From Verrucomicrobiota bacterium (GTDB lineage Bacteria > Verrucomicrobiota > Verrucomicrobiia > Verrucomicrobiales > Verrucomicrobiaceae): a stretch of DNA of 64,000 nucleotides. The DNA lies in NCBI GenBank assembly GCA_025360015.1, contig JANYCZ010000003.1, positions 62,001-126,000 on the forward strand, in the 5' to 3' direction. The notes beneath the pieces are model-generated. The model ran no database searches. It was not told where the DNA came from and was given only the letters and a program-made list of their open reading frames with translations. This document shows positions 1 to 64,000 of the stretch, in pieces. The translations under genes were made by a program, and so were the position numbers. Position 1 is the first letter of the stretch; each line of letters begins with the position of its first letter.

Positions 1-720
1 CGTCAGGCCGCCAGCAGCCGCATCATCACCAGCGCGCATGCGATCAATCGCGGCCAGGTGCCCGATCTGAAACCCTCACGCAGCAGCGATTTCTTTTTCC
101 TCCCGGCCTCCGAGCCGGAAGAAATCAAGCACACGATCGTCGAGCTGGCCCACACTCGCCTCGCTGCCAAATACGGCCTCGATCCGATTCGCGACATTCA
201 GGTGCTCACACCGATGAATCGCAACCTCCTCGGCACCATCTCGCTCAATCAATCACTCCAGCTCGCCCTCAATCCGCCCAACGAGCTCAAGTTCGAGATC
301 GAGCGCTTCGGCGTCACCTTCCGCGTCGGCGACAAAGTTATCCAGACACACAACAACTACGACAAGGAAGTCTTCAACGGCGACATCGGTCACATCGTCA
401 CCATTGATGCCGATCCGGTGAAGATCCATGTCCGCTACGATGCTGACCGCCTCGTCGAATACGAACCCGGGGAGCTCGATGAACTCCAGCTCGCCTACGC
501 GCTGAGCATTCACAAAAGCCAGGGCAGCGAATTCCCCTGCGTCATCATTCCCGTCAGCACCCAGCATTACGTGCTGCTGGAGCGCAGCCTCATCTACACC
601 GCTATTACCCGGGCCAAGAGGCTGTGTGTCCTCGTTGGCGATGAACGAGCGCTGTCGCTCGCCGTGAGCAAGCAGGAAAGCCGCAAGCGCTGGACGGGCC
701 TGCGCGCATTGATTGGATGA
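1..720 (+). CDS. recD2: RecD2/TraA-type ATP-dependent DNA helicase, C-terminal part (5' end outside window)
   Basis: The reading frame is open from the first base, so the gene starts upstream. The visible 239 residues are the second RecA-like domain of a superfamily 1B helicase. They include a PMN-type motif (VLTPMNRNLLG), the FRVGDKVIQTHNNYDKEVFNGDIG stretch typical of RecD2/TraA, followed by an SH3-like segment, then the helicase motif around LAYALSIHKSQGSEF and the final YTAITRAK motif VI. RecD2 proteins unwind DNA 5'-3' and act in recombination and repair in the cytoplasm; that role is known for the family and not shown here. The stop codon overlaps a possible ATG of the next gene. The family call is firm; the exact subfamily is likely but cannot be settled without the N-terminus. 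Confidence 0.88.
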   Translation, partial: RQAASSRIITSAHAINRGQVPDLKPSRSSDFFFLPASEPEEIKHTIVELAHTRLAAKYGLDPIRDIQVLTPMNRNLLGTISLNQSLQLALNPPNELKFEIERFGVTFRVGDKVIQTHNNYDKEVFNGDIGHIVTIDADPVKIHVRYDADRLVEYEPGELDELQLAYALSIHKSQGSEFPCVIIPVSTQHYVLLERSLIYTAITRAKRLCVLVGDERALSLAVSKQESRKRWTGLRALIG

Positions 721-1331
721 AGGCTTGCGTGCCTTTCGGAGTGAATTTAGAATCAACCATGGTCCCCATCTTGAGACAGCCAGGGTTTCAACAGCGTGCA
801 ATGCCGCTGTCCGTCAAGGCTTGGCATCAAATGATCGCGACTAACCTGGCCCCGGCGCGGGCGGAACTGATCAGGGGGGTGATTGTTGAGAAAATGAGCA
901 AGCCCATCATTCACACCAAGCTGTCTGCGAGAGTGTTCGCCTTGCTGCAAAAACTCGCCGGAACTCAGATGTGGGTTCGCAAGGAGGATCCACTCACCTT
1001 GACTGATTCAGAACCAGAGCCCGATGCCTCGGTGGTGGCAGGGAAGGAAGAGGACTTTCAAAACCATCCGACAACGGCCCTTCTTGTGGTTGAGGTGTCT
1101 GTTTCCAGCCTCGCAGAAGACCGTGAAATGGCGGATCTGTACGCAGAAAACCAGGTGGTCGAATATTGGATCGTCAACGGTCAGGAACGGTGCATTGAAT
1201 GCTATCGTGATCCCGCTGCCGGTCACTACCAAACGCAGTTCCGCATCACCGAAGGTTCCTTGCTGGAGAGCTCCGCAGTGCCAGGAGTAAGCGTGGACAT
1301 TGCCGAATTGTTCGCAGGCATTGCCGTTTAA
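717..1331 (+). CDS. Uma2 family protein (DUF820, PD-(D/E)xK nuclease fold)
   Basis: Up to 204 residues with the Uma2 pattern: a RAELIRGVIVEKM segment near the start, EPEPDASVV in the middle, then LLVVEVSVSS and a LYAENQVVEYWIVN strand-helix segment. The family has a restriction-endonuclease-like fold and is abundant in cyanobacteria and Verrucomicrobiota; its biological role is unknown. The lysine usually found about four residues before the conserved tyrosine of the YA motif appears to be methionine here, so activity is doubtful. The start is uncertain: the ATG at 717 overlaps the preceding stop by 4 bp, but family members usually begin close to the ATG at 801, and 759 is also possible. A GGAG sequence lies upstream of 759. 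Confidence 0.78.
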   Translation: MKACVPFGVNLESTMVPILRQPGFQQRAMPLSVKAWHQMIATNLAPARAELIRGVIVEKMSKPIIHTKLSARVFALLQKLAGTQMWVRKEDPLTLTDSEPEPDASVVAGKEEDFQNHPTTALLVVEVSVSSLAEDREMADLYAENQVVEYWIVNGQERCIECYRDPAAGHYQTQFRITEGSLLESSAVPGVSVDIAELFAGIAV

Positions 1332-1412
1332 ACAGCCCCACTTTGTCTTTCCAGACAAAGAATCCGCCGTGGCAGCGTAGGTTTGAGTCACTCGAATCCA
1401 TCGAAGATCATC

Positions 1413-2774
1413 ATGCCCACCTCCCGCCGCTCCTTCTTGAAAAACTCCACCCTCGCCTCCGCTGCTGTTGCTTTTCCAGCCTTGGTGCGTGGGCAGCATC
1501 TCAACAGCAAGCTCCAGGTGGCCTGCGTCGGCGTGAATGGCATGGGCTTCAGTGATCTGCACAATGTGGGATCGCACGCTGCAGTGAAGTTCGTCGGCTT
1601 CTGCGATGTAGATGCCAATCGCTTCGACAAAGCGGACGCGGAGTTTCCAGGCGTGAAGCATTTCTCCGATTACCGCGAAATGTTCAGCACGCTGGGCGAC
1701 GGCTTTGATGCGGTGACCGTGGGCATTCCCGATCACATGCACGCCCCGGTGGCCGTGGCGGCCATGCAGAAGGGCAAGCACATCTACTGCCAAAAGCCGC
1801 TGGCGCACACCGTCTGGGAGGCGCGCCAGATGCGCCTGTGGGCGGAGAAGAAAAATCTCACCACGCAGATGGGCAATCAGATCCACTCCTCCATCGAATA
1901 CCGCATGGGCACGCGGCTGATCAAGGAAGGTGCAATCGGCAAAATCAAAGAAGTCTATTCGTGGGTCGGCGTCACGGGGAATGAGCGCACGCGCCTGTTC
2001 CAGCCACCACCTTCGGCCCCAGTGCCGGCGAATTTAAACTGGGACCTGTGGATCGGTGCGGCACCCATGCGCGAGTATGCGCCCTCCTATCATCCCTTCA
2101 TCTGGCGTGACTGGCAGGACTTCGGCGGCGGCGGTCTCGGCGACTTCGGCTGCCACATCATGGACCCCGTGTTCACCGCGCTGGATCTCACCGCGCCCAT
2201 CAGCGTTCAGGCGAAAAACAGCGGCATCAACAACCAGATCTGGCCCACGCATGAGACGATCAACTACGTCTTCCCGGGCACCGCCTACACGGCAGGCAAG
2301 ACCATGAGGCTCACGTGGATGGATGGCGGCCTGAAGCCGAGCCACAAGCTCGCGCAGATGCCGGGAGACATCGATCTGCCTGCCAGCGGCTCCATCTTCA
2401 TCGGCGAAGGCGGCACCATGGTGCTCGCGCATGTGGCCGGACCGCGCTTGTACCCGCTCGACAAGTTTACCGGCTTCCAATATCCGAAGGAAGAACCCCG
2501 CAGCCACTGGCACACCTGGGTGGACGCCTGCCTCGCCAGCAAAAAGACCAGCGACGGCTTCCACTACGCTGGCCCGCTGGCGGAAACCGTGCAGCTTGGC
2601 AACGTGGCCACGCGTCTCGCCCTGCCGAAGATTGACCCCATCACGGGTCGCATGGAGGAAGCAAACACCGTTCTGGAATGGGACGCTGCAAATCTGAAAT
2701 TCAGCAACTCGCCCGAAGCAGACAAGCTGCTCACAAAAACCTATCGCCAAGGTTTCGAAGTGGCGGCGGCGTAA
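1413..2774 (+). CDS. Tat-exported Gfo/Idh/MocA family oxidoreductase
   Basis: A 453-residue protein. The N-terminus (SRRSFLKNSTLASAAVAFPA) is a twin-arginine signal, so the folded enzyme is probably exported to the periplasm. Next come a Rossmann dinucleotide-binding segment (VACVGVNGMG) and the family's catalytic-lysine motif in CQKPLAHTVWEARQ. The C-terminal part has the usual alpha/beta domain, including YHPFIWRDWQDFGGGGLGDFGCHI. Such proteins are NAD(P)-dependent sugar or polyol oxidoreductases, and Verrucomicrobiota and Planctomycetota carry many. The start at 1413 was chosen because the Tat motif begins there; an in-frame ATG at 1383 would only add ten residues before it. A hairpin follows the stop. 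The substrate cannot be read from the sequence. Confidence 0.9.
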   Translation: MPTSRRSFLKNSTLASAAVAFPALVRGQHLNSKLQVACVGVNGMGFSDLHNVGSHAAVKFVGFCDVDANRFDKADAEFPGVKHFSDYREMFSTLGDGFDAVTVGIPDHMHAPVAVAAMQKGKHIYCQKPLAHTVWEARQMRLWAEKKNLTTQMGNQIHSSIEYRMGTRLIKEGAIGKIKEVYSWVGVTGNERTRLFQPPPSAPVPANLNWDLWIGAAPMREYAPSYHPFIWRDWQDFGGGGLGDFGCHIMDPVFTALDLTAPISVQAKNSGINNQIWPTHETINYVFPGTAYTAGKTMRLTWMDGGLKPSHKLAQMPGDIDLPASGSIFIGEGGTMVLAHVAGPRLYPLDKFTGFQYPKEEPRSHWHTWVDACLASKKTSDGFHYAGPLAETVQLGNVATRLALPKIDPITGRMEEANTVLEWDAANLKFSNSPEADKLLTKTYRQGFEVAAA

Positions 2775-2786
2775 AAAAGCTCAGAC

Positions 2787-2825
2787 GCGCGCTGACCTTA
2801 AAAAATTCAGCGCGCATTTATTTCG
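2787..2825 (+). terminator. Probable intrinsic terminator after the Tat oxidoreductase
   Basis: A perfect 9-bp GC-rich stem (2787-2795 paired with 2807-2815) with an 11-base A-rich loop is followed by ATTTATTT. The T-run is broken, so efficiency is uncertain. It lies 13 bp past the stop codon and separates this gene from yqgE. Confidence 0.5.
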
Positions 2826-2869
2826 ATGGCAATCGAGCGGCTGGCGTAGTTATTGCGTCAGACATAGAT

Positions 2870-3433
2870 ATGAATGCGGAAAACACGAGCGAATCATCGT
2901 CTTCCCTCAGTGGAAGCCTCCTTCTCGCCTCACCGGCGATGCGCGATTCCAATTTTGCCCGCTCCGTGGTTTTCATGGCGGCGCACAACGCGAAGGACGG
3001 TGCCTTTGGCTACATCTTGAACCGTCCGCTGGAGCAGTGCGTGGCCGATTTGCTGCCGGATCAGGATCTGGGCGCGCTTGGCGAAGTCCCCGTGTTCATG
3101 GGCGGCCCCGTTTCCACTGACAAGCTGGCCTTTGCCGCGCTGCACTGGAACAAGCGCCGCCGCACCCTCCGCTGCCAGACGCATCTCTCGGTGGCAGACG
3201 CCCTGCATGCCCTCAGCCTTGGCCATGATGTGCGCGGCTTCGTCGGCTATTCCGGGTGGAGCGGCGGTCAGCTCGAAAGCGAACTCGAAGTGCGTTCCTG
3301 GATCACCGCAGACGCACGTCCTCTGGTGCTCACAGTGGAAAAGCCGGGACAGATGTGGTCCGCCATTCTCAAAGACATGGGCCCGGTGTATCAGGTGATG
3401 GCTGGCGTGCCCGAGGATGTGGGGCTGAACTGA
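2870..3433 (+). CDS. yqgE: YqgE/AlgH family protein (UPF0301, DUF179)
   Basis: A 187-residue protein with the family hallmarks: SGSLLLASPAMRDSNFARSVVFM near the N-terminus, GAFGYILNRPL, VFMGGPVS, and VRGFVGYSGWSGGQLESEL in the second half. The family is widespread and was first linked to alginate regulation (AlgH); its biochemical function is unknown. The frame is open further upstream, but homology begins after the ATG at 2870, which is therefore the likely start. The gene ends two bases before the end of the convergent gene on the other strand. Confidence 0.9.
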   Translation: MNAENTSESSSSLSGSLLLASPAMRDSNFARSVVFMAAHNAKDGAFGYILNRPLEQCVADLLPDQDLGALGEVPVFMGGPVSTDKLAFAALHWNKRRRTLRCQTHLSVADALHALSLGHDVRGFVGYSGWSGGQLESELEVRSWITADARPLVLTVEKPGQMWSAILKDMGPVYQVMAGVPEDVGLN

Positions 3434-3435
3434 GC

Positions 3436-5946
3436 CTACTTCGTGAACTCCTTGTCGATCGCATCCAGATACTTCGAGATGGGATCGGTACGTGGCGGGA
3501 GTTCCTTCTGAATGGCGGCAGGCAGATTGAGATAGTCGTCAAATTTACCGGAGAGGCGCCCGCTTTCGCTGGCTTCGAACCAGTCCAGATAGTCGCGCAC
3601 GGCGATGGATTTTTGATACGCGATGAGGGCAAACTCATGCAGCGCGGCGAGCCGCTTGTCCATGTCTTTGGTCTTCCCTGTTTCAATGTCATGCACAGCC
3701 ACCTCATAGCCTCGGACAACCGGGCGGAACAGCACGCTGACACGCAGCTCCAGCGCGCGCAGGGATTCAACGTTGAACGAGAGTATTTTGGCGCGATCCG
3801 GGTGATTGAGGATGTGCTGGTATTCTTCCAGCGGCAGATTCACCGGCACCAGGGTGGAAGCGGCGTCTGCCACCGCCGCAGTAGTAGGGGGGACGGATTT
3901 GACCTGCTCGGCCGTGGCGGGTGTGGCGTTCGGATTGCTGGTGCGCGGTTTGTCCGCAGACGTGGCGGACTTGGACGCCGGTTTGGCATTGGGATTGGTC
4001 GTGCGCGGCTTGCTGCTTTTCTTCACGGGAGGTCTGTCCTCCAGCGGACTTTTCCTGGCAGGCGGTTCTTCTTTGGGCGCTTCTTCAGTCTTGGGTTTGC
4101 TCTTGCGGTAGCCAAACAGCGGCTCTGCGGTCTGACGTGCAGCGGCAGGTGCCAGCAGCTGCCAGGCATCCGCCAGAGCGGGTGAAATCAGTCGCGCAAC
4201 ATCCAACCCGGCAGGCACTGAAAGAGAAGCCTGCTTTTCCTTGGCCGGTTTGTCTTCTTTCTTCTCCTCCGCCGGTTTCTTCTCCCCGCGAAACCAGTTC
4301 ATGGGATTGAGCTTGGAGGGCTTCTTTTCTTCTGGGGGTTCAGGTGTGACCTCCGGTACTTTCTTGGCTGGAGCCCTGGGTTTTTCGCTGGCCGCCGGTT
4401 TTTCTTTTTCAGGCACCTTCTTTTCATCGCCGCCAGCCCCAAAGAGACGGCCCATGAATCCTGGTTTCTTGGCTTCCTCCGCCTTCATCTCTTTCTCGGC
4501 AGCCGCAGTTTCCGCCGGTTTGTCAGCAGCCTTCGGTTCGCTCTCCTTTTCGGCGGGATCACCTAGAAAGAGAAGCCGGCGCAGCAGGCTGCGTTTGGGC
4601 TTTGCCTCATCCTCCGCCGGTGCTTCGGCGGTGGCATCTTTTGTCTTGGGCCTGGCTGGCGCATGAGCGCTTTGCGAGGGCGCATGGGATTCATTCGCCG
4701 CGACGACCGCCAACGGTGCCGGGAGCACGAACGGGTGCAGCTTCACGTTCTTCGGCACGGCGGCAGGCAGTGCTTCGTAGTGGATGGTGATGGCTTCCTC
4801 GATGGCCTTGATGCTCTCAGCAGCAGTGAGGGGCTCGGCGACGCCGGGGCTGGCCAGCGCGGCGAGCTGCAGCGACCACCATTTGTTCAGGCTGGAGGCC
4901 GAGGCCGCGAAGTTTGGAAAGGCGACGTTGAGCAGCTGGCGTTCGGAGCGCGGGTCGCTGGCCAGGGCATTGAGGAATTTGTTCAGGTGTTGCGGCCCGC
5001 TCGGCTGATCCACCAGCGCCAGCACCAGAGCACAGCAGGAGGTCTCGTAAATGGTGCGCGAGAGATTGTCCATTTCGACCGGAGATGCTTCGATGATCTC
5101 CTCGATGCCATAAATTTTTCCGCTGCGGAAAAGCGTCGCAAACATGGCGCTGGGAGTCGCGCTGCTCCGGTAGTCCATCGCATGCAGCACGCCGGTCAAA
5201 ATCCAGTCGGGCAGCAGCAGGCGTCCTTCTGGGATCTCCAGCTTCTGATGATTGCGCACGATGCGCTCGGCCAGCAGCGCACGCACGACTTCCTTGCGCA
5301 GATCCTCGGCCTTGAGGCCGGGACGCTCATTGACTGTGACCTGAAGATGAAAGCCGCCAAAGTTCAGCTCGGAGATGGTGGTGGAGATGGTCGGGCCTGG
5401 CGCTTTGGCCGCTTCTTCACCCGTGTTCAACACCACGACGACCGGCAGCACCCACGGCTCCTTGTCATTGAGCGCCTTGCGCAGTTCCTGGCCGATCTCC
5501 TCACAGCGTGTGGACATGGCGCTGCGGGTCTCAAACACCTTCCCATGCACGATGAACTGCCGGCTCGTGCTGGTGGAACTGGTGATGGGGATCTTGTCCG
5601 AAGGGGCCGCCACTCGCGGAGCCCCTACGACAGCAGGCTTCTGCGTGACGGCTTCCAGCACCTGCATTTTGCTGGCGGAATTGTTAGAAGCTGCCGCAGG
5701 TCCAGGAGGAGTGCTGATGGGCGGCGGCGCTGGCGCTGCAACAGGTTTTGCTGATGCCCCATCCTGCAACTGGCCCGGCATAGGCGGCGGCATGGCCGTC
5801 TTCGGTGCCTCAATGGCAGCCGCAGCTTCCTTCTGTTCCTTCGTGAGCGGCGGGACAGGCGGCGCGGTTGTCTGCCCCGCAGCAAGCAGTGTGGCGCAGA
5901 CAAACGAGAGCACGCTCGCAGGGGCGGATGAGAAACGACATTTCAT
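3436..5946 (-). CDS. Large secreted Lys/Pro/Ala-rich protein of unknown function
   Basis: An 836-residue protein with an N-terminal signal peptide ending near the AAGQ sequence, followed by a Pro/Ala-rich linker. Residues about 130-385 look globular (for example FIVHGKVFETRSAMSTRCEE and RLLLPDWILTGVLHAMDYR). From about 420 to 720 it is a low-complexity Lys/Glu/Pro/Ala-rich region carrying short hydrophobic islands: RSLLRRLLFLG, GFMGRLFGAGG and LNPMNWFRGEKK. A second globular segment forms the C-terminus. I do not recognise the family. It overlaps the upstream gene by 4 bp (ATGA), so the two are probably cotranscribed and translationally coupled. A cell-envelope or scaffolding role is a guess from its composition only. 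Confidence 0.8.
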   Translation of the reverse strand: MKCRFSSAPASVLSFVCATLLAAGQTTAPPVPPLTKEQKEAAAAIEAPKTAMPPPMPGQLQDGASAKPVAAPAPPPISTPPGPAAASNNSASKMQVLEAVTQKPAVVGAPRVAAPSDKIPITSSTSTSRQFIVHGKVFETRSAMSTRCEEIGQELRKALNDKEPWVLPVVVVLNTGEEAAKAPGPTISTTISELNFGGFHLQVTVNERPGLKAEDLRKEVVRALLAERIVRNHQKLEIPEGRLLLPDWILTGVLHAMDYRSSATPSAMFATLFRSGKIYGIEEIIEASPVEMDNLSRTIYETSCCALVLALVDQPSGPQHLNKFLNALASDPRSERQLLNVAFPNFAASASSLNKWWSLQLAALASPGVAEPLTAAESIKAIEEAITIHYEALPAAVPKNVKLHPFVLPAPLAVVAANESHAPSQSAHAPARPKTKDATAEAPAEDEAKPKRSLLRRLLFLGDPAEKESEPKAADKPAETAAAEKEMKAEEAKKPGFMGRLFGAGGDEKKVPEKEKPAASEKPRAPAKKVPEVTPEPPEEKKPSKLNPMNWFRGEKKPAEEKKEDKPAKEKQASLSVPAGLDVARLISPALADAWQLLAPAAARQTAEPLFGYRKSKPKTEEAPKEEPPARKSPLEDRPPVKKSSKPRTTNPNAKPASKSATSADKPRTSNPNATPATAEQVKSVPPTTAAVADAASTLVPVNLPLEEYQHILNHPDRAKILSFNVESLRALELRVSVLFRPVVRGYEVAVHDIETGKTKDMDKRLAALHEFALIAYQKSIAVRDYLDWFEASESGRLSGKFDDYLNLPAAIQKELPPRTDPISKYLDAIDKEFTK

Positions 5947-6515
5947 GCAGAAGGGAAGCGGGGATCGAGCACAAGCTTGTCCTTGGCGATGGTGACCTGC
6001 GTCATTTGAAACAGCGCCCGAATTTCTGGATCAAGCGCATGGGCCAATGCCTCAAGTGATGGATAAAGCGGCCGCATCATGCCGCGCGGCATTTGCAGGT
6101 GGCCGTAGGCACCGCGCAGCACTTCGACATGGAAGTCCTTGTCATCTCGGCTGAGCGCGAGATCCACACTGGCCGTGCGGGTGTAGCCTTTGACCTTCCA
6201 GACGAGAAACAGGCGGGCGCTGTCCGGCTCCAGATCAATCCGTGCGCCGTCAAACGACACCCAGCCACCGAGCATGCCCGGGATTTTTCCTGCGAGGGTG
6301 GTGGCGAGGTGGCGGTTGATATCCGCCTCGCTGATCTCAATCACCGCCGCACGCTTGATGGCCGTCTGGTGCAGACTGTCCAGCAAGTCATCGGCTTTTG
6401 CAGCGCTTGGCGCGGCAACCTTGGGCAGCTCGGCCGGGCGGTGCGCCACCCACATGGCCCCCGCCAGCATGCTGACCCCGAGCAGTCGCAATGTCTGGAA
6501 CAGGTGGCGAATCAC
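5943..6515 (-). CDS. Membrane-anchored or exported protein of unknown function
   Basis: A 190-residue protein. Residues about 8-25 form a hydrophobic signal or anchor segment; the rest is a soluble domain with alternating beta-like stretches (VSFDGARIDLEPDSARLFLV, VDLALSRDDKDFHVEVLRG). No family was recognised. It is the first gene of a two-gene unit: its stop overlaps the start of the following 836-residue secreted protein by 4 bp, which suggests that the two act together at the cell envelope. Confidence 0.75.
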   Translation of the reverse strand: MIRHLFQTLRLLGVSMLAGAMWVAHRPAELPKVAAPSAAKADDLLDSLHQTAIKRAAVIEISEADINRHLATTLAGKIPGMLGGWVSFDGARIDLEPDSARLFLVWKVKGYTRTASVDLALSRDDKDFHVEVLRGAYGHLQMPRGMMRPLYPSLEALAHALDPEIRALFQMTQVTIAKDKLVLDPRFPSA

Positions 6516-6551
6516 GGCGGTTGGGGTGTGGAATGGGTGCAGACGTCAGGC

Positions 6552-6866
6552 CTAGGTGCCCGTCGGCTTGGCAGGTGCTGGCGTACTCGCAGCGGGAGCC
6601 GGGCTGGTTGCGGCCGGCGTCGAACTCGAGGAGGCCGCCGCGCTTTCAGAATCCTTCTTCGCCGCCGCTTTGTACGAATCACTGCGGTAGTCTGTGATGT
6701 AAAAGCCGTTGCCTTTAAAAATGAAACCTGCGCCCAGTCCGATCTTGCGCTTCACCGGCCCAGGACAGCCCTCGACCGGGCAGTCCGTGAGATGCGGATC
6801 TTTCATGGACTGTTTGGCCTCAAACTTGTGGCCGCACGTCTGGCATTCGTAATCGTAAGTGGGCAT
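6552..6866 (-). CDS. FmdB family zinc ribbon protein
   Basis: A 104-residue protein beginning MPTYDYECQTCGHKFEAKQS, the standard FmdB/CxxC_CXXC_SSSS start. Two cysteine pairs (CQTC, and CPVEGC about 20 residues on) would bind one zinc. After about residue 60 the chain becomes an Ala/Ser/Pro-rich tail, common in bacterial members. The family is regulatory or of unknown role. The start at 6866 was chosen because the conserved motif begins there; the frame stays open upstream, but that part is unconserved. Confidence 0.9.
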   Translation of the reverse strand: MPTYDYECQTCGHKFEAKQSMKDPHLTDCPVEGCPGPVKRKIGLGAGFIFKGNGFYITDYRSDSYKAAAKKDSESAAASSSSTPAATSPAPAASTPAPAKPTGT

Positions 6867-7011
6867 GATGTGTTGGAAAAACCTGCGCGGCGGGTTGCTG
6901 AGGTGCGCAGCAGGAACTGAGTATGCCGCTTGGCACCCTCTGCTGCAAAAGGATTTTCCCCTCTGTATGATTCGGGGGCTCAATCAATGCTCGACACCCA
7001 GGCGCTGGTGA

Positions 7012-7887
7012 ATGTATTATCCGGCCATGGCTTCGTTGTTCCAGGAAACCGTCTTCATGACGAATCTTTATGCCACTCCCGCTGACTGGCAGCGGGATTT
7101 GTTTTATTCCGTGGTGCGCGCAGGCCATTTGCAGGCGGGCTATGAGCACCGCATCGCGCGTGAAACCTATCCGGGCCACGAGCTGATTCTCTGCCTCAAA
7201 GGCTGCGGCTGGGTCCAGGTCGCCGGCAAACGGCATGATGTCGGACCCGGATCGCTCCTCTGGGTGAACTGCCACCACCCCCATCTCTACGGCGCCGCAA
7301 AGAAAGATCCGTGGGAGCTGTACTGGATGCGCATCGAGGGCAGGCCGCTGGATCGCATCGCCGAGCTCCTGCAGGTGCGCTCCCAGCCCGTGCTCGAAGG
7401 CATCAATGAGCAGGCCATCAAGGAGGAGTTTGAGCACGCCTTTCAGTACATGAGCGGCACGCGCCCCAGCGATGCCGCGCTGGCCAGTGCCGCCGTCGCC
7501 GCCATCATCGGTCTGGCATTCCATGTCCGCCTCTCCGAGCCAGGACTGGTGCAGCCGGAGCTCCCCTCCGCAGTCTCCAAGGCGCTGGAGCGCATGCGCC
7601 TCTACTTTCACCTGCCCATGCGCGTCATCGAACTGGCCCAGCTCAGCGGCATGAGCGAAAGCCACTTCAGCCGCCAGTTCAAAGCCGCCATCGGCACCAG
7701 CCCCATCGACTGGCTGCGGCGGGAGCGCATCAATCAAGCCAAGCGCCGCCTCATCGAATCCGACGATCCCGTCAAAGAAATCGCCCGCCAGGTGGGCTAT
7801 CACGATCAGTTCTTCTTCTCCAAAGACTTCAAGAAAATGACCAAGCTCACTCCCACGCAGTTTCGTGAGCAGGAAAAGCAGCCGTAG
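7012..7887 (+). CDS. AraC family transcriptional regulator
   Basis: Up to 291 residues. The N-terminal half is a cupin-like sensor domain (for example HELILCLKGCGWVQVAGKRHD and VGPGSLLWVNCHHPH). The C-terminal ~100 residues carry the double helix-turn-helix: RVIELAQLSGMSESHFSRQF followed by PVKEIARQVGYHDQFFFSKD and a typical TPTQFR ending. Such proteins usually bind a small ligand, often a sugar, and activate nearby genes. The start may be 7012, 7027 or 7057; an AGGA sequence about 11 bases upstream supports 7057. No obvious target operon is adjacent. Confidence 0.9.
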   Translation: MYYPAMASLFQETVFMTNLYATPADWQRDLFYSVVRAGHLQAGYEHRIARETYPGHELILCLKGCGWVQVAGKRHDVGPGSLLWVNCHHPHLYGAAKKDPWELYWMRIEGRPLDRIAELLQVRSQPVLEGINEQAIKEEFEHAFQYMSGTRPSDAALASAAVAAIIGLAFHVRLSEPGLVQPELPSAVSKALERMRLYFHLPMRVIELAQLSGMSESHFSRQFKAAIGTSPIDWLRRERINQAKRRLIESDDPVKEIARQVGYHDQFFFSKDFKKMTKLTPTQFREQEKQP

Positions 7888-7890
7888 CTC

Positions 7891-8292
7891 CTAAGCCCGC
7901 AGTTCCTTGCGCTTGATCCGCCCCTCCACCCACGCATGCGTGTGGCGGAAAATAAAATCCAGCAGCAGCGCCAGCACCGCCCCGGCAAACGCACCGCCGA
8001 TGCCGCCATACACGGCGATCATCCAGCTCTCATCCACCTTCTCCAGCAGCGCCCGCCCCACCCAGGCTGTGATGGCACCTGCGGGGATGCCAGCCAGGAT
8101 GCCGCATTGCAGCAGCAGCACGCGCACTGCCGTGGCAGGCCGTTTCGTAAAGAAACCCAGCGCCACTGAGCTCGACACCACTCCCAGCAGGGTCAGCCCC
8201 GCTGCGACCGCGCAGGCAAACAACCCGATGCCAATGCCAACCCCGATCAGTACGATCATGACAAGCATTGCGATGAGGCCGGGGATTCCCAT
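7891..8292 (-). CDS. Small integral membrane protein of unknown function
   Basis: A 133-residue protein with about four hydrophobic segments: residues 4-37, 40-50, 57-77 and 91-113. They are rich in Gly, Ala and Ile/Val, and a basic C-terminus (EGRIKRKELRA) probably lies in the cytoplasm. No family was recognised. It converges with the AraC gene, with three bases between their stop codons, and is divergent from rlmN. Confidence 0.65.
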   Translation of the reverse strand: MGIPGLIAMLVMIVLIGVGIGIGLFACAVAAGLTLLGVVSSSVALGFFTKRPATAVRVLLLQCGILAGIPAGAITAWVGRALLEKVDESWMIAVYGGIGGAFAGAVLALLLDFIFRHTHAWVEGRIKRKELRA

Positions 8293-8355
8293 GCAGATAG
8301 CATCAAACCCAAATCTCGAATTTCAAATCCTCATTTCGCCGCCACTGTGGGACCC

Positions 8356-9483
8356 ATGAGCATCACCCCCGCACCCCAGGGACTCCTCGGCATGAAGCCG
8401 GAGGAGATCGCCGCCGTGTTCGCGGAGCTGGGGCAGCCCGCCTTTCGCGCCAAACAGCTCGTTGAGTGGGTCTTCGCCAAACGGGCCGCCACTTTCGAGG
8501 AGATGACGAATCTGCCCAAGGCGACCCGCGAAGCCCTAGCCACCCGCTTTGTCACGCGTACGATGACCATCGCCAAGGTCGCCGGCTCCAGCGACACCAC
8601 GCGCAAATTCCTCCTCAAGCTGTACGACGGCCGCTACGTGGAGACCGTGCTCATCCCGGCCAATCCTTCTCTCTACGGCGGCACGTCAGACCGCCGCACC
8701 CTCTGCGTCTCCAGCCAGGTCGGCTGCGCCTATGACTGCAAATTCTGCGCCAGCGGCCTTGCCGGTTTTGCACGCAATCTGACCGCAGCGGAAATCGTCG
8801 AGCAGATCGTGCAGGTGGAGGCCTACGCCGGAGAGCGCGTGGACAATCTCGTCTTCATGGGCATGGGCGAGCCCCTCGCGAACTACTCCAACGTTACCAA
8901 GGCCATCGAGATCTTGAATGCGGAGTGGGGCATCGGCATCGGCGCACGCCACATGACCGTTAGCACCAGCGGTCTGGCTCCGCAGATCAAAAAGCTCGCC
9001 GACTTCCCGCTGCAAATCCGCCTCGCCATCTCCCTGCACGGCGCCACCGACGAGGTGCGTGAGAAAATCATGCCGGTGAATCGCAAGCACCCTCTTGGCG
9101 AGCTGTTTGAAGCGCTCGACTACTGGAACCAGAAGCGGAAGCAGTTCCTCACCTTCGAGTTCATCCTCATCGCCGACGTGAACGACAGCCTCCAGCAGGC
9201 CCACGCCCTGGCCAAACGCGCCCGCAGCGCCAATGCCAAGGTCAATTTGATCCCCTACAACACCGTCGATGGCCTGGAGTGGGTGCGTCCGAGTGAAGCC
9301 ACCCAGGATGCCTTCCTCGCCGTGCTCGTTAATGCCGGCGTCACCGCCACCCTGCGTCGGGAAAAAGGCCACGACATCGCCGCAGCCTGCGGCCAGCTCC
9401 GGCTGAAGCAGGAAACAGAGCTCGGCATCATCGAATCACCCATCCCCGCCAAACGCATCACGATTGGCGGCGGCGTGGAATGA
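8356..9483 (+). CDS. rlmN: Dual-specificity RNA methyltransferase RlmN
   Basis: A 375-residue radical-SAM enzyme, typical length for RlmN, which methylates C2 of A2503 in 23S rRNA and A37 in some tRNAs. The radical-SAM cluster ligands are C124, C128 and C131 (CAYDCKFC). The second-shell catalytic cysteine is C345 in GHDIAAACGQL. Other family motifs visible are VFMGMGEPLANY and STSGLAPQI. The ATG at 8356 is preferred to an in-frame GTG nine bases upstream. It stands alone, divergent from the small membrane protein. Confidence 0.96.
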   Translation: MSITPAPQGLLGMKPEEIAAVFAELGQPAFRAKQLVEWVFAKRAATFEEMTNLPKATREALATRFVTRTMTIAKVAGSSDTTRKFLLKLYDGRYVETVLIPANPSLYGGTSDRRTLCVSSQVGCAYDCKFCASGLAGFARNLTAAEIVEQIVQVEAYAGERVDNLVFMGMGEPLANYSNVTKAIEILNAEWGIGIGARHMTVSTSGLAPQIKKLADFPLQIRLAISLHGATDEVREKIMPVNRKHPLGELFEALDYWNQKRKQFLTFEFILIADVNDSLQQAHALAKRARSANAKVNLIPYNTVDGLEWVRPSEATQDAFLAVLVNAGVTATLRREKGHDIAAACGQLRLKQETELGIIESPIPAKRITIGGGVE

Positions 9484-9557
9484 TCTCTCACAGTGGAGTG
9501 ATTTAAATAATAACGCGGTTATCCAAGGGGGCACCGCGAGGGCGTCAGCAAAGTGGC

Positions 9558-9577
9558 CCGCACAGTCCTCTGTGCGG
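9558..9577. repeat. Intergenic perfect hairpin
   Basis: An 8-bp perfect stem (CCGCACAG with CTGTGCGG) and a 4-base loop lie between rlmN and the cyclic-nucleotide-binding gene. No T-run follows, so it is not a standard terminator; it may be one copy of a dispersed REP-type repeat. Confidence 0.4.
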
Positions 9578-9679
9578 AATCTGGTCAGTCATACACGCTG
9601 AAACTGCACAGAAGACCACACGGCTAGCTATTTGCGCCAGCCCTCAGCTCGCAAATGTCGTAAAACATTTCAAAACAGC

Positions 9680-10288
9680 CTACCGCACCCGCGCCGGTTT
9701 GCGCACCACCGCAGCGGGCGCACGCTTCACCGGCCGCTTGAGTTTAGGCACAGACGCCGGTTTGGCAGCGGCGGCTGGCTTCTCCGCCGCATGCGCTTCC
9801 TTCAGCTCACGCAGTTCCTTTTCCACCTCGGCCAGGCGTTTGGAGGTGGCCTCCAGCTTGCGCACGACCAGTCGGGCCACGAATTCGTAGAGCGCCGCGT
9901 GGAAATCCGGATCTTCCTCGCGCGGATGGATGTCCTGCAGGAATTTCTGGTCCACCGCCAGGCAGACGGCCTTGTTGGAAGCGATGACAGAGGCGAGGCG
10001 CTTGTCATGGTTCACGAGCGCCAGCTCGCCGAAAACTTCCCCAATGCGGGTGATGGCAGCAACTTTCTTGCTGCCGACCCGCACCTCCAGCTCACCGCTG
10101 AGCAGGACGTAAATGCGGGAGTCGATGCTGCCCTCTTTGATGATGTGATCGCCCGGCTCGCACTGGAGCAGGCTGCTGGAGTTCAGCACATCATCAAGTT
10201 GGTCATCGCTAAAAATGGCGAGAGCAGGCACGGCGCGCAAAGGTGACGGGCTGTGCTTCTCGTCGTGGATGTAAGCGAACTCTTTCAT
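9680..10288 (-). CDS. Cyclic nucleotide-binding domain protein with Lys/Ala/Pro-rich tail
   Basis: A 202-residue protein. Residues about 20-125 form a cNMP-binding beta-barrel (CEPGDHIIKEGSIDSRIYVL, then the phosphate-binding-cassette region IGEVFGELALVNHDKRLASV). There is no helix-turn-helix. Instead residues about 145-165 form a Glu/Leu-rich helix (KRLAEVEKELRELKE), likely a coiled coil, followed by a basic Ala/Pro/Lys tail. It therefore probably senses a nucleotide or another small ligand and acts through protein contacts, not as a Crp-type regulator. The conserved Arg of the cassette is not obvious, so ligand binding is unproven. Confidence 0.82.
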   Translation of the reverse strand: MKEFAYIHDEKHSPSPLRAVPALAIFSDDQLDDVLNSSSLLQCEPGDHIIKEGSIDSRIYVLLSGELEVRVGSKKVAAITRIGEVFGELALVNHDKRLASVIASNKAVCLAVDQKFLQDIHPREEDPDFHAALYEFVARLVVRKLEATSKRLAEVEKELRELKEAHAAEKPAAAAKPASVPKLKRPVKRAPAAVVRKPARVR

Positions 10289-10342
10289 AAATTTGCAGGG
10301 ATTCTGTCAGGTGGATGGCAGGGGGGACAAGATAAATTTCCG

Positions 10343-11275
10343 TCATTTTGTAGCGTTCTTCACCGCCGCATCATAGGCAGGCCAGAAACTGGCCGGTGGC
10401 ATCAGGTCCTTCCCACCATCATCAAACCGTGTGCCGATCTCCTGCAACGGTAGTGATTTCGCCACTTCAATCCCCGCCGTGATGTTCGCCGGCGTGAAGA
10501 CAAGCCGTGTGAGCTGCATGCCTTTCAGCGGTGACAAATCCGTCACCGGCGTCTCGCCGATGTGCAGGCGCTGCAAGCCCGTGCCGGTCAGCGGAGAGAG
10601 GTCTTTCACCTTGGTGCGGTGCAGCGTCACGCTGACCAGCGGCACCGTTTTCAGCGCACTGATGTCTGCTACCGGGCAGTCCGTGAGCCACAGCATCTGG
10701 ATCGGGCAGTGGGCGATGCCCGAGATGTCGCCAATCGGGCACCCCACCGCATTCAGCTCCACCAGCGGCATGTTTTCCAGCGCCGCCAGATTTTCCACCG
10801 GCGTGCGGCTCAGATAAAGTTTCTCCAAAGGCATCCCACGGATTGGCGAAAGATCCCGCACCTTCGTGTCTTCAAGATACAGCTCCACCAGCTTCTTCCC
10901 CTGCATCGGCCGCAGATCCGTGATCGGCGTCTCACTCAGATCCAGCGCCATCGGCGCAATGTGCTCTAAAAACTTCACGTTCTCAATCTTCGCCCCCCGC
11001 AAACTCAGCGCCACCACATTCCCCCCTTCGATGTTGAACTGCCCGTTCCCCGCATACGCTGGGTTATGATACTTGATCTCCGTGTGCAGCATCTCCTGTG
11101 TCCAATACACCTTTTTCGGCGCATCCTGGGCCGGGGTTGCAACGGCAGGAGCGGCTGGGGGCATAGGAACTGCCGCCAGCTTTTCCACCACCGGCTTCAG
11201 CGCAGGAGCAGGTTTCTTGGGCTCATCACCACACTGGGTCAGAAGAAGAGGAAGGAGGAGCAGGCTGGGCTTCAT
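10343..11275 (-). CDS. Leucine-rich-repeat lipoprotein
   Basis: A 310-residue protein starting with a signal peptide rich in Leu and a possible lipobox cysteine (LLLTQCGDEP); Gln before the Cys is unusual for a lipobox. A Pro/Ala linker follows. From about residue 100 there are some eight repeats of roughly 22 residues with the pattern L-x-L-x-x-T-x-V-x-D-L-S-P-L, as in VELYLEDTKVRDLSPIRGMP and RLHIGETPVTDLSPLKGMQL. These resemble bacterial LRRs that form curved solenoids for protein binding. The start at 11275 was chosen because the signal peptide begins there. The gene is divergent from the NamZ fusion gene. Confidence 0.82.
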   Translation of the reverse strand: MKPSLLLLPLLLTQCGDEPKKPAPALKPVVEKLAAVPMPPAAPAVATPAQDAPKKVYWTQEMLHTEIKYHNPAYAGNGQFNIEGGNVVALSLRGAKIENVKFLEHIAPMALDLSETPITDLRPMQGKKLVELYLEDTKVRDLSPIRGMPLEKLYLSRTPVENLAALENMPLVELNAVGCPIGDISGIAHCPIQMLWLTDCPVADISALKTVPLVSVTLHRTKVKDLSPLTGTGLQRLHIGETPVTDLSPLKGMQLTRLVFTPANITAGIEVAKSLPLQEIGTRFDDGGKDLMPPASFWPAYDAAVKNATK

Positions 11276-11400
11276 GCCATGGGCATGCCGGATTTCAGCC
11301 CGGGTTGCAAGCTTGAACTGAAACAAGGATCGCAATCCCCCATCGAAGAAGAAAAAGAATGAGGCAGCTTCGCCGCGTTTCTGGCAGGATGAGTTTAACC

Positions 11401-13656
11401 ATGCTTCGCGCGCTCACTTTCTTCCTTCTCTCCTCCATCGCTCTCGCGGACGAGTTCGACCCGCTGCGGGCCGTGGTGTCCAAAGCCGTGGACAAAGGGA
11501 GCCCGGCAGGTGCCGTGCTCTGGTTTGAGAGTGGTGAACAAAAGATGATCTTCACCACAGGCCAGCGCGCCCTTGTGCCGGCCAAGGAGGCGATGACCGA
11601 AGACACGGTGTTCGATGCAGCCTCTCTGACCAAGGTGGTGGCCACACTGCCTAGCGTTCTCATCCTCATGGAGCAGGGAAAGGTCGAGCTGGAGGCCGAG
11701 GCGCGGCGCTACATTCCAGAGTTTCGCGCTGGCATCACCGTGCGGCATCTGCTCACTCACACCTCAGGCTTCAGGCCCGGCATTCCCAAAGATCCCGAAT
11801 GGACAGGTTATGCGGCAGGCATCCAGCGCGCCATCGCATCAGAGCCAGACGGCCCACCCGACCGCTTCTTTTGCTACTCGGACATCAATTACATCCTCCT
11901 CGGCGAGATCGTGCGGCGCGTCAGCGGCAAGGGCCTGAACGAGTTTGCCGCGAAGCATGTCTTCCAGCCGCTGCACATGGACTCCACCCGCTTCCTGCCG
12001 CCGGAGGACTGGCGTCCACGCATCGCGCCCACGGAGAAAGATGAGCGCGGGATCATGCTGCGCGGCGTGGTGCATGACCCCACCTCCCGCAAGATGGGCG
12101 GTGTCACTGGACATGCAGGCCTCTTCACAACCGCAGGCGATCTGGCGAGGTATGCGCGCATGATTCTCGCAGGTGGCGCAGGTGTATTGAAGCCCGTGAC
12201 GGTGAAGCTCATGACGACACCGCAGACGATTGCGACGGTCTTCGAAAGACGCGGCCTCGGCTGGGACATCGACTCACCCTTCAGCAGGCCACGCGGAAAG
12301 ATTTTCCCATTGGGCTCCTTCGGCCACACCGGATTCACCGGCTCCAGCCTATGGATCGAGCCCGCATCGAAGACCTTCGTCATCTTCATGAGCTCGCGCC
12401 TGCACCCCAATGGCAAAGGCAGCGTGCGCGACCTATATGAAGAGATCGGCACCGAGGCGGCGAAATGCGTGAAACTCACTCCTGCCAGCGGCCCACCCTG
12501 GCCGCGTGCCGAGACCGAGGTGCCGACGGTATTGAATGGCATCGACGTCCTCACACGGCGAAAATTCGCGGACCTGCAAGGCCTGCGCATCGGCCTCATC
12601 ACCAATCAAACCGGCATCGACGCGCAGCGCCACAGCACCATCGATCTGCTCGCCACTGCGCCCGGCGTGAAATTAATAAAACTCTTCAGCCCCGAGCACG
12701 GCATCCGCGGTGAACTCGATCAGGAAAAGATCAGCAACTCGACCGATAAGAAGACCGGCCTGCCCGTGCTCAGCCTGTTCGGCGAGCAGCGCGCACCCAC
12801 GCTGGAGCAACTCACGGACGTGGACGCTCTGGTGTTCGACATTCAGGACATCGGCTGCCGCTTTTACACCTACATCGGCACCATGCGTCTGTGCATGGAG
12901 GCTGCGGCGAAAGCGAGGAAGACCTTCTATGTGCTGGATCGCGTCAACCCCATCGGCGGCCTCCAGGTGGAAGGCCCCGCCGTCGTCGATGCAGAAAAGC
13001 CCACCGCCACGCATGCCATCCCACTGCGCCACGGCATGACCGCCGGTGAACTCGCCGCCATGATGAACATCGAGCGCAGCATCGGCTGCGATTTGAAAGT
13101 GATTCCGGTCGAAGGCTGGCGGCGCGACATGCTGTTTGACCAGACCGGCCTGCCATGGATCAATCCCTCTCCCAACATGCGCTCATTGAATGCCGCGCTG
13201 CTCTATCCCGGCATTGGTCTGCTGGAGTTCAGCATCAGCGTGGGCCGCGGCACAGACACACCATTCGAAGTTCTCGGCGCACCCTATGTCGATGACCTGC
13301 GCCTATCCTATGAACTGAACAAGCTAGGCCTCTCAGGCTTGCAGTTCACCCCAGTGCGCTTCACACCGACAGCCAGCATCTTCAAAGGCGAAGCCTGCGG
13401 CGGCGTACGCATGACGATCACGGATCGCACCACCTTGCAGCCGGTCGATGCCGGCATCGCGATCACCTGCACTCTGCAGCGTCTTTACCCAAAGGAGTTC
13501 AAGCTCGCGCTGGTGGACACGCTGCTCAATCGTGCGGCCAGTGTGAAGGCAGTGCGCAGCGGCGACGGGTGGAAAAAGGTGGTGGCGGACTGGGGGGCAG
13601 AAACCCAGGCATTTCAGGAAAGGCGAAAAAAATTCCTGCGGTATGCTCAGGAATAA
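11401..13656 (+). CDS. Exported serine hydrolase (beta-lactamase family) fused to NamZ-like exo-N-acetylmuramidase (DUF1343)
   Basis: A 751-residue protein with a signal peptide (MLRALTFFLLSSIALA). Residues about 20-360 are a class C beta-lactamase/penicillin-binding-like serine hydrolase, with S75-x-x-K78 (SLTK), a YSD motif at 159 and a late GHTG motif. From about 378 to the end is DUF1343/NamZ (GH171), with LRIGLITNQTG, KLFSPEHGIRGE, VFDIQDIGCRFYTY and WINPSPNMRS. NamZ removes MurNAc from the non-reducing end of muropeptides, so this fusion probably processes peptidoglycan in the periplasm. ATGs at 11359 and 11389 are possible; 11401 fits the signal peptide and has AGG 12 bases upstream. 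Such fusions are known in Bacteroidota and Verrucomicrobiota. Confidence 0.93.
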   Translation: MLRALTFFLLSSIALADEFDPLRAVVSKAVDKGSPAGAVLWFESGEQKMIFTTGQRALVPAKEAMTEDTVFDAASLTKVVATLPSVLILMEQGKVELEAEARRYIPEFRAGITVRHLLTHTSGFRPGIPKDPEWTGYAAGIQRAIASEPDGPPDRFFCYSDINYILLGEIVRRVSGKGLNEFAAKHVFQPLHMDSTRFLPPEDWRPRIAPTEKDERGIMLRGVVHDPTSRKMGGVTGHAGLFTTAGDLARYARMILAGGAGVLKPVTVKLMTTPQTIATVFERRGLGWDIDSPFSRPRGKIFPLGSFGHTGFTGSSLWIEPASKTFVIFMSSRLHPNGKGSVRDLYEEIGTEAAKCVKLTPASGPPWPRAETEVPTVLNGIDVLTRRKFADLQGLRIGLITNQTGIDAQRHSTIDLLATAPGVKLIKLFSPEHGIRGELDQEKISNSTDKKTGLPVLSLFGEQRAPTLEQLTDVDALVFDIQDIGCRFYTYIGTMRLCMEAAAKARKTFYVLDRVNPIGGLQVEGPAVVDAEKPTATHAIPLRHGMTAGELAAMMNIERSIGCDLKVIPVEGWRRDMLFDQTGLPWINPSPNMRSLNAALLYPGIGLLEFSISVGRGTDTPFEVLGAPYVDDLRLSYELNKLGLSGLQFTPVRFTPTASIFKGEACGGVRMTITDRTTLQPVDAGIAITCTLQRLYPKEFKLALVDTLLNRAASVKAVRSGDGWKKVVADWGAETQAFQERRKKFLRYAQE

Positions 13657-13693
13657 TCTGGCGATGGCCCCCGTTTTCGGTTATCTATAAGAC

Positions 13694-13915
13694 ATGAATT
13701 CCGAGGTCACAGCCCAGCCTGGCAAAGCGGATGTATTTCAAAATTTGCTGGAGGATGCGCTGGCAATCCAAGATCGTTTTGTCGCGGAACCCAGGCTTAA
13801 AACAACGGGCACAGGGTATCTAAAAAGCCGAGGTGTCGATGGCTTGAAGCAGGACGCGGCGGAACTGGCAGCCAAATACTCCAAGAATCGTGTGGAAACG
13901 AAACTGGCTCGATAA
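13694..13915 (+). CDS. Small protein of unknown function, first of an overlapping pair
   Basis: A 73-residue hydrophilic, largely helical protein (AELAAKYSKNRVETKLAR at the end). Its 3' end overlaps the start of the next frame by 26 bp, and a TATAAG sequence lies just before its ATG. I do not recognise it. The short-gene/overlap arrangement resembles toxin-antitoxin operons, but this is inference only. Confidence 0.45.
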   Translation: MNSEVTAQPGKADVFQNLLEDALAIQDRFVAEPRLKTTGTGYLKSRGVDGLKQDAAELAAKYSKNRVETKLAR

Positions 13916-14297
13916 ATTCCCCTGGGAGGTGGTGGAACGGCTCAATGCCGCTCTCTGCCAGCGCCAAAACGTGGTGCATAAGCCCACTTCCGACGGATAT
14001 GAACCCGCGCGCAAGCTATGGGAGTCGCATTGCTGCCTGGAACTGACTCTGGAGCGTGCGCTATTGATTGCTTACGAATGCCATTGCCTGGCTCCATTCT
14101 GCTTTTTCAATGGCAATACATTCGTGGCGATAGTGAGGCAGATGATTGAGCCGATTCTCGCACAGGTGGCCCCGGACGATCCCAATCTAGCCGCGCAGTT
14201 TCGTTCGGTGATCGGGCACTTCGTCGCAGGAACGGAAGGAATGGAAGAATTGAGAGATGCAATTCATTCGATGGAGCAGCGCTTGAGCGGGACATGA
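13890..14297 (+). CDS. Protein of unknown function with an R-x4-H motif, second of an overlapping pair
   Basis: A 135-residue, mostly helical protein that starts at a GTG inside the preceding gene, in another frame. It contains R25-QNVV-H30, matching the R-x4-6-H pattern of HEPN RNases, and several cysteines (HCCLELTLERALLIAYECHC). One such short motif can arise by chance, so HEPN membership is not claimed. Its end overlaps an upstream ATG of the next gene's frame. No signal peptide is visible. Confidence 0.45.
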   Translation: MWKRNWLDKFPWEVVERLNAALCQRQNVVHKPTSDGYEPARKLWESHCCLELTLERALLIAYECHCLAPFCFFNGNTFVAIVRQMIEPILAQVAPDDPNLAAQFRSVIGHFVAGTEGMEELRDAIHSMEQRLSGT

Positions 14298-14377
14298 AAT
14301 CAGCATTTTGCTGCAACGTTACGAAGATCAATAATGGTATGTCCAGACTTGCACGTTCAGGGAGTGTCCGTGTTAGC

Positions 14378-15337
14378 ATGCAGATGATGAAATTCCGCCG
14401 CTTCCTTCTGACCTTCACCCTCCTGCTTGCCGCTTGCGGCAAATCTGCGCAAGAGCAGGCGATATCCAGAGGCACCATCGGAGTGTCGCTCCTGTCATTG
14501 CAAAATCCTTTCTTCAAAGTGATTGGCGACAGCATCGCCGCCGAGGCCAAGAAGCATGGCTATGACGCACTGATTGTAAGCGCGGACGGAGACGTGGCGC
14601 GGCAGAGCAATCAGATCAAAGACTTCATCGTGAAGGATGTGGTCGCCATCGTGCTGAGCCCGACGGATTCCAAGGGGATCGTCACCGTCATTCAAGAGGC
14701 AAATGCAGCCGCCATCCCTGTGTTCACGGTGGACGTGCCTTGCAACGAGCCTGGCGTGAAGATCGCCACGCAAGTGGCCACGGACAATTTCGGCGGGGGC
14801 AAAATGGCGGCCGAGGCGATGATCGAAGCGCTGCAAGGTCGCGGCGGCAAGATCGGCGTGCTCGACATGAAGCAGGTGGAGTCCTGCATCCTGCGCGTGA
14901 AAGGCTTCAAGGAAGTGCTGGCCGCCCACAACGCCACCGCAACGCAGAAGATCGAGATCGTGAGCGAGCTCGACTGCGGCGGCGCGAATGACAAAGGCTA
15001 CAAGGCCACCGAGGACATGCTGCAGGCGCAACCAGATCTCGTTGGCGTCTTTGCCATCAATGATCCCGGCGCACTCGGCGCGCGTGGCGCGGTGGAAAAA
15101 GCGGGCAGAGTCGGCAAGGTCGTCATCATCGGCTTTGATGGTCAGCCCGAAGGCAAGCAGGCGATCAAGGACGGCAAGATCTACGCAGATCCGATTCAGT
15201 TCCCGGACAAGATGGGCGCGGAAGTCGTGCTTGCGTACATGCGCTATTCGAAAGGCGAAGAACTCCCACCGCAGATGCTCATCCCCACCAGTCTGTACCG
15301 CAAAGCCGATGGCGCGGCCGATGCTTCACTGAAATAA
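14378..15337 (+). CDS. Sugar-type substrate-binding lipoprotein (periplasmic binding protein, RbsB/Peripla_BP_4 fold)
   Basis: About 319 residues. A signal peptide ends in a clean lipobox (LLAACGKS), so the protein is lipid-anchored. The mature part has the ribose-binding-protein pattern: TIGVSLLSLQNPFFKVIGDS, then DFIVKDVVAIVLSPTDS, IPVFTVDVPC, ATDNFGGGKMAAE and VVIIGFDGQPEGKQAIKDGK. It would bind a sugar or similar ligand for an ABC importer or a sensor. No permease or ATPase gene is nearby, so it is an orphan here. Starts at 14378, 14384 and 14387 are all possible; the frame is open upstream to 14294, but that part precedes the signal peptide. Confidence 0.9.
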   Translation: MQMMKFRRFLLTFTLLLAACGKSAQEQAISRGTIGVSLLSLQNPFFKVIGDSIAAEAKKHGYDALIVSADGDVARQSNQIKDFIVKDVVAIVLSPTDSKGIVTVIQEANAAAIPVFTVDVPCNEPGVKIATQVATDNFGGGKMAAEAMIEALQGRGGKIGVLDMKQVESCILRVKGFKEVLAAHNATATQKIEIVSELDCGGANDKGYKATEDMLQAQPDLVGVFAINDPGALGARGAVEKAGRVGKVVIIGFDGQPEGKQAIKDGKIYADPIQFPDKMGAEVVLAYMRYSKGEELPPQMLIPTSLYRKADGAADASLK

Positions 15338-15341
15338 TCCC

Positions 15342-15416
15342 ATGCTCAATCTCATGCCCCTGCTAACCTTCTTTATCCTGCTGGCGTTTGGCGTCTTCAA
15401 GGCGGCCGGGAAGTAG
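15342..15416 (+). CDS. Possible 24-residue membrane peptide
   Basis: Four bases after the stop of the binding-protein gene an ATG opens a 24-codon frame encoding MLNLMPLLTFFILLAFGVFK plus four residues. It is one hydrophobic helix with a positively charged end, the shape of a genuine small membrane protein. It may be cotranscribed with the lipoprotein gene. There is no homology evidence, and such a short frame can arise by chance. Confidence 0.35.
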   Translation: MLNLMPLLTFFILLAFGVFKAAGK

Positions 15417-15438
15417 TACGCGCCAAGAGGCGACCAGC

Positions 15439-16059
15439 CTATTTGGGCCGCCACGAAGTGACGTCATCAGCCGTGCATGGAACCTGGTCTCTGCCACAGC
15501 TGTAAACGGCGATCTTCGCCACGAGATGCGCCGCCTGGCCTTGAGATATCTTGGGATCGGTATTGAGGACGTCGGGATTCTTCACCTGGTTGTCGCCATT
15601 CGTGTCCAGCAGGATGTGGTATGGCTGGCCATACATGTCGTTGAGCTTGTAGGGCCGCGCAGCGCCCACGAGGCCATGGCGTTCATTGTGAGCCGGAGGA
15701 AACTGGGCGAACGGCATGCGCTTGGGATTCAGATCCGGCGTCCCGCTCGATGCGGGTGGAATGCCCATGATGGCATCTACCAGGGGATTGCTGCCGTCGG
15801 TCAGCAGTTCACCCACATCTTCGCCATTGGCTCCTGTGCTGCTGGAGTCCAAGGGAAAGCGATTGTATTCCGTATGATAGAGGTCGATGCCATTCTTGAG
15901 CTCCATCACCACCGTCCGCACCTTCAGCCGATTGGCCTGGTCGATGGCATTGATGATTCCCGCCGCCGTCAGGCTGGCGAGGATCGCGATGATGGTGATC
16001 GTAATGAGCAGTTCGATCAGGGTGAATGCGCGTTGAACTGATGGCCATTGCGTTTTCAT
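15439..16059 (-). CDS. Type II secretion/type IV pilin-like pseudopilin
   Basis: A 206-residue protein with a prepilin leader and N-methylation motif: QRAFTLIELLITITIIAI. Cleavage would fall before Phe; the usual Gly at -1 is Ala, which prepilin peptidases accept less often. Behind the hydrophobic helix (to about residue 40) lies a soluble pseudopilin domain with the common LKNGIDLYHTEYNRFPLD segment. Orphan pseudopilin-like proteins of this kind are very numerous in Verrucomicrobiota and Planctomycetota. No other secretion gene is adjacent. Confidence 0.9.
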   Translation of the reverse strand: MKTQWPSVQRAFTLIELLITITIIAILASLTAAGIINAIDQANRLKVRTVVMELKNGIDLYHTEYNRFPLDSSSTGANGEDVGELLTDGSNPLVDAIMGIPPASSGTPDLNPKRMPFAQFPPAHNERHGLVGAARPYKLNDMYGQPYHILLDTNGDNQVKNPDVLNTDPKISQGQAAHLVAKIAVYSCGRDQVPCTADDVTSWRPK

Positions 16060-16149
16060 AATCGGATTTTACCCGAAATGGCCGTTGCAGGTCAATGCTG
16101 GTTTTCACCCTTGATCCGTCTGCCGAAACAGCGCACGGCTTGACCCCTC

Positions 16150-16620
16150 GTGAACAAACAAGCTGTCCTCGACCAAATCCTCTCCGTGTTGAATACCGAA
16201 CTCGCCGCGCTCACCCGCGCCGCGCAGGGGGCCTTTGCCGCCGCCACGGACCCGGACAGCAAGGCCGAAAACAAATACGACACCCGCACGCTGGAGGCAT
16301 CCTACGTCGCTCGCGGTCAGGCGCAGCGTGTGGCGGAGCTGCAGGAGGCGGTGCGCGTCTTTGCCGCGTTGTCTGGAAACAACCTTGAGCCAGGTGCCGC
16401 CATCACGCTCGGAGCACTGCTGAGCCTCGCACTGCCCGGAGAAGTCGCGTACTATTTCCTCGGCCCGTTCGCCGGTGGGACGGAGGTGGCGCATGAAGGC
16501 CAGGAGGTCGTCGTCATCACGCCTGCTTCAGCCCTGGGTCAGAAAATCATCGGCAAGCGGGTAGGGGATGTGATCGCACTTCAGCCCGGTGTCTCCGCGC
16601 AGGTGGCTGCGGTGGTTTGA
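16150..16620 (+). CDS. GreA/GreB-type transcription elongation factor-like protein
   Basis: A 156-residue protein starting at GTG 16150. The N-terminal half is helical with the fragment KYDTRTLEASYVARGQAQRV, as in Gre-like proteins. The C-terminal half matches the Gre FKBP-like domain, ending in VITPASALGQKIIGKRVGDV. True GreA proteins have acidic residues at the coiled-coil tip that reach the polymerase active site; these are not clearly present, so it may be a relative that binds RNA polymerase without cleavage activity. It converges with the DUF5685-like gene, with no gap between the stop codons. Confidence 0.75.
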   Translation: MNKQAVLDQILSVLNTELAALTRAAQGAFAAATDPDSKAENKYDTRTLEASYVARGQAQRVAELQEAVRVFAALSGNNLEPGAAITLGALLSLALPGEVAYYFLGPFAGGTEVAHEGQEVVVITPASALGQKIIGKRVGDVIALQPGVSAQVAAVV

Positions 16621-17739
16621 TCACGGCGAGCAGTCACAGCCGCAGCATTCGCATCCATCGCCATCGCAGGGATTGCAGTCGCACATGGAGCCGCTGCCTT
16701 TGCCGGCATGGCTGCAGCGCGCACAGTCAAAACAATCGCAGCAATTGCCGTCACAGCCTTGGCAACAGTCGCATTTATCGCAGCAGGATCTTTTGCGCGT
16801 GGTGGTGTTTTGAATCGGTGACTGTGCATGTTTCTGGCGCGGGCTATTTTCTCCTGCCACCTGTGCCACACGCTCCCCCGCACCTGCGATCAGCACCGCG
16901 TGCAGGAGATCGCGATTGCGCTTCAGCGGCAGAGCATCAAAAGCACGACGCAGGCTGCCGAGCGCCTGCTCCAGTGAGGGCAGCAGAGCCGCACGTCGTC
17001 CGGTGAGATCAGGAAAAGCATGCAGCGGATTGAACTGGCCGCGCTTCTTGTCCCGTGCCCAATCCTCCCATGCATCCTGCGCATAAATGAGGAAGCCCAG
17101 ACTCTCGCCCAGTTGCTGCAGCAGCGGCATAGCTTCCAGCGCGCCACACACCTGCGCGAGGTGGCCCACGATCTCGCCATACGCCGCACGCGTTGGGCCC
17201 GCGCATTCGTGCAGGCTCGCGGCAGCATGCTCAATGTCAGCTTGTCCAGCCATCCATGCGCGAACCTCAAGAACGGGAAACCTCAGCGCATGCAGCAGAC
17301 CCAGAGCCTCGCTGATCGGCGTATCCAATGCCTTCGACCCCACACGCGCCACGTGCCTTCGCCAGCCTCGTTCATCCTCCGCATCGTCATCCAGCTTCGC
17401 GCTCAGGCCGCAGATCGTGATGGCGGCAGTGTATTGCAGCACCGGATTGTCTGCCACCAGATCACGCGGCGTGGCGAATCGATTGCAGCAGGTCGTCTGG
17501 CGCAGCTCGGCCGGCGCGTCCGCCAGGGCAGAGCCCAGCAGCGTGAGAAAAGCGCTGTCCCGGTTCACCAGCCAGCGCGCCCACGCGCCGTAGTGCCGGT
17601 GCAAACTCGTGCCGAGACCGCAGAAGTGCGCGCGATACAAAGACGCCGCCTTCTGGCAGCACATCGTGGGACCCGGGAGATGACCAAACATTGCCAAAGA
17701 TGGCGCAACCAACGGCGGCGACGAGTGATTTTCGCTCAC
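16621..17739 (-). CDS. DUF5685-like protein with a cysteine-rich C-terminal tail
   Basis: A 372-residue protein. The N-terminal 290 residues match what I recall of DUF5685: MFGHLPGP near the start, LYRAHFCGLGTSLHRHYG, an all-helical body, TAAITICGLSAKLDDDAEDE and FLIYAQDAWEDWARDKKRGQFNPL. The aspartate-rich helices recall prenyl-synthase-like folds, but that is a resemblance only. After a linker, the last ~57 residues hold 19 cysteines in CC, CxC and CxxC arrays with many Asp and Gly, suggesting metal or cluster binding. The start overlaps the stop of the CarF-like gene by 4 bp (ATGA), so the two are probably translationally coupled. A start 48 bases later would also fit the family. Confidence 0.7.
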   Translation of the reverse strand: MSENHSSPPLVAPSLAMFGHLPGPTMCCQKAASLYRAHFCGLGTSLHRHYGAWARWLVNRDSAFLTLLGSALADAPAELRQTTCCNRFATPRDLVADNPVLQYTAAITICGLSAKLDDDAEDERGWRRHVARVGSKALDTPISEALGLLHALRFPVLEVRAWMAGQADIEHAAASLHECAGPTRAAYGEIVGHLAQVCGALEAMPLLQQLGESLGFLIYAQDAWEDWARDKKRGQFNPLHAFPDLTGRRAALLPSLEQALGSLRRAFDALPLKRNRDLLHAVLIAGAGERVAQVAGENSPRQKHAQSPIQNTTTRKRSCCDKCDCCQGCDGNCCDCFDCARCSHAGKGSGSMCDCNPCDGDGCECCGCDCSP

Positions 17740-18341
17740 CCCGCCCGGCGCATCTCAGCGATCCACTCCGGCGGGATGCCCTGTCCGGGCACCGAGCTGT
17801 CCGGCTGGCGTTTCAGGCCCGCGGTGTGCGCCAGCAGCCACTCCAGACCTTCCCAGAAATGCAGCGCATCCAGCACAGGATTCAGCGCATTGGTCACCGG
17901 GCAGTAGTGAACCTCCTTCGGATTCGTGTGATGCACAGTGTGGTGCTGCGGCGTTTGCAGGATGCGCAGATCCTGCAGCAGCGTGATGTAGCGGCCATTT
18001 TCCCGCCGGGTGCGGTGGGACCATTTGTGCACCTCATTCGCATTGCCACCCACCAGCGCAAAGAGCCACACATGCCACGTCAGGCAGCCCAGCCATGCAG
18101 CAGCAAGAATCAGCCCACCCATAGCCATCAGTAATTCCTGGTTGCTCTCCCACCAAGTGTTGCGCGTCATGCGCCGTGGCAGGTGATGGTGCACCATGTT
18201 CGGCCGCCCGATCCAGCGGCCCAGCACCGGCGTGTCTTCGCGGATGTAAGCATCCTCCATCCAGTGGACGAGTCCGGCGGCGAAATCAGCAGCAAGCACC
18301 ACGCCTGCCGCCTGAAGAGTGAGTGAGATGAGGTCGTTCAT
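17736..18341 (-). CDS. CarF/TMEM189-type lipid desaturase (plasmanylethanolamine desaturase family)
   Basis: A 201-residue membrane protein. The family's histidine clusters are present: H26 in the first helix, H51-H53 (MVHHHLPRRMTRN), H105 and H109 (NEVHKWSH), and H133/H134/H137/H138 (QTPQHHTVHH), followed by the NPVLDALHFWEGLEWL segment typical of CarF and human PEDS1/TMEM189. CarF of Myxococcus introduces the vinyl-ether double bond of plasmalogens using molecular oxygen and a di-iron centre. This suggests that the organism can make plasmalogens or a related desaturated lipid. It precedes the cysteine-rich DUF5685-like gene with a 4-bp overlap. Confidence 0.88.
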   Translation of the reverse strand: MNDLISLTLQAAGVVLAADFAAGLVHWMEDAYIREDTPVLGRWIGRPNMVHHHLPRRMTRNTWWESNQELLMAMGGLILAAAWLGCLTWHVWLFALVGGNANEVHKWSHRTRRENGRYITLLQDLRILQTPQHHTVHHTNPKEVHYCPVTNALNPVLDALHFWEGLEWLLAHTAGLKRQPDSSVPGQGIPPEWIAEMRRAG

Positions 18342-18425
18342 GACCCCGCATCACTTGCCCACAAAGTGACGCATCAAGCCATTGATAGTCTTGAAGCTTC
18401 GATTGAGGAGATCAATGGCGCGAGA

Positions 18426-19946
18426 CTACTCCGCAGCCGGACCCACCTGCGCACGCTGCATCGGCAGCCATGGCATCTTCGCACCAAACTCCTGCGCTCC
18501 CACATCTGGCTGATCCTGTCGCGTTCCGCCGAAAACATCGTCACGCACCTCACTCGCTACGGATGCATTGATGGCAGGACTCCCTGACTTCAGAACACTG
18601 AGGGTCCAGCCATTCAAACTTGCCGTGACCAGCAGAGGATCCTTCTTGGTCAGCGGCTTCTCAGTTCCATAGCTGCATGGCGCAATGGCCCAGGCGATGT
18701 TGCCGGCGTAGGTGCAGGTCGTGTCGCTCTCGCTGTCAGCACTCATTCGAAACAGCAAGTTAGCCCTCCCCACCAGCAGGTTGTTGGCGATCACACAGTT
18801 CTGCGGCGGCAGCGTGTAGTTCAGCCCGACCCCGATTCCGTACTGACAGTTCACCAGCGTGTTATGGGCGATCAAGACACCCCGTGGGCGCTGGTGGTCG
18901 TTGCCCGTGCTCTCATCTGTATCTCCAGAATCAAGCACGATGGGCAGCCGGTGTTTCGATGTCCGGCCCCCAGTCAGGTTCTCGAAGTGGTTGTTGTAGA
19001 TCTTGTGGTCCGTCCCGTAAACCACCACGCCGGAAGACTCGTAATTGGCATGCGCAGTATAGGCGGCATCGCTGAAATCCGTGACCACATCGCCGGTGAA
19101 GACGTTGCCATGGATTTCGGACCCATGACCAAAACGAATGTGCACACTGCCCATGCAGTTGCGCACCGTGTTATGGCGGAAGACGTTTTTCGAAGTCTTG
19201 AACGAGATGAATTCATCCTCTCCATCGCAGTCCTCGAACACATTCATCTCAAGCAGATGCTCGGTCTCAATATTCTGCGAAGCCCCTTCACCAAAGATGA
19301 TCGCCTCACGATCCGAGTCCCCGGAAAAAGGATTGGCCGGACGTCCCCGCTTCTCATCCAGCTGCGGAGCCACATTGGCAAAGTAGTTGTGATGAATCCA
19401 AAGCCCCTTCGCCACATCCGTCCCATCAAACCACGTCTTGATGTAGCTGCCCGCCCATTTGCCCGGTGCCACATGATGATTAAATTCATTGTAACTGATC
19501 TCGATGCCATGAATCGAGCCACCGCTGGTGTAGATCCCGTTCGCCGCCGCGATGCCCGTGAAGTCGAGCATATTGCGCGTCAAAACCAGATGATGACTGG
19601 CAACAATCTTGACCCCATGACTCGCAAACCCCGCGATCCTGAAACCTTCCACTGCCAGGTGCTGACAGTCCTTGATCGTGATCGTCTTCGTGGTTCGTCC
19701 CAGCCGCCGATCCGCCTTGATCGTGATAAACTTCCCCGGAGCCCCGCTTTTGCCTCGGATGTCTAAGCCATCCGCATCAAAAGCGACGATAACCGTATCC
19801 CCCTCACTAGCCGTCGCCACAGCCGCTCTGAACTCCCCCTGATCCTTGGCCGTGTAAGTCTTACCCGAAGCCGATCCCTGTCCAAAAAGTCCCGGCGCGA
19901 AGCCAATAATACTGAGAAGCAAAAGCCGAAAAGAGCTGCGAGTCAT
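18426..19946 (-). CDS. PL6 family polysaccharide lyase (alginate/chondroitin lyase type), exported
   Basis: A 506-residue protein with a signal peptide (to about residue 22) and a right-handed parallel beta-helix made of turns such as HLAVEGFRIAGFASHGVKIV and GLWIHHNYFANVAPQLDEKRG. The PL6 core is clear: REAIIFGEG, ECDGEDEFISFKTSKNVFRH-type turns and GSVHIRFGHGSEIHGN. K250 and R271 fall at the positions of the catalytic Lys/Arg pair described for chondroitinase B-type PL6 enzymes. It should cleave a uronate-containing polysaccharide by beta-elimination outside the cytoplasm. Substrate (alginate, dermatan or chondroitin, other) cannot be decided. No sulfatase or transport gene is adjacent. Confidence 0.85.
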   Translation of the reverse strand: MTRSSFRLLLLSIIGFAPGLFGQGSASGKTYTAKDQGEFRAAVATASEGDTVIVAFDADGLDIRGKSGAPGKFITIKADRRLGRTTKTITIKDCQHLAVEGFRIAGFASHGVKIVASHHLVLTRNMLDFTGIAAANGIYTSGGSIHGIEISYNEFNHHVAPGKWAGSYIKTWFDGTDVAKGLWIHHNYFANVAPQLDEKRGRPANPFSGDSDREAIIFGEGASQNIETEHLLEMNVFEDCDGEDEFISFKTSKNVFRHNTVRNCMGSVHIRFGHGSEIHGNVFTGDVVTDFSDAAYTAHANYESSGVVVYGTDHKIYNNHFENLTGGRTSKHRLPIVLDSGDTDESTGNDHQRPRGVLIAHNTLVNCQYGIGVGLNYTLPPQNCVIANNLLVGRANLLFRMSADSESDTTCTYAGNIAWAIAPCSYGTEKPLTKKDPLLVTASLNGWTLSVLKSGSPAINASVASEVRDDVFGGTRQDQPDVGAQEFGAKMPWLPMQRAQVGPAAE

Positions 19947-19982
19947 CGTTCAAGGTGGGACATAGATCGCACCCGGCAAGTT

Positions 19983-20750
19983 TTAGGCGTGGTTCGATGC
20001 CCGCTTTATCATGCGGTTTATCATCCATTCAATCCCCGGATCATCGGGTGGGCGTTGATAGACCTCGGCATACACGGTTTTGATCCAGCACCGGATCAGG
20101 TCGTCACTGGGGCGCGTGGTGCAGCCCTTCCAATAATAGAGCAGGTCCATCACAGGCGGCTTCGAGTCGCTCACCTGCGGCATGAGATAGTTAAGGCCCT
20201 CGATCTGCTGGCAGCCCGAGCGAAAGTAGAAATTCTTCCGGCGTCTTCGAATCTCTCGGTCGAGAGAATCCTCACGCTCAGAATCCACTTCAACTAGCAG
20301 TGGGCGTTCCCCTGCAATCTCTGCCGCCTTCTTAAACATTTCAGCACCAAGCCCCTGATTCCGAGCCTGTCGGGCCGTTGCCATGTACTCCAGCAAACCG
20401 ACCTCCTGATTCAATGACATAAAGACAATGAGAAAACACAGGACCTGCTCACCGGATTTCACGACAAGTACATGATAATCCAGGCGAGTCACGAACTCTG
20501 CAACCTGCTCTCGCGACTTGCGTTCATTTGCAGGCAAAGCTTCTTCATAAATCTGAAAAAACTGCTCAAAGTCCGTGCCGTTCGGGTCCTTGATCTCAAC
20601 AAATTTCCCACCTGCTGAATCGTTACCACGCTCTGCATTAGAGAAGATCTTCTGCACCTCTGAGGAAATAAGGGCCACGGGCTTGCTGGGGTCTGGAAGG
20701 TTAGGACTCAATGCAAAAGGGGCTTCGGGAAAGTGGGCAATCGCAATCAA
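19983..20750 (-). CDS. GNAT family N-acetyltransferase
   Basis: A 255-residue protein. Residues about 55-190 have the GNAT order: a beta-strand with YHVLVVKSGEQVLCFLIVFM, then VGLLEYMATARQARNQGLGAEMFKKAAEIA, which contains the acetyl-CoA pyrophosphate-binding loop (Q/RxxGxG/A as ARNQGLGAEM). The C-terminal ~60 residues form an extension (YYWKGCTTRPSDDLIRCWIK) seen in GNATs that act on unknown substrates. Base composition is somewhat AT-richer than the preceding genes. The substrate is unknown. Confidence 0.8.
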   Translation of the reverse strand: MIAIAHFPEAPFALSPNLPDPSKPVALISSEVQKIFSNAERGNDSAGGKFVEIKDPNGTDFEQFFQIYEEALPANERKSREQVAEFVTRLDYHVLVVKSGEQVLCFLIVFMSLNQEVGLLEYMATARQARNQGLGAEMFKKAAEIAGERPLLVEVDSEREDSLDREIRRRRKNFYFRSGCQQIEGLNYLMPQVSDSKPPVMDLLYYWKGCTTRPSDDLIRCWIKTVYAEVYQRPPDDPGIEWMINRMIKRASNHA

Positions 20751-20818
20751 GATTCGCGTCGCAGCTGCAACCGGTCCTAAATTTCAGCTCCCATGATAGC
20801 GAGGCCGAAGTCATTTTC

Positions 20819-21283
20819 TCAATCCCACACATACTTCTCATCCCACTCAATGCCGTGGGCTTTCAGGAATCGTCGGTATTCATCTTGAAAGGTTATTTTC
20901 CGATGATGCTCCTCCTGCTTCGCGATGTAAGCCCGCACCTCATCCGTCTTTGATTCGCTGACAGAGAACGTGCCATAGCCCGACTGCCAGTGGAATTGAG
21001 CAAGCATGGGATCACGTTGCGTCTGATGGATGAGCCAGACGGTAGAGGCGCGCTTCATCTCCTTCACCCAGTCCGCCAGCGTGATCGTGCGGGCGAGCCG
21101 CATGAGGATATGGACATGATCCGCCACGCCCCCGACGATCATCGTGGGACAATCCAGCCGCGCCGAGATGCCACCCAGATAGCAGTGCAGTTCGTCGCGC
21201 AGTGGTTTGTCCGTGAGAAATGAACCCCGTTCCTTCGTGGACCACACGGCATGGATCAGGACATTGGAGAGCGATTGCGGCAT
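20819..21283 (-). CDS. REP-associated/IS200-like tyrosine transposase (Y1_Tnp, RAYT)
   Basis: A 154-residue HUH-family single-strand transposase. The metal-binding motif is HVH in GGVADHVHILMRLAR (about residues 52-66), and the nucleophilic tyrosine is probably in VRAYIAKQEEHHRK. The start PQSLSNVLIHAVWSTKERG is typical of IS200-like and RAYT proteins, which nick and join palindromic sequences. Hairpin repeats begin about 110 bp beyond its start codon (21394-22060), which is the usual RAYT-REP association. It looks intact. No IS200-type left and right ends were identified. Confidence 0.85.
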   Translation of the reverse strand: MPQSLSNVLIHAVWSTKERGSFLTDKPLRDELHCYLGGISARLDCPTMIVGGVADHVHILMRLARTITLADWVKEMKRASTVWLIHQTQRDPMLAQFHWQSGYGTFSVSESKTDEVRAYIAKQEEHHRKITFQDEYRRFLKAHGIEWDEKYVWD

Positions 21284-21393
21284 GGCGCGTAGCGTAGAGG
21301 AAACAGCCGAGCAGCGTCAACTTTCAAGTTGGTTCAATAAAGAGGGAAAAGCGCAAAGCCGAGGACGACGCAGCGGCGAATGACGCCTCCGTT

Positions 21394-22060
21394 CGGATGA
21401 CGGAACCTCGTTGATCGGCTTAGAGCTCGACCATCCGAACACCCCATCGGACCACAACGTGGTCCCGTCATGCAGCCCAAGGGTGCCGAGCCTTTGGCGA
21501 GCGCTCCCTTGGGAACCGCGCACCCATCACCCCATCCCGTTTCCGGACCGCAACGCGGTCCCGTCACGCGCATTGCGATTTCGTAAAGGCCGCTCGGTGA
21601 CGGAACCTCGTTGAGGTTCATGATCCTGCGGGGCTCGTGGGTGGCGCGATTCCCAGGAGAGCACTCGCTATCGCTCGGCACTCCTGGGCTGCATGACGAA
21701 AGCCCCTTGGGCTTTGATGCCGCACCGCAACCACACTCGGATGACGAAACCCAACACCCATCATCGCCCTCCGCCCAATTCATGAACCGCAACGCGGTTC
21801 CACCATGCAGCCCCAAGGGTGCCGAGCCTTTGGCGAGTGCTCCCTTGGGACCGCACGCCCCATCGCCACCTCCTCGTTCCCGGACCGCAACGCGGTCCCG
21901 TCACGCGCATTGCGATGCCGTAGGGCCGTTCGGATGACGGAACCTCGTTGAGGTACATGATCCTGGGGGGATCGTGGGTGGCCCGGTTCCCAGGAGAGCA
22001 CTCGCTATCGATCGGCACTCCTTGGTCGCATGACGAAAACCCGTTGGGTTTTGGGAGCGG
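21394..22060. repeat. Array of REP-type palindromes (no protein-coding gene)
   Basis: Between the RAYT gene and the TIR-like gene lies about 0.7 kb of hairpin-forming DNA. Four copies of a 17-bp palindrome with a 7-bp stem and AAC loop are at 21449-21465, 21545-21561, 21784-21800 and 21882-21898. The arm bases differ, but pairing is kept (for example GGACCAC/GTGGTCC, GGACCGC/GCGGTCC and GAACCGC/GCGGTTC). Another, GAACCTC-GTT-GAGGTTC, is at 21603-21619. A larger hairpin at 21652-21688 has arms CCCAGGAG/CTCCTGGG. Compensatory changes point to selection for structure. Open frames in this stretch are made by the repeats and are not accepted as genes. Confidence 0.8.
21475..22047. repeat. Tandem duplication of a ~336-bp block within the REP array
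   Basis: The block beginning near 21475 recurs near 21811. Matching words are displaced by 336-337 bp throughout: GGGTGCCGAGCCTTTGGCGA at 21481 and 21817, and CGGAACCTCGTTGAGGT at 21601 and 21938. Both blocks carry the same order of hairpins. Differences between copies are mostly single bases and small indels, so the duplication is not very recent. Confidence 0.75.
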
Positions 22061-22078
22061 CGCTAACGAGAAGCCGAA

Positions 22079-23101
22079 TTATTGTAAATCTGCCGTTGGA
22101 TCCTCTGATGGTTTGAATTCAACGGACCCATCCGCATTAAGTTTGATAAAGAAACTCTGTTTTGCTTCCCGAAACTCATCACAACTAACCACGTAGTTAA
22201 CAATCAAGGGCTGATCGATCTCGGCTCGAGTTTTGTGGTTTTCAGCATCAGTTTCAGGGCGAAACATCAAATGTGGCGGGTTTCCATGATATACAATGCA
22301 AGCGTCGATACCACGCGAGTTTCCGGGGCCAATTCTAACCCCCTGCAGTTTTGTTCCCTCCCATTTCAATTCACAAGTATAACCCTTATCGACTCTTCTA
22401 CCTGTGCGTTGATCGATAATTGAGTCGATGTATGCAAAACAATTGGTTGCTGCTCGACGAGCATGGAGATTTACGATGTTAAGATGGTAGTACGATATCC
22501 ATCCTTCTGTTGGGTCTTTGTCACGGTGGCCTATGTCGCCAGCGAAGCGAAGATCTAGCCGCCCCCGGGAATTAATGGGCCATCCACGGGTTTTAATAAA
22601 GTCTGAAACCTGTGAGGCTAGGCTTTCAGGGCTTGTCTTCTCAAAATGTTCGAGGTTGCCCAATACCGAGCCTACGATGCCACCAAGAGCTTCGATTTCT
22701 TGTTCTTTTCCTTCTCGAAACGTTGCAAACGGCAGTCCCAAGTAACATGCAATGGCAAACTCTTGATGCGTGAAAAGTGAACCGCGGAAAAGCTCTTTTC
22801 CTGATGGTGCATTTTCTGTGCTCAGAGTTGAACCACCGCTGAGACCCGAGACGAGTCTCTCTCGTTTGAAGTCGATAAAAACGTAGTAGTCGCTGTCTCG
22901 AAGCTCACGAAAAATGACCTGAACGACAGGGTGAGGCTCTTGTTCCCCCTTGGCAAAAAACACATCATACCCAAGACCACCTTTGCGGTAATCGAGAGCA
23001 TCACGAACCGCTTGACCGAACCTCAATTCATCGAGGTCTGCCCGTTGGCCGCAACTAAGGAAGAGCTTGGCGCGTCGCTTGGAATCAACTTCATGCTTCA
23101 T
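22079..23101 (-). CDS. Candidate TIR-like domain protein with C-terminal beta-rich domain
   Basis: A 340-residue protein, visibly AT-richer than pyc and the other neighbours. The N-terminal ~130 residues look TIR-like: KLFLSCGQR as the first strand, GYDVFFAKGEQ, ELRDSDYYVFIDFKRE, and THQEFAIACYLGLPF, where E114 is placed like the catalytic Glu of NAD-cleaving TIR domains. Residues about 200-340 are beta-rich (GWISYYHLNIVNLHARRAATNCFAYI) and may be an immunoglobulin-like or sensor domain. It starts 10 bp after the pyc stop on the same strand. A role in antiphage signalling is inference; the fold assignment is by eye and could be wrong (a deoxyribosyltransferase-like or SLOG fold is possible). 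Confidence 0.6.
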   Translation of the reverse strand: MKHEVDSKRRAKLFLSCGQRADLDELRFGQAVRDALDYRKGGLGYDVFFAKGEQEPHPVVQVIFRELRDSDYYVFIDFKRERLVSGLSGGSTLSTENAPSGKELFRGSLFTHQEFAIACYLGLPFATFREGKEQEIEALGGIVGSVLGNLEHFEKTSPESLASQVSDFIKTRGWPINSRGRLDLRFAGDIGHRDKDPTEGWISYYHLNIVNLHARRAATNCFAYIDSIIDQRTGRRVDKGYTCELKWEGTKLQGVRIGPGNSRGIDACIVYHGNPPHLMFRPETDAENHKTRAEIDQPLIVNYVVSCDEFREAKQSFFIKLNADGSVEFKPSEDPTADLQ

Positions 23102-23110
23102 TTGATCACC

Positions 23111-26100
23111 TCACTTCACCAGCCTCACCATCAAATCCTTGCTCTCCACACTCTCACTGATCTTCACGCAAATTTCGCTCACCGTCCCCGCGCTCGGCGA
23201 CGAAACGGCGGCGAACATCTTCATCGCCTCAAGCGTCAGAAGGGTCTCCCCCTCCTTGACCTTCTGCCCCACGCTCACCGCAATGCTCGCCACCATGCCC
23301 GGCATCGGCGCGCCCACCTGAGTGGAGTCCGCAGGATCAGCCTTGGTCTTGGTGACGGCGTTCTTCGCCAGCGCCTTGTTCGTGACCGTCGTATGGCGTG
23401 GGTACCCGTTGAGCTCAAAGATCGCAGTCTGCTGCCCGGTGGCATCGGCCTCCGTCATGTTGAGCAGGCGCACGAAGAGGGTCTTGCCTTCTTCGAGGTT
23501 GATGTGGATCTCTTCCTTGTCCTGCAGGCCGTAGTAATACGCGGGCGTGGGCAGCGCGGAGACGTCGCCGTAGGTCTTGCGGAACTCGGCAAATTTCAGG
23601 AACACATCCGGATACATGAGGTAGCTCCACACGTCGTCCTCGGTGGGCTCCTTCTTGAGCTTGCCTTTGAGCTCGGCGCGCACGTCGTCGAGCTTGATCT
23701 TCGCAGCGTGGGTGCCAGGGCGGCCTTTGATGCGCTTGCCACCTTTGCCCACGATGGCATCGGCCAGAGCGTTCCACTTCTTGCGTGAATCAGCCGCTTT
23801 GGCGGGCTCCATGCCGTAGAAGGGTTCGCCTAGCCAGCCTTCAAACATGCTCGTCACGTCCTTGCTCCACTTGGTGCCTTGCAGATTGATGATGTCCGTG
23901 GGCTTCACGCCGCGCGCCACACATTCGATGGCAAGGTCGCCGACCACCTTGCTCGACGGCGTCACTTTGACGATGTCCCCGCAGAGCTGGTTCACTTCCG
24001 CATACGCGTGGGCGATCTCCGGCCAGCGTGGTCCGAGGCCCATGCCGATGGCCTGCTCCTTCAAATTTGTGTACTGGCCGCCGGGCATCTCGTGCAGATA
24101 GACTTCCGCCGTGCCGTAGGGCTCGGAGGTATCGAAAGGTTTGTAGAAACTGCGCACCGCAGCCCAGTAGTCGCTGAACTCCTGCAACGCTTCGACATCG
24201 AGCCCAGTGTCACGCGGCGTGTGCTGCATGGCGGCCACGATGGAGTTCAGGTTCGGCTGCGAAGTGCCGCCTGACATGGAGGCGATGGCCGCATCCACCA
24301 CATCGACACCCGCCGTGGCGGCTTCGAGGATGCTGGCGGCGTTCAGGCCGCTGGTGTCATGCGTGTGAAAGTGAATCGGGATGCCCACTTCATCCTTGAG
24401 CGCCTTCACCAGCTTCTTCGCGGCAAAGGGGCGGACGAGTCCGGCCATGTCCTTGATGCACAGCATGTGCGCCCCCATCTTTTCCAGCTCCTTGGCCAGG
24501 CCGACGTAGTACTTGAGGTCGTACTTGTCGCGCTTTGGGTCCAGGATGTCGCCCGTATAGCACAGCGTGCCTTCACAGATGGAGTTCGTGTCTTCACGCA
24601 CCGCATCCATCGCCGCCTTGAGGTTCGGCAGGTAGTTGAGCGAATCAAAGATGCGGAAGATGTCCATGCCGTTTTCGGCGGCATGTTTGATGAAACCCTT
24701 CACCACATTGTCCGGGTAGTTCGTGTACCCCACGGCGTTCGAGCCACGGAAGAGCATCTGCAAAAGGATGTTCGGCACCTTGGCGCGGATGTCACGCAGG
24801 CGCTCCCATGGATCTTCACGCAGGAAGCGCATCGTCACGTCAAAGGTCGCGCCGCCCCACATTTCCAGGGAGAAAAGGTTCGGCGTGCGGCGTGCCACGC
24901 TGTCCGCCACGGCCAGCATGTCAAAGGTGCGCATGCGCGTCGCCAGCAGCGACTGGTGCGCATCCCGCATCGTCGTATCGGTCAGCAGCAGCTTCTTCTG
25001 CTTCGCAATCCACTCGTTGCAGAACTTCTCCGGCCCCATTGCCGTGAGGAGCTGCTTCGTGCCATTGGCCGGAGCGATGCGGTGGTCAAACTTCGGCGTC
25101 GGCGGCGCGGTAAAGGCCTTGCTGATCGTGTGGCCCTTCGCATGCGGATTGCCATTCACGATGGTGTCCGCCAGGTAGCTCAGGAGCTTCGAGGCCCGGT
25201 CCTTGCGGGCCACAAACTTGAGCAGATCGGGATTGTTGTCGATGAAGCGCGTCGTTGCCTGCCCCGCCATGAAGTCGGGGTGATGCACCACGTTCATGAG
25301 GAAGGGGATGTTCGTCTTCACCCCACGGATGCGGAACTCGCGCAGCCCCCGGTCCATGCGGTCCAGTGCCTGCTGGTACGTACGGGCATACACGGTCATC
25401 TTCACCAGCATCGAGTCATAATATGGCGTGATCACCGCGTTCGTCGCTCCGAGCGCGCCATCCAAGCGGATGCCGAAGCCACCCGCGCTGCGGTAGGTCA
25501 AAATTTTGCCAAAGTCTGGCGTGAAGCCGTTCTCCGGATCTTCCGTGGTGATGCGGCACTGGATCGCATAGCCGCTCTTCTCGATCTTGTCCTGCGGCGG
25601 CAGCGCCAGCGGCTCCTGATGAATCTGGTAACCCTGCGCGATGAGGATCTGGCTGCGCACAATGTCGATGCCGGTGATCTCCTCCGTCACGGTGTGCTCC
25701 ACCTGGATGCGCGGATTCATCTCGATGAAGAACCACTCGCCCGTTTCGTGATCGACCAGGAACTCAACCGTGCCCGCGTGGGTGTACTTCACAGCATGCG
25801 CCAGTTTCACAGCGGCCTCGCACAGGCTGTCGATGATCTCCTGCTTGATGCCATAGCTCGGCGCCTGCTCGATCACCTTCTGGTGGCGGCGCTGCACCGA
25901 GCAGTCGCGTTCGTGCAGATGCAGCACGTTGCCATGCTTGTCGGCCACGATCTGCACTTCGATGTGCTTGGCCTTGCCCACGAATCTTTCGAGGAAGACG
26001 GCCCCATTGCCAAAGGCGCGCTCCGCCTCGGTCTGCGCCTCATCCAGCAGTTTTTCCAGGTCCTTGGCCTCGCGCACCACGCGCATGCCGCGACCACCGC

Positions 26101-26626
26101 CGCCAAAGGCCGCCTTGATGATCAGCGGAAAGCCGATTTTCTTCGCTGCCGCCAGCGCTTCCTTGCGGTCGCTCACCGGCTCATCAGTGCCTTCCAGGAT
26201 GGAGACCTTGAGCTTGCGGGCCACGTTGCGTGCGGCCGTCTTGTCACCCATCATGTCCAAAATCTTTGCCTCAGGGCCGATGAAAATGATGCCAGCGTCC
26301 TCACAGGCCTGGGAGAATTTCGGATTTTCGGACAAAAAGCCATAGCCCGGGTGAATGGCGTCCACACCCTTCTCCTTCGCCAGAGCCACGATGCCTTCGA
26401 TGTCCAGGTAGGCCCCCAGCGGCCCCTTGTCCTTGTTCAGCTCATAGGCCTCGTCCGCCTTGAAGCGGTGCGGGCAAAAACGGTCCTCCTGCGCATAGAT
26501 GCCCACCGTTTTCAGCCCCAGTTCCGTGGCCGCGCGCATGACGCGGATGGCGATTTCAGAGCGGTTCGCGACCATCAGCTTCTTGATGGGGCGGATCGTG
26601 GTGGGGGCTGGGGTCGGCTTGGGCAT
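23111..26626 (-). CDS. pyc: Pyruvate carboxylase
   Basis: A 1171-residue multidomain enzyme, close to the usual ~1150. In order: biotin carboxylase (KLMVANRSEIAIRVMRAATE, HPGYGFLSENPKF, AAFGGGGRGMRVV, EMNPRIQVEHTVTE; about residues 1-470), carboxyltransferase (TDTTMRDAHQSLLATRMRT, GGATFDVTMRFLREDPWERL; about 540-820), and a C-terminal biotin carrier domain whose EAMKM motif holds the biotinylated lysine. It converts pyruvate, bicarbonate and ATP to oxaloacetate, refilling the TCA cycle. The ATG at 26626 was chosen because the frame upstream (to 26713) has no family similarity; 26653 is possible. The gene is divergent from the transglutaminase cluster. Confidence 0.97.
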   Translation of the reverse strand: MPKPTPAPTTIRPIKKLMVANRSEIAIRVMRAATELGLKTVGIYAQEDRFCPHRFKADEAYELNKDKGPLGAYLDIEGIVALAKEKGVDAIHPGYGFLSENPKFSQACEDAGIIFIGPEAKILDMMGDKTAARNVARKLKVSILEGTDEPVSDRKEALAAAKKIGFPLIIKAAFGGGGRGMRVVREAKDLEKLLDEAQTEAERAFGNGAVFLERFVGKAKHIEVQIVADKHGNVLHLHERDCSVQRRHQKVIEQAPSYGIKQEIIDSLCEAAVKLAHAVKYTHAGTVEFLVDHETGEWFFIEMNPRIQVEHTVTEEITGIDIVRSQILIAQGYQIHQEPLALPPQDKIEKSGYAIQCRITTEDPENGFTPDFGKILTYRSAGGFGIRLDGALGATNAVITPYYDSMLVKMTVYARTYQQALDRMDRGLREFRIRGVKTNIPFLMNVVHHPDFMAGQATTRFIDNNPDLLKFVARKDRASKLLSYLADTIVNGNPHAKGHTISKAFTAPPTPKFDHRIAPANGTKQLLTAMGPEKFCNEWIAKQKKLLLTDTTMRDAHQSLLATRMRTFDMLAVADSVARRTPNLFSLEMWGGATFDVTMRFLREDPWERLRDIRAKVPNILLQMLFRGSNAVGYTNYPDNVVKGFIKHAAENGMDIFRIFDSLNYLPNLKAAMDAVREDTNSICEGTLCYTGDILDPKRDKYDLKYYVGLAKELEKMGAHMLCIKDMAGLVRPFAAKKLVKALKDEVGIPIHFHTHDTSGLNAASILEAATAGVDVVDAAIASMSGGTSQPNLNSIVAAMQHTPRDTGLDVEALQEFSDYWAAVRSFYKPFDTSEPYGTAEVYLHEMPGGQYTNLKEQAIGMGLGPRWPEIAHAYAEVNQLCGDIVKVTPSSKVVGDLAIECVARGVKPTDIINLQGTKWSKDVTSMFEGWLGEPFYGMEPAKAADSRKKWNALADAIVGKGGKRIKGRPGTHAAKIKLDDVRAELKGKLKKEPTEDDVWSYLMYPDVFLKFAEFRKTYGDVSALPTPAYYYGLQDKEEIHINLEEGKTLFVRLLNMTEADATGQQTAIFELNGYPRHTTVTNKALAKNAVTKTKADPADSTQVGAPMPGMVASIAVSVGQKVKEGETLLTLEAMKMFAAVSSPSAGTVSEICVKISESVESKDLMVRLVK

Positions 26627-26783
26627 GGCAGGGGTGGTTGAATGCGGGCGCATAGTCCCGCGAAATCGTGGGGTGGCAAGGTGCGAGCGCAGTTTTCCCG
26701 CGTCAGAAAGCAAGATTGGCCATGAACTTGCTAATTACAGTCCAGCAGGCATTGAGTTTCCGTCCGCCCCCAACCCTTTTCGC

Positions 26784-29700
26784 ATGTCCATCCACGTCGC
26801 ACTTCACCACCGCACCAGCTACCACTACGACCGCCCCATCGAGCTGGGCCCGCAGATCATCCGGCTACGTCCTGCGCCGCATTCCCGTTCGCGCATCCTG
26901 AGCTACTCGCTCAAGGTCACGCCGGAGAAGCATTTCCTGAACTGGCAGCAGGACCCCCAGTCAAACTACCTTGCCCGGCTGGTGTTCGAGGAGAAAACGA
27001 CGGAATTCAGCATCGAGGTGGATGTGGTGGTGGAGATGGCCGTGTTCAATCCCTTCGACTTCTTTCTGGAGCCTGAGGGTGAGCATTTCCCCTTCGACTA
27101 CGATGCGGCTCTGGATCAGGAGCTGGCCCCGTTTCTGAAATGCACTAAGCTCACGCCGATTGTCGCGGACTACTTCACCAGTCTTGAGCGTGAACTCCTC
27201 GCCTTGGACCCCTGGCCGCCGCGTACGATCACAGCACTCGTGACGATCAATCAGCGCCTGTGGAAGGACATCGGCTACACCGTCCGTTTGGAGCCGGGTG
27301 TGCAGACTCCCGAGGAGACGTTGACGAACCGCACCGGCTCCTGCCGTGACACCTCCTGGCTCATGGTTCAACTCATGCGCCGCCTGGGCATCGCCGCACG
27401 CTTTGTCAGCGGTTACCTCATCCAGTTGAAGCCAGACGTGAAATCTCTCGACGGCCCCAGCGGCTCGGAGGTAGATTTCACCGACCTGCACGCCTGGTGT
27501 GAGGTTTATCTGCCCGGCGCAGGCTGGGTCGGCCTTGATCCCACCTCAGGCCTGTTCGCCGGAGAGGGGCACATCCCCCTCGCCGCCACGCCAGACCCGG
27601 GCAGCGCCGCGCCGATCAGCGGCATGGCCGAACCCTGCGAAACCAAGTTCGATTTCGACATGACGGTCACTCGTATTTACGAGTCTCCCCGCGTCACCAA
27701 GCCCTACACCGAGGAGCAGTGGGCGGAAATCGCCGCCTTGGGCCATGCCTTGGACAAAGAGCTCGAAGCCAACGATGTACGCCTGACCATGGGTGGCGAG
27801 CCGACCTTCGTTTCCATCGACGATGCCGAAGGCGACGAGTGGAACACCACCGCCGTCGGGCCGATGAAGGCCAAGCTCTCGGACGTCCTGCTCAAACGCC
27901 TGCGGGACCGCTTCGCTCCCGGGGCCTTCCTCCACTACGGCCAGGGCAAATGGTACCCGGGCGAATCCCTGCCACGCTGGTCCTACGGCTGCCATTGGCG
28001 CAAGGACGGCCAGCCCTTGTGGGCGCATCCGCATCTGTATGCCGACATGCAGAAAGACTACGGCGTGAACGAGACCCACTCCGCACGCTTCGTCCACGCC
28101 CTGGCCGAGCGCCTCGGCTGCAGTGACAAATGGATCATGCCGACGTATGAAGATGCGTTTTACTACCTCTGGCGCGAGCGCAAGCTGCCCGTGAACGTGG
28201 ACCCGCTCAAATCCAACCTCAAAGACAAGGAGGAGCGCACGCGCCTCTCCAAGGTGTTCGAGGCAGGTCTCGACAAAATCATCGGCCACGTGCTGCCGCT
28301 CAAACCGATGGAAGATGGCTGGGCAACCGGCCCGTGGTTTCTGCGTGCCGAGCGCTGCTACCTCGTGCCGGGAGATTCACCCATCGGGCTGCGTCTGCCG
28401 CTCGATTCACAGCCGTGGGTCAAGACCACCGACTACCCGTACCATCACGAGCAGGACCCGATGGAAGACCGCGCTCCGCTACCCGCGCGGCAGCATTTTG
28501 TGCGTGGCATCGCCGGTGTGCCGCCCTCCTTTTGGAAAAAGCTCGCGGAGCGGCGTGGCCTGTCCAGTGCGTCAGGACTGACAGGGGAAGAGGAGCCGCA
28601 AGGCATTGATCCAGCCGCCCAGCCGCCTGTTGCGGGACAATCCGCCGACAAAGTCGTTCGCACCGCGCTTTGCGTGCAGCCGCGTGATGGCAAGCTGTTC
28701 ATCTTCATGCCACCGACCAAGACGCTGGAGGAATATCTCTCCGCACTCGGTGCCGTGGAAGACGTGGCGCTCGCGCTGGATCAGCCCGTCGTCATCGAAG
28801 GCTATGCCCCGCCCTTTGATCCGCGTCTGCACGTGCTTAAAGTCACCCCTGACCCGGGCGTGATCGAAGTGAACGTACACCCAGCCAAGAGCTGGGATGA
28901 AATGGTGAACATCACCGAATCCCTCTATGACGAAGCACGTCTGACCCGCCTCGGCACCGAGAAATTCATGGTCGATGGCCGCCATACCGGCACCGGCGGC
29001 GGCAATCACATCGTCATGGGCGCGGAGACGCCCCAGGACAGCCCCTTCCTGCGGCGACCCGATCTGCTGCGCAGCCTCACCAGCTACTGGCAGAATCACC
29101 CGTCGCTCTCCTTCATGTTCAGCGGCATGTTCATCGGCCCGACCAGCCAGAGCCCGCGCATCGACGAGGCTCGCAACGATTCTCTCTACGAACTCGAAGT
29201 GGCCTTCAAGGCCGCCTCTGAGGCGAAGCACGTGACACCGTGGCTGGTGGACCGGTTGTACCGCAACCTGTTCATCGACTCCAGCGGCAACACCCACCGC
29301 GCCGAGTTCTGCATCGACAAGCTCTACTCGCCGGACAGCAGCACGGGCCGCCTCGGCCTGCTCGAAATGCGCGGGTTTGAAATGCCTCCGCATCCGCACA
29401 TGAGCCTCGCCCAGGCCCTCATGCTGCGCACCCTCATCGCCCGCTTCTGGAAGGAGCCCTACGAAGCACCGCTGGTACGCTGGGGCACGGACATCCATGA
29501 CCGCTGGATGCTGCCGCACTTCGCCTGGAGCGACATCGAGGACGTCTGCCACGACACCCGGCAGGCCGGCTACGAGCTGAAACCCGAGTGGTTCGCTCCC
29601 CATTACGAGTTCCGCTACCCGCTCAGCGGTGACTGGTCCATGCGCAACGTGAACGTCGAAATCCGTCAGGCGCTGGAGCCCTGGCACGTGCTCGGTGAGG

Positions 29701-30155
29701 ACAATGGTGCCGGTGGTGCCGTGCGCTTCGTCGATTCCTCCCTCGAGCGCATTCAAATCAAGGCCCAAGGCATGGTGGAAGGCCGTTACGCCATCACCTG
29801 CAATGGCCGCACCGTGCCGATGCATCCGACCGGCACGAATGGCGAATACGTCGCCGGGGTCCGCTACCGCGCCTGGCAGCCGCCCAATTGTCTGCAACCC
29901 ACGGTTGGTGTCCACTCACCGCTCACGATTGACCTCGTCGATCAGTGGAATCAGCGCTCGCTCGGTGGCTGCATGTATCATGTCGCCCACCCCGGCGGCC
30001 TGAGCCACGAGGCCTTCCCGGTGAACTCCTACGAAGCCGAAAGCCGCCGCTACTCCCGCTTCTTCCGCCACGGCCATACCCCCGGAAAGATGAAGGCGGA
30101 GCCGCCGAAGCCCAATCCAGAGTTCCCCTTCACCCTGGATCTGCGGAACAGCTGA
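26784..30155 (+). CDS. Transglutaminase-like protein fused to DUF2126
   Basis: A 1123-residue protein. Residues 1-~290 are a bacterial transglutaminase-like domain: an N-terminal Bact_transglu_N part (HHRTSYHYDRPIELGPQIIR) and the catalytic triad C187 (TGSCRDTSW), H236 (DLHAWCEV) and D252 (GLDPTSG). From about 330 to the end is DUF2126, with VRLTMGGEPTFVS, GKWYPGESLPRWSYGCHWRK, FMVDGRHTGTGGGNH and the C-terminal EAESRRYSRFF region. Family studies place such fusions with circularly permuted ATP-grasp and alpha-E proteins as a predicted peptide-ligating/peptidase system. It is the first gene of that cluster here. The frame is open upstream to 26499, but similarity begins at the ATG 26784. Confidence 0.93.
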   Translation: MSIHVALHHRTSYHYDRPIELGPQIIRLRPAPHSRSRILSYSLKVTPEKHFLNWQQDPQSNYLARLVFEEKTTEFSIEVDVVVEMAVFNPFDFFLEPEGEHFPFDYDAALDQELAPFLKCTKLTPIVADYFTSLERELLALDPWPPRTITALVTINQRLWKDIGYTVRLEPGVQTPEETLTNRTGSCRDTSWLMVQLMRRLGIAARFVSGYLIQLKPDVKSLDGPSGSEVDFTDLHAWCEVYLPGAGWVGLDPTSGLFAGEGHIPLAATPDPGSAAPISGMAEPCETKFDFDMTVTRIYESPRVTKPYTEEQWAEIAALGHALDKELEANDVRLTMGGEPTFVSIDDAEGDEWNTTAVGPMKAKLSDVLLKRLRDRFAPGAFLHYGQGKWYPGESLPRWSYGCHWRKDGQPLWAHPHLYADMQKDYGVNETHSARFVHALAERLGCSDKWIMPTYEDAFYYLWRERKLPVNVDPLKSNLKDKEERTRLSKVFEAGLDKIIGHVLPLKPMEDGWATGPWFLRAERCYLVPGDSPIGLRLPLDSQPWVKTTDYPYHHEQDPMEDRAPLPARQHFVRGIAGVPPSFWKKLAERRGLSSASGLTGEEEPQGIDPAAQPPVAGQSADKVVRTALCVQPRDGKLFIFMPPTKTLEEYLSALGAVEDVALALDQPVVIEGYAPPFDPRLHVLKVTPDPGVIEVNVHPAKSWDEMVNITESLYDEARLTRLGTEKFMVDGRHTGTGGGNHIVMGAETPQDSPFLRRPDLLRSLTSYWQNHPSLSFMFSGMFIGPTSQSPRIDEARNDSLYELEVAFKAASEAKHVTPWLVDRLYRNLFIDSSGNTHRAEFCIDKLYSPDSSTGRLGLLEMRGFEMPPHPHMSLAQALMLRTLIARFWKEPYEAPLVRWGTDIHDRWMLPHFAWSDIEDVCHDTRQAGYELKPEWFAPHYEFRYPLSGDWSMRNVNVEIRQALEPWHVLGEDNGAGGAVRFVDSSLERIQIKAQGMVEGRYAITCNGRTVPMHPTGTNGEYVAGVRYRAWQPPNCLQPTVGVHSPLTIDLVDQWNQRSLGGCMYHVAHPGGLSHEAFPVNSYEAESRRYSRFFRHGHTPGKMKAEPPKPNPEFPFTLDLRNS

Positions 30156-30201
30156 AAGGGGCTGATATTGACGCCATCAACCCCGCAGTTTAGAATCAGT
30201 C

Positions 30202-30417
30202 ATGAGTTCACGCAGTCAGGCCATTTTGAGCCAGATCCAAGCGCTGCCCCCTGAGGAGCAGCAGGAGGTCTGTGATCATGTGATGCTGTGGGTGCATGCG
30301 GCTGAGGCTATTATGACGAATAGAGATCCCATTCGCTCAGCGCGAGGGATGTTCGCTGGCAGCGGGTTAAACGACGCCCTGATGAAACATCGTCAGGAGG
30401 AGCGCCGCCGTGGCTGA
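30202..30417 (+). CDS. Antitoxin-like small protein upstream of a PIN toxin
   Basis: A 71-residue protein with a helical LSQIQALPPEEQQEVCDHVM start, as in DUF2281/VapB-like antitoxins, and a basic C-terminus (KHRQEERRRG). It overlaps the PIN-domain gene by 8 bp, the usual order of antitoxin then toxin. It would neutralise the toxin and probably autoregulate the pair. The assignment rests mainly on context. Confidence 0.65.
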   Translation: MSSRSQAILSQIQALPPEEQQEVCDHVMLWVHAAEAIMTNRDPIRSARGMFAGSGLNDALMKHRQEERRRG

Positions 30418-30820
30418 AGCCATCGTGCTGGACACCTCGGCATGTTTTGCCCTGCTGGAGGATGAAGGCGGAGCCGATGTCGTCGAAACGCATCTTTTCG
30501 AAGCCAAGGCTGGCGACGTGGCAGTCCACGGATCGTTCGTGACGCTGACGGAAGTCGAATACATCACCCTGCAAGAACGCGGGGAAGAAGACGCCGCGCG
30601 GGCGCTTGCTATTCTCAAGGCATGGCCGGTGAACTGGCATCATTCTGACCCTGCCGTCTGCTCTGCTGCGGCAAAACTCAAAGCTGCGCACAAGATTTCC
30701 TTTGCGGATGCCTTCGTCGCTTCATTAGCGCAGAGCCTGGATGCAACGCTCATTCACAAGGACCCGGAGTTCCTGGCATTGGGCGGTTCGATTCAGCAGA
30801 AGATGCTTCCCCCCAAATGA
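30410..30820 (+). CDS. PIN-domain ribonuclease toxin (VapC-like)
   Basis: A 136-residue protein starting at GTG 30410. PIN acidic residues are visible: D8 in AIVLDTSACFALLEDE, the Glu in TLTEVEYITL, and the Asps in ISFADAFVASLAQ and LIHKDPEFLAL. VapC toxins cleave RNA (tRNA or rRNA) when free of antitoxin. Together with the preceding 71-residue gene it forms a type II toxin-antitoxin module that sits between two genes of the transglutaminase/ATP-grasp cluster, with about 50 bp on each side, suggesting insertion. Confidence 0.88.
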   Translation: MAEAIVLDTSACFALLEDEGGADVVETHLFEAKAGDVAVHGSFVTLTEVEYITLQERGEEDAARALAILKAWPVNWHHSDPAVCSAAAKLKAAHKISFADAFVASLAQSLDATLIHKDPEFLALGGSIQQKMLPPK

Positions 30821-30874
30821 AGAGCTCACCACGCCAATTCATGGCATAAACATTGCGTTCATCCGACAAATAGA

Positions 30875-33526
30875 ATGCACTGGCGGGATCAATTCCTACT
30901 GTCACCACCTTCCCCCCAGTCACCTCCGACCCCTGCATTGATCTTCCAATCTCAAAGTTCCGCGACTGCCGCCTCTCCCGTTTCGCAACGGGCTGCGATG
31001 TCGCGTTTGGATGGTCCTGACACCCGCGGTCATTACGATGAGCTGCGGGATGCCAGCGGCAAGGTGCGGACGCATTACGAGCCGCTCATCACAGATCTCC
31101 AGCGTCGCGACTCCGCAGGCGTCAAACGGCTCTCAGACACCGCCCGCCGCCTGCTGGCAGAGCGTGGCGTCACCTTCAACATCTATGATGACAAGGGCAT
31201 GGACACGCCATGGCACATGGACCCGGTGCCGTTTGTCATCTCGGCGCGCGAGTGGGAGGGCATCGAGAAGGCGCTGATTCAGCGCGCGACGCTTCTGAAC
31301 GCGATTTTGAACGACAGCTATGGCCCGCAGCAGTTGATCCGTGATGGCAGCATGCCTGCCGCGCTCGTGCTCGCCCAGCCCGCCTACCTGCGACCCTGCC
31401 ACGGCATCAAACTGCCAAACGCCAAACCGCTGCAGGTCTATGGCGCTGACCTTGCCCGTTCGCCCGACGGCCAGTGGTGGGTCATTTCCGACCGCACCCA
31501 GATCCCTACCGGCTCCGGCTACGCTTTGGAAAACCGCCTGATCACTTCGAGACTGCTGCCAGAAGTGTTTCGCGATGCGCGCGTGCGCCGTCTCGCCGGC
31601 TTCTTCCGGCAGATGCAGCAGTCCCTCGCTGCGCTGGCACCGCGTCCCGTGGAGGAGCCGCGCGTCGTCCTGCTGACGCCCGGGCCATACAATGAAACGT
31701 ACTTTGAGCAGGCCTATCTGGCCCGCTACCTCGGCTACACCTTGGTGGAAGGCGAAGACCTCACCGTACGCGATGACCGTGTCTTTTTAAAGACACTCAA
31801 CGGTCTCGAACCGGTGGATGTGATTTTGCGGCGCGTGGATGACGATTTCTGCGATCCACTGGAACTGCGCAACGACTCCATGCTCGGCGTTCCCGGCCTC
31901 GTGCGCGCTGTGCGTGCTGGCAATGTGTCACTCGGAAATGCCCTGGGTTCAGGCCTGGTCGAAGCCCCGGCGATGATGGCCTTCCTGCCGGGTTTGTGCC
32001 GCAAACTGCTCGGTTCGGAACTGCTCATGCCTTCGGTCGCCACCTGGTGGTGCGGGCAGGAGCGCCCACGTGGCGAAGTGGAAAAAAATCTCGACCGCCT
32101 CGTCATCAAGAGCGCCTTTCGGGTGCGTGGCCGTGAGGCTTGCTTTGGCAACCGGCTCACCGGTGCTGAACGGGCCGCCCTCGCCGAGCGCATGCGTTTT
32201 GCGCCGGACCGCTGGGCGGCGCAGGAGAAGATCTCGTTCTCCACCGCACCCATGTGGGAGGACGGTCAGCTCGTCCACAAACCGGTGAGCGTGCGGGTTT
32301 ACCTCGTCGCCACCAAGGACGGCTACATGGTCATGCCCGGCGCATTGACACGGGTCGCCGCCACCATGGATTCACCGCTGGTATCCATGCAGAAAGGCGG
32401 CACCAGCAAGGATACCTGGGTGCTCAGCGAAGGTCCGGTGGAAAACATCACGCTGCTCTCCAGAACCAGCGCGCCAGTGGAACTCCGCCGCACCGGGCAC
32501 AATCTCGGCAGCCGTGTCGCGAATCATTTGTACTGGCTCGGGCGCTATGCCGAGCGCGCTGAATCCAGCGCCCGTCTGCTGCGCTCGACCCTGCTGCGTT
32601 GTTCGCCAGAAAGCGGCATGAGCGAAACGCCGCTGCTCCTGCCCCTGCTGGAGGCATTGAAGCGGCTCACGGTGCTGGATGACGTGCCGGACGCCGCCGC
32701 TCTGGCCTCGCAGCAGGAACAGCTTGAAGCCCGCTTGCTGGAGGCCGTGTTTGATGCGGATCATCCCACCAGCATTCGCTCCTGCGTCTCACACATCCAG
32801 CGCATCGGTGTTTTGCTGCGGGACCGTATTTCGGTCGATACCTGGCGCGTCATCAGCCAGCTCGGGGATGCTTTGGACACCTACGACAACACGCCGAGCA
32901 TCACGCCGATGTCCGATGCCCTGAACGTCCTCACCCGCATCATTCTCGAACTCGCCTCCTTCCACGGTCTGGCGAAGGAAAACATGACGCGTGCCCAGGG
33001 CTGGATGTTCCTGGACATGGGGCACCGCATTGAGCGCACAGTCTATATTTGTGAGCTGCTGCGGGCCGGTTTGCGCAGCGCCGATGCAGAAAACCCGAGT
33101 TTGCTGGAGGCCATTCTGGAAGTGGGAGACAGCACCATCACCTACCGCAACCGCTACAGCCTGCTGCCGCAGATCGCCGCAGTGTACGATCTGCTCATGC
33201 TCGACGAGCTGAACCCGCGCGGCCTGCGCTTTCAGTTTGAGCGCATCCGCCAGCAGTTCGAACATCTGCCCCACGAAAAAAACTCAGCCCTGCTCACGCC
33301 GGCGATGCGTGTGTTCCTGGAAAACAACACCCGGCTGCAGTTGTGTGATCCCACCGAGCTGGCCCGCGTTGAACCCGGCACCTGGGCGCAGACGCAGGTG
33401 GCCAAACTGCTCACGCAGCTCATTGAAGCGATGCCCGTGCTCAATGATGCGCTGACCGCCGGTTACTTTGCGCATTCCACCATCAGCAGCAGCGATGCCT
33501 CGCCTGCGGAAACACTGTCCACGTGA
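30875..33526 (+). CDS. Circularly permuted ATP-grasp protein fused to alpha-E domain (DUF404/DUF407-DUF403)
   Basis: An 883-residue protein. Residues ~50-530 form a circularly permuted ATP-grasp domain: RLLAERGVTFNIYDDKG, VLLTPGPYNETYFEQAYLAR, VILRRVDDDFCDPLELRNDS, LVIKSAFRV and GTSKDTWVLSEGP. After about 545 follows the all-helical alpha-E domain (VANHLYWLGRYAERAESSAR, GWMFLDMGHRIERTVYICEL). Such enzymes are predicted to form peptide or amide bonds with ATP. Two starts are possible: 30875, which adds a Pro/Ser-rich leader, and the ATG at 30998. The stop overlaps the next gene's ATG by one base (TGATG), so translation is probably coupled. Confidence 0.92.
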   Translation: MHWRDQFLLSPPSPQSPPTPALIFQSQSSATAASPVSQRAAMSRLDGPDTRGHYDELRDASGKVRTHYEPLITDLQRRDSAGVKRLSDTARRLLAERGVTFNIYDDKGMDTPWHMDPVPFVISAREWEGIEKALIQRATLLNAILNDSYGPQQLIRDGSMPAALVLAQPAYLRPCHGIKLPNAKPLQVYGADLARSPDGQWWVISDRTQIPTGSGYALENRLITSRLLPEVFRDARVRRLAGFFRQMQQSLAALAPRPVEEPRVVLLTPGPYNETYFEQAYLARYLGYTLVEGEDLTVRDDRVFLKTLNGLEPVDVILRRVDDDFCDPLELRNDSMLGVPGLVRAVRAGNVSLGNALGSGLVEAPAMMAFLPGLCRKLLGSELLMPSVATWWCGQERPRGEVEKNLDRLVIKSAFRVRGREACFGNRLTGAERAALAERMRFAPDRWAAQEKISFSTAPMWEDGQLVHKPVSVRVYLVATKDGYMVMPGALTRVAATMDSPLVSMQKGGTSKDTWVLSEGPVENITLLSRTSAPVELRRTGHNLGSRVANHLYWLGRYAERAESSARLLRSTLLRCSPESGMSETPLLLPLLEALKRLTVLDDVPDAAALASQQEQLEARLLEAVFDADHPTSIRSCVSHIQRIGVLLRDRISVDTWRVISQLGDALDTYDNTPSITPMSDALNVLTRIILELASFHGLAKENMTRAQGWMFLDMGHRIERTVYICELLRAGLRSADAENPSLLEAILEVGDSTITYRNRYSLLPQIAAVYDLLMLDELNPRGLRFQFERIRQQFEHLPHEKNSALLTPAMRVFLENNTRLQLCDPTELARVEPGTWAQTQVAKLLTQLIEAMPVLNDALTAGYFAHSTISSSDASPAETLST

Positions 33527-34404
33527 TGAACTACCGCATCACCCATCGCACGACGTACGCCTACAGCTCGCAGGTGGCCATGTCACACCATGCGGCACGT
33601 TTGCGCCCGCGCGACACAGACACGCAGCGTTGCCTGGAATTCAGCCTCAGCTTTGATCCGGAACCTGATTTGCTCACGGAACACACCGACTCCTTCGGCA
33701 ACCAGGTCGCCTGCTTTTCCGTGCAGAAATTGCACAACCATTTTGAAGTCATCTCGCGCAGCTTCGTCTCGCTGATGCCGGTGTTGCAGCCCGACCCTCT
33801 GCAGACGCCCGCGTGGGAAAGCGTGGCCGCCATGTTTCGTGATCCCGTGCCGGTGGATCTGCTCGACCCCTGCCAGTTTGTCTTTGGCAGCCCGCTGCTG
33901 CTGCATGAAATGCCGCTGCGTGACTTTGCGCTGCCCAGTTTCACCAAAGGCCGCCCCGTGCTCGCCGCCACTGCCGATCTCTGCCGCCGCGTCCACCGTG
34001 AGTTTGTGTTTGATCCAAAGGCGACCACCATCAGCACGCCGCTGCATGAAGTGCTGGAAAAAAAGCGCGGCGTCTGCCAGGACTTTGCGCACCTCGCCAT
34101 CGCCAGCCTGCGCGCCATGGGCCTGCCCGCACGCTACATCAGCGGTTATCTGCGCACGCATCCGCCCGCGGGCAAGCCACGCCTGCAGGGCGTCGATGCC
34201 TCGCATGCCTGGGCGTCCTGCTTTGTGCCCGGTTTTGGCTGGGTGGACTTCGACCCCACCAACAACTGCTTCACCTCGCTGGACCACATCACGGTGGCGA
34301 CGGGGCGTGATTTTTCGGATGTCAGTCCCGTGCGTGGCATCATCACCGGCGGCGGCAGGCACAGCGTCGATGTCGGCGTCGACGTGGAGCCGGTAGGAGC
34401 CTAA
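33526..34404 (+). CDS. Transglutaminase-like cysteine protease-fold protein
   Basis: A 292-residue protein. It begins with the Bact_transglu_N segment (NYRITHRTTYAYSSQVAMSH) and has the triad C184 (KRGVCQDFAHL), H227 (DASHAWASC) and D243 (VDFDPTNN). The C-terminus (TVATGRDFSDVSPVRGI) is standard. The preference for ATG 33526 over the GTG three bases earlier reflects the TGATG junction with the ATP-grasp gene. No signal peptide is seen, so it probably acts in the cytoplasm on a peptide made by its ATP-grasp partner. Confidence 0.93.
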   Translation: MNYRITHRTTYAYSSQVAMSHHAARLRPRDTDTQRCLEFSLSFDPEPDLLTEHTDSFGNQVACFSVQKLHNHFEVISRSFVSLMPVLQPDPLQTPAWESVAAMFRDPVPVDLLDPCQFVFGSPLLLHEMPLRDFALPSFTKGRPVLAATADLCRRVHREFVFDPKATTISTPLHEVLEKKRGVCQDFAHLAIASLRAMGLPARYISGYLRTHPPAGKPRLQGVDASHAWASCFVPGFGWVDFDPTNNCFTSLDHITVATGRDFSDVSPVRGIITGGGRHSVDVGVDVEPVGA

Positions 34405-34479
34405 TTAAAACCCCTCTTTTTATGTCATTTGAAAAGCCCTTCAAACTCTGGCATGGGGCATGCTATATCATATAAGACC

Positions 34480-35958
34480 ATGTCGTCACTGTTTAACGAC
34501 TACCAACCAGAGGGCTTCTTCGACGAGGTGTTTTCCAAATCCGGGAAAGCACGTTCGCACTACGAGGCCATGCTTGATAGCGTCGGCTCACTCACTCCAT
34601 CCGAATACTCCGCTCGCCAAAAAGCGGTGGATGCCGCGTTCCTTCGCCAGGGCGTGACCTTCACCGTCTATGGAGACGATCAAGGGACGGAACGCATCTT
34701 CCCCTTCGATCTCATGCCGCGCATCATCCCGCAGCGTGAATGGGAGACGGTCGAGGCCGGACTCATCCAGCGCATCACCGCGCTGAATCTTTTCCTCAAC
34801 GACATCTACCACGGCCAGAAGATCATCACAGACAAGGCGGTGCCTGCGGAGCTCGTGCTCTCCGCCTCGCATTACCGGCCTGAGTTTCGTGGCATCAAGG
34901 TCCCCCACGGCATCTACATCCACATCTGCGGCACCGATCTCGTGCGCGATGGCAAGGGCGACTACTACGTGCTCGAAGACAACGGCCGCTGCCCTTCCGG
35001 TGCTTCTTACATGCTGGAAAACCGCAATGCCATGAAGCGCGCTTTCCCCGGCCTGCTGCAGTCGTTGCCTGTCCGCCCGGTGGATGCCTACGGCTCCATG
35101 CTGCGTGAGACGCTTGCTCATCTCGCCCCGAGCAGCGTCCTGGATCCCGCCATCGTGGTCCTCACCCCCGGCATCTACAACAGCGCCTACTTCGAGCACT
35201 GCTACCTCGCCAAACAGATGGGCGTGCCGATTGTTGAAGGCCGCGATCTCATCATCCGCAACGACCGCGTGTTCATGCGCACCACGAAGGGCCTGGAGCA
35301 GGTCCACGTCATTTATCGCCGCATCGACGACGATTTCCTTGATCCCCAGGTGTTCCGCAAAGACTCCCTCCTCGGCGTGCCGGGCATCATCAACGCCTAT
35401 CGCAAAGGCCATGTCGCCCTCGCCAACTCCATCGGCACCGGTGTGGCCGATGACAAGGCCGTCTATGCGCTCGTGCCGCAGATGATCAAATACTACCTCG
35501 ATCAGGACCCCATCCTGCCGAACGTGCCGACCCATCTGGGCGTTGATCCCAAGGAGTGCTCCTACATCCTCGACAACCTCGACAAGCTCGTGGTCAAAGC
35601 CGTCAACGAGTCCGGCGGCTACGGCATGCTCATGGGCCCCCATGCTTCGAAAAAGGAGCGCGCCGAATTCGCCGAGCGCATCAAGAAGAACCCGCGCAAC
35701 TACATCGCGCAGCCCGTGCTGCAGCTCTCCCGCCACCCCGTCTTTGTGGACGATCATTTCGAAGGACGCCACATCGATCTGCGCCCCTACGTGCTCTGCG
35801 GCGACCGCGTGCGCGTCGTCCCCGGCGGCCTCACCCGCGTGGCGCTGAAAAAAGGCTCGCTCGTCGTGAACTCCTCCCAGGGCGGCGGCAGCAAGGACAC
35901 CTGGGTGCTCTGGGACGATCCCCTGAACATGCCTGCCGAAACCTCACCCGCCGCCTGA
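34480..35958 (+). CDS. Circularly permuted ATP-grasp type 2 protein (DUF404/DUF407)
   Basis: A 492-residue stand-alone ATP-grasp protein. Family motifs are visible: [100 protein letters not shown] and the closing [13 protein letters not shown]. It is paralogous to the ATP-grasp half of the 883-residue protein but has no alpha-E domain; that domain is supplied by the next gene, nine bases downstream. The ATG at 34480 is chosen because homology starts just after it. An AT-rich TATATCATATAAG stretch directly upstream could hold a -10 element. Confidence 0.94.
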
Positions 35959-35967
35959 TCACACGCC

Positions 35968-37029
35968 ATGCTTAGCCGAGTCGCAGACAGCATTTACTGG
36001 ATGGCACGCTATGTAGAGCGTGCGGAAAACCTCTCACGCCTCCTGCTTTCCACGCAGGATCTCCTGCTCGATGCCGGAGCCGAGGGCGTCGATGAAGCGC
36101 AGTTCTGGCAGCCGCTCCTCGCCACCACCGGTGACGAAGAGTCCTACTCCAAGCTGCACAAAAAAATCAAAGGCAAGGACGTCACCGAATTCCTGGCCCT
36201 GCGTGCGGACAATCCCAACTCCATGCTCAACAGCATCCGAGCCGCACGTGAAAACGCGCGCACCGTGCGGGATCAGATCTCCGATGAGATCTGGGAGTCG
36301 CTGAATTCGCTGCGGCTCTTCGTTGAGTCCGCCGAAGGCAAGACGCTGCACCGCACGCAGAGCGCCGCCTTTTACGAGCGCGTCCTGCGCGGTTCCTATC
36401 AGTTCCAGGGCATCGCCGACTCCACCACACCCCGCGGTGAGATCTGGCACTTCCTCCGCCTCGGCACCTGCCTGGAGCGTGCGGACAAAATGTCCCGCCT
36501 GCTGGACACCTGCTCTGGCCTGTCCCTCGAACTGCCGCCTCATGCCCAGGCCAGACCGCTGCGCTGGGCCGCGCTGCTCCGCTCCTGTTCCGCCTGGCAT
36601 GCATTTCAGGCGCAGCACCGCCGCCTCGATCCCTCCAAAATCATTGCCTATCTGCTTCTCGATGAGACCTTCCCGCGCTCTATCGCCTGCTGTGTCGCCG
36701 AAGCTGAATCCGCCTTGAAATCGCTCTGTGCGGATGCCGGACTGCATGGCATGCCCCTGCCGCTGCGCCATGTGGGCCGTCTGCGCGCCGATCTGGCCTA
36801 CACCACCGTTGAAGAAGTGCTCGCCACCGGCCTGCATGAATACATCGACGATCTGCAAACACGCCTGAATCAAATCGGTGAAGCCATCTTCCAGACCTTT
36901 GTTCAGCATGCGGATCTCTCGCACTTGAGCGAGGACACCCTGGTGGAAAGCATTGCCCCGGGTGCCTACCATGCCCACGCGGATGCAAATCTCCACGTTC
37001 AGCAGCAGCAACAACAGCAGCAGCAGTAG
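35968..37029 (+). CDS. Alpha-E domain protein (DUF403) with a C-terminal polyglutamine tail
   Basis: A 353-residue helical protein starting MLSRVADSIYWMARYVERAE, the standard alpha-E opening, and containing FLRLGTCLERADKMSRLLDT and PRSIACCVAEAESALKSL. The alpha-E domain is always found beside circularly permuted ATP-grasp proteins and is thought to form a complex with them. The last codons are a CAG/CAA run giving nine glutamines after HV; such a tract can vary in length by slippage. The gene lies nine bases after the ATP-grasp gene and 30 before the next transglutaminase gene. Confidence 0.93.
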   Translation: MLSRVADSIYWMARYVERAENLSRLLLSTQDLLLDAGAEGVDEAQFWQPLLATTGDEESYSKLHKKIKGKDVTEFLALRADNPNSMLNSIRAARENARTVRDQISDEIWESLNSLRLFVESAEGKTLHRTQSAAFYERVLRGSYQFQGIADSTTPRGEIWHFLRLGTCLERADKMSRLLDTCSGLSLELPPHAQARPLRWAALLRSCSAWHAFQAQHRRLDPSKIIAYLLLDETFPRSIACCVAEAESALKSLCADAGLHGMPLPLRHVGRLRADLAYTTVEEVLATGLHEYIDDLQTRLNQIGEAIFQTFVQHADLSHLSEDTLVESIAPGAYHAHADANLHVQQQQQQQQQ

Positions 37030-37059
37030 CGACATCGCCGGCACCTCCTGCTGCACGCC

Positions 37060-37911
37060 ATGCGATTTCGAATCTTCCACCGCACGCGCTACGTTTACCG
37101 CGCGGCGGTTCGCGACAACTACAACGAAGTGCGGCTGCGTCCCGTCACGAATGATACCTCACGCCTCGAATTCTTCCTGCTGAACGTCAAACCGCCCGCC
37201 CGGCTCCAGCACTTCCGGGACAACTGGCTCAACTACGTCCACTATTTCGACATTGCGGAACCGCACACGGATCTGATCATCGAATCGCAATCGACGATCA
37301 ACACCACCAGCCCTTACAAGGATGGCAAACCCCTCGGTGTGAGCTTTGAAGCACTCAAAAGCGGCATCGACGAAATGATCGCGCCTTTTCTCGGCGACAG
37401 CTGCTATGTGGCGCTCACGCCGGAAGTCTGGCGGCTGGGCATCGACATCCGCAATGACGGTGACGACGTCTTTTTAACCGCCGAGGCCGTGATGCACCAC
37501 ATCTTCCGCGAGTGGAAATATTCGCCCAGCACCACCACCTCCTCGACCCACATGAGTGAAGTCATGCAGACCAAGCAAGGCGTCTGCCAGGATTTCGCCC
37601 ATCTCATGATCGGCATCTGCCGTTCACTCGGCATTCCGGCACGCTACGTCAGCGGCTATCTCTACAACGGCCCTGAAGCGCACCTGCGCGGGGCCCAGGC
37701 CTCCCATGCCTGGTGTGAGGTGTATATCCCGGGCAAAGGCTGGTTCGGCCTCGATCCCACCAACGACACCCTCGCTGACGAACGCCACATCCTGATCGCC
37801 ACCGGTCGTGATTACCAGGACGCCGCCCCCGTCTCCGGCCACTTCGACGGCCCGCCCGGAGCAACAGCGGCGCTGCAGGTCGAGCTCGAAGTACAGCGGT
37901 TGGATGCATAA
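37060..37911 (+). CDS. Transglutaminase-like cysteine protease-fold protein
   Basis: A 283-residue protein, the third transglutaminase-like member of the cluster. The N-terminal part reads FRIFHRTRYVYRAAVRDNYN, and the triad is C176 (KQGVCQDFAHLM), H216 (QASHAWCEV) and D232 (GLDPTND). It ends ILIATGRDYQDAAPVSGHFD. Compared with the 292-residue paralogue it belongs to the subgroup that pairs with the type 2 ATP-grasp and separate alpha-E genes, here directly upstream. It is the last gene of the cluster. Confidence 0.94.
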   Translation: MRFRIFHRTRYVYRAAVRDNYNEVRLRPVTNDTSRLEFFLLNVKPPARLQHFRDNWLNYVHYFDIAEPHTDLIIESQSTINTTSPYKDGKPLGVSFEALKSGIDEMIAPFLGDSCYVALTPEVWRLGIDIRNDGDDVFLTAEAVMHHIFREWKYSPSTTTSSTHMSEVMQTKQGVCQDFAHLMIGICRSLGIPARYVSGYLYNGPEAHLRGAQASHAWCEVYIPGKGWFGLDPTNDTLADERHILIATGRDYQDAAPVSGHFDGPPGATAALQVELEVQRLDA

Positions 37912-38040
37912 ATTCCTGTCTGAATCTTCCGTTGTCTTTCTTCGCCTGCCTGCTTAAATTTCAATCAGCGGGCCGCACAACGGGGTTGGAGATCTAAAAC
38001 CGATTCTGGAGCGTGGCTCACAGGATCAAATTTTAGTTTT

Positions 38041-38877
38041 ATGGGGCTTTTCAATCTTCCGGTGGTGAAAATAGGGTCTGTGTCGATGGATGGCACGGAA
38101 CCAGTATTGATGCTTGGCCCTTGCGTGATCGAGAGCGAGGATTTCATCTGGGATGTCGCTGAAAAACTCGGGGCCATGGCGCGGCAGCACGGCTGGCGCT
38201 GGATTTTCAAAGCCTCCTACGACAAGGCCAACCGCAGCGCGATTTCCTCGTACCGTGGCCTCGGCTGTGAGGCAGGCTGCAAGCTGCTGGCCCAGATCGG
38301 TGCCAAACTGGGCGTACCGGTGACCACCGACGTGCACAGCGTTGAAGAAGTCAAACAGGCGGCGGAGCACATCGACCTCCTGCAAATCCCCGCCTTTCTC
38401 TGCCGCCAGACGGACTTGATTGTCGCGGCGGGTGAAACCGGCCGGGCCGTAAACGTCAAAAAAGGCCAGTTTCTGGCCCCCTGGGATGTGCGCAATATCG
38501 GTGACAAACTCGCCAGCGTCGGCTGCCAGAATTTCATGTTCACCGAGCGCGGCACCACCTTCGGCTACAACAATCTCGTGGCCGACATGCGCTCGCTCTA
38601 CTGGATGCGCGAGCTCGGCTACCGCGTGGTGATGGACGCCACCCACAGCGTGCAGCGCCCCGGCGGCCTCGGCACCGCCACTGGCGGCGATGGCAAACTG
38701 GCCCCTGTTCTCGCCCGCGCGGCGGTGGCCACCGGGTGCGACGGCGTTTTCATGGAAACGCATCCTGATCCCGCCAAAGCCTTTTCAGACGGCCCCAATC
38801 AAATCCCCCTTTCGCAGATCGCGGAAGTGGTTGAAACCTTGCGAAAGATTCATGGCCTCGTTCGTGACATCACTTGA
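38041..38877 (+). CDS. kdsA: 3-deoxy-8-phosphooctulonate synthase (KDO-8-P synthase)
   Basis: A 278-residue enzyme that condenses arabinose-5-phosphate with phosphoenolpyruvate to make KDO-8-P for the LPS inner core. Motifs include LMLGPCVIESED (C28), WIFKASYDKANRSA, TDVHSVEE, IPAFLCRQTDL and VMDATHSVQRPGG. Cys at the position that is Asn in the metal-free E. coli enzyme marks this as the metal-dependent type. The lptC-like gene starts inside its 3' end (26-bp overlap), so it opens the LPS-export operon. Downstream order matches the classical kds-lpt-hpf arrangement. Confidence 0.95.
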   Translation: MGLFNLPVVKIGSVSMDGTEPVLMLGPCVIESEDFIWDVAEKLGAMARQHGWRWIFKASYDKANRSAISSYRGLGCEAGCKLLAQIGAKLGVPVTTDVHSVEEVKQAAEHIDLLQIPAFLCRQTDLIVAAGETGRAVNVKKGQFLAPWDVRNIGDKLASVGCQNFMFTERGTTFGYNNLVADMRSLYWMRELGYRVVMDATHSVQRPGGLGTATGGDGKLAPVLARAAVATGCDGVFMETHPDPAKAFSDGPNQIPLSQIAEVVETLRKIHGLVRDIT

Positions 38878-39400
38878 GCTGCTGCACCGCCGCAGACTCG
38901 CGATTTCCATCATGCTCGGCGTGCTGGGGGGCCTGGTCATGTTCGCCACCGCCCAGCAGCCCGCACCGGCAGACTCAGGCATCAGCGCTTTCCTCAAGAT
39001 GGTCCCGCCGGGAGCCGTCAACAAGGGCGCGGTCATCCCCTCCTTCGACTCCACCGGCCGCCGCACCTCGCTCATCACCGCAGACATGCTGCGCCGGGTG
39101 GATGACGATCGCATCTATGCGGAAAAGCTCGTGGTGCAGATGTTTAACGACGATCCGAAGAGCGACGTGCGTATTGATTTGAAGACCGCCTTTTATCAGA
39201 TGTCAGGCGGCGGTGTGCTGCGCAGCACGGAGCGCAGCCGTGTGAGCCGGGCCGACTTTGAGATCGAAGGGGACAGCCTTATCTTTGACACCACCAGAAA
39301 CCAGGGGCGTATGACCGGAAACATCCACATGGTGATCTTTGACAGCAGCGCTCTCAGCGGCGAGGTACCGTCCCCCTCCGAATCACGCCCAACCCAGTGA
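38852..39400 (+). CDS. lptC: LptC-like LPS export protein
   Basis: About 182 residues. A hydrophobic segment (residues ~17-35, LAISIMLGVLGGLVMFATAQ) anchors it or serves as signal; the rest is beta-rich with the OstA-like pattern DFEIEGDSLIFDTTRNQGRM-TGNIHMVIFD. LptC links the LptB2FG transporter to the periplasmic LptA bridge. The call rests on fold-like pattern plus position between kdsA and lptA/lptB; sequence similarity alone is weak. The start at 38852 lies within kdsA; an internal ATG at 38912 would remove most of the hydrophobic segment's leader. Confidence 0.7.
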   Translation: MASFVTSLELLHRRRLAISIMLGVLGGLVMFATAQQPAPADSGISAFLKMVPPGAVNKGAVIPSFDSTGRRTSLITADMLRRVDDDRIYAEKLVVQMFNDDPKSDVRIDLKTAFYQMSGGGVLRSTERSRVSRADFEIEGDSLIFDTTRNQGRMTGNIHMVIFDSSALSGEVPSPSESRPTQ

Positions 39401-39401
39401 T

Positions 39402-40385
39402 ATGAAGACGTCCTCCATCCTGTACATCGCCCTGCTCATCAGCAGTGCTGGCGCGTTGGCGCAAGATCCGGGCGTCGCACGTCCGCTCTTTGATTTTCGC
39501 AAAAAGAAGGTGGATGAAGACACCAAAACCAAAGCGCTGGATGCCGCCAAGTCGGCCGTCAAACAGGTGCCGGACAACGTGAAGGACAAGGCGAAGGAAC
39601 TTCTGCGCTCCCCTGACGGCGTCGAGATGCGCCAGAAGGCCCTGCAAGCCGCGCAGACAATGATTCAGGGCAGTTCTTCCAGCGCGACCATTCCTGCCGA
39701 GACCGCGCCAGCCACCACTCCCGCACCAGCGGCATCCACACCCAGCCTCGCGGTGGTGGAAACTCCGCCTCCAACACCCGCTGGCCCACAACCCAAACCC
39801 TTGCAGCCCTTGAACTTGGACGAGGCTCCGAAGGCCACCAAAAGCCAGATCGACATCACTGCACAAAAAAGCGCTTTCTTTGATGCCAACAATAACTATG
39901 GCATCTATACTGGTGATGTGAAGGCGCGGCATCCCCAGATGTACATCGAGTGCGAGGAATTGGAATTGTACATGACCAAGCAGGAGGGCGGAGTCCTCGG
40001 AGCGCCCAAGCCCAAAAAAACCGGCCCTGCGGCCAAAGATGCGGACATCCTCGCCGCCCCCAAAAAGGCCGGCAACGCCGCTCCCCCCATCGACAAAGCG
40101 GATGCCCGCGGCCCGATGGTCACCATCGAGAAGATTTCGGAAGACGGTGAATTGCAGATCGGTCGCTGCAAGCACCTGATCTATGACGGCAAAACCGAGC
40201 GGACCACCCTGCTCGAATGGCCGCAGGTGCAGGCTGGCAATCAGCTGCACAAGGCCACGGAAGCAGGCTGCATCATGGTCATCGAAAAAAATGGCAAACT
40301 GACCACCACCGGTGGGCATGAGACGATTATTCTTCAGGGAGAAGAGATCGCCCCCCGGCGTTCGCCCGCACCCTCACCGCAGTGA
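39402..40385 (+). CDS. lptA: LptA/OstA-like periplasmic LPS transport protein
   Basis: A 327-residue protein with a signal peptide (MKTSSILYIALLISSAGALA). A long Ala/Pro-rich linker occupies about residues 80-145. The C-terminal half has the OstA pattern: SQIDITAQKSAFFDANNNYG, IYTGDVKARHPQMYIECEEL and KHLIYDGKTERTTLLEWPQV. LptA forms the periplasmic bridge that carries LPS to the outer membrane. It is longer than E. coli LptA (185 residues) because of the linker. It begins one base after the lptC stop and ends two bases before lptB. Confidence 0.8.
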   Translation: MKTSSILYIALLISSAGALAQDPGVARPLFDFRKKKVDEDTKTKALDAAKSAVKQVPDNVKDKAKELLRSPDGVEMRQKALQAAQTMIQGSSSSATIPAETAPATTPAPAASTPSLAVVETPPPTPAGPQPKPLQPLNLDEAPKATKSQIDITAQKSAFFDANNNYGIYTGDVKARHPQMYIECEELELYMTKQEGGVLGAPKPKKTGPAAKDADILAAPKKAGNAAPPIDKADARGPMVTIEKISEDGELQIGRCKHLIYDGKTERTTLLEWPQVQAGNQLHKATEAGCIMVIEKNGKLTTTGGHETIILQGEEIAPRRSPAPSPQ

Positions 40386-40387
40386 AC

Positions 40388-41218
40388 ATGGCTTCGCGAA
40401 CGAAAAGTATGAAGGATGCTGAGGGCGGAGATTTCCAGCCCTCCATGGAGGCCGTTTCCGATCCCGGTGCCCCTGAGACGATCATTCCGGACGAAAACAC
40501 CCTCCTGCACACGGAAGGGCTGAAAAAAGTCTATGACGGTCGCGCCGTCGTCAATGGTGTCGATATCGAAGTCAAAAGCGGCGAAATCGTCGGCCTGCTC
40601 GGCCCAAACGGTGCCGGCAAGACGACCACTTTCTACATGATCGTCGGCCTCGTACAGCCAAACGGCGGCAAGGTGACGTTTGATGGCAAAGACACCACCC
40701 ATCAGCCAATGTACATGCGCTCCCGGCTCGGCATGGGCTACCTGCCGCAGGAGGAGTCCATCTTCCGCCGCCTCACCGTACGTGAAAACATCATGGGCGT
40801 CATGGAAACCCAGCCCTACACGCGCAAGGAGCGCGAGGAGCAGACCCAGTCCTTGATGGAAAAGTTCGGCATCGATCATGTGGCGGACAATCTGGCCATC
40901 ACCCTCAGCGGGGGTGAAAAGCGCCGCCTCACCATCGCCCGCTCCCTCGTCACCTCGCCCAAGCTGCTCATGCTCGATGAGCCCTTCAGCGGCGTTGACC
41001 CCATCGCCGTCAGCGAAATTCAGGAGATCATCCGCATGCTGCGCAGCGCCGGTCTCGCCATTCTCATCACCGACCACAACGTGCGTGAGACCCTCAACAT
41101 CGTGGACCGCGCCTACCTCATCTTCGAAGGCCGTGTACGCCGCCACGGCACCAAAGATTTCCTCGTCAATGACGATGAGGCCCGCCGCCTCTATCTCGGC
41201 GAAGGCTTCACCATGTAA
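40388..41218 (+). CDS. lptB: LPS export ABC transporter ATP-binding protein LptB
   Basis: About 276 residues, cytoplasmic ATPase of the LptB2FGC complex. Walker A is GPNGAGKTT, the Q-loop lies in LPQEESIFRRLTVRENIMGV, the signature is LSGGEKRR, Walker B LLMLDEPFSGVDPIAV and the switch His is in ITDHNVRET. These match LptB closely. The N-terminus has about 30 extra residues before the ATPase core. The start could be ATG 40388 or 40409 (a GTG at 40382 is also in frame). No lptF or lptG is in the window. Confidence 0.96.
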   Translation: MASRTKSMKDAEGGDFQPSMEAVSDPGAPETIIPDENTLLHTEGLKKVYDGRAVVNGVDIEVKSGEIVGLLGPNGAGKTTTFYMIVGLVQPNGGKVTFDGKDTTHQPMYMRSRLGMGYLPQEESIFRRLTVRENIMGVMETQPYTRKEREEQTQSLMEKFGIDHVADNLAITLSGGEKRRLTIARSLVTSPKLLMLDEPFSGVDPIAVSEIQEIIRMLRSAGLAILITDHNVRETLNIVDRAYLIFEGRVRRHGTKDFLVNDDEARRLYLGEGFTM

Positions 41219-41236
41219 ATTTTAGTCCAACCAAAA

Positions 41237-41243
41237 AAGGAGA
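41237..41243 (+). promoter_or_regulatory. Strong ribosome binding site of hpf
   Basis: AAGGAGA lies six bases before the ATG at 41250. It is one of the few near-consensus Shine-Dalgarno sequences in the window and fixes the hpf start. Confidence 0.8.
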
Positions 41244-41249
41244 ACCACC

Positions 41250-41855
41250 ATGCAAAAACACAACGTCAACCTCCCCATCATCGTCACCGCACGTCACATG
41301 GACGTCACGGATGCGATCCGCGATTACGCCCATAAAAAGATCGAGGGCCTCCACCTTGACTACCCCCGCATCATTGAGGCCAAGGTCGTCCTCGACGTGC
41401 AGAGCCATCACCGCCACATCGCTGAAATCATCCTTTTCTGCGCCGACCACATCGTCATTGAAGTAAAGTCCGTCACTGAGGACATCTATGCTTCCATCGA
41501 CGAAAGCGCCGCCAAGATCGCCCGGCGCATGCGCAAGTACAAGACCCGCCTGCTCAGGAACCACCGCCCGCGTGGAGAAGTCTCCATCCGCCACATCGAG
41601 GAGCAGGTCTTCCATCAGGAAGTGCTGCACACCGAGGCGGAGCACGTTGAGCCTGCCTACGTGCACAAGGAGAAGTACAAAATCCGCCCGCTCTATGCCG
41701 ACGAAGCCATCATGGATCTCGAAATCAGCGACCGCCCTTTCGTGATCTTCCACAATCAGAAGACCCACCGCCTCGCCCTGCTGTTCCGCCGCAAGGACGG
41801 CGACTACGGCCTCATCGAGCCAGAAATGGAAGCCACCAACGGCACCCACAAATAA
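41250..41855 (+). CDS. hpf: Ribosome hibernation promoting factor, long form
   Basis: A 201-residue protein. Residues 1-~105 are the S30AE domain (VTARHMDVTDAIRDYAHKKI, with the basic helix KIARRMRKYKTRLLRN). Residues ~140-195 are the C-terminal dimerisation domain of long HPF (KIRPLYADEAIMDLEISDRP FVIFHNQ). Long HPF pairs 70S ribosomes into inactive 100S dimers in stationary phase. Its place after lptB matches the lptB-rpoN-hpf order of many Gram-negative bacteria, but rpoN is missing here. An intrinsic terminator follows. Confidence 0.95.
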   Translation: MQKHNVNLPIIVTARHMDVTDAIRDYAHKKIEGLHLDYPRIIEAKVVLDVQSHHRHIAEIILFCADHIVIEVKSVTEDIYASIDESAAKIARRMRKYKTRLLRNHRPRGEVSIRHIEEQVFHQEVLHTEAEHVEPAYVHKEKYKIRPLYADEAIMDLEISDRPFVIFHNQKTHRLALLFRRKDGDYGLIEPEMEATNGTHK

Positions 41856-41887
41856 GGCGCAGGCCCGTCGTTTAAGTCACCCCCGGG

Positions 41888-41916
41888 GCGGCCTGGATTC
41901 AGGCCGCTTCTTTTTT
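41888..41916 (+). terminator. Intrinsic terminator of the hpf operon, overlapping the convergent gene
   Basis: A perfect 8-bp stem (GCGGCCTG with CAGGCCGC, 41888-41907) with a 4-base loop is followed by TTCTTTTTT on the + strand. It ends transcription from hpf. The right arm and T-run are also the last codons (Lys-Lys-Glu-Ala-Ala-stop) of the acyltransferase gene on the other strand. Confidence 0.85.
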
Positions 41917-43719
41917 GTGGTTGGCGAGATACTTGCGGCAGTTTTCCTCGCCCATGTACTTCGCCAGCAGCCGCGCGTCAGTCTCGGTGAAATCGACCAT
42001 GATCAAACCATCCACGACCGAGGAGAAATCCTTGTCCACGTTGAAGCTCAGCAGCGTCGCATTCAGCTTCAGGTAGTGCTTCAGCAGAATCGGGATGCCC
42101 TTGCCGTCCGTCTCCAGGCTGGAGATCAGCGCGGAGCAGTCGTCCACGTTCTGCAGATCCGCGCTGATAAACTCGCGCATCATGCGGCGCGTCTTCATGT
42201 AGCGGAAGGGATTGCGCGCCTTCACAAAACTGGAGAGGTGCGGATGCATGCGGTTGTCCTGCAAAAACTCCACGATCATCTTCCGCGACAGGCTGCTGTA
42301 GTCCTTGCTGATGCTCACCGGGCCAAACAGCTTTTTGTAATGCGGATTGCGCGCGATCCAATGCGCGATGCCCTTCCACAGCAGTGGCAGGGAGGCCAGA
42401 TTGCGCTGGTAGGCCTTGATGATGAAACTGCGCCCCATCTCTACTGCATGTTCCAGATTCGCCAGGAAGGGTTTTTCAAACCGGAACAGCGTGCTGGTGT
42501 AGAGACCTTTGGAACCGTACTCGCGTAGAATGATATCCGCACGTCCGAGGCGGTAAGCCCCAGCGACCTGTTCCTTTTCCTCATCCCACAAAATGAGGTG
42601 CTCGTAGTAGCGGTCGTACCTGTCCAGGTCGATGTCGTTGCCGCTGCCCTCACCGACTTCACGGAAGGTGACTTCGCGCAGACGCCCGATCTCTGGCAGT
42701 AGCGCCGGGATCTCATGCGAGTGCGCCTGATAAACAGACAAGCCACCTTGCCCGACCAGACGGCCCCCGCGGGCGCGGATGCGGTCGATCTCTTCCACCA
42801 TGTGTGCCTGCGTCGTTTCAGACGGCGGTATGATCGTGACGTTTTCACCCGTCACCGTCAGTTTGGCCGTCTCTTCCTTGCCACGCTGATGCAGCACAAA
42901 CGTGTGAATGCGCAGGTACCGGGTGAGGGATTCATCATCCTCAAATTTCTTCAGGCGCGAGTAGGGGATGGGCTGCCCCACGTTCATCTGTACCATCGTG
43001 TTGGCACGGTTGCAAAATTCACGCAGCAGCAGGCCGGTGCGCAGGCGCGGGTGGATCATCCCGGCGGCATGAAACAGCGCACTGTTGGTGCCTGGGAAGT
43101 AAACCGGCAGCACGGTCGCCTGGGTGCGGCGCACCAGAGAACCCACATGGGTGCTCCATGCCGGTTCATCGATGCCGCGTCCGGGTTTGTAGGAGGCCAC
43201 TTCACCTGCGGGAAAAATAATCAGCGCACCACCGCTGCGGAGCAGCCGGATGGCCTCCTTCATCGGACCCAGGTTGCGCTTCGCGGCGCCTTCACCACCA
43301 AAGGGGTCCACGGGAATCACATGAGCTGCCAGCTCCTTCATCGCCAGCAGCAGTGAATTGGTCATCACCTTCAGGTCGGGCCGAAACTGTCCCGCCCACC
43401 GGGCCAGCATGATGGGATCAATGACTCCAAATGGATGATTGGCCACGATGATCAGCGGCCCCTCCTTCGGGAATACAAACTCGGGTGGCAGATCGACTTC
43501 TTCCTGCAGGCTGAGCGAATGCGCCACCGAATCAAACCATGCGAATGCATTCGGGTGTTGCGGGTGCATCTTGAACAGCCGGGAGGACTCCTTATAGCAG
43601 GCCTCAAAGCCCGTCAGCCCCAGGGCCTTTTCCAAGGTGGGACCGACCAGGCGGTAGATCCGCCGCTGAAAAGGGGTTTTGAGATGCTCGCTGAGATCGA
43701 TAACCATGGGACAGTCCAC
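41899..43719 (-). CDS. Bifunctional acyltransferase: PlsC-type O-acyltransferase fused to OlsB-type (GNAT) N-acyltransferase
   Basis: A 606-residue protein. The N-terminal half is a glycerolipid acyltransferase with the HX4D motif in IIVANHPFGVIDPIM and the FPAGEVASYKP glycerolipid-binding motif. From about 300 a hemolysin-like GNAT domain follows: LREVTFREVGEGSGNDIDLD, VAGAYRLGRADIIL, VEMGRSFIIKAYQRN and LWKGIAHWIARNPHYKKLFG. Together they could make an acyl-oxyacyl amino-acid lipid (ornithine or glycine lipid): GNAT for the amide-linked chain, PlsC for the ester-linked chain. Known OlsF fusions have the opposite order. ATG 43707 is an alternative start. Confidence 0.85.
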   Translation of the reverse strand: MDCPMVIDLSEHLKTPFQRRIYRLVGPTLEKALGLTGFEACYKESSRLFKMHPQHPNAFAWFDSVAHSLSLQEEVDLPPEFVFPKEGPLIIVANHPFGVIDPIMLARWAGQFRPDLKVMTNSLLLAMKELAAHVIPVDPFGGEGAAKRNLGPMKEAIRLLRSGGALIIFPAGEVASYKPGRGIDEPAWSTHVGSLVRRTQATVLPVYFPGTNSALFHAAGMIHPRLRTGLLLREFCNRANTMVQMNVGQPIPYSRLKKFEDDESLTRYLRIHTFVLHQRGKEETAKLTVTGENVTIIPPSETTQAHMVEEIDRIRARGGRLVGQGGLSVYQAHSHEIPALLPEIGRLREVTFREVGEGSGNDIDLDRYDRYYEHLILWDEEKEQVAGAYRLGRADIILREYGSKGLYTSTLFRFEKPFLANLEHAVEMGRSFIIKAYQRNLASLPLLWKGIAHWIARNPHYKKLFGPVSISKDYSSLSRKMIVEFLQDNRMHPHLSSFVKARNPFRYMKTRRMMREFISADLQNVDDCSALISSLETDGKGIPILLKHYLKLNATLLSFNVDKDFSSVVDGLIMVDFTETDARLLAKYMGEENCRKYLANHKKEAA

Positions 43720-43790
43720 CCATCCTCACGATTGCGCTTCAATCAAGCGCCATCCGCGTTTCGATTTTGCCATTCTTAAAATTGAAAGGG

Positions 43791-44543
43791 TCAGTTCAGC
43801 GCACTCTTGATTTGCCCCATCCAGAACTCCGCCCGAGCGGCAAAGGTCAGCTCATCCTTTTGATACAGAACGCCGCGCGACACATTCACCAGCAGCGGCG
43901 CTTTCCGCCCGCTGCCCTTCAGCGCACCCAGATCGCCCCCTTGTGCGCCCAGGCCCGGGATCAGCAGCGGCACATCGGGGATGTGATCCAGCACATCCGG
44001 CGCAGCATTCGTCAAACCCACCACCAGTCCCGCCTGCGGATGCCCGGCGGTCATTCCTGCCACGATTTCATACACCTGACGGTCACCCGCCTGCTGCAGT
44101 TCAATGTCTTTCGCCCCCGGATTCGAGGTCACCCCGAGCAGGTACAGTCCTTTGTCCGTGTATTTCAAAAACGGCTCCAGCGTGTCCCGCCCCATGTAGG
44201 CGTTCAGCGTCACCGCATCCACATTCATCGCTTCGAAACAAGCCTTCGCATAATAACCCTGCGTCTCGCCGATGTCCCCGCGCTTCACATCCAGCACCAC
44301 CGGGATCTCCTTCGGGATCTCCTGCAAAATCTCCTCCAGCATCTTCATGCCGCGCCATCCCAGCGCTTCAAAGTACGCCGAGTTCGGCTTGAACGCCGCC
44401 GCAAACGGCGCCGTTTGCGCGATCACATCCAGAATCCACCGCTTGGTCGATTCCTCCGCATTTTCCGCCCGCACATCCAGCCCCACGCAAAGGTTGGACC
44501 CGGTCTTGGCGATGCGTTGATTCAGTTTGTCGAGAAAAGTCAT
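43791..44543 (-). CDS. pyrF: Orotidine 5'-phosphate decarboxylase (type 2)
   Basis: A 250-residue enzyme that decarboxylates OMP to UMP. The active-site motif DVKRGDIG (VVLDVKRGDIGETQGYYAKA) and the type 2 features LCVGLDVRAENAE near the N-terminus, FKPNSAYFEALGWRG, AVTLNAYMGRDTLEPF and LLIPGLGAQGGD are all present. The start at 44543 was chosen because homology begins at MTFLDKLNQRI; the frame is open for 24 more codons upstream but these are not conserved. Divergent from purE. Confidence 0.95.
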   Translation of the reverse strand: MTFLDKLNQRIAKTGSNLCVGLDVRAENAEESTKRWILDVIAQTAPFAAAFKPNSAYFEALGWRGMKMLEEILQEIPKEIPVVLDVKRGDIGETQGYYAKACFEAMNVDAVTLNAYMGRDTLEPFLKYTDKGLYLLGVTSNPGAKDIELQQAGDRQVYEIVAGMTAGHPQAGLVVGLTNAAPDVLDHIPDVPLLIPGLGAQGGDLGALKGSGRKAPLLVNVSRGVLYQKDELTFAARAEFWMGQIKSALN

Positions 44544-44627
44544 GGGTCCGCTCCCATCGCACGGCTTTTCGCCCGCGCCAAATCGAAGATTTGACGCTGC
44601 CCGCATGCCTGCCATCCTGCCTCACCG
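44544..44627. promoter_or_regulatory. Divergent pyrF/purE control region with a short palindrome
   Basis: These 84 bases must hold the promoters of both nucleotide-synthesis genes. A perfect inverted repeat, CAAATC-GAA-GATTTG, lies at 44579-44593 and could be an operator. No clear -35/-10 pair was identified and no regulator is known, so this is a position to test. Confidence 0.3.
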
Positions 44628-45149
44628 ATGAGCACCACCTCCGCCAGCAAGCCCCTCGTGGGCATCATCATGGGCTCCAGTTCCGACTGGCCCACCCTCC
44701 AAAATGCCGCCCAGGTGCTCAAGGACTTCGGCATCCCATTTGAAAAAAGAGTCGTCAGCGCCCACCGCACGCCTCAGCTTCTTTACGATTACGCCACCAC
44801 CGCCTCGGAGCGTGGCCTCAAATGCATCATCGCCGGTGCCGGCGGTGCCGCCCACCTGCCGGGCATGACCGCCAGCATGACCACCATCCCCGTGCTTGGC
44901 GTCCCGGTGCAAAGCCGTGCACTCAGTGGCGTGGACAGCCTCTACTCCATCGTGCAAATGCCCGGCGGCATCCCCGTCGCCACCTTTGCCATTGGCAATG
45001 CAGGCGCTTTGAACGCCGGACTCTTCGCCGTCTCCATGCTCGCAAACGACAATCCCGAACTCGTCGCCAAGCTGAAGACCTTCCGCGAACGGCAAACGCA
45101 AAAGGTCCTCGAAAGCCAGCAGGAAATCGAAGCCGAACCGAAGGCATGA
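44628..45149 (+). CDS. purE: N5-carboxyaminoimidazole ribonucleotide mutase
   Basis: A 173-residue protein with the class I PurE signature [20 protein letters not shown], then [17 protein letters not shown] and [17 protein letters not shown], and [33 protein letters not shown]. PurE moves the carboxyl group of N5-CAIR to make CAIR in purine synthesis. Its stop overlaps the purK ATG by 4 bp, so the two enzymes of this step are translationally coupled. Confidence 0.97.
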
Positions 45150-46291
45150 AGTTTCCCCCTCCTTCGACCATCGGCGTCCTCGGCGGCGGCCAGCTCGGCC
45201 GCATGCTCGCCCTCGAAGCCCGTCGCGCAGGCCATCGCATCGTCATCTTGACCGACGAGCCCCAGGGCTGTCCTGCCGGTCAGTTTGCCGACATCGAAAT
45301 CAACGCCGCCTACGATGACGCGGCAGCCTTGAACAACTTCCTGCAGCAGGTCGATGTCGTCACCGCCGAGTTCGAAAACATCCCCGCCGCCTGCCTCGCC
45401 GCCGTCGAGGCCGTCAAGCCCCTGCGCCCCGGTGCCAAGGCCCTCATCACCACCCAGCATCGCGAGCGCGAAAAGAACTTCCTGCGGGATCAAGGCATCG
45501 CCTGCGCGCCCTTCCGTGTCGTCGATGACCTCGCCGGACTCGAAGCCGCCGTGGCCGAGCTCGGCCGCCCCTGCGTCATCAAAACCGCCGCCTTCGGCTA
45601 CGACGGCAAGGGCCAGTGCAAGGTCACCACAGAGACCAATCTCGCCGAAGCCTGGAGCGGCTTCACCGGCCAGCGCGCCGTCGTCGAGCAATGGGTCACC
45701 TTCGTCTGCGAAGTCTCCGTCGTCGGCGCCCGCAGCATCGACGGTAGCATGGCCACCCACGGCTGCGTCGAAAACCAGCACACGCATCACATCCTCGATG
45801 TCACCATCGCACCTGCACGCGTGGAGCCGCACATTGTTGCACAAGCCATCGCATTGTGGCAGGCCGTCGCCGAAGGCCTCGACTACGTCGGCACCATGGC
45901 CGTCGAAATGTTCGTCACCAGCGACGGCAAAGTCATCGTCAACGAGATCGCCCCGCGTCCGCACAACAGCGGCCACTACACCATCGACGCCTGCCGCACC
46001 AACCAGTTCCAGCAGCAGCAGCGCGCCATCTGCGGCCTCCCCCTCGGCGATGCCTCCCAGCACACCCCCGCCGTCATGATCAATCTCCTCGGCGACGTCT
46101 GGCCCGCCCCGCTCACGCACCCCGACTGGTCCCCCGTCCTCAATCATCCCCGCGCCAAACTCCACCTCTACGGCAAACGCGAAGCCCGCCCCCGCCGCAA
46201 AATGGGCCACTTCACCGTCCTCGGCGACACCATCGATCAGGCGCTCAAGGACGCGCTCGCAATTCGCAAGGCATTGGGGATCGGTGAATAA
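45146..46291 (+). CDS. purK: N5-carboxyaminoimidazole ribonucleotide synthase
   Basis: A 381-residue ATP-grasp enzyme that carboxylates AIR using ATP and bicarbonate. It begins with [20 protein letters not shown] and includes [47 protein letters not shown] and the metal-binding [20 protein letters not shown]. The start at 45146 follows the 4-bp overlap with purE; the much longer open frame upstream of it is a shadow of purE. Downstream lies the first 166-bp repeat of the RAYT element. Confidence 0.97.
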
Positions 46292-46315
46292 CGAATGCTG
46301 CCACGCACTCGCGGG

Positions 46316-46481
46316 CGCGACAGCGTCGTGGAGTGCGGTGGGAAGCGAAGCGCCACACCGCTTTCGAACCGGTGAAGAACGCGCAAAGTCCACAGAGCAT
46401 TCGTCCGGCTGGCGAAAGCGGTGTCGCCGATGCAGGCTTGCGCCATGCATCTCTGCCACCGCACTCCACGACGCTGTCGCG
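46316..46481. repeat. 166-bp palindromic element, left copy
   Basis: It starts and ends with a perfect 26-bp inverted repeat (46316-46341 and 46456-46481). Inside, a second pair of arms, ACACCGCTTTCG and CGAAAGCGGTGT, gives a nested hairpin. The same element recurs at 47091-47256, differing at only two adjacent bases. It resembles a large REP/MITE-like unit. Frames across it read the same peptide in both copies and are not real genes. Confidence 0.92.
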
Positions 46482-46517
46482 CTTGCTTCACGCCAGATCA
46501 TTTCGTAGCGTCAGACA

Positions 46518-47087
46518 ATGCATCCTGATGAAGACCTGAAGCTCGCATGGCCTCATGCACCGCTCCATCGGCTGGGAACTCACGGCATCTATTTTGTCAC
46601 GGCAGGTACTTATTTGAAAGAGCATTATTTCCGTGGTGCCGAGCGCCTTGCAGTGCTGCATCGCGGACTCCTAAAAGTCTGCGCTGATTTCGGCTGGCGT
46701 TTGGAAGCATGGGCGGTGTTTTCCAATCACTATCACTTCATCGCAGAATCACCGGAAACCGCGGAAGACCTGCCCAAAATGTTGGGATCACTGCATGAGA
46801 AAACAGCCAAGTGGGTAAACAAACTCGACCGAGCCATTGGAAGAAAGGTATGGCACAACTACCGCGAAACCCTGCTCACGTATGAACGCTCGTATTTCGC
46901 ACGGTTAAACTATACCCATCAGAATCCGGTTAAGCATGGCCTGGTTTCGAAAGCAGCCGATTACCCATGGTGCTCCGCAGCCTGGTTCGAGAGCCACACC
47001 AGCAAGCCAATGGTCGAATCCATCTATCGCTTCAAAACACAGCGCATCCAAATTCCAGACGACTACGAGGTTTGCACAGAGTGGTGA
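46518..47087 (+). CDS. REP-associated tyrosine transposase (RAYT)
   Basis: A 189-residue HUH-family protein: GIYFVTAGTYLKEHYFRG near the N-terminus, the metal-binding HYH in AVFSNHYHFIAESPE (about residues 73-87), and the catalytic-tyrosine helix YFARLNYTHQNPVKHGLVSK typical of RAYTs, followed by YPWCSAAWF. RAYTs cut and join single-stranded DNA at REP palindromes. It is clearly a different subgroup from the 154-residue IS200-like protein at 21 kb. It appears intact, and a 166-bp palindromic element flanks it on each side. Confidence 0.92.
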   Translation: MHPDEDLKLAWPHAPLHRLGTHGIYFVTAGTYLKEHYFRGAERLAVLHRGLLKVCADFGWRLEAWAVFSNHYHFIAESPETAEDLPKMLGSLHEKTAKWVNKLDRAIGRKVWHNYRETLLTYERSYFARLNYTHQNPVKHGLVSKAADYPWCSAAWFESHTSKPMVESIYRFKTQRIQIPDDYEVCTEW

Positions 47088-47090
47088 AAA

Positions 47091-47256
47091 CGCGACAGCG
47101 TCGTGGAGTGCGGTGGGAAGCGAAGCGCCACACCGCTTTCGAACCGGTGAAGAACGCGCAAAGTCCACAGAGCATTCGTCCGGCTGGCGAAAGCGGTGTC
47201 GCCGATGCAGGCTTGCGCCTCGCATCTCTGCCACCGCACTCCACGACGCTGTCGCG
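47091..47256. repeat. 166-bp palindromic element, right copy
   Basis: Direct repeat of 46316-46481 with the same 26-bp terminal inverted repeats (47091-47116 and 47231-47256). The only differences are two adjacent bases in the right half (TC instead of AT after GCTTGCGCC/GCTTGCGCCA). It begins three bases past the RAYT stop codon. Confidence 0.92.
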
Positions 47257-47283
47257 CACTCGCATGCGTCATCCCGCGCTCGC

Positions 47284-48462
47284 TTACACCTTCACCCACC
47301 CCTTCGACTCGCTGCTCTCCAAAATCGCCTCGCACAACTTGATCTCGTGGTGCCCGTCCTCGGCCGTCGCAAACAGCGCTGGCGTCTGCTTGCCGCTGGC
47401 GATGTGCTCATACACCGCACGATACTGCATCTTGTGCGCATCATTGAAACCTTCGGCGTGGCCGGGGGGATAGTCGGTGTAGTTGGCGACGTCTTCGAGG
47501 AATCCGGGTGTGCCGCGGTGCAGGATTTGATTCGGTTCATCGCGGTGGCCGAGCAGGATTTCGTTCGGCTGGTCCAGGTCCCAGCGCACGCTGCCCTTCG
47601 TCCCGTAGATGCCGAAGCCGAGGCTGCACTTCCGACCGGCGGCGACTTGGGAGATGAATGCATTGGCATGCACTCCTTCGGCATAGCCATGCTTCGCCTT
47701 GCCAAACTTCAGCAGCACGCTGCCGAAGTCTTCGGTATCGACCTTGTAGTCGATCATCTTCTTGGGATCCACCTTGGCAAAAGTCTTCACCTCGCCTTTC
47801 GGGCGTTTGCGGGTTTTGTAGAAGGTCTCGATATGGGCGAAGACACTCTCCGTCTTGGTGCCGAGCACGAAGCCCACGGCGTCGATCCAGTGCGTGCCCA
47901 CATCGCCCACGGCGCGCAGCTTGCCGCCTTCGGATGCAAGGATGCGCCAGTTGTAGTCGGTCTCGTGCAGCAACCAGTCCTGGAAGAAATGACCTTGGAC
48001 GTGGATGATCTTTCCGAGGTCGCCACGCGCCACCATGGCGCGCATTTGCAGGATGGCCGGGATGAAGCGGCACATGTAGTTCACGGCAAAAACGGGGCCG
48101 CGTTTGCCGCCGCGTTTCACCGCAGCGACGACCCGTGCCGTGTCCTGCGTCGTCATGCCCAGCGGCTTCTCGCAGATGACGTGCTTGCCCATCTCCAGCG
48201 CATGCAGGCACTGCTCCACGTGCACCTTGTTCGGCGAGGTGATGTGCACCACGTCGATGTTCGGGCTGGTGTACATCGCCTCATAATCGTAGTCGCCGTA
48301 GATTTCTGGGATGCCCCAGAGGTTGCCGACCTCGCGTGCGCTTTTGGTCGAGCCGCAGATGCCGTTCACGGTGACGCCGAGCCGTTTAAGTGCCTCAATA
48401 TGAACGGGTCCGATGAAGCCGGTGCCGATGATGCCGGCGCGAAGTTGATGAAGGGGTGTCAT
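47284..48462 (-). CDS. Gfo/Idh/MocA family oxidoreductase (cytoplasmic)
   Basis: A 392-residue protein. It has the Rossmann motif AGIIGTGFIGPVHIEAL at the N-terminus, VVHITSPNKVHVEQCLHALE and the catalytic-lysine motif VICEKPLGMTTQDT. The C-terminal part includes GGKLRAVGDVGTHWIDAVGF, in which the H/D pair may act on the sugar. No Tat or Sec signal is present, unlike the paralogue near 1.4 kb. It probably oxidises or reduces a sugar or inositol-type substrate. The start at 48462 precedes the conserved region; ATG 48498 would add 12 unconserved residues. Its 3' end lies 27 bp from the right palindromic element. Confidence 0.92.
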   Translation of the reverse strand: MTPLHQLRAGIIGTGFIGPVHIEALKRLGVTVNGICGSTKSAREVGNLWGIPEIYGDYDYEAMYTSPNIDVVHITSPNKVHVEQCLHALEMGKHVICEKPLGMTTQDTARVVAAVKRGGKRGPVFAVNYMCRFIPAILQMRAMVARGDLGKIIHVQGHFFQDWLLHETDYNWRILASEGGKLRAVGDVGTHWIDAVGFVLGTKTESVFAHIETFYKTRKRPKGEVKTFAKVDPKKMIDYKVDTEDFGSVLLKFGKAKHGYAEGVHANAFISQVAAGRKCSLGFGIYGTKGSVRWDLDQPNEILLGHRDEPNQILHRGTPGFLEDVANYTDYPPGHAEGFNDAHKMQYRAVYEHIASGKQTPALFATAEDGHHEIKLCEAILESSESKGWVKV

Positions 48463-48567
48463 GCAGATGCAGTGAAGCGTGACGGGAGGAATGGTCAATG
48501 CGGCAAAGCCCCTGCTGCATGATTTGCTGGATCATCCTGCGTTCTTAAGGATACTCAGCGCTTCTCC

Positions 48568-51159
48568 ATGCCTTCTGATTCCCATGCAAACTTAGCAACC
48601 CCATCAGACGATGGGATGCAGCCGTTGCAATGCGGCGATGAGAAAGCGGGGGATGTCCTGGGAGATTTTCGCTTGGTGGAAAAGCTGGGCGAGGGCGGGT
48701 TTGGCCTCGTGTGGCGTGCGGAGCAGATGCACCCGGTGCGGCGTGAGGTGGCACTGAAGCTCCTGAAGCGCGGCATGGACTCGCGGCAGATCTTGGCGCG
48801 CTTCGAGCAGGAGCGGCGCATGCTCGCGGCGATGGAGCATCCCTGCATCGCCACCATGCTGGATGCGGGGATGTCGCCGGACGGGCGGCCGTTTTTTGTG
48901 ATGGAGCTGCTGCGCGGCCTGCCCATCACCACGTATTGCGAAACGCACCACTTGCCGCTGTTTGAGCGCATCCGGTTGTTTCGGGAGGTATGCAGTGGCG
49001 TGCAGCACGCGCATCAAAAAGGCGTCATCCATCGCGACCTGAAGCCTTCGAACATCCTTGTCACCGAAGTGGATGGCCGGCCGGTGCCGAAGATCATCGA
49101 CTTTGGCATCGCCAAGGCGCTGGCGACGGGAGGCATCGAGGCGATGACGTTTGCCACGCAGGCGAATTTCGTGCTCGGCACGCCGCACTACATGTCCCCG
49201 GAGCAGATCGAAGACGTGGGCAGCGTGGACACCCGCAGCGACATCTATGCGCTGGGCACCGTGCTGTATGAGATGCTCACCGGCAGCCCGCCCTTTGCCG
49301 CCATCACGCAGCAGTGCCAGAGCCGACAGGAGTTCTGGCGCATCGTCCGTGAAAAGAGCCCGCCACGTCCTTCCACCCGTTTCACCACGCAGGTCGTTGA
49401 TGCGTCTGTATGCAGCCCGGAGGTGCGCATGGATGTGTCCAAGCTGCCGGCGGATCTGGACTGGATCGCGCTGCGTGCGCTCGAAAAAGAGCCGCAGCGG
49501 CGCTACCAGAGCGCGGCGGAGTTCGCGGCGGATCTGCAGTGTTTCCTGGATGGCGCGCCGGTTTCGGCGCATCCGCCCAGCACGGCCTACATCGCCTCGC
49601 GCTGGATCAAGCGTCATCGGGTGGCTTTTGCAGCAGCGTGCGTCAGCGTGCTCGCACTGGTGACGGGGGCGGGGGTGGCCATCTGGCAGGCCCAGCTCGC
49701 CCGCGTGGCACAGGGGCGGGCGGAGTCGGAGGCGCTGCGCAGTCGGGAGTCCGCCTCGTTCCTGACCGGACTGCTGGCGGAAGTGGCGGATGAAGTGCGC
49801 AACGGGAGGAATCCTGAGGCACTGCGGCTGGCGCTCATCAGCAGCCAGCAGCGCATCGAGGACATGCGGCAGGATCCGGATCTGCAAATCGAGCTCATGG
49901 GCCAGGTGGCGCGGCTGTTTGATGCGATGAGCGACCGCAAGCTGTCTCTGGTGGCACTACGGCGCACGGCGGAGCTCACCGCTGCACGGCTGGGGCCGGA
50001 AAATCCGGTGGCGCGTGAGGCGGCTTTTCAGCACCTGTACATGGCGGTGGACCACGGTTCCAGGATTGAGGCGGTGGATCTGCTGAAAGCCCTGCGCAGC
50101 GACATCGAGCAGCATGAGGGGCGCGGGAGTGAGAACTGGTTCAGGGCGCAGAGCTTGCTGGTGCGCTTGTGGATGAAGCTGCGCCGTGGGAAGGACGCGG
50201 CGCAGGAGGCGGCAGCAGCGGTCGTCGAAGCGCACCAGAAGCACATCGGCGGCCTGGCGCTGCATTACATTCTGATGAACAACGCCTCGGCGCTGGAGGC
50301 GGCGCGGGACTTTGATGGCGCTGAGAAGCAGCTTGAGGAAGGCATCGCCCTCGCGCGTGGGCGGGGCGATCTCGCGGCTCGCCAGGGGGAGTTTGATATT
50401 CGGCGGGTGGAGCTCCTGATTCATCGTGGCAATCCGGCGGGTGCAGCGGAGATGCAGGCGGGCGTGGTGGAGCGCATCAAAGCGCAGCCAGACACCAAAC
50501 GCGTGCCGCATCAACTGGTCTGGCTGGCGGAAATCGAAAATCGCGCCCGGCTATATGCCCAGGCCATTGCTCATACGAAGGAGGCTGTGGCTCTCATCCA
50601 GGCGCGCACGGCTGCCATCTCGGGGGAAGATGCACGCACCAACACGCTGCGGGAGGACATGATGACGGCGTTCGAACTTCAGAGTGCCGCTTACCGCAGC
50701 CTGGAGCAACCCGATGCAGCCATCGCGGCGGCACAGGAGGGGCTGCGCATCGCGCAGCAGGGGGGCAATGACCACCTGCTGACGCGGGCGCTGGCGGCGC
50801 TGGCCAGCGCCCAGGAATGCGCCGGGCAGCTTGAGGAGGCCTGGGGGTTGCATCGCCAGATTTACGACAATCACGCCGCGCACAATGCGAGCTACAAGAA
50901 CCGGCTGGACGATCTGCGGGAAATGACGCGCATCCGGCTGCGCCAGGGGCGTTTTGAGGACGCTTTGGTGCACGCGCAGGACGCGTGGCGGCAGACGCTG
51001 GCGGAGCCTTCCGCGAAACTGGAGCCCGACTATGTGGAGTACATGGCCGAGTTTGCGCTCAAGACCTGGAAGGCGGTGCAGGTGGCGAGTCCTGGGGGGG
51101 CGGTGCCGGAGGAGGTGGTGGACTGGGAGAAAGCGATGGGGCAGCAGTCCGACAAGTAA
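48568..51159 (+). CDS. Membrane serine/threonine protein kinase with TPR-like extracytoplasmic domain
   Basis: An 863-residue protein. Residues ~35-330 are a Hanks-type kinase: GEGGFGLVWRAEQ glycine loop, VALKLLKRGM with K64, catalytic loop around H155-R-D157-LKPSN, DFGIAKAL, and HYMSPEQIEDVGSVDTRSDI-type activation segment. One transmembrane helix follows (about 350-375, VAFAAACVSVLALVTGAGVA). The remaining ~480 residues are helical and rich in Ala/Leu/Glu, TPR-like. Kinases of this layout are abundant in Planctomycetota and Verrucomicrobiota; targets are unknown. It ends 78 bp before the start of the Avs-like gene, in the same direction. Confidence 0.93.
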   Translation: MPSDSHANLATPSDDGMQPLQCGDEKAGDVLGDFRLVEKLGEGGFGLVWRAEQMHPVRREVALKLLKRGMDSRQILARFEQERRMLAAMEHPCIATMLDAGMSPDGRPFFVMELLRGLPITTYCETHHLPLFERIRLFREVCSGVQHAHQKGVIHRDLKPSNILVTEVDGRPVPKIIDFGIAKALATGGIEAMTFATQANFVLGTPHYMSPEQIEDVGSVDTRSDIYALGTVLYEMLTGSPPFAAITQQCQSRQEFWRIVREKSPPRPSTRFTTQVVDASVCSPEVRMDVSKLPADLDWIALRALEKEPQRRYQSAAEFAADLQCFLDGAPVSAHPPSTAYIASRWIKRHRVAFAAACVSVLALVTGAGVAIWQAQLARVAQGRAESEALRSRESASFLTGLLAEVADEVRNGRNPEALRLALISSQQRIEDMRQDPDLQIELMGQVARLFDAMSDRKLSLVALRRTAELTAARLGPENPVAREAAFQHLYMAVDHGSRIEAVDLLKALRSDIEQHEGRGSENWFRAQSLLVRLWMKLRRGKDAAQEAAAAVVEAHQKHIGGLALHYILMNNASALEAARDFDGAEKQLEEGIALARGRGDLAARQGEFDIRRVELLIHRGNPAGAAEMQAGVVERIKAQPDTKRVPHQLVWLAEIENRARLYAQAIAHTKEAVALIQARTAAISGEDARTNTLREDMMTAFELQSAAYRSLEQPDAAIAAAQEGLRIAQQGGNDHLLTRALAALASAQECAGQLEEAWGLHRQIYDNHAAHNASYKNRLDDLREMTRIRLRQGRFEDALVHAQDAWRQTLAEPSAKLEPDYVEYMAEFALKTWKAVQVASPGGAVPEEVVDWEKAMGQQSDK

Positions 51160-51237
51160 CGAACGGTTTTATAGCACATGACAATAGTAAATTCCGTTTG
51201 CAGGGTGGTATATCAGTCCGATCCGAACGAGAGCCCA

Positions 51238-54200
51238 ATGCCCCGCAAACTTCCAGTTTCGCCAAGAAATAAACTGCTGCCCTTCCAGAACTCGGATTAC
51301 AGCTATGGGGATTTCGAAGGCTTTTTTGCCGACTTCTTGCGCCTGGGTCCCTCAATAAAGATCAGTCGCGATAACACCGAGTTTGAGGGTAAGATTACCA
51401 ATGCCTGGCGATACGAGACCTCAGGTGACGCTCAAAACGGAATCGACATTCGGGCCGAGGTGCAGGTGCGCCGACAGGACGGCTCCACTTTGGAAGAAAC
51501 AGAAACATGGGCCTTTCAATGCAAACACAGGAAGAGTTGGACCGACAAACAAACACGCGCTGCTATTGAGCACGCGAACGAAAAGTTTTCTGCGGCATTT
51601 CACTTCCTTCTCGTGACTTGTGATCTAGGCACCAAGGCGGTTGATGAAGGGCGATCCCATTCAGGATGGCAGATGTGGAGCCGGGAGGATATGACATCGC
51701 GTGTAAGATCTCTCAAGAATCGCGATGAGGCCGCAAGGCTGGTAAACACATATTTTGGCCCTCATTGGGCAGAAGAAATTCTCGGATTGAGTGGAAGTGG
51801 GCCGCTCCAGGGTGTGGGCGCTTTTTTCACTAGGCACATGGAGGCCGGAAATTTCCATCACCACAGGGCTGAGATTATAGGAAGACAATCCGAGGTTAAT
51901 TCTCTGCATGCTTTTTTGAGCAGCTCCAATCAGCGGCTGCTGATTCTTCCTGGAGCCGGCGGAAGTGGAAAAAGCCGCTTACTGAGAGCATTCGCTCAGT
52001 CCCTCTCCAACGTCCAACGACGAAAGTGGAGTGTTCGTTTCTACGAGAATATTGGGATCCCAGTTAAAGAGTTTGATCTGAAAGCTCTCGAAGGTGATCC
52101 CGTGATCGTAATCGACGACGCTCATCGCCATGACATTGAGTCATTGATCAGTTTAGTGCTACGTTCCAAAAAGGCAAAAATCATCCTTTCCACCCGCCCT
52201 CAAGGCGTTGCACTTATTCGTGGAGCAGTATCCGGGGCTGGTGTGGACGCCCGTTGTGTGCAAGAACTGCCTACTCTAAAGAAACTCACTCCAAAGGAGA
52301 CCAAGCATATTGCCGAGTCATTGTTGGGAAATGAATTTCTCCACTTCGCACCGAATGTCGTAGCTAAAGCTAACAACTGTCTGCTCATTGTGGTTGTCGC
52401 TTGTGAGATGATTCGTCAGAAACAGCTGACGGAAATTCATTTCGCTTCCAACCAAGATTTTGAACAGGCTGTATTTGTGAGGTTGATTGATGAACGGATT
52501 GCACGCCTTGCCGTGATCGCAGATCGTCATTGCATCGATCAAATGCTTGATTTGGTTGCACTCGCTGGCCCCATTCCAAGAGAAGGGCCTTGGTTCGATT
52601 TATTGTGCGAATGGATAGCTCCCGCGTCCAAGCCGCATCAAATACGTAATTGGTTGGAGAGTCTAACACAGTGTGGTTTGCTCACTGAGAAAGACGAAGG
52701 TTATCGTATTACCCCAGACCTGCTTTCTGACTATCTACTTTTCAAGGCTAGCTTTGACACAAACCATAGAGATAGAGGATTTGTGGCTGATGTCTTGGCT
52801 AAAGCTCCATACGATTTGAAGGATGAAGCTTTAGCTCGTTGCCTGCCTAATCTTGCTGAGGCCGAATGGCGTGCAAACTGCGAAACTGCGGGCAAGCAGC
52901 AATCTGTGATAGAGCCTTTACTCGAACGCTGGATAACTCAGTTTCAAGCCGCCAGCTTCCGCCGTCGCCGCGAGATGCTGAACCATTGGTCGAGATTTGG
53001 AGTTTATCTTCCAACTCATACTCTTCGAATTGCCCGATTGGCTCGGGAGTTGTCATCTACAAATGCTCCGAACGAAAATGGAATGTTTGGTGTATCCCAA
53101 GACGACTATTCCAAAATTTTGGATTCTACTACTCCAATGCTTAAAGAGATTGCTCTTTACCACCCAGAGCACATGCATGCCTGTTTCGATCTGCTGTGGG
53201 AAATCGGACGAGATCAGCCGAAACGACGGATGCACAGCAATCAAGATCACCCGATTTCGGCTATCATCGATGTAGCAAAATTGGAGTATCGTAAACTCAT
53301 CACTATAAATCAAAACGCTCTGGACTGGATGGAGAAGTTATTCCGTAAATCGGATACTATCAGGCGGCTTGACCAGCCAGTGTGGTGGTTCAGCGAGATG
53401 CTCGGGCCATTCTTCAAATACTATGTTGAAGATGAGCAGTTTGACGATACTGTATTTTCGATTCAGCATGTTGCAGTGGACGCAAAGCGAGTCGCCTCAC
53501 TCCGGGATCGTGTTTTGGAGCTTGTCTCAAAAATTGCGGATGGAGGAAGTGAAGGGGTAGTAATCAATGCTATCAAGGTCATTGGTGAAGGCATTCGCAT
53601 GGTCAACATACCGGGGTTGAAAGGTGACGATGATCTTCAATTAGGTTGGTTGCCTCAACGTCGCACGGCTTTATCCAAGTTGGAATACATATCCAAAAAA
53701 AGCTCTTCTGGATTTGTGCATTGGGCCATATGGGGCGAACTTTGGTGGCATATTTGTTACGAGCCCACTAAGTTGCTACGCAAAGAGTGCTGGGATATTT
53801 TCAACTTGTTGAAAGACTCCTTTGAACTGAGAATAGTGCGTGCGGCTTGCTCGAGTGGGGATTCAGAAATAACCTCATTGCATAAGGCCGCTGTCGTCTT
53901 GAGTCGCGAAAATGGAATATGGGAGAAAAGCCGGGAGCTTTGGGGGCGGCTTTGCGAAGAAGTTGCCCAGGAAATAACTATACAATATTCAGACGCTAAA
54001 TCTTTATGTGATTTTCTCGCTGATTTCGTGCTGAGAGCAGCACATCTGGGATTCCCTCCTTGGCTTGGCTCAATTTTGTTTCCACTCGCAAAGAAGGCGC
54101 CCGACCTTGCAGACGCACTAACGCGTGAGGTACTCTCAGGCACTAGGAAAGAAATCGACCACGCATTTGCTAATCTGGTTGATGGGTTGAGCGCCGTCAC

Positions 54201-55362
54201 GCAGTCCGTCCGACTAGATATTGTTGAAGCCGCTGCAAAATCAGACAGGGTTCGGTTGAACGAGGAAGCATCCTCTTTGCTCATTGCATGGCGGCGGCAA
54301 GGGCGCTTGCCGAAAGAAGGCGAAAAGCTCTTGTTTCAGTTAATCAGAGCAGGTTGTTCTTTAGTAGTTCGCTCGGCGTTGCGTGATGCGTTGCGGTTAT
54401 CGGAAAAAGATGGGGACTTCGTCAGCCTGCTACTCACCTGCGTTCTTGAAAATCCAACCACAGATGATATTACGGAACCTTTATTGGCACTCCTAGACAA
54501 ATTTGAACATGAAAAATCGCCCTTGCTGGATTCGGGTCTTGTAGCTTCGCTTCTGAGTCGGCTGATTTCAGTGCCACGAGTCGGCAGACCCATGGAGCAG
54601 TACCACATTGCTAGCTTAGTCAAAACTCACCCTAAAGAGGTCTTCGGATTTTTTAGACAGCGTGTTGAATACAGCGCGGGATGTGAACCATCCGATCTTT
54701 TTGACGAAAAATCTTATGAGGCCATTCCCAGAGAAGGAGACTACATCTCGCTCAGTTTTTTTAGTGCGATGCCGGAGTTTGACATCGAGTTTTCGAAAAT
54801 TCGGGACGAATTGATTGCTGAGATGAAGCGTCGAAACAGCGTGGGAGATGATAGCCGAATTTTTGAACACGGTGGCCCCTCTTGGAATTTACGTCAGCTT
54901 GCACGATGGATGCTGGATGATTCCGGTCAAAAGCACGCAGGATTGGTCTCAGAGTGGGTTTCTTCAATCGTGACATGGAATGATTTTTTATTATTCCTAG
55001 ATGTCGCCGTTGGCGGCTCTGGGCAACTCGTGCTGAAACATCCTCAAATACTTCGAAGCGTGCTGCTGCATGTTAAGGACTGTTTGCCACAACATTTTGA
55101 TGAGGCATGTGAAGGTCTCATGTGGAGTGTGAGCCGCCGAATTGGTTCTTCGCGTTCTCTTAAGTGGAGAAAAGTTGGTGACAGCATCCCTCCTGAAGTG
55201 ACGGAACCGGGGCAAATCATCCCGCAAGTAGAACAACTAATGAAGATACATGCTCATCAATCGCCATTGAAGGAATTTTATGAGGATTTGATGAGTAAAT
55301 GCCAGCACACACTGAAATATCACCAACGGGTAGATAGGATGGATGAACAGATGGATGATTGA
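51238..55362 (+). CDS. Avs-like protein: Mrr-like PD-(D/E)xK nuclease fused to STAND-type NTPase with long helical C-terminus
   Basis: A 1374-residue protein, visibly AT-richer than all its neighbours. Residues ~15-170 form a restriction-endonuclease-like domain: D70 in NGIDIRAEV and Q94-x-K96 in WAFQCKHRK give the D...QxK pattern of Mrr-type nucleases. From ~215 comes an AAA+/STAND NTPase: IIGRQSEVNSLHAFL, Walker A GAGGSGKS (from 239), Walker B DPVIVIDDAHRH (~287-298) and sensor-like IILSTRPQG. A winged-helix-like segment (~470-510) and about 850 residues of probably repeated helices follow. Antiviral STAND (Avs) proteins have this architecture: the C-terminus senses a phage protein and the nuclease degrades DNA. 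Function is inferred. ATG 51238 with GAGAG upstream is preferred to 51178. Confidence 0.85.
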   Translation: MPRKLPVSPRNKLLPFQNSDYSYGDFEGFFADFLRLGPSIKISRDNTEFEGKITNAWRYETSGDAQNGIDIRAEVQVRRQDGSTLEETETWAFQCKHRKSWTDKQTRAAIEHANEKFSAAFHFLLVTCDLGTKAVDEGRSHSGWQMWSREDMTSRVRSLKNRDEAARLVNTYFGPHWAEEILGLSGSGPLQGVGAFFTRHMEAGNFHHHRAEIIGRQSEVNSLHAFLSSSNQRLLILPGAGGSGKSRLLRAFAQSLSNVQRRKWSVRFYENIGIPVKEFDLKALEGDPVIVIDDAHRHDIESLISLVLRSKKAKIILSTRPQGVALIRGAVSGAGVDARCVQELPTLKKLTPKETKHIAESLLGNEFLHFAPNVVAKANNCLLIVVVACEMIRQKQLTEIHFASNQDFEQAVFVRLIDERIARLAVIADRHCIDQMLDLVALAGPIPREGPWFDLLCEWIAPASKPHQIRNWLESLTQCGLLTEKDEGYRITPDLLSDYLLFKASFDTNHRDRGFVADVLAKAPYDLKDEALARCLPNLAEAEWRANCETAGKQQSVIEPLLERWITQFQAASFRRRREMLNHWSRFGVYLPTHTLRIARLARELSSTNAPNENGMFGVSQDDYSKILDSTTPMLKEIALYHPEHMHACFDLLWEIGRDQPKRRMHSNQDHPISAIIDVAKLEYRKLITINQNALDWMEKLFRKSDTIRRLDQPVWWFSEMLGPFFKYYVEDEQFDDTVFSIQHVAVDAKRVASLRDRVLELVSKIADGGSEGVVINAIKVIGEGIRMVNIPGLKGDDDLQLGWLPQRRTALSKLEYISKKSSSGFVHWAIWGELWWHICYEPTKLLRKECWDIFNLLKDSFELRIVRAACSSGDSEITSLHKAAVVLSRENGIWEKSRELWGRLCEEVAQEITIQYSDAKSLCDFLADFVLRAAHLGFPPWLGSILFPLAKKAPDLADALTREVLSGTRKEIDHAFANLVDGLSAVTQSVRLDIVEAAAKSDRVRLNEEASSLLIAWRRQGRLPKEGEKLLFQLIRAGCSLVVRSALRDALRLSEKDGDFVSLLLTCVLENPTTDDITEPLLALLDKFEHEKSPLLDSGLVASLLSRLISVPRVGRPMEQYHIASLVKTHPKEVFGFFRQRVEYSAGCEPSDLFDEKSYEAIPREGDYISLSFFSAMPEFDIEFSKIRDELIAEMKRRNSVGDDSRIFEHGGPSWNLRQLARWMLDDSGQKHAGLVSEWVSSIVTWNDFLLFLDVAVGGSGQLVLKHPQILRSVLLHVKDCLPQHFDEACEGLMWSVSRRIGSSRSLKWRKVGDSIPPEVTEPGQIIPQVEQLMKIHAHQSPLKEFYEDLMSKCQHTLKYHQRVDRMDEQMDD

Positions 55363-55498
55363 AAAGTAAATGGAGATGAGGTCGGAGGGAAATCAGTCAG
55401 TGTCTCCTCAGTGGTTTAAAACTCCGAGTCTGGAAAACCGTCTCCGTTCTTGTCTGGAGCGTCATTGACAAAACAAGCGCAGCTTCGATTTTCACCCC

Positions 55499-55723
55499 AT
55501 GATCTCCAAGATTCCGGTACCCGAGGCATGGATCCGCTCCATCGGTGATTTGCGGTTGCCGCCCGAGTTGGACCGGCGTCTGCAGGAACTCATGGACCGC
55601 AACAACGACGGCCTCTTGCAGCCCGCTCAAAAACAGGAGCTCGCCGCACTCGCCGCCTGGAGTGAGGAAATCTCCCTGCTCCGCGCCGAGGCCCTTCAAC
55701 TCCTCGGTCGTCCGCCCGCATGA
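55499..55723 (+). CDS. Small conserved-looking protein of unknown function
   Basis: A 74-residue, acidic and helical protein (PPELDRRLQELMDRNNDGLL then QKQELAALAAWSEEISLLRA). The DRNNDGLL segment resembles a single EF-hand-like loop but lacks the full pattern. Codon use is like the GC-rich housekeeping genes, unlike the Avs-like gene upstream. It converges with the AbiEii-type gene, one base between stops. Function unknown. Confidence 0.6.
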   Translation: MISKIPVPEAWIRSIGDLRLPPELDRRLQELMDRNNDGLLQPAQKQELAALAAWSEEISLLRAEALQLLGRPPA

Positions 55724-55724
55724 G

Positions 55725-56372
55725 CTATCCCAGCGCTGCCTGAAGCTCCAAGATCAGGCTGGCAACGAGTTCTTTCCTGTCACGGAACAAATCATCTTCC
55801 TCAAACGCCGGCCTGAAGCGGCCCTCCAGACGGTTCATGTCTGCGGTAAGCGTTCGCAGCCGCGCAATCGCCTCCAGCTCGAACTCAGCACGAAAGTGCG
55901 TCGCCAGGAAATGTACATCATACAGATCACGTGCCGTGGTACGGTTCTCCATCGCCCGGGTCTTTTGTTCGATGAGTCGCCCCGCTCTGTAGGTGCGCAC
56001 GCCCGCGCGTTCCACCACATCCGCGTCTGTCACAGCATCACGGCATGACACCTCCACCTTCAGCCGCCCCTGCACCGCCGCACACTCATACTCGATCCGG
56101 TATCGTTGCACGGTATCCGTGTCCTTCGTCCGCGTGATGCGCAGTTGCTGCGTCAACGGGCGCAACGCATGCTCGATGCGGCTTTCAAGATTCAATTTCT
56201 TCGGCGCATCGAAGTCCAGGTCTTCCGAAAACCGGTCCAGACCATAACAGAGCAGCAGCGCCGTACCACCCTTCAGCACCAGCGGCGTCTCCTGCACAGC
56301 GCACAAGACTTCACGCATGATGCGCACGTGCAATTGCTGGGCAGAAGTAAAATTCATTGCAACGTCAGCCAT
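55725..56372 (-). CDS. AbiEii/AbiGii-type nucleotidyltransferase toxin
   Basis: A 215-residue protein with the AbiEii signature: LVLKGGTALLLCYGLDRFSE then DLDFD, in which D51 and D53 are the probable metal-binding residues of the nucleotidyltransferase (DNA polymerase beta-like) fold. The later TTARDLYDVHFLATHF segment is also typical. Family toxins transfer nucleotides to tRNA and stop growth; some act in phage defence. Its start overlaps the end of the upstream gene by 19 bp, so that gene is the likely antitoxin although it does not look like a known AbiEi. Confidence 0.9.
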   Translation of the reverse strand: MADVAMNFTSAQQLHVRIMREVLCAVQETPLVLKGGTALLLCYGLDRFSEDLDFDAPKKLNLESRIEHALRPLTQQLRITRTKDTDTVQRYRIEYECAAVQGRLKVEVSCRDAVTDADVVERAGVRTYRAGRLIEQKTRAMENRTTARDLYDVHFLATHFRAEFELEAIARLRTLTADMNRLEGRFRPAFEEDDLFRDRKELVASLILELQAALG

Positions 56373-56809
56373 TCGTCCAGCAGCCTGATTTGCGCAGCCT
56401 CTTCCAGACGCTCACGCAGCCTCCCGATTTCCACCCGCAAAGTCTCAGAGTCGTTATCAGCGTCCGAGTAGTCATCAATGCGCAGATGATCCGGGCGGCG
56501 GCCTTGCTGGAGGTTTCCCAGCAGCAGATCAAGGAAGGCGCGGTCACGGTTCGCCGCATAAAAAGTGCTGCCAACAGGCAGTGGCACACCGCTGTCGCGC
56601 AGAATCGCCGCGCACTCCCGTACTCCCGCCGTTCCCAGCAACGCCGACGTGTCTGGGAAATTCCGGCCCGCGATGCGGAAGCTCGCCCTCCCATCCAGAA
56701 AGGTGTCCACGAAATGCCAGTTCACAAACGCAGCCTCACCGTCCGGGATCGTCATGGCGGACGTACCGGTAAGGTAATGCTCAGGCGTCGTGGCCGGCAG
56801 CGCAGTCAT
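56354..56809 (-). CDS. Probable antitoxin or partner of the AbiEii-type toxin, unknown family
   Basis: A 151-residue protein in the antitoxin position (first gene, 19-bp overlap with the toxin). AbiEi antitoxins carry a winged helix-turn-helix; none is obvious here. Visible features are AFVNWHFVDTFLDGRASFRI, a NRDRAFLDLLLGNLQQGRRP segment and an Arg/Glu/Leu-rich C-terminal helix (RVEIGRLRERLEEAAQIRLL) that could be a coiled coil. The start at 56809 is preferred to 56932 because the upstream extension is Gly/Arg/Trp-rich and unlike protein. Function as antitoxin is inferred from position only. Confidence 0.65.
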   Translation of the reverse strand: MTALPATTPEHYLTGTSAMTIPDGEAAFVNWHFVDTFLDGRASFRIAGRNFPDTSALLGTAGVRECAAILRDSGVPLPVGSTFYAANRDRAFLDLLLGNLQQGRRPDHLRIDDYSDADNDSETLRVEIGRLRERLEEAAQIRLLDEWLTLQ

Positions 56810-57332
56810 GCCCGCAGTCTGCCACACCTCACCAACCCAGCCAAGGCCCAAGTTGGCAGAGCCCCCATCCACACACCACCCCCCGCCGCCTGCGCGTCCG
56901 CACCGCCGAAGCCCTCTTCGATCTCTTACCACCGCCCGTCTAGTTCATGAGAAATTGAAAAAGGCTTTTGGGAAATTCCCGTTGCCCACCATTCCTTTGT
57001 AAAATTTCAACCCGTCCGCAATCCCACAGCCAGCGCTTTCACACTCGAGGCTACAGATCTGATCACCCGTCCTGATTTCTCCCCCGATCAATCCGTGTGA
57101 TCCGTGGTTCAAAATACTGAAACATAGGAACCACGGATCGCACGACCAACACGGATCAATCATCGGGAGGTTTTGATGGGTCAGGGTCAGGCGCCCCTCA
57201 ACCGCAACCAACGTGCAAGATTGCCGAATCCGACACACCCAAACCCCTTTTGTCCCCGCAAAATAGCAGTAAATCGCCATGACGATTCTTGACCTGCTCA
57301 TCCTCACTGCAATCACCCAAAAATAATAAGAG
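56810..57332. other. Intergenic stretch without a supported gene
   Basis: 523 bases between the AbiEii partner and glpD. Apart from the inverted repeat at 57083-57158 I see no gene, RNA or terminator. The first ~130 bases are C-rich on the + strand, and short frames there are not convincing. This is also where the + strand changes from C-rich to strongly G-rich. Confidence 0.5.
57083..57158. repeat. Imperfect inverted repeat
   Basis: The left arm (57083-57110) contains GATCAATCCGTG then GATCCGTGGTTC. The right arm (57128-57158) contains their reverse complements, GAACCACGGATC and CACGGATCAATC, separated by a few extra bases. The loop is about 17 bases. It looks like one copy of a dispersed intergenic palindrome. 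Confidence 0.7.
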
Positions 57333-58904
57333 TCACCCCTCCAAAATGTAGCCGATGGCGAGTTTTTGGAAGTGGTCCACTTCGTGGCTGGTTTTTTGGG
57401 GGGTCCAGTGGAGTTCGGTGGCCATGAGGGCGGCGACGCGGGGGGCGGCGGACATGGAGGCCTGGGCATCGAAGAGGAGGCTCCGGCTGCGGCGGGCGAG
57501 GACGTCCTCGACGGTGCGGGCCATTTCGTGGCGGGTGTGGAAGATGACTTCGGCGCAGGTGACATCGAGCCGGGGGTGGACTTTGCCGGCCCATTCGGGC
57601 TCGTGGGCGGCGAGGGCGCGGATCTGGGCGGCATCGCTGCCGTAAACGGCGAGGGGATCGTGGGGATCGAGAACGGTGGCGGAGCCGTGGATCATGAGAT
57701 TTTGCGTGATGCAGTGGCGCATGCCGAAGCCGCCGAGCATTTCGGCGTGATCAATGACGTCTTCGGCCATGCGGCGGTAGGTGGTCCATTTGCCGCCGGT
57801 GATGGTGATGAGGCCGGAGTCGGCGATGAGGATGGTGTGATCGCGTGAGAGGGCGGCGGTGGTGGAGTGGCCGTCTTTTTCCTTCATTTTGACGAGGGGG
57901 CGGAGGCCGGCGTAGATGCTGAGGACGTCGCTGGGGTGGGGATGGCGGGTGAGGTAGCGGGCGGCGTGCTGCATGAGGAAGGCGATCTCGTCCGGGAGGG
58001 CGCGGGGCTCGAGGGAGATGTGGTGGACGGGGGTGTCGGTGGTGCCGATGATGACGCGGCCGTGCCAGGGGACGGCGAAGAGGACGCGGCCGTCGTCGGT
58101 CTTGGGGATCATGATGGCGGAGTCGCCGGGGAGGAACTCGCGGGGGAGGACGAGGTGGACGCCCTGGCTGGGGGCGACGATGGTTTCGGCCTGGGGGTCG
58201 TCCATGTGGCGGACGGAGTCGACGAAGACGCCGGTGGCATTGATGACGCACTTGGCGCGGATTTCGAACTGGCGGCCGCCTTCCATGCACTCGGCCTTTA
58301 CGCCGATGATGTGGCCGTTTTCCTTCATGAGGCCGGAGCAGCGGGTGTGATTGAGGACGATGGCGCCGTGATCGACGGCGGTGCGGGCGAGGTGGACGGC
58401 GAGGCGGGCGTCGTCGAACTGGCCGTCGTGATAGACGACGCCGCCGGTGAGGCCGTCGGTTTCGAGGGTGGGGAGGAGCGCGATCATTTCCTCGCGGGAG
58501 AGGTAGCGTGAGGGCTGGAGGCCGAGCTGGCCGGCGAGGGTGTCGTAGAGCTTCATGCCGATGCCGTAGAAGGGGCCCTCCCACCAGTGGTAGCTGGGGA
58601 TGACGAATGGGAGGCTGTGGACGAGGTGGGGGGCATTGCGGACGAGGAGGCCGCGCTCGCGGAGGGCCTCGAGGACGAGGGAGACATTGCCCTGCTTGAG
58701 ATAGCGGACGCCGCCGTGGACGAGTTTGGTGCTGCGGGAGGAGGTGCCTTTGGCGAAGTCTGACTGCTCGATGAGGACGACGGTGTGGCCGCGGGAGGCG
58801 GCATCGACCGCGGCGCCGAGGCCGGTGGCGCCGCCGCCGATGATCGCGATGTCAAAGGGGCCGGTGTGGGCGGAGAGCTGGGAGAGGAGGTGCTCGCGAT
58901 TCAT
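57333..58904 (-). CDS. glpD: Aerobic glycerol-3-phosphate dehydrogenase
   Basis: A 523-residue FAD enzyme that oxidises sn-glycerol-3-phosphate to dihydroxyacetone phosphate at the membrane and passes electrons to quinone. It has the FAD-binding FDIAIIGGGATGLGAAVDAA, STKLVHGGVRYLKQGNVSLV, GVVYHDGQFDDARLAV, GRVIIGTTDTP and the LITITGGKWTTYRRMAEDVI motif near the end of the catalytic part, then the C-terminal helical domain. Codons end almost always in C on its own strand, so the + strand is very G-rich. No glpF or glpK is adjacent. Confidence 0.96.
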   Translation of the reverse strand: MNREHLLSQLSAHTGPFDIAIIGGGATGLGAAVDAASRGHTVVLIEQSDFAKGTSSRSTKLVHGGVRYLKQGNVSLVLEALRERGLLVRNAPHLVHSLPFVIPSYHWWEGPFYGIGMKLYDTLAGQLGLQPSRYLSREEMIALLPTLETDGLTGGVVYHDGQFDDARLAVHLARTAVDHGAIVLNHTRCSGLMKENGHIIGVKAECMEGGRQFEIRAKCVINATGVFVDSVRHMDDPQAETIVAPSQGVHLVLPREFLPGDSAIMIPKTDDGRVLFAVPWHGRVIIGTTDTPVHHISLEPRALPDEIAFLMQHAARYLTRHPHPSDVLSIYAGLRPLVKMKEKDGHSTTAALSRDHTILIADSGLITITGGKWTTYRRMAEDVIDHAEMLGGFGMRHCITQNLMIHGSATVLDPHDPLAVYGSDAAQIRALAAHEPEWAGKVHPRLDVTCAEVIFHTRHEMARTVEDVLARRSRSLLFDAQASMSAAPRVAALMATELHWTPQKTSHEVDHFQKLAIGYILEG

Positions 58905-59034
58905 GGGCAGAGTTTAGGGGGGAGGGGGATTTAGCAACAGGGCAGAGGGGGGGAGGAGGGGGAGGGATTGGCCGCAAAGAGACGCAAAAACTGAGGAAAA
59001 ACCGGAGGGTGAGGGGGACGGGGAGAATGACGAA

Positions 59035-59730
59035 TGAATGAGGAGGCTCGGAGATCAGGCGGCACGCGCTAGGTGGAAGCACGGATCGGCACGGCAGAGG
59101 GTGGACGGACGCAGAGATGGGGATGAGGACGGATGGCCGAAAAAGAGGAAAGAGGGGAAAAAAGGGGGGAATGAGAGGGGTGGCTGGGGTGGCTGGGGTG
59201 GGTAGAATGACGAAGCTCGAAGAGCAGGGCGGCAGGCGCCGCGTGGAGTCATGGAGGGAAGCGGCAGAGGGTGGACGGATGCAGAGATGGGGATGAGGAG
59301 GGATGGCCGAAAAAGAGGAAAGAGGGGAAAAAAGGGGGGAATGAGAGGGGTGGCTGGGTGGGTAGTATGAGGAAGCTCGGAGATCAGGCGGCAGGCGCTG
59401 CGTGGAAGCACGGATCGGCACGGCAGAGGGTGGACGGACGCAGAGATGGGGATGAGGAGGGATGGCCGAAAAAGAGGAAAGAGGGGGAAAAAGGGGGAGG
59501 GTGTTGAGACAGAGCCGGAGTTGATCGTCATCCTTGCCAGAATGGATGGCCTACGGAATGCGCGGAATGCACGGAAGCCAGATGGGGACGAGGAGGGATG
59601 GCCGAAAAAAAGGAAAGAGGGGGAAAAAGGGGGAGGAATGAGAGGAGTGGCTGGGGTGGGTAGAATGAGGAAGCTCGAAGATCAGGGCGGCAGGCGCTGC
59701 GTGGAGGCATGGAGGGAAGCGGCTTATGAG
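59035..59730. repeat. Minisatellite: four tandem copies of a ~160-bp unit, two alternating versions
   Basis: The word GATGGCCGAAAAAGAGGAAAG (20 bases of it near-identical) recurs near 59132, 59302, 59462 and, with one change, 59597. A second conserved block beginning AAGCTCGGAGATCAGG or AAGCTCGAAGA.CAGG recurs near 59044, 59212, 59372 and 59669. Copies 1 and 3 share one version of this block (GTGGAAGCACGGATCGGCAC), copies 2 and 4 another (ATGGAGGGAAGCGGC), an A-B-A-B order that suggests duplication of a two-unit block. The array is strongly G-rich on the + strand. Frames through it are not genes; it lies between glpD and the FKBP gene. Confidence 0.85.
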
Positions 59731-59886
59731 GGACGCGGAGTGGTGGGGGCGGAGGTTTGGGTGCTGGCGGAGTGCTGCGGAATGAATTCCGCGCTCCTTG
59801 GCGGCATTCGGTGTTCGACAATTTTGAGGGGGGTGCTAGCGTTTGGGTTCCAAACCAAACTACCCCCAACCCTACCTACACATCCC

Positions 59887-60282
59887 ATGTCTGATATTGC
59901 TCTTGCCAAAGGTGAAAAATTTCTTGAAGACAACGCCAAAAAAGAGGGCGTGACGGTGACCGCGAGTGGTCTGCAGTACAAGGTGATCACGCCTAGCACG
60001 GGGAAGAGCCCGAAGGCGACGGACACGGTGGAAGTGCACTACGAGGGGACGCTGATCGATGGGACGGTGTTTGACAGCAGCTACAAGCGGAAGGAGTCGA
60101 TTGAGTTTCCGCTGAATCGCGTGATCGCAGGCTGGACCGAGGGGGTGCAGCTGATGCAGGAGGGATCGAAGTATCGTTTCTATATTCCGTCGAAGCTGGC
60201 GTATGGCACGCGCGGTGCGGGGCGTGACATCGGGCCGAATGAGGCGCTGATTTTTGATGTGGAGCTGATCAAGGTGAAGTGA
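59887..60282 (+). CDS. FKBP-type peptidyl-prolyl cis-trans isomerase
   Basis: A 131-residue cytoplasmic isomerase (no signal peptide). A helical start (ALAKGEKFLEDNAKKEGVTV) is followed by the FKBP core: GLQYKVITPSTGK, VEVHYEGTLIDGTVFDSSYK, FPLNRVIAGWTEGVQLMQEG and YRFYIPSKLAYGTRG. It resembles the FkpA/FklB/Mip group in its core, but lacks the dimerisation domain. It assists protein folding. The start at 59887 is clear from homology; the longer open frame upstream runs through the minisatellite and is not coding. A strong terminator follows the stop. Confidence 0.95.
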   Translation: MSDIALAKGEKFLEDNAKKEGVTVTASGLQYKVITPSTGKSPKATDTVEVHYEGTLIDGTVFDSSYKRKESIEFPLNRVIAGWTEGVQLMQEGSKYRFYIPSKLAYGTRGAGRDIGPNEALIFDVELIKVK

Positions 60283-60305
60283 GTGGCCCGAGAGCTTTAT
60301 TTTTG

Positions 60306-60338
60306 CTGGGCGGCATTGATTGCCGCCCAGTTTTTTTT
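60306..60338 (+). terminator. Intrinsic terminator of the FKBP gene
   Basis: A perfect 10-bp stem (CTGGGCGGCA with TGCCGCCCAG, 60306-60330) with a 5-base loop is followed by eight T (60331-60338). It lies 23 bp past the stop codon and is the clearest terminator in the window. Confidence 0.95.
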
Positions 60339-60821
60339 GGCGACTAGGGCTGCGAGAGGGCGTTGGGACGTTCGTTTTTGCCGCAAAGGGGCAGAGAGGC
60401 AGAGGGGGCAGAGATTGAATTGGGGGGCGGTTTTTGTTTCACCCCGGAGACGAAAGGGAGGGGCATAGAGGGGGATCCTGACCGAGCTCGGAGGCGGAGT
60501 TTTGAACTACTGATGGGATGGTGAATGGCGCTCACATTTCAGGATGTCGGAGATGAACTTGGAGATCTGAGAAATAAGGAAGGCAGGAAAGCTGAAGCCG
60601 GAGGGATCTGGGGTGTGGGTGGTGGCGGGCTGGGAAGCTGTGAGGGGAAATGCGGGAGGCGTTGGGGCAAGGAGATTGGGGATGATTTGATGTCAAAAGA
60701 CTGAAAATGAATGAATTATGTTGAGATGGGCTCGCAACAGGACAGAAGATGAGAGCTTTTTAACCCATTAAGTGCGGGACTACTGCGAGAAAGGTGCTAT
60801 AGAGAGTGTTCTACCCAAACT
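60339..60821. other. Intergenic stretch without a supported gene
   Basis: 483 G-rich bases between the FKBP terminator and the desaturase gene. A purine-rich GCAAAGGGGCAGAGAGGCAG segment (~60381-60415) resembles another at ~58972, so it may be a dispersed intergenic sequence. The desaturase promoter should lie near the right end, but no clear consensus was found. Confidence 0.45.
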
Positions 60822-61928
60822 ATGAGCAGCGCCCCTGAGATGACACCATCCAAGCCCCAGGCCACGATTTCTGAGTGGAAAAAAATTGTCGCCCCTTTCA
60901 CGGTTCCTTCCATGCCTCGTGCCATCTGGCAGATGGTGAACACTTTCGTCCCGTATGTGCTGCTGTGGTGGGCGATGTATTGGAGTCTGGCTGTTTCTTA
61001 CTGGCTGACGCTAGGGATCTCGGCGGTGACGGGGCTGCTACTGGTGCGGGTGTTCATCATGTTTCATGACTGTGGTCATGGGTCTTATTTTAAATCGAAG
61101 AAGGCGAACAGTGTGCTGGGCTTTATCAGCGGGATGCTGACGTTTACGCCGTACCTGCACTGGACGTGGCAGCACTCGGTGCACCACCAGACGTCGGGTG
61201 ACCTGAGCCGCCGTGGGGACGGGGACATCTGGACGATGACGGTGAAGGAGTATGGGGAGGCGAGCCCGACGCGGCGCTTTTTCTACAAGCTGATTCGCAA
61301 TCCGATCACGCTATTTGTGGTGGGGCCGCTGGCGCTGTTTTTGATCCACCAGCGTTTTCCATCGCCACGGGCGAAGGGGAAGGACCGGAAGTCGGTGATG
61401 ATGATGAACGTGGCGCTGGTGCTGATGATTGTGGCGCTGAGCTGGGTGTTTGGCTTTAAGAATTACGTGCTGATGCAGATCCCGGTGACGATGTTTGCGG
61501 GGATGGCGGGGATCTGGATGTTTTATGTGCAGCACCAGTATGAGGATGTGTACTGGGAGCACCGGGAGGACTGGGACTACACGACGGCGGCGCTGGAGGG
61601 GAGCTCGTTTTACAAGCTGCCGAAGGTGCTGCAGTGGTTCACGGGGAACATTGGCTTCCACCACATCCACCATCTGAGCTCGCGGATCCCGAACTACTAC
61701 CTGGAGAAGTGCCATAACTCGCACCCGATGTTTTATTCGATCCCGCCGCTGACGTTTTGGAAGAGCCTGAAGTGCATGAATCTGCGCCTGTGGGACGAGA
61801 GCGACCGCAAGCTGATCTCGTGGAAGGAGTATCGCCAGCGCTATGCGCAGCCTGCGGCTGCGGTGGTGGAGGAGGTGGATCCGGCGGATCTGCCGGTGCC
61901 GAGTGAGATCGGTTCTGGGATGTCGTGA
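60822..61928 (+). CDS. Membrane fatty acid desaturase
   Basis: A 368-residue integral membrane protein of the acyl-lipid desaturase type. The three histidine boxes that hold the di-iron centre are H82-DCG-H86, H118-SV-H121-H122 and HHIHH (in NIGFHHIHHLSSRIPNYYLE). Four hydrophobic segments are visible at about 38-75, 95-115, 165-182 and 200-245. The box spacing resembles delta-12/omega-6 type desaturases; the double-bond position cannot be told. It needs oxygen and an electron donor (ferredoxin or similar), not seen nearby. Codons end mainly in G. Confidence 0.92.
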   Translation: MSSAPEMTPSKPQATISEWKKIVAPFTVPSMPRAIWQMVNTFVPYVLLWWAMYWSLAVSYWLTLGISAVTGLLLVRVFIMFHDCGHGSYFKSKKANSVLGFISGMLTFTPYLHWTWQHSVHHQTSGDLSRRGDGDIWTMTVKEYGEASPTRRFFYKLIRNPITLFVVGPLALFLIHQRFPSPRAKGKDRKSVMMMNVALVLMIVALSWVFGFKNYVLMQIPVTMFAGMAGIWMFYVQHQYEDVYWEHREDWDYTTAALEGSSFYKLPKVLQWFTGNIGFHHIHHLSSRIPNYYLEKCHNSHPMFYSIPPLTFWKSLKCMNLRLWDESDRKLISWKEYRQRYAQPAAAVVEEVDPADLPVPSEIGSGMS

Positions 61929-62289
61929 GGAGGGACGGATTTAATACCGTGAGAGATTAGAAGACCGCAGAGAATACCTCGAACTGACATCTCTGAGGGG
62001 TGGCGGGATGATGGAGTGAAAGCACCTGCTCCCGCGCCCATTCAGGGCGCTTCCTGAAGCCTCCGAGCGCGTTGGCTTGCGCGACCCAGGGCTTGTCGCT
62101 GCGCTCTGGTGCCCTGGGCTGACTCCGTGGGTCTCTTTCAGACCCCATGCCGAGCGACACTTTGAGGATGATCAATGCATTCTGCCTGGCGGGCTAAACT
62201 AGGACCCACAACAGGCTGCATGGCTGAGTGGCTGGGGGTGTGATTTATTCGATGCATCGCCAGGCCCGCTGCTGTACGTAAGTTGTACC
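61929..62289. repeat. Intergenic region with palindromic segment before uvrB
   Basis: No gene is seen in these 361 bases. Two nested inverted repeats lie at ~62092-62120 (CCCAGGGC with GCCCTGGG) and ~62127-62146 (TGGGTCT with AGACCCA). This stretch looks like a dispersed Verrucomicrobiota intergenic repeat, which I infer from general resemblance. The uvrB promoter should be near the right end. Confidence 0.5.
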
Positions 62290-64000
62290 ATGTCCGTTTT
62301 TCGGCTGAATACAGAGTACCGTCCCCAAGGGGATCAGGAGCAGGCAATTGCGAAGCTGACGAAGTCTGTGCGTGCGGGGAACCGGCACCAGACGCTGATG
62401 GGGGTGACGGGATCGGGGAAGACTTTCACGATGGCGAACATCATCGCGGAGATCGGGAGGCCAGCGCTGGTGTTTTCGCATAACAAGACGCTGGCGGCGC
62501 AGCTGTACTCGGAGTTTAAGAATTTCTTCCCGGACAACGCGGTGGAGTATTTTGTGAGCTACTTCGACTACTACCAGCCGGAGGCGTACATCGCGCGGAC
62601 GGACACGTATATTGAGAAGGACAGCGCGGTGAATGATGAGATCGAGCGGCTGCGGCTTTCGAGCATGGGGGCTCTCATTACGCGGCAGGACACGATCATC
62701 GTGGCGAGTGTGTCGTGCATCTATGGATTGGGTTCGCCGGAAGATTATGAGGGGATGATGCTGCCGCTGAATGTGGGCCTGCAGATGACGCGGGAGACGC
62801 TGCTGACGCGGCTGGTGGACATGCTGTATGAGCGGAATGATGTGCAGCTCTCGCGTGGGAAATTTCGTGCGCGCGGGGATGTGATCGAGGTGGTGCCGGC
62901 GTACCTGGAAAATGAGGCGATCCGGATTGAGTTTTTTGGCGATGAGATCGACCGCATCAGCGCGGTGGATGTGCTGACGGGGACGGTGACGCTGAAGATG
63001 CCGAGCTATACGATTTTCCCGGCGAAGCAGTTTGTGACGCCGGGTGACAAGCTGCGCAGGGCCATCGTGAAGATCCGTGAAGAGGCGGAGGAGCGGGTGG
63101 CGTGGTTTGAGAAGGAGGGGAAGCTGCTGGAGGCGCAGCGGATCAAGATGCGGACGCAGTATGACATTGAGATGATGCAGGAGATGGGCTTCTGCCAGGG
63201 GATCGAGAACTACAGCCGGCACCTGACGGGGCGTGCGCCGGGGGCGACGCCGGGGACGCTGCTGGATTTCTTCAAGGAGCCGCCGCTGATGTTCATCGAC
63301 GAGAGCCACGTGACGATCCCGCAGATCGGCGGGATGTATGAGGGCGACAAGTCACGCAAGACGGTGCTGGTGGATCATGGCTTCCGCCTGCCGAGCGCGC
63401 TGGACAACCGGCCGCTGCGGTTTGAGGAGTTCATGGGGAAGGTGGGGCAGCTGGTGTATGTGAGCGCGACGCCGGCGCGGTTTGAGATTGAGAACAGTGT
63501 GGTGGGAAATACCAGCTACGTGGCGAAGGTGACGGACGCGCTGCCGATGACGCGAACGGTGAAGATCAGCGGGAGTGCGGAGGCGGTGGATAAATTTGAT
63601 GTGACGAGCAAGGGACGGACGCTGGTGGTGGAGCAGATCATCCGGCCAACGGGGCTGCTGGATCCGGTGATCACGATCAAGCCGCTGAAGGGGCAGATTG
63701 ATGAAACGATCGAGCTGTGCCGACAGCGGATTGAGAAGGGGGAGCGGGTGCTGGTGACGACGCTGACGAAGCGGACGGCGGAGGATTTGACGGACTACCT
63801 GCGCAATCTTGATTTCAAAGTGCGGTATCTGCACAGCGACATTGATGCCATCGAGCGGGTGGAGATTCTGCGCAGCCTGCGGGCAGGTGACTGCGATGTG
63901 CTGGTGGGGATCAACCTGCTGCGTGAGGGGCTGGATCTGCCGGAGGTGAGCCTGGTGGTCATCCTGGATGCGGACAAAGAGGGGTTCTTGCGCAGCGAGT
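62290..64000 (+). CDS. uvrB: UvrABC excision nuclease subunit B, 5' part (continues past window end)
   Basis: The frame is open from ATG 62290 to the last base (570 residues of the usual ~660-700). UvrB is the damage-verifying helicase-like subunit of nucleotide excision repair. Walker A is GVTGSGKT (residues 38-45); the beta-hairpin that grips DNA is in [18 protein letters not shown]; further motifs are [61 protein letters not shown] and [15 protein letters not shown]. UvrC/UvrA-binding C-terminus lies outside. Codons end mainly in G. Long frames on the other strand are shadows. Confidence 0.97.

Follow-up and report, generated by a model that had tools for sequence, protein, structure and literature searches.

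How do two nearly identical elements of 166 bp come to enclose a small transposase gene between purK and an oxidoreductase gene in a relative of Prosthecobacter (Verrucomicrobiota), and what are these elements? The window studied here, a stretch of 64,000 nucleotides, carries this arrangement at positions 46316-47256. The initial annotation ascribed the gene to the REP-associated tyrosine transposases (RAYT), regarded the elements as MITE-like units too large for ordinary REPs, and took their near identity as a sign of either recent movement or concerted evolution. Our work supports the idea that the elements and the RAYT very probably belong together as a REPIN-RAYT (REPtron) system.

Results

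The gene between the elements (46518-47087, forward strand) encodes a TnpAREP-like Y1 HUH protein of 189 amino acids. It scores 85.2 bits on the NCBIfam model NF047646 (REP-associated tyrosine transposase; cut-off 80), matches the Pfam family PF01797 (Y1_Tnp), and finds the TnpAREP structure 4er8 with an E value of 9.8e-7. Residues 71-73 read HYH, and in the alignment Tyr132 lies opposite Tyr115 of 4er8; the Y115F variant of TnpAREP has been termed a catalytic mutant (PMC8266576). Judged from these matches, the protein belongs to the REP-associated Y1 HUH group, as had been annotated. Its left neighbour is purK (45146-46291, forward strand, start codon chosen by us), the anchor of the syntenic site, and its right neighbour is a gene of the GFO/IDH/MocA oxidoreductase family (47284-48498, reverse strand) for which no NCBIfam equivalog exceeds its cut-off. 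The window RAYT is present in a single copy in its genome (G000), and the nearest paralogue is 63% identical. For an IS200/IS605 insertion sequence, several recent whole-unit copies would be expected, and this candidate was rejected. The paralogue (L032; G000:C59:93108-93644) is bordered on one side by a minimal REP, of which G000 contains five copies at up to three mismatches, and represents a second, sparse REP system. There are 24 RAYT-like matches in G000 (e. g. C49:123191-123760 and C42:145299-145865), and several of them lie in open frames of about 390 amino acids in which the profile matches two separated stretches.

The two elements occupy positions 46316-46481 and 47091-47256, at distances of 36 bp and 3 bp from the RAYT, respectively, and are direct repeats on the forward strand: They agree at 164 of 166 positions, and the two differences are adjacent (positions 130 and 131). 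Their inverted ends are perfect over 26-27 nt. The size of the elements, their agreement at 164 positions, their 26-bp ends, and their distances from the gene had been described correctly; the inner stem, given as 12 bp, was seen as 15 nt at 93%. Each element consists of two arms in inverted orientation. In the left one, arm 1 (46316-46364, forward strand) is composed of 14 nt, the foot GGAG, a T, the stem half GCGGTG, a loop of 15 nt, the stem half CACCGC and TTT. Arm 2 (46415-46481, reverse strand) follows the same layout, with the same foot and stem and a loop of 33 nt in which a further stem, GATGCA/TGCATC, is nested, and a spacer of 50 nt (46365-46414) separates the arms. In predicted single-stranded DNA folding, the left element (folded one base off, at 46317-46482) reaches -65 kcal/mol (z -8.9) and the right element -69 kcal/mol (z -9.9), and none of 200 shuffles reached either value. 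Among 69 arms of G000, conservation sets in sharply at CGCGACAGCG (also written CGCGACAG), which corresponds to position 46316. Since conservation jumps at 46316 in 69 arms, the edges of the element are real. No RNA family was found by Rfam at the gathering cut-off in 46200-47400, and the idea that the elements might be members of such a family was dropped.

The stem class GCGG[TC]G/C[AG]CCGC was represented by 114 distinct arms from the loci collected. Their loops fall into lengths of 5-7 nt (33 arms), 15-17 nt (37), 23 nt (7), and 32-34 nt (37). A perfect nested stem of 6 bp is present in 34 of the 37 long loops; it is GATGCA/TGCATC in 33 of them and GAGGCA/TGCCTC, with both halves changed, in one. 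In strict REPs, the hairpin has a CT at its 3' base (GC-TTT, with the TTT being part of the search rule). Each 166-bp element is best read as a REPIN, i. e. as two inverted REPs with a spacer. Their mobile-like character has stood, but each of them is neither a single oversized REP nor an ordinary MITE: They are REP doublets, and REPINs have already been described in Pseudomonas fluorescens SBW25, where they were modelled as segments of 71 and 110 bp (PMC3116915).

The search of the genome for further copies, as proposed in the initial annotation, yielded 57 arms in the 6.6 Mb of G000 (20-nt arm pattern, up to three mismatches) vs. none for the reversed control pattern; the element is thus not confined to this locus. 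Paired elements are present in 23 of 37 loci examined, which contain 24 pairs, two of them in the window locus. The inner span is 153-158 bp in 20 of the 24 pairs and 119, 148, 216, and 221 bp in the remaining four, and single arms occur at further places of G000. The scattered copies may have been mobilised by the window RAYT. Against such an origin, the full-length copies are at most 81% identical to the window pair, and most of them differ from it in the left loop and in the spacer, which resembles, by eye, the inverted window spacer. The right arm alone reaches 97% identity over 70 nt, and in one copy (L003) a window-type left arm is joined to a scattered-type spacer. In the right element of L157 and at the right end of L030, an arm of an otherwise normal element contains an extra module of about 50-60 nt, which could be another insert or a nested repeat.

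Outside the window unit, 28 copy loci (L003-L030) were searched together with flanks of up to 1.5 kb, and no RAYT match (E up to 1) was detected in them. This finding, together with the perfect 26-bp inverted ends and the uniform length, would suit MITEs that belong to an unrelated DDE (cut-and-paste) transposon and flank the RAYT by chance. However, a comparison of 24 elements with shuffled pairs, made at six offsets, gave no target-site duplication above chance, and we have rejected DDE MITEs for this reason. A chance association is moreover at odds with the presence of elements of the same type beside RAYTs in relatives that are at least 65% identical, of the foot and hairpin beside more distant RAYTs, and of a minimal REP even beside the 63% paralogue; we thus regard this explanation as extremely improbable.

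The linkage of foot and hairpin to RAYTs was studied in 43 RAYT loci of 38-100% identity. These are the best matches rather than all RAYT matches, and near relatives remain among them; L098 and L099 (the records of L069 and L071) and the exact duplicate L112 were excluded, and L074 contributes just 43 bases on the right. The motif GGA[GC][TC]GC[GT] has a density of 6.86 per kb within 250 bp of the RAYT vs. 0.36 per kb farther away, and it occurs on both sides of the gene in 37 of the 43 loci. With a strict rule (foot, stem of at least 6, and TTT) that had been devised after viewing the same flanks, there were 93 occurrences near and 6 far, on both sides in 25 of the 43 loci, with 20 combinations of foot and stem. 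The test was repeated blind to the foot, i. e. without foot or TTT, by collecting hairpins with a 6-bp stem and recording the tetranucleotide one base before it. Counted on both strands, 456 such hairpins lie in the 21 kb near the genes and 1004 in the 80 kb farther away. The near and far counts were 67 and 10 for GGAG, 35 and 3 for GGAC, 1 and 3 for GTAG, and 5 and 1 for GTGG; GGAG and GGAC together precede 102 hairpins near the 43 genes and 13 far from them. The foot of these loci is not the typical GT[AG]G: GTAG and GTGG at gaps of 0-2 were counted 11 times near and 19 times far. The stems GCGCTGG/CCAGCGC, GCTCCAG/CTGGAGC, and GCGGCAG/CTGCCGC are unlike in sequence, and all of them pair. 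That the stems vary and still pair supports the idea that selection acts on the hairpin.

In 23 of 37 RAYT loci, the two flanks share a direct repeat that is 100 nt or longer and at least 70% identical (counted with no shuffled control; L081, L082, L085, L088, L089, and L116 of the 43 were omitted). A strong repeat of this kind is missing in 14 of the 37 loci, including G023 (66%), G031 (69%), and L103, in which the best match between the flanks is inverted. In the locus L100 (5581-5900), a REP arm recurs downstream of the RAYT every 140 bases (R+14, R+154, R+294), which looks like a tandem array. The labels of the named RAYT relatives (19 loci) are mostly Prosthecobacter or other Verrucomicrobia; single ones are labelled Hydrogenedentes, Acidiferrum, and Anaerolineales.

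The order purK, element, RAYT, element, GFO/IDH gene is common to G000, G023, and G031, the last of which is placed in the genus of G000. In G031, the RAYT (L160, 1690-2256) contains two stop codons, and the left element has both arms while the right one is devoid of the second arm; in G023, both elements are reversed relative to the RAYT. The RAYT of G000 shares 78-80% nucleotide identity with those of G023 and G031, with dS values of 2.0 and 1.4, which are near saturation, and a dN of 0.08. The dN/dS ratios are 0.04-0.06 for G000 against G023, G031, and G013, and 0.09 for G023 against G013, and as far as substitution rates can tell, they show that the RAYT is under purifying selection. Identity within the flanking pair amounts to 99% in G000 vs. 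about 64% in G023 and in G031, the latter identities being rough because the elements are near-palindromes of unequal length and the right copy of G031 was cut at a fixed 166 bases. The pair of G000 is 62-80% identical to the elements of G023 and G031. Since the same site is occupied in two other species at a dS above 1, the unit at purK is old, which makes homogenisation a better explanation for the near-identical pair than a recent jump. Provided that the two elements have the age of the site, the lineage of G000 must have seen either their homogenisation or a replacement on both sides. Of the two processes considered for this near identity in the initial annotation, concerted evolution was upheld and recent movement was not.

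Conceivably, element, RAYT, and element could form a composite transposon and have moved together not long ago, as the near-identical flanking copies might suggest; moreover, in G013, a RAYT that is 87% identical has no purK in the 347 bases on its left, and purK is located on another contig. We nevertheless consider a composite transposon very unlikely: The site is shared by three species at a dS above 1, the window RAYT has one copy in the genome with the next relative at 63%, and REPtrons reportedly do not appear to transpose as a unit (PMC6006769). It was the synteny in G000, G023, and G031 that led us to reject a recent jump.

Two genomes retain the site in another state. In G002, purK is directly followed by a lone element that is 80% identical to the G000 pair, and in G012 a lone element is located directly before the GFO/IDH gene (72%). 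Both solo elements look like scars. By eye, the outer left flank of the G002 element resembles that of the left copy of G031 and the outer right flank that of the right copy of G000, and such mixed flanks are expected if recombination between the copies removed the gene. In a purK tree, G002 is placed between G000 and a group of seven genomes with G012, G023, and G031 (96/92, 99/98); the tree is based on one gene, has a rough and unsettled bootstrap, and leaves 10 of its 15 inner branches open. This position of G002 favours a loss of the RAYT in G002 and G012 over the alternative, an older lone element at purK with later acquisition of the RAYT. In six relatives with purK next to the GFO/IDH gene, no element was detected there by blast. 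The initial annotation had proposed to look for genomes that lack the unit at purK. It is indeed missing there in some relatives, but the exact insertion boundaries hoped for were not obtained: RAYT-less relatives hold other sequence in the gap, and an exact empty site was not found. The content of this gap (L121, L123, L125-L129) differs widely among the species, which makes it a variable spot beside a conserved gene, and part of it resembles, by eye, small toxin-antitoxin genes.

The turnover of scattered copies was followed at two intergenic sites of G000. For each of them, 20 of 30 retrieved loci were compared, which represent G000 and 19 relatives. Both neighbours of the L017 site are present in 10 relatives; a related element is present in G021 and none was detected by blast in the other nine, with a gap of 34 bp in G004 vs. 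224 bp in G000. Decayed pieces of arms were seen by eye at this site in G001 and G023, and part of the absence is therefore a loss rather than an empty target. At the L011 site, an element is present at 83-84% in G013 and G001, and none was detected in the other ten of the 12 relatives with both neighbours; among these ten, the gaps are 86-140 bp in G004, G008, G067, G015, and G023 vs. 469 bp in G000. Neither site yielded a clean insertion point, since the differences between the gaps go beyond the element. The copy number may follow the RAYT in part: Among 35 genomes of the genus, the median number of arms is 27.5 in the ten with a RAYT of at least 65% identity vs. 4 in the 25 others (Mann-Whitney p 0.0026; medians taken by hand, kinship and completeness ignored). 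G056-G068, 13 genomes for which there was no RAYT search, are not part of this comparison. Counter-examples to the association are G005, G012, G002, G001, G018, and G030. G005 has 90 arms, yet just a 50% RAYT relative, and many arms are found without a close RAYT in G030 (26), G018 (26), and G034 (12). In other bacteria, such a pattern has been explained by RAYT loss or orthoswitch (PMC3686654).

The persistence of copies in genomes without a close RAYT might also indicate that the repeats are mainly intergenic transcription terminators or hairpins that stabilise mRNAs, with the link to the RAYT being historical. The strong predicted folding fits this possibility, as does the finding that 13 of 19 places are free of listed gene-like ORFs across the element, judged on stop-to-stop ORFs and not by a gene finder; at the other six (L005, L007, L009, L012, L013, L018), such an ORF overlaps it. 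However, termination alone leaves the presence or absence of elements in the orthologous gaps and the tight linkage to the RAYT unexplained. We consider such a main function unlikely, and it is compatible with a REPIN-RAYT system.

Discussion

The closest known systems resemble the one studied here in different respects. Like the REPINs of P. fluorescens SBW25 (PMC3116915), the elements are dispersed, RAYT-linked, and hairpin-forming, and they consist of two inverted REPs and a spacer. They differ from them in their length of 166 bp, their larger loops, and a different foot, outside of which 14 bases are conserved. With the REPtrons, TIRtrons, and TIRYT (PMC3733652), they share a RAYT that is flanked by REPs or long repeats, and families of moderate abundance. 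The same paper describes the verrucomicrobium O. terrae as highly enriched in GTAG repeats. In contrast to the REPtrons and TIRtrons, the long unit resolves here into REPs with hairpin and a GGAG or GGAC foot, and the flanks are direct repeats of the whole doublet. A TIRtron, with long inverted flanks unrelated to REPs, was rejected since the ends are arms with foot and hairpin. Two features recall the orthoswitch (PMC3686654): A syntenic RAYT has flanking repeats that differ from the scattered copies, and copies outlast a lost RAYT. Unlike in Pseudomonas and Stenotrophomonas, the whole 166-bp pair has changed together here; the authors of that work can only speculate about the mechanism of orthoswitch. 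Finally, the Y1 HUH protein, the tetranucleotide 5' of the hairpin, and the CT beside the REP are shared with TnpAREP/REP of E. coli and other bacteria (PMC8266576, PMC6006769), whereas the foot is GGA[GC] here and GT[AG]G in the typical classes.

The foot GGAG/GGAC and the enlarged, variable loops in one stem class are the differences from described REPs. Since two atypical classes have feet other than GT[AG]G (PMC6006769), we regard the system as a variant of REPIN-RAYT and not as a separate one. In the main text of that paper, the string 'Verrucomicrobi' is absent. In the open literature searched (supplementary files aside), we found no paper on repetitive extragenic palindromic sequences in Prosthecobacter and nothing on RAYT or REP-associated tyrosine transposase with GGAG. 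Among the matches listed for 'Verrucomicrobi' with RAYT, PMC3733652 alone was clearly relevant by title and abstract.

From the data we infer a mechanism for recognition, cutting, and mobilisation, and for homogenisation and loss. In a single-stranded region, each element would fold into a long hairpin of two inverted REPs. The RAYT, as a putative Y1 HUH single-strand endonuclease, may recognise the GGAG foot together with the GCGGTG/CACCGC hairpin; TnpAREP binds the hairpin in single-stranded form, and the foot contributes to the choice of the cut (PMC8266576). The RAYT would then cut beside the REP, possibly at the CT of the hairpin's 3' base, and transfer the doublet, by moving or copying it, to further intergenic sites that are single-stranded, with no duplication of the target site. 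The RAYT gene and its two directly repeated REPINs would stay in place and be inherited vertically. Now and then, gene conversion or unequal recombination may homogenise the flanking pair, and recombination between the two REPINs could remove the gene, with a solo element left behind.

It is tempting to speculate beyond this scheme, although we see the following idea as rather improbable in its entirety: a REPIN-RAYT lineage guided by GGAG/GGAC might be widespread in the Verrucomicrobiota, with a conserved stem and interchangeable apical modules (5-7, 15-17, 23, and 32-34 nt). The flanking REPINs would be a co-converting master pair that establishes a new variant on both sides at once and thereby drives a switch of the genomic repeat population.

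The findings extend REPIN-RAYT biology in detail to the Verrucomicrobiota. The naturally occurring feet (GGAG, GGAC) and stems form a series that provides material for testing the proposed guide rule of RAYTs, and the purK site, with its intact, broken, and solo states and a pair that is 99% identical in one of them, gives a view of flank homogenisation and RAYT loss.
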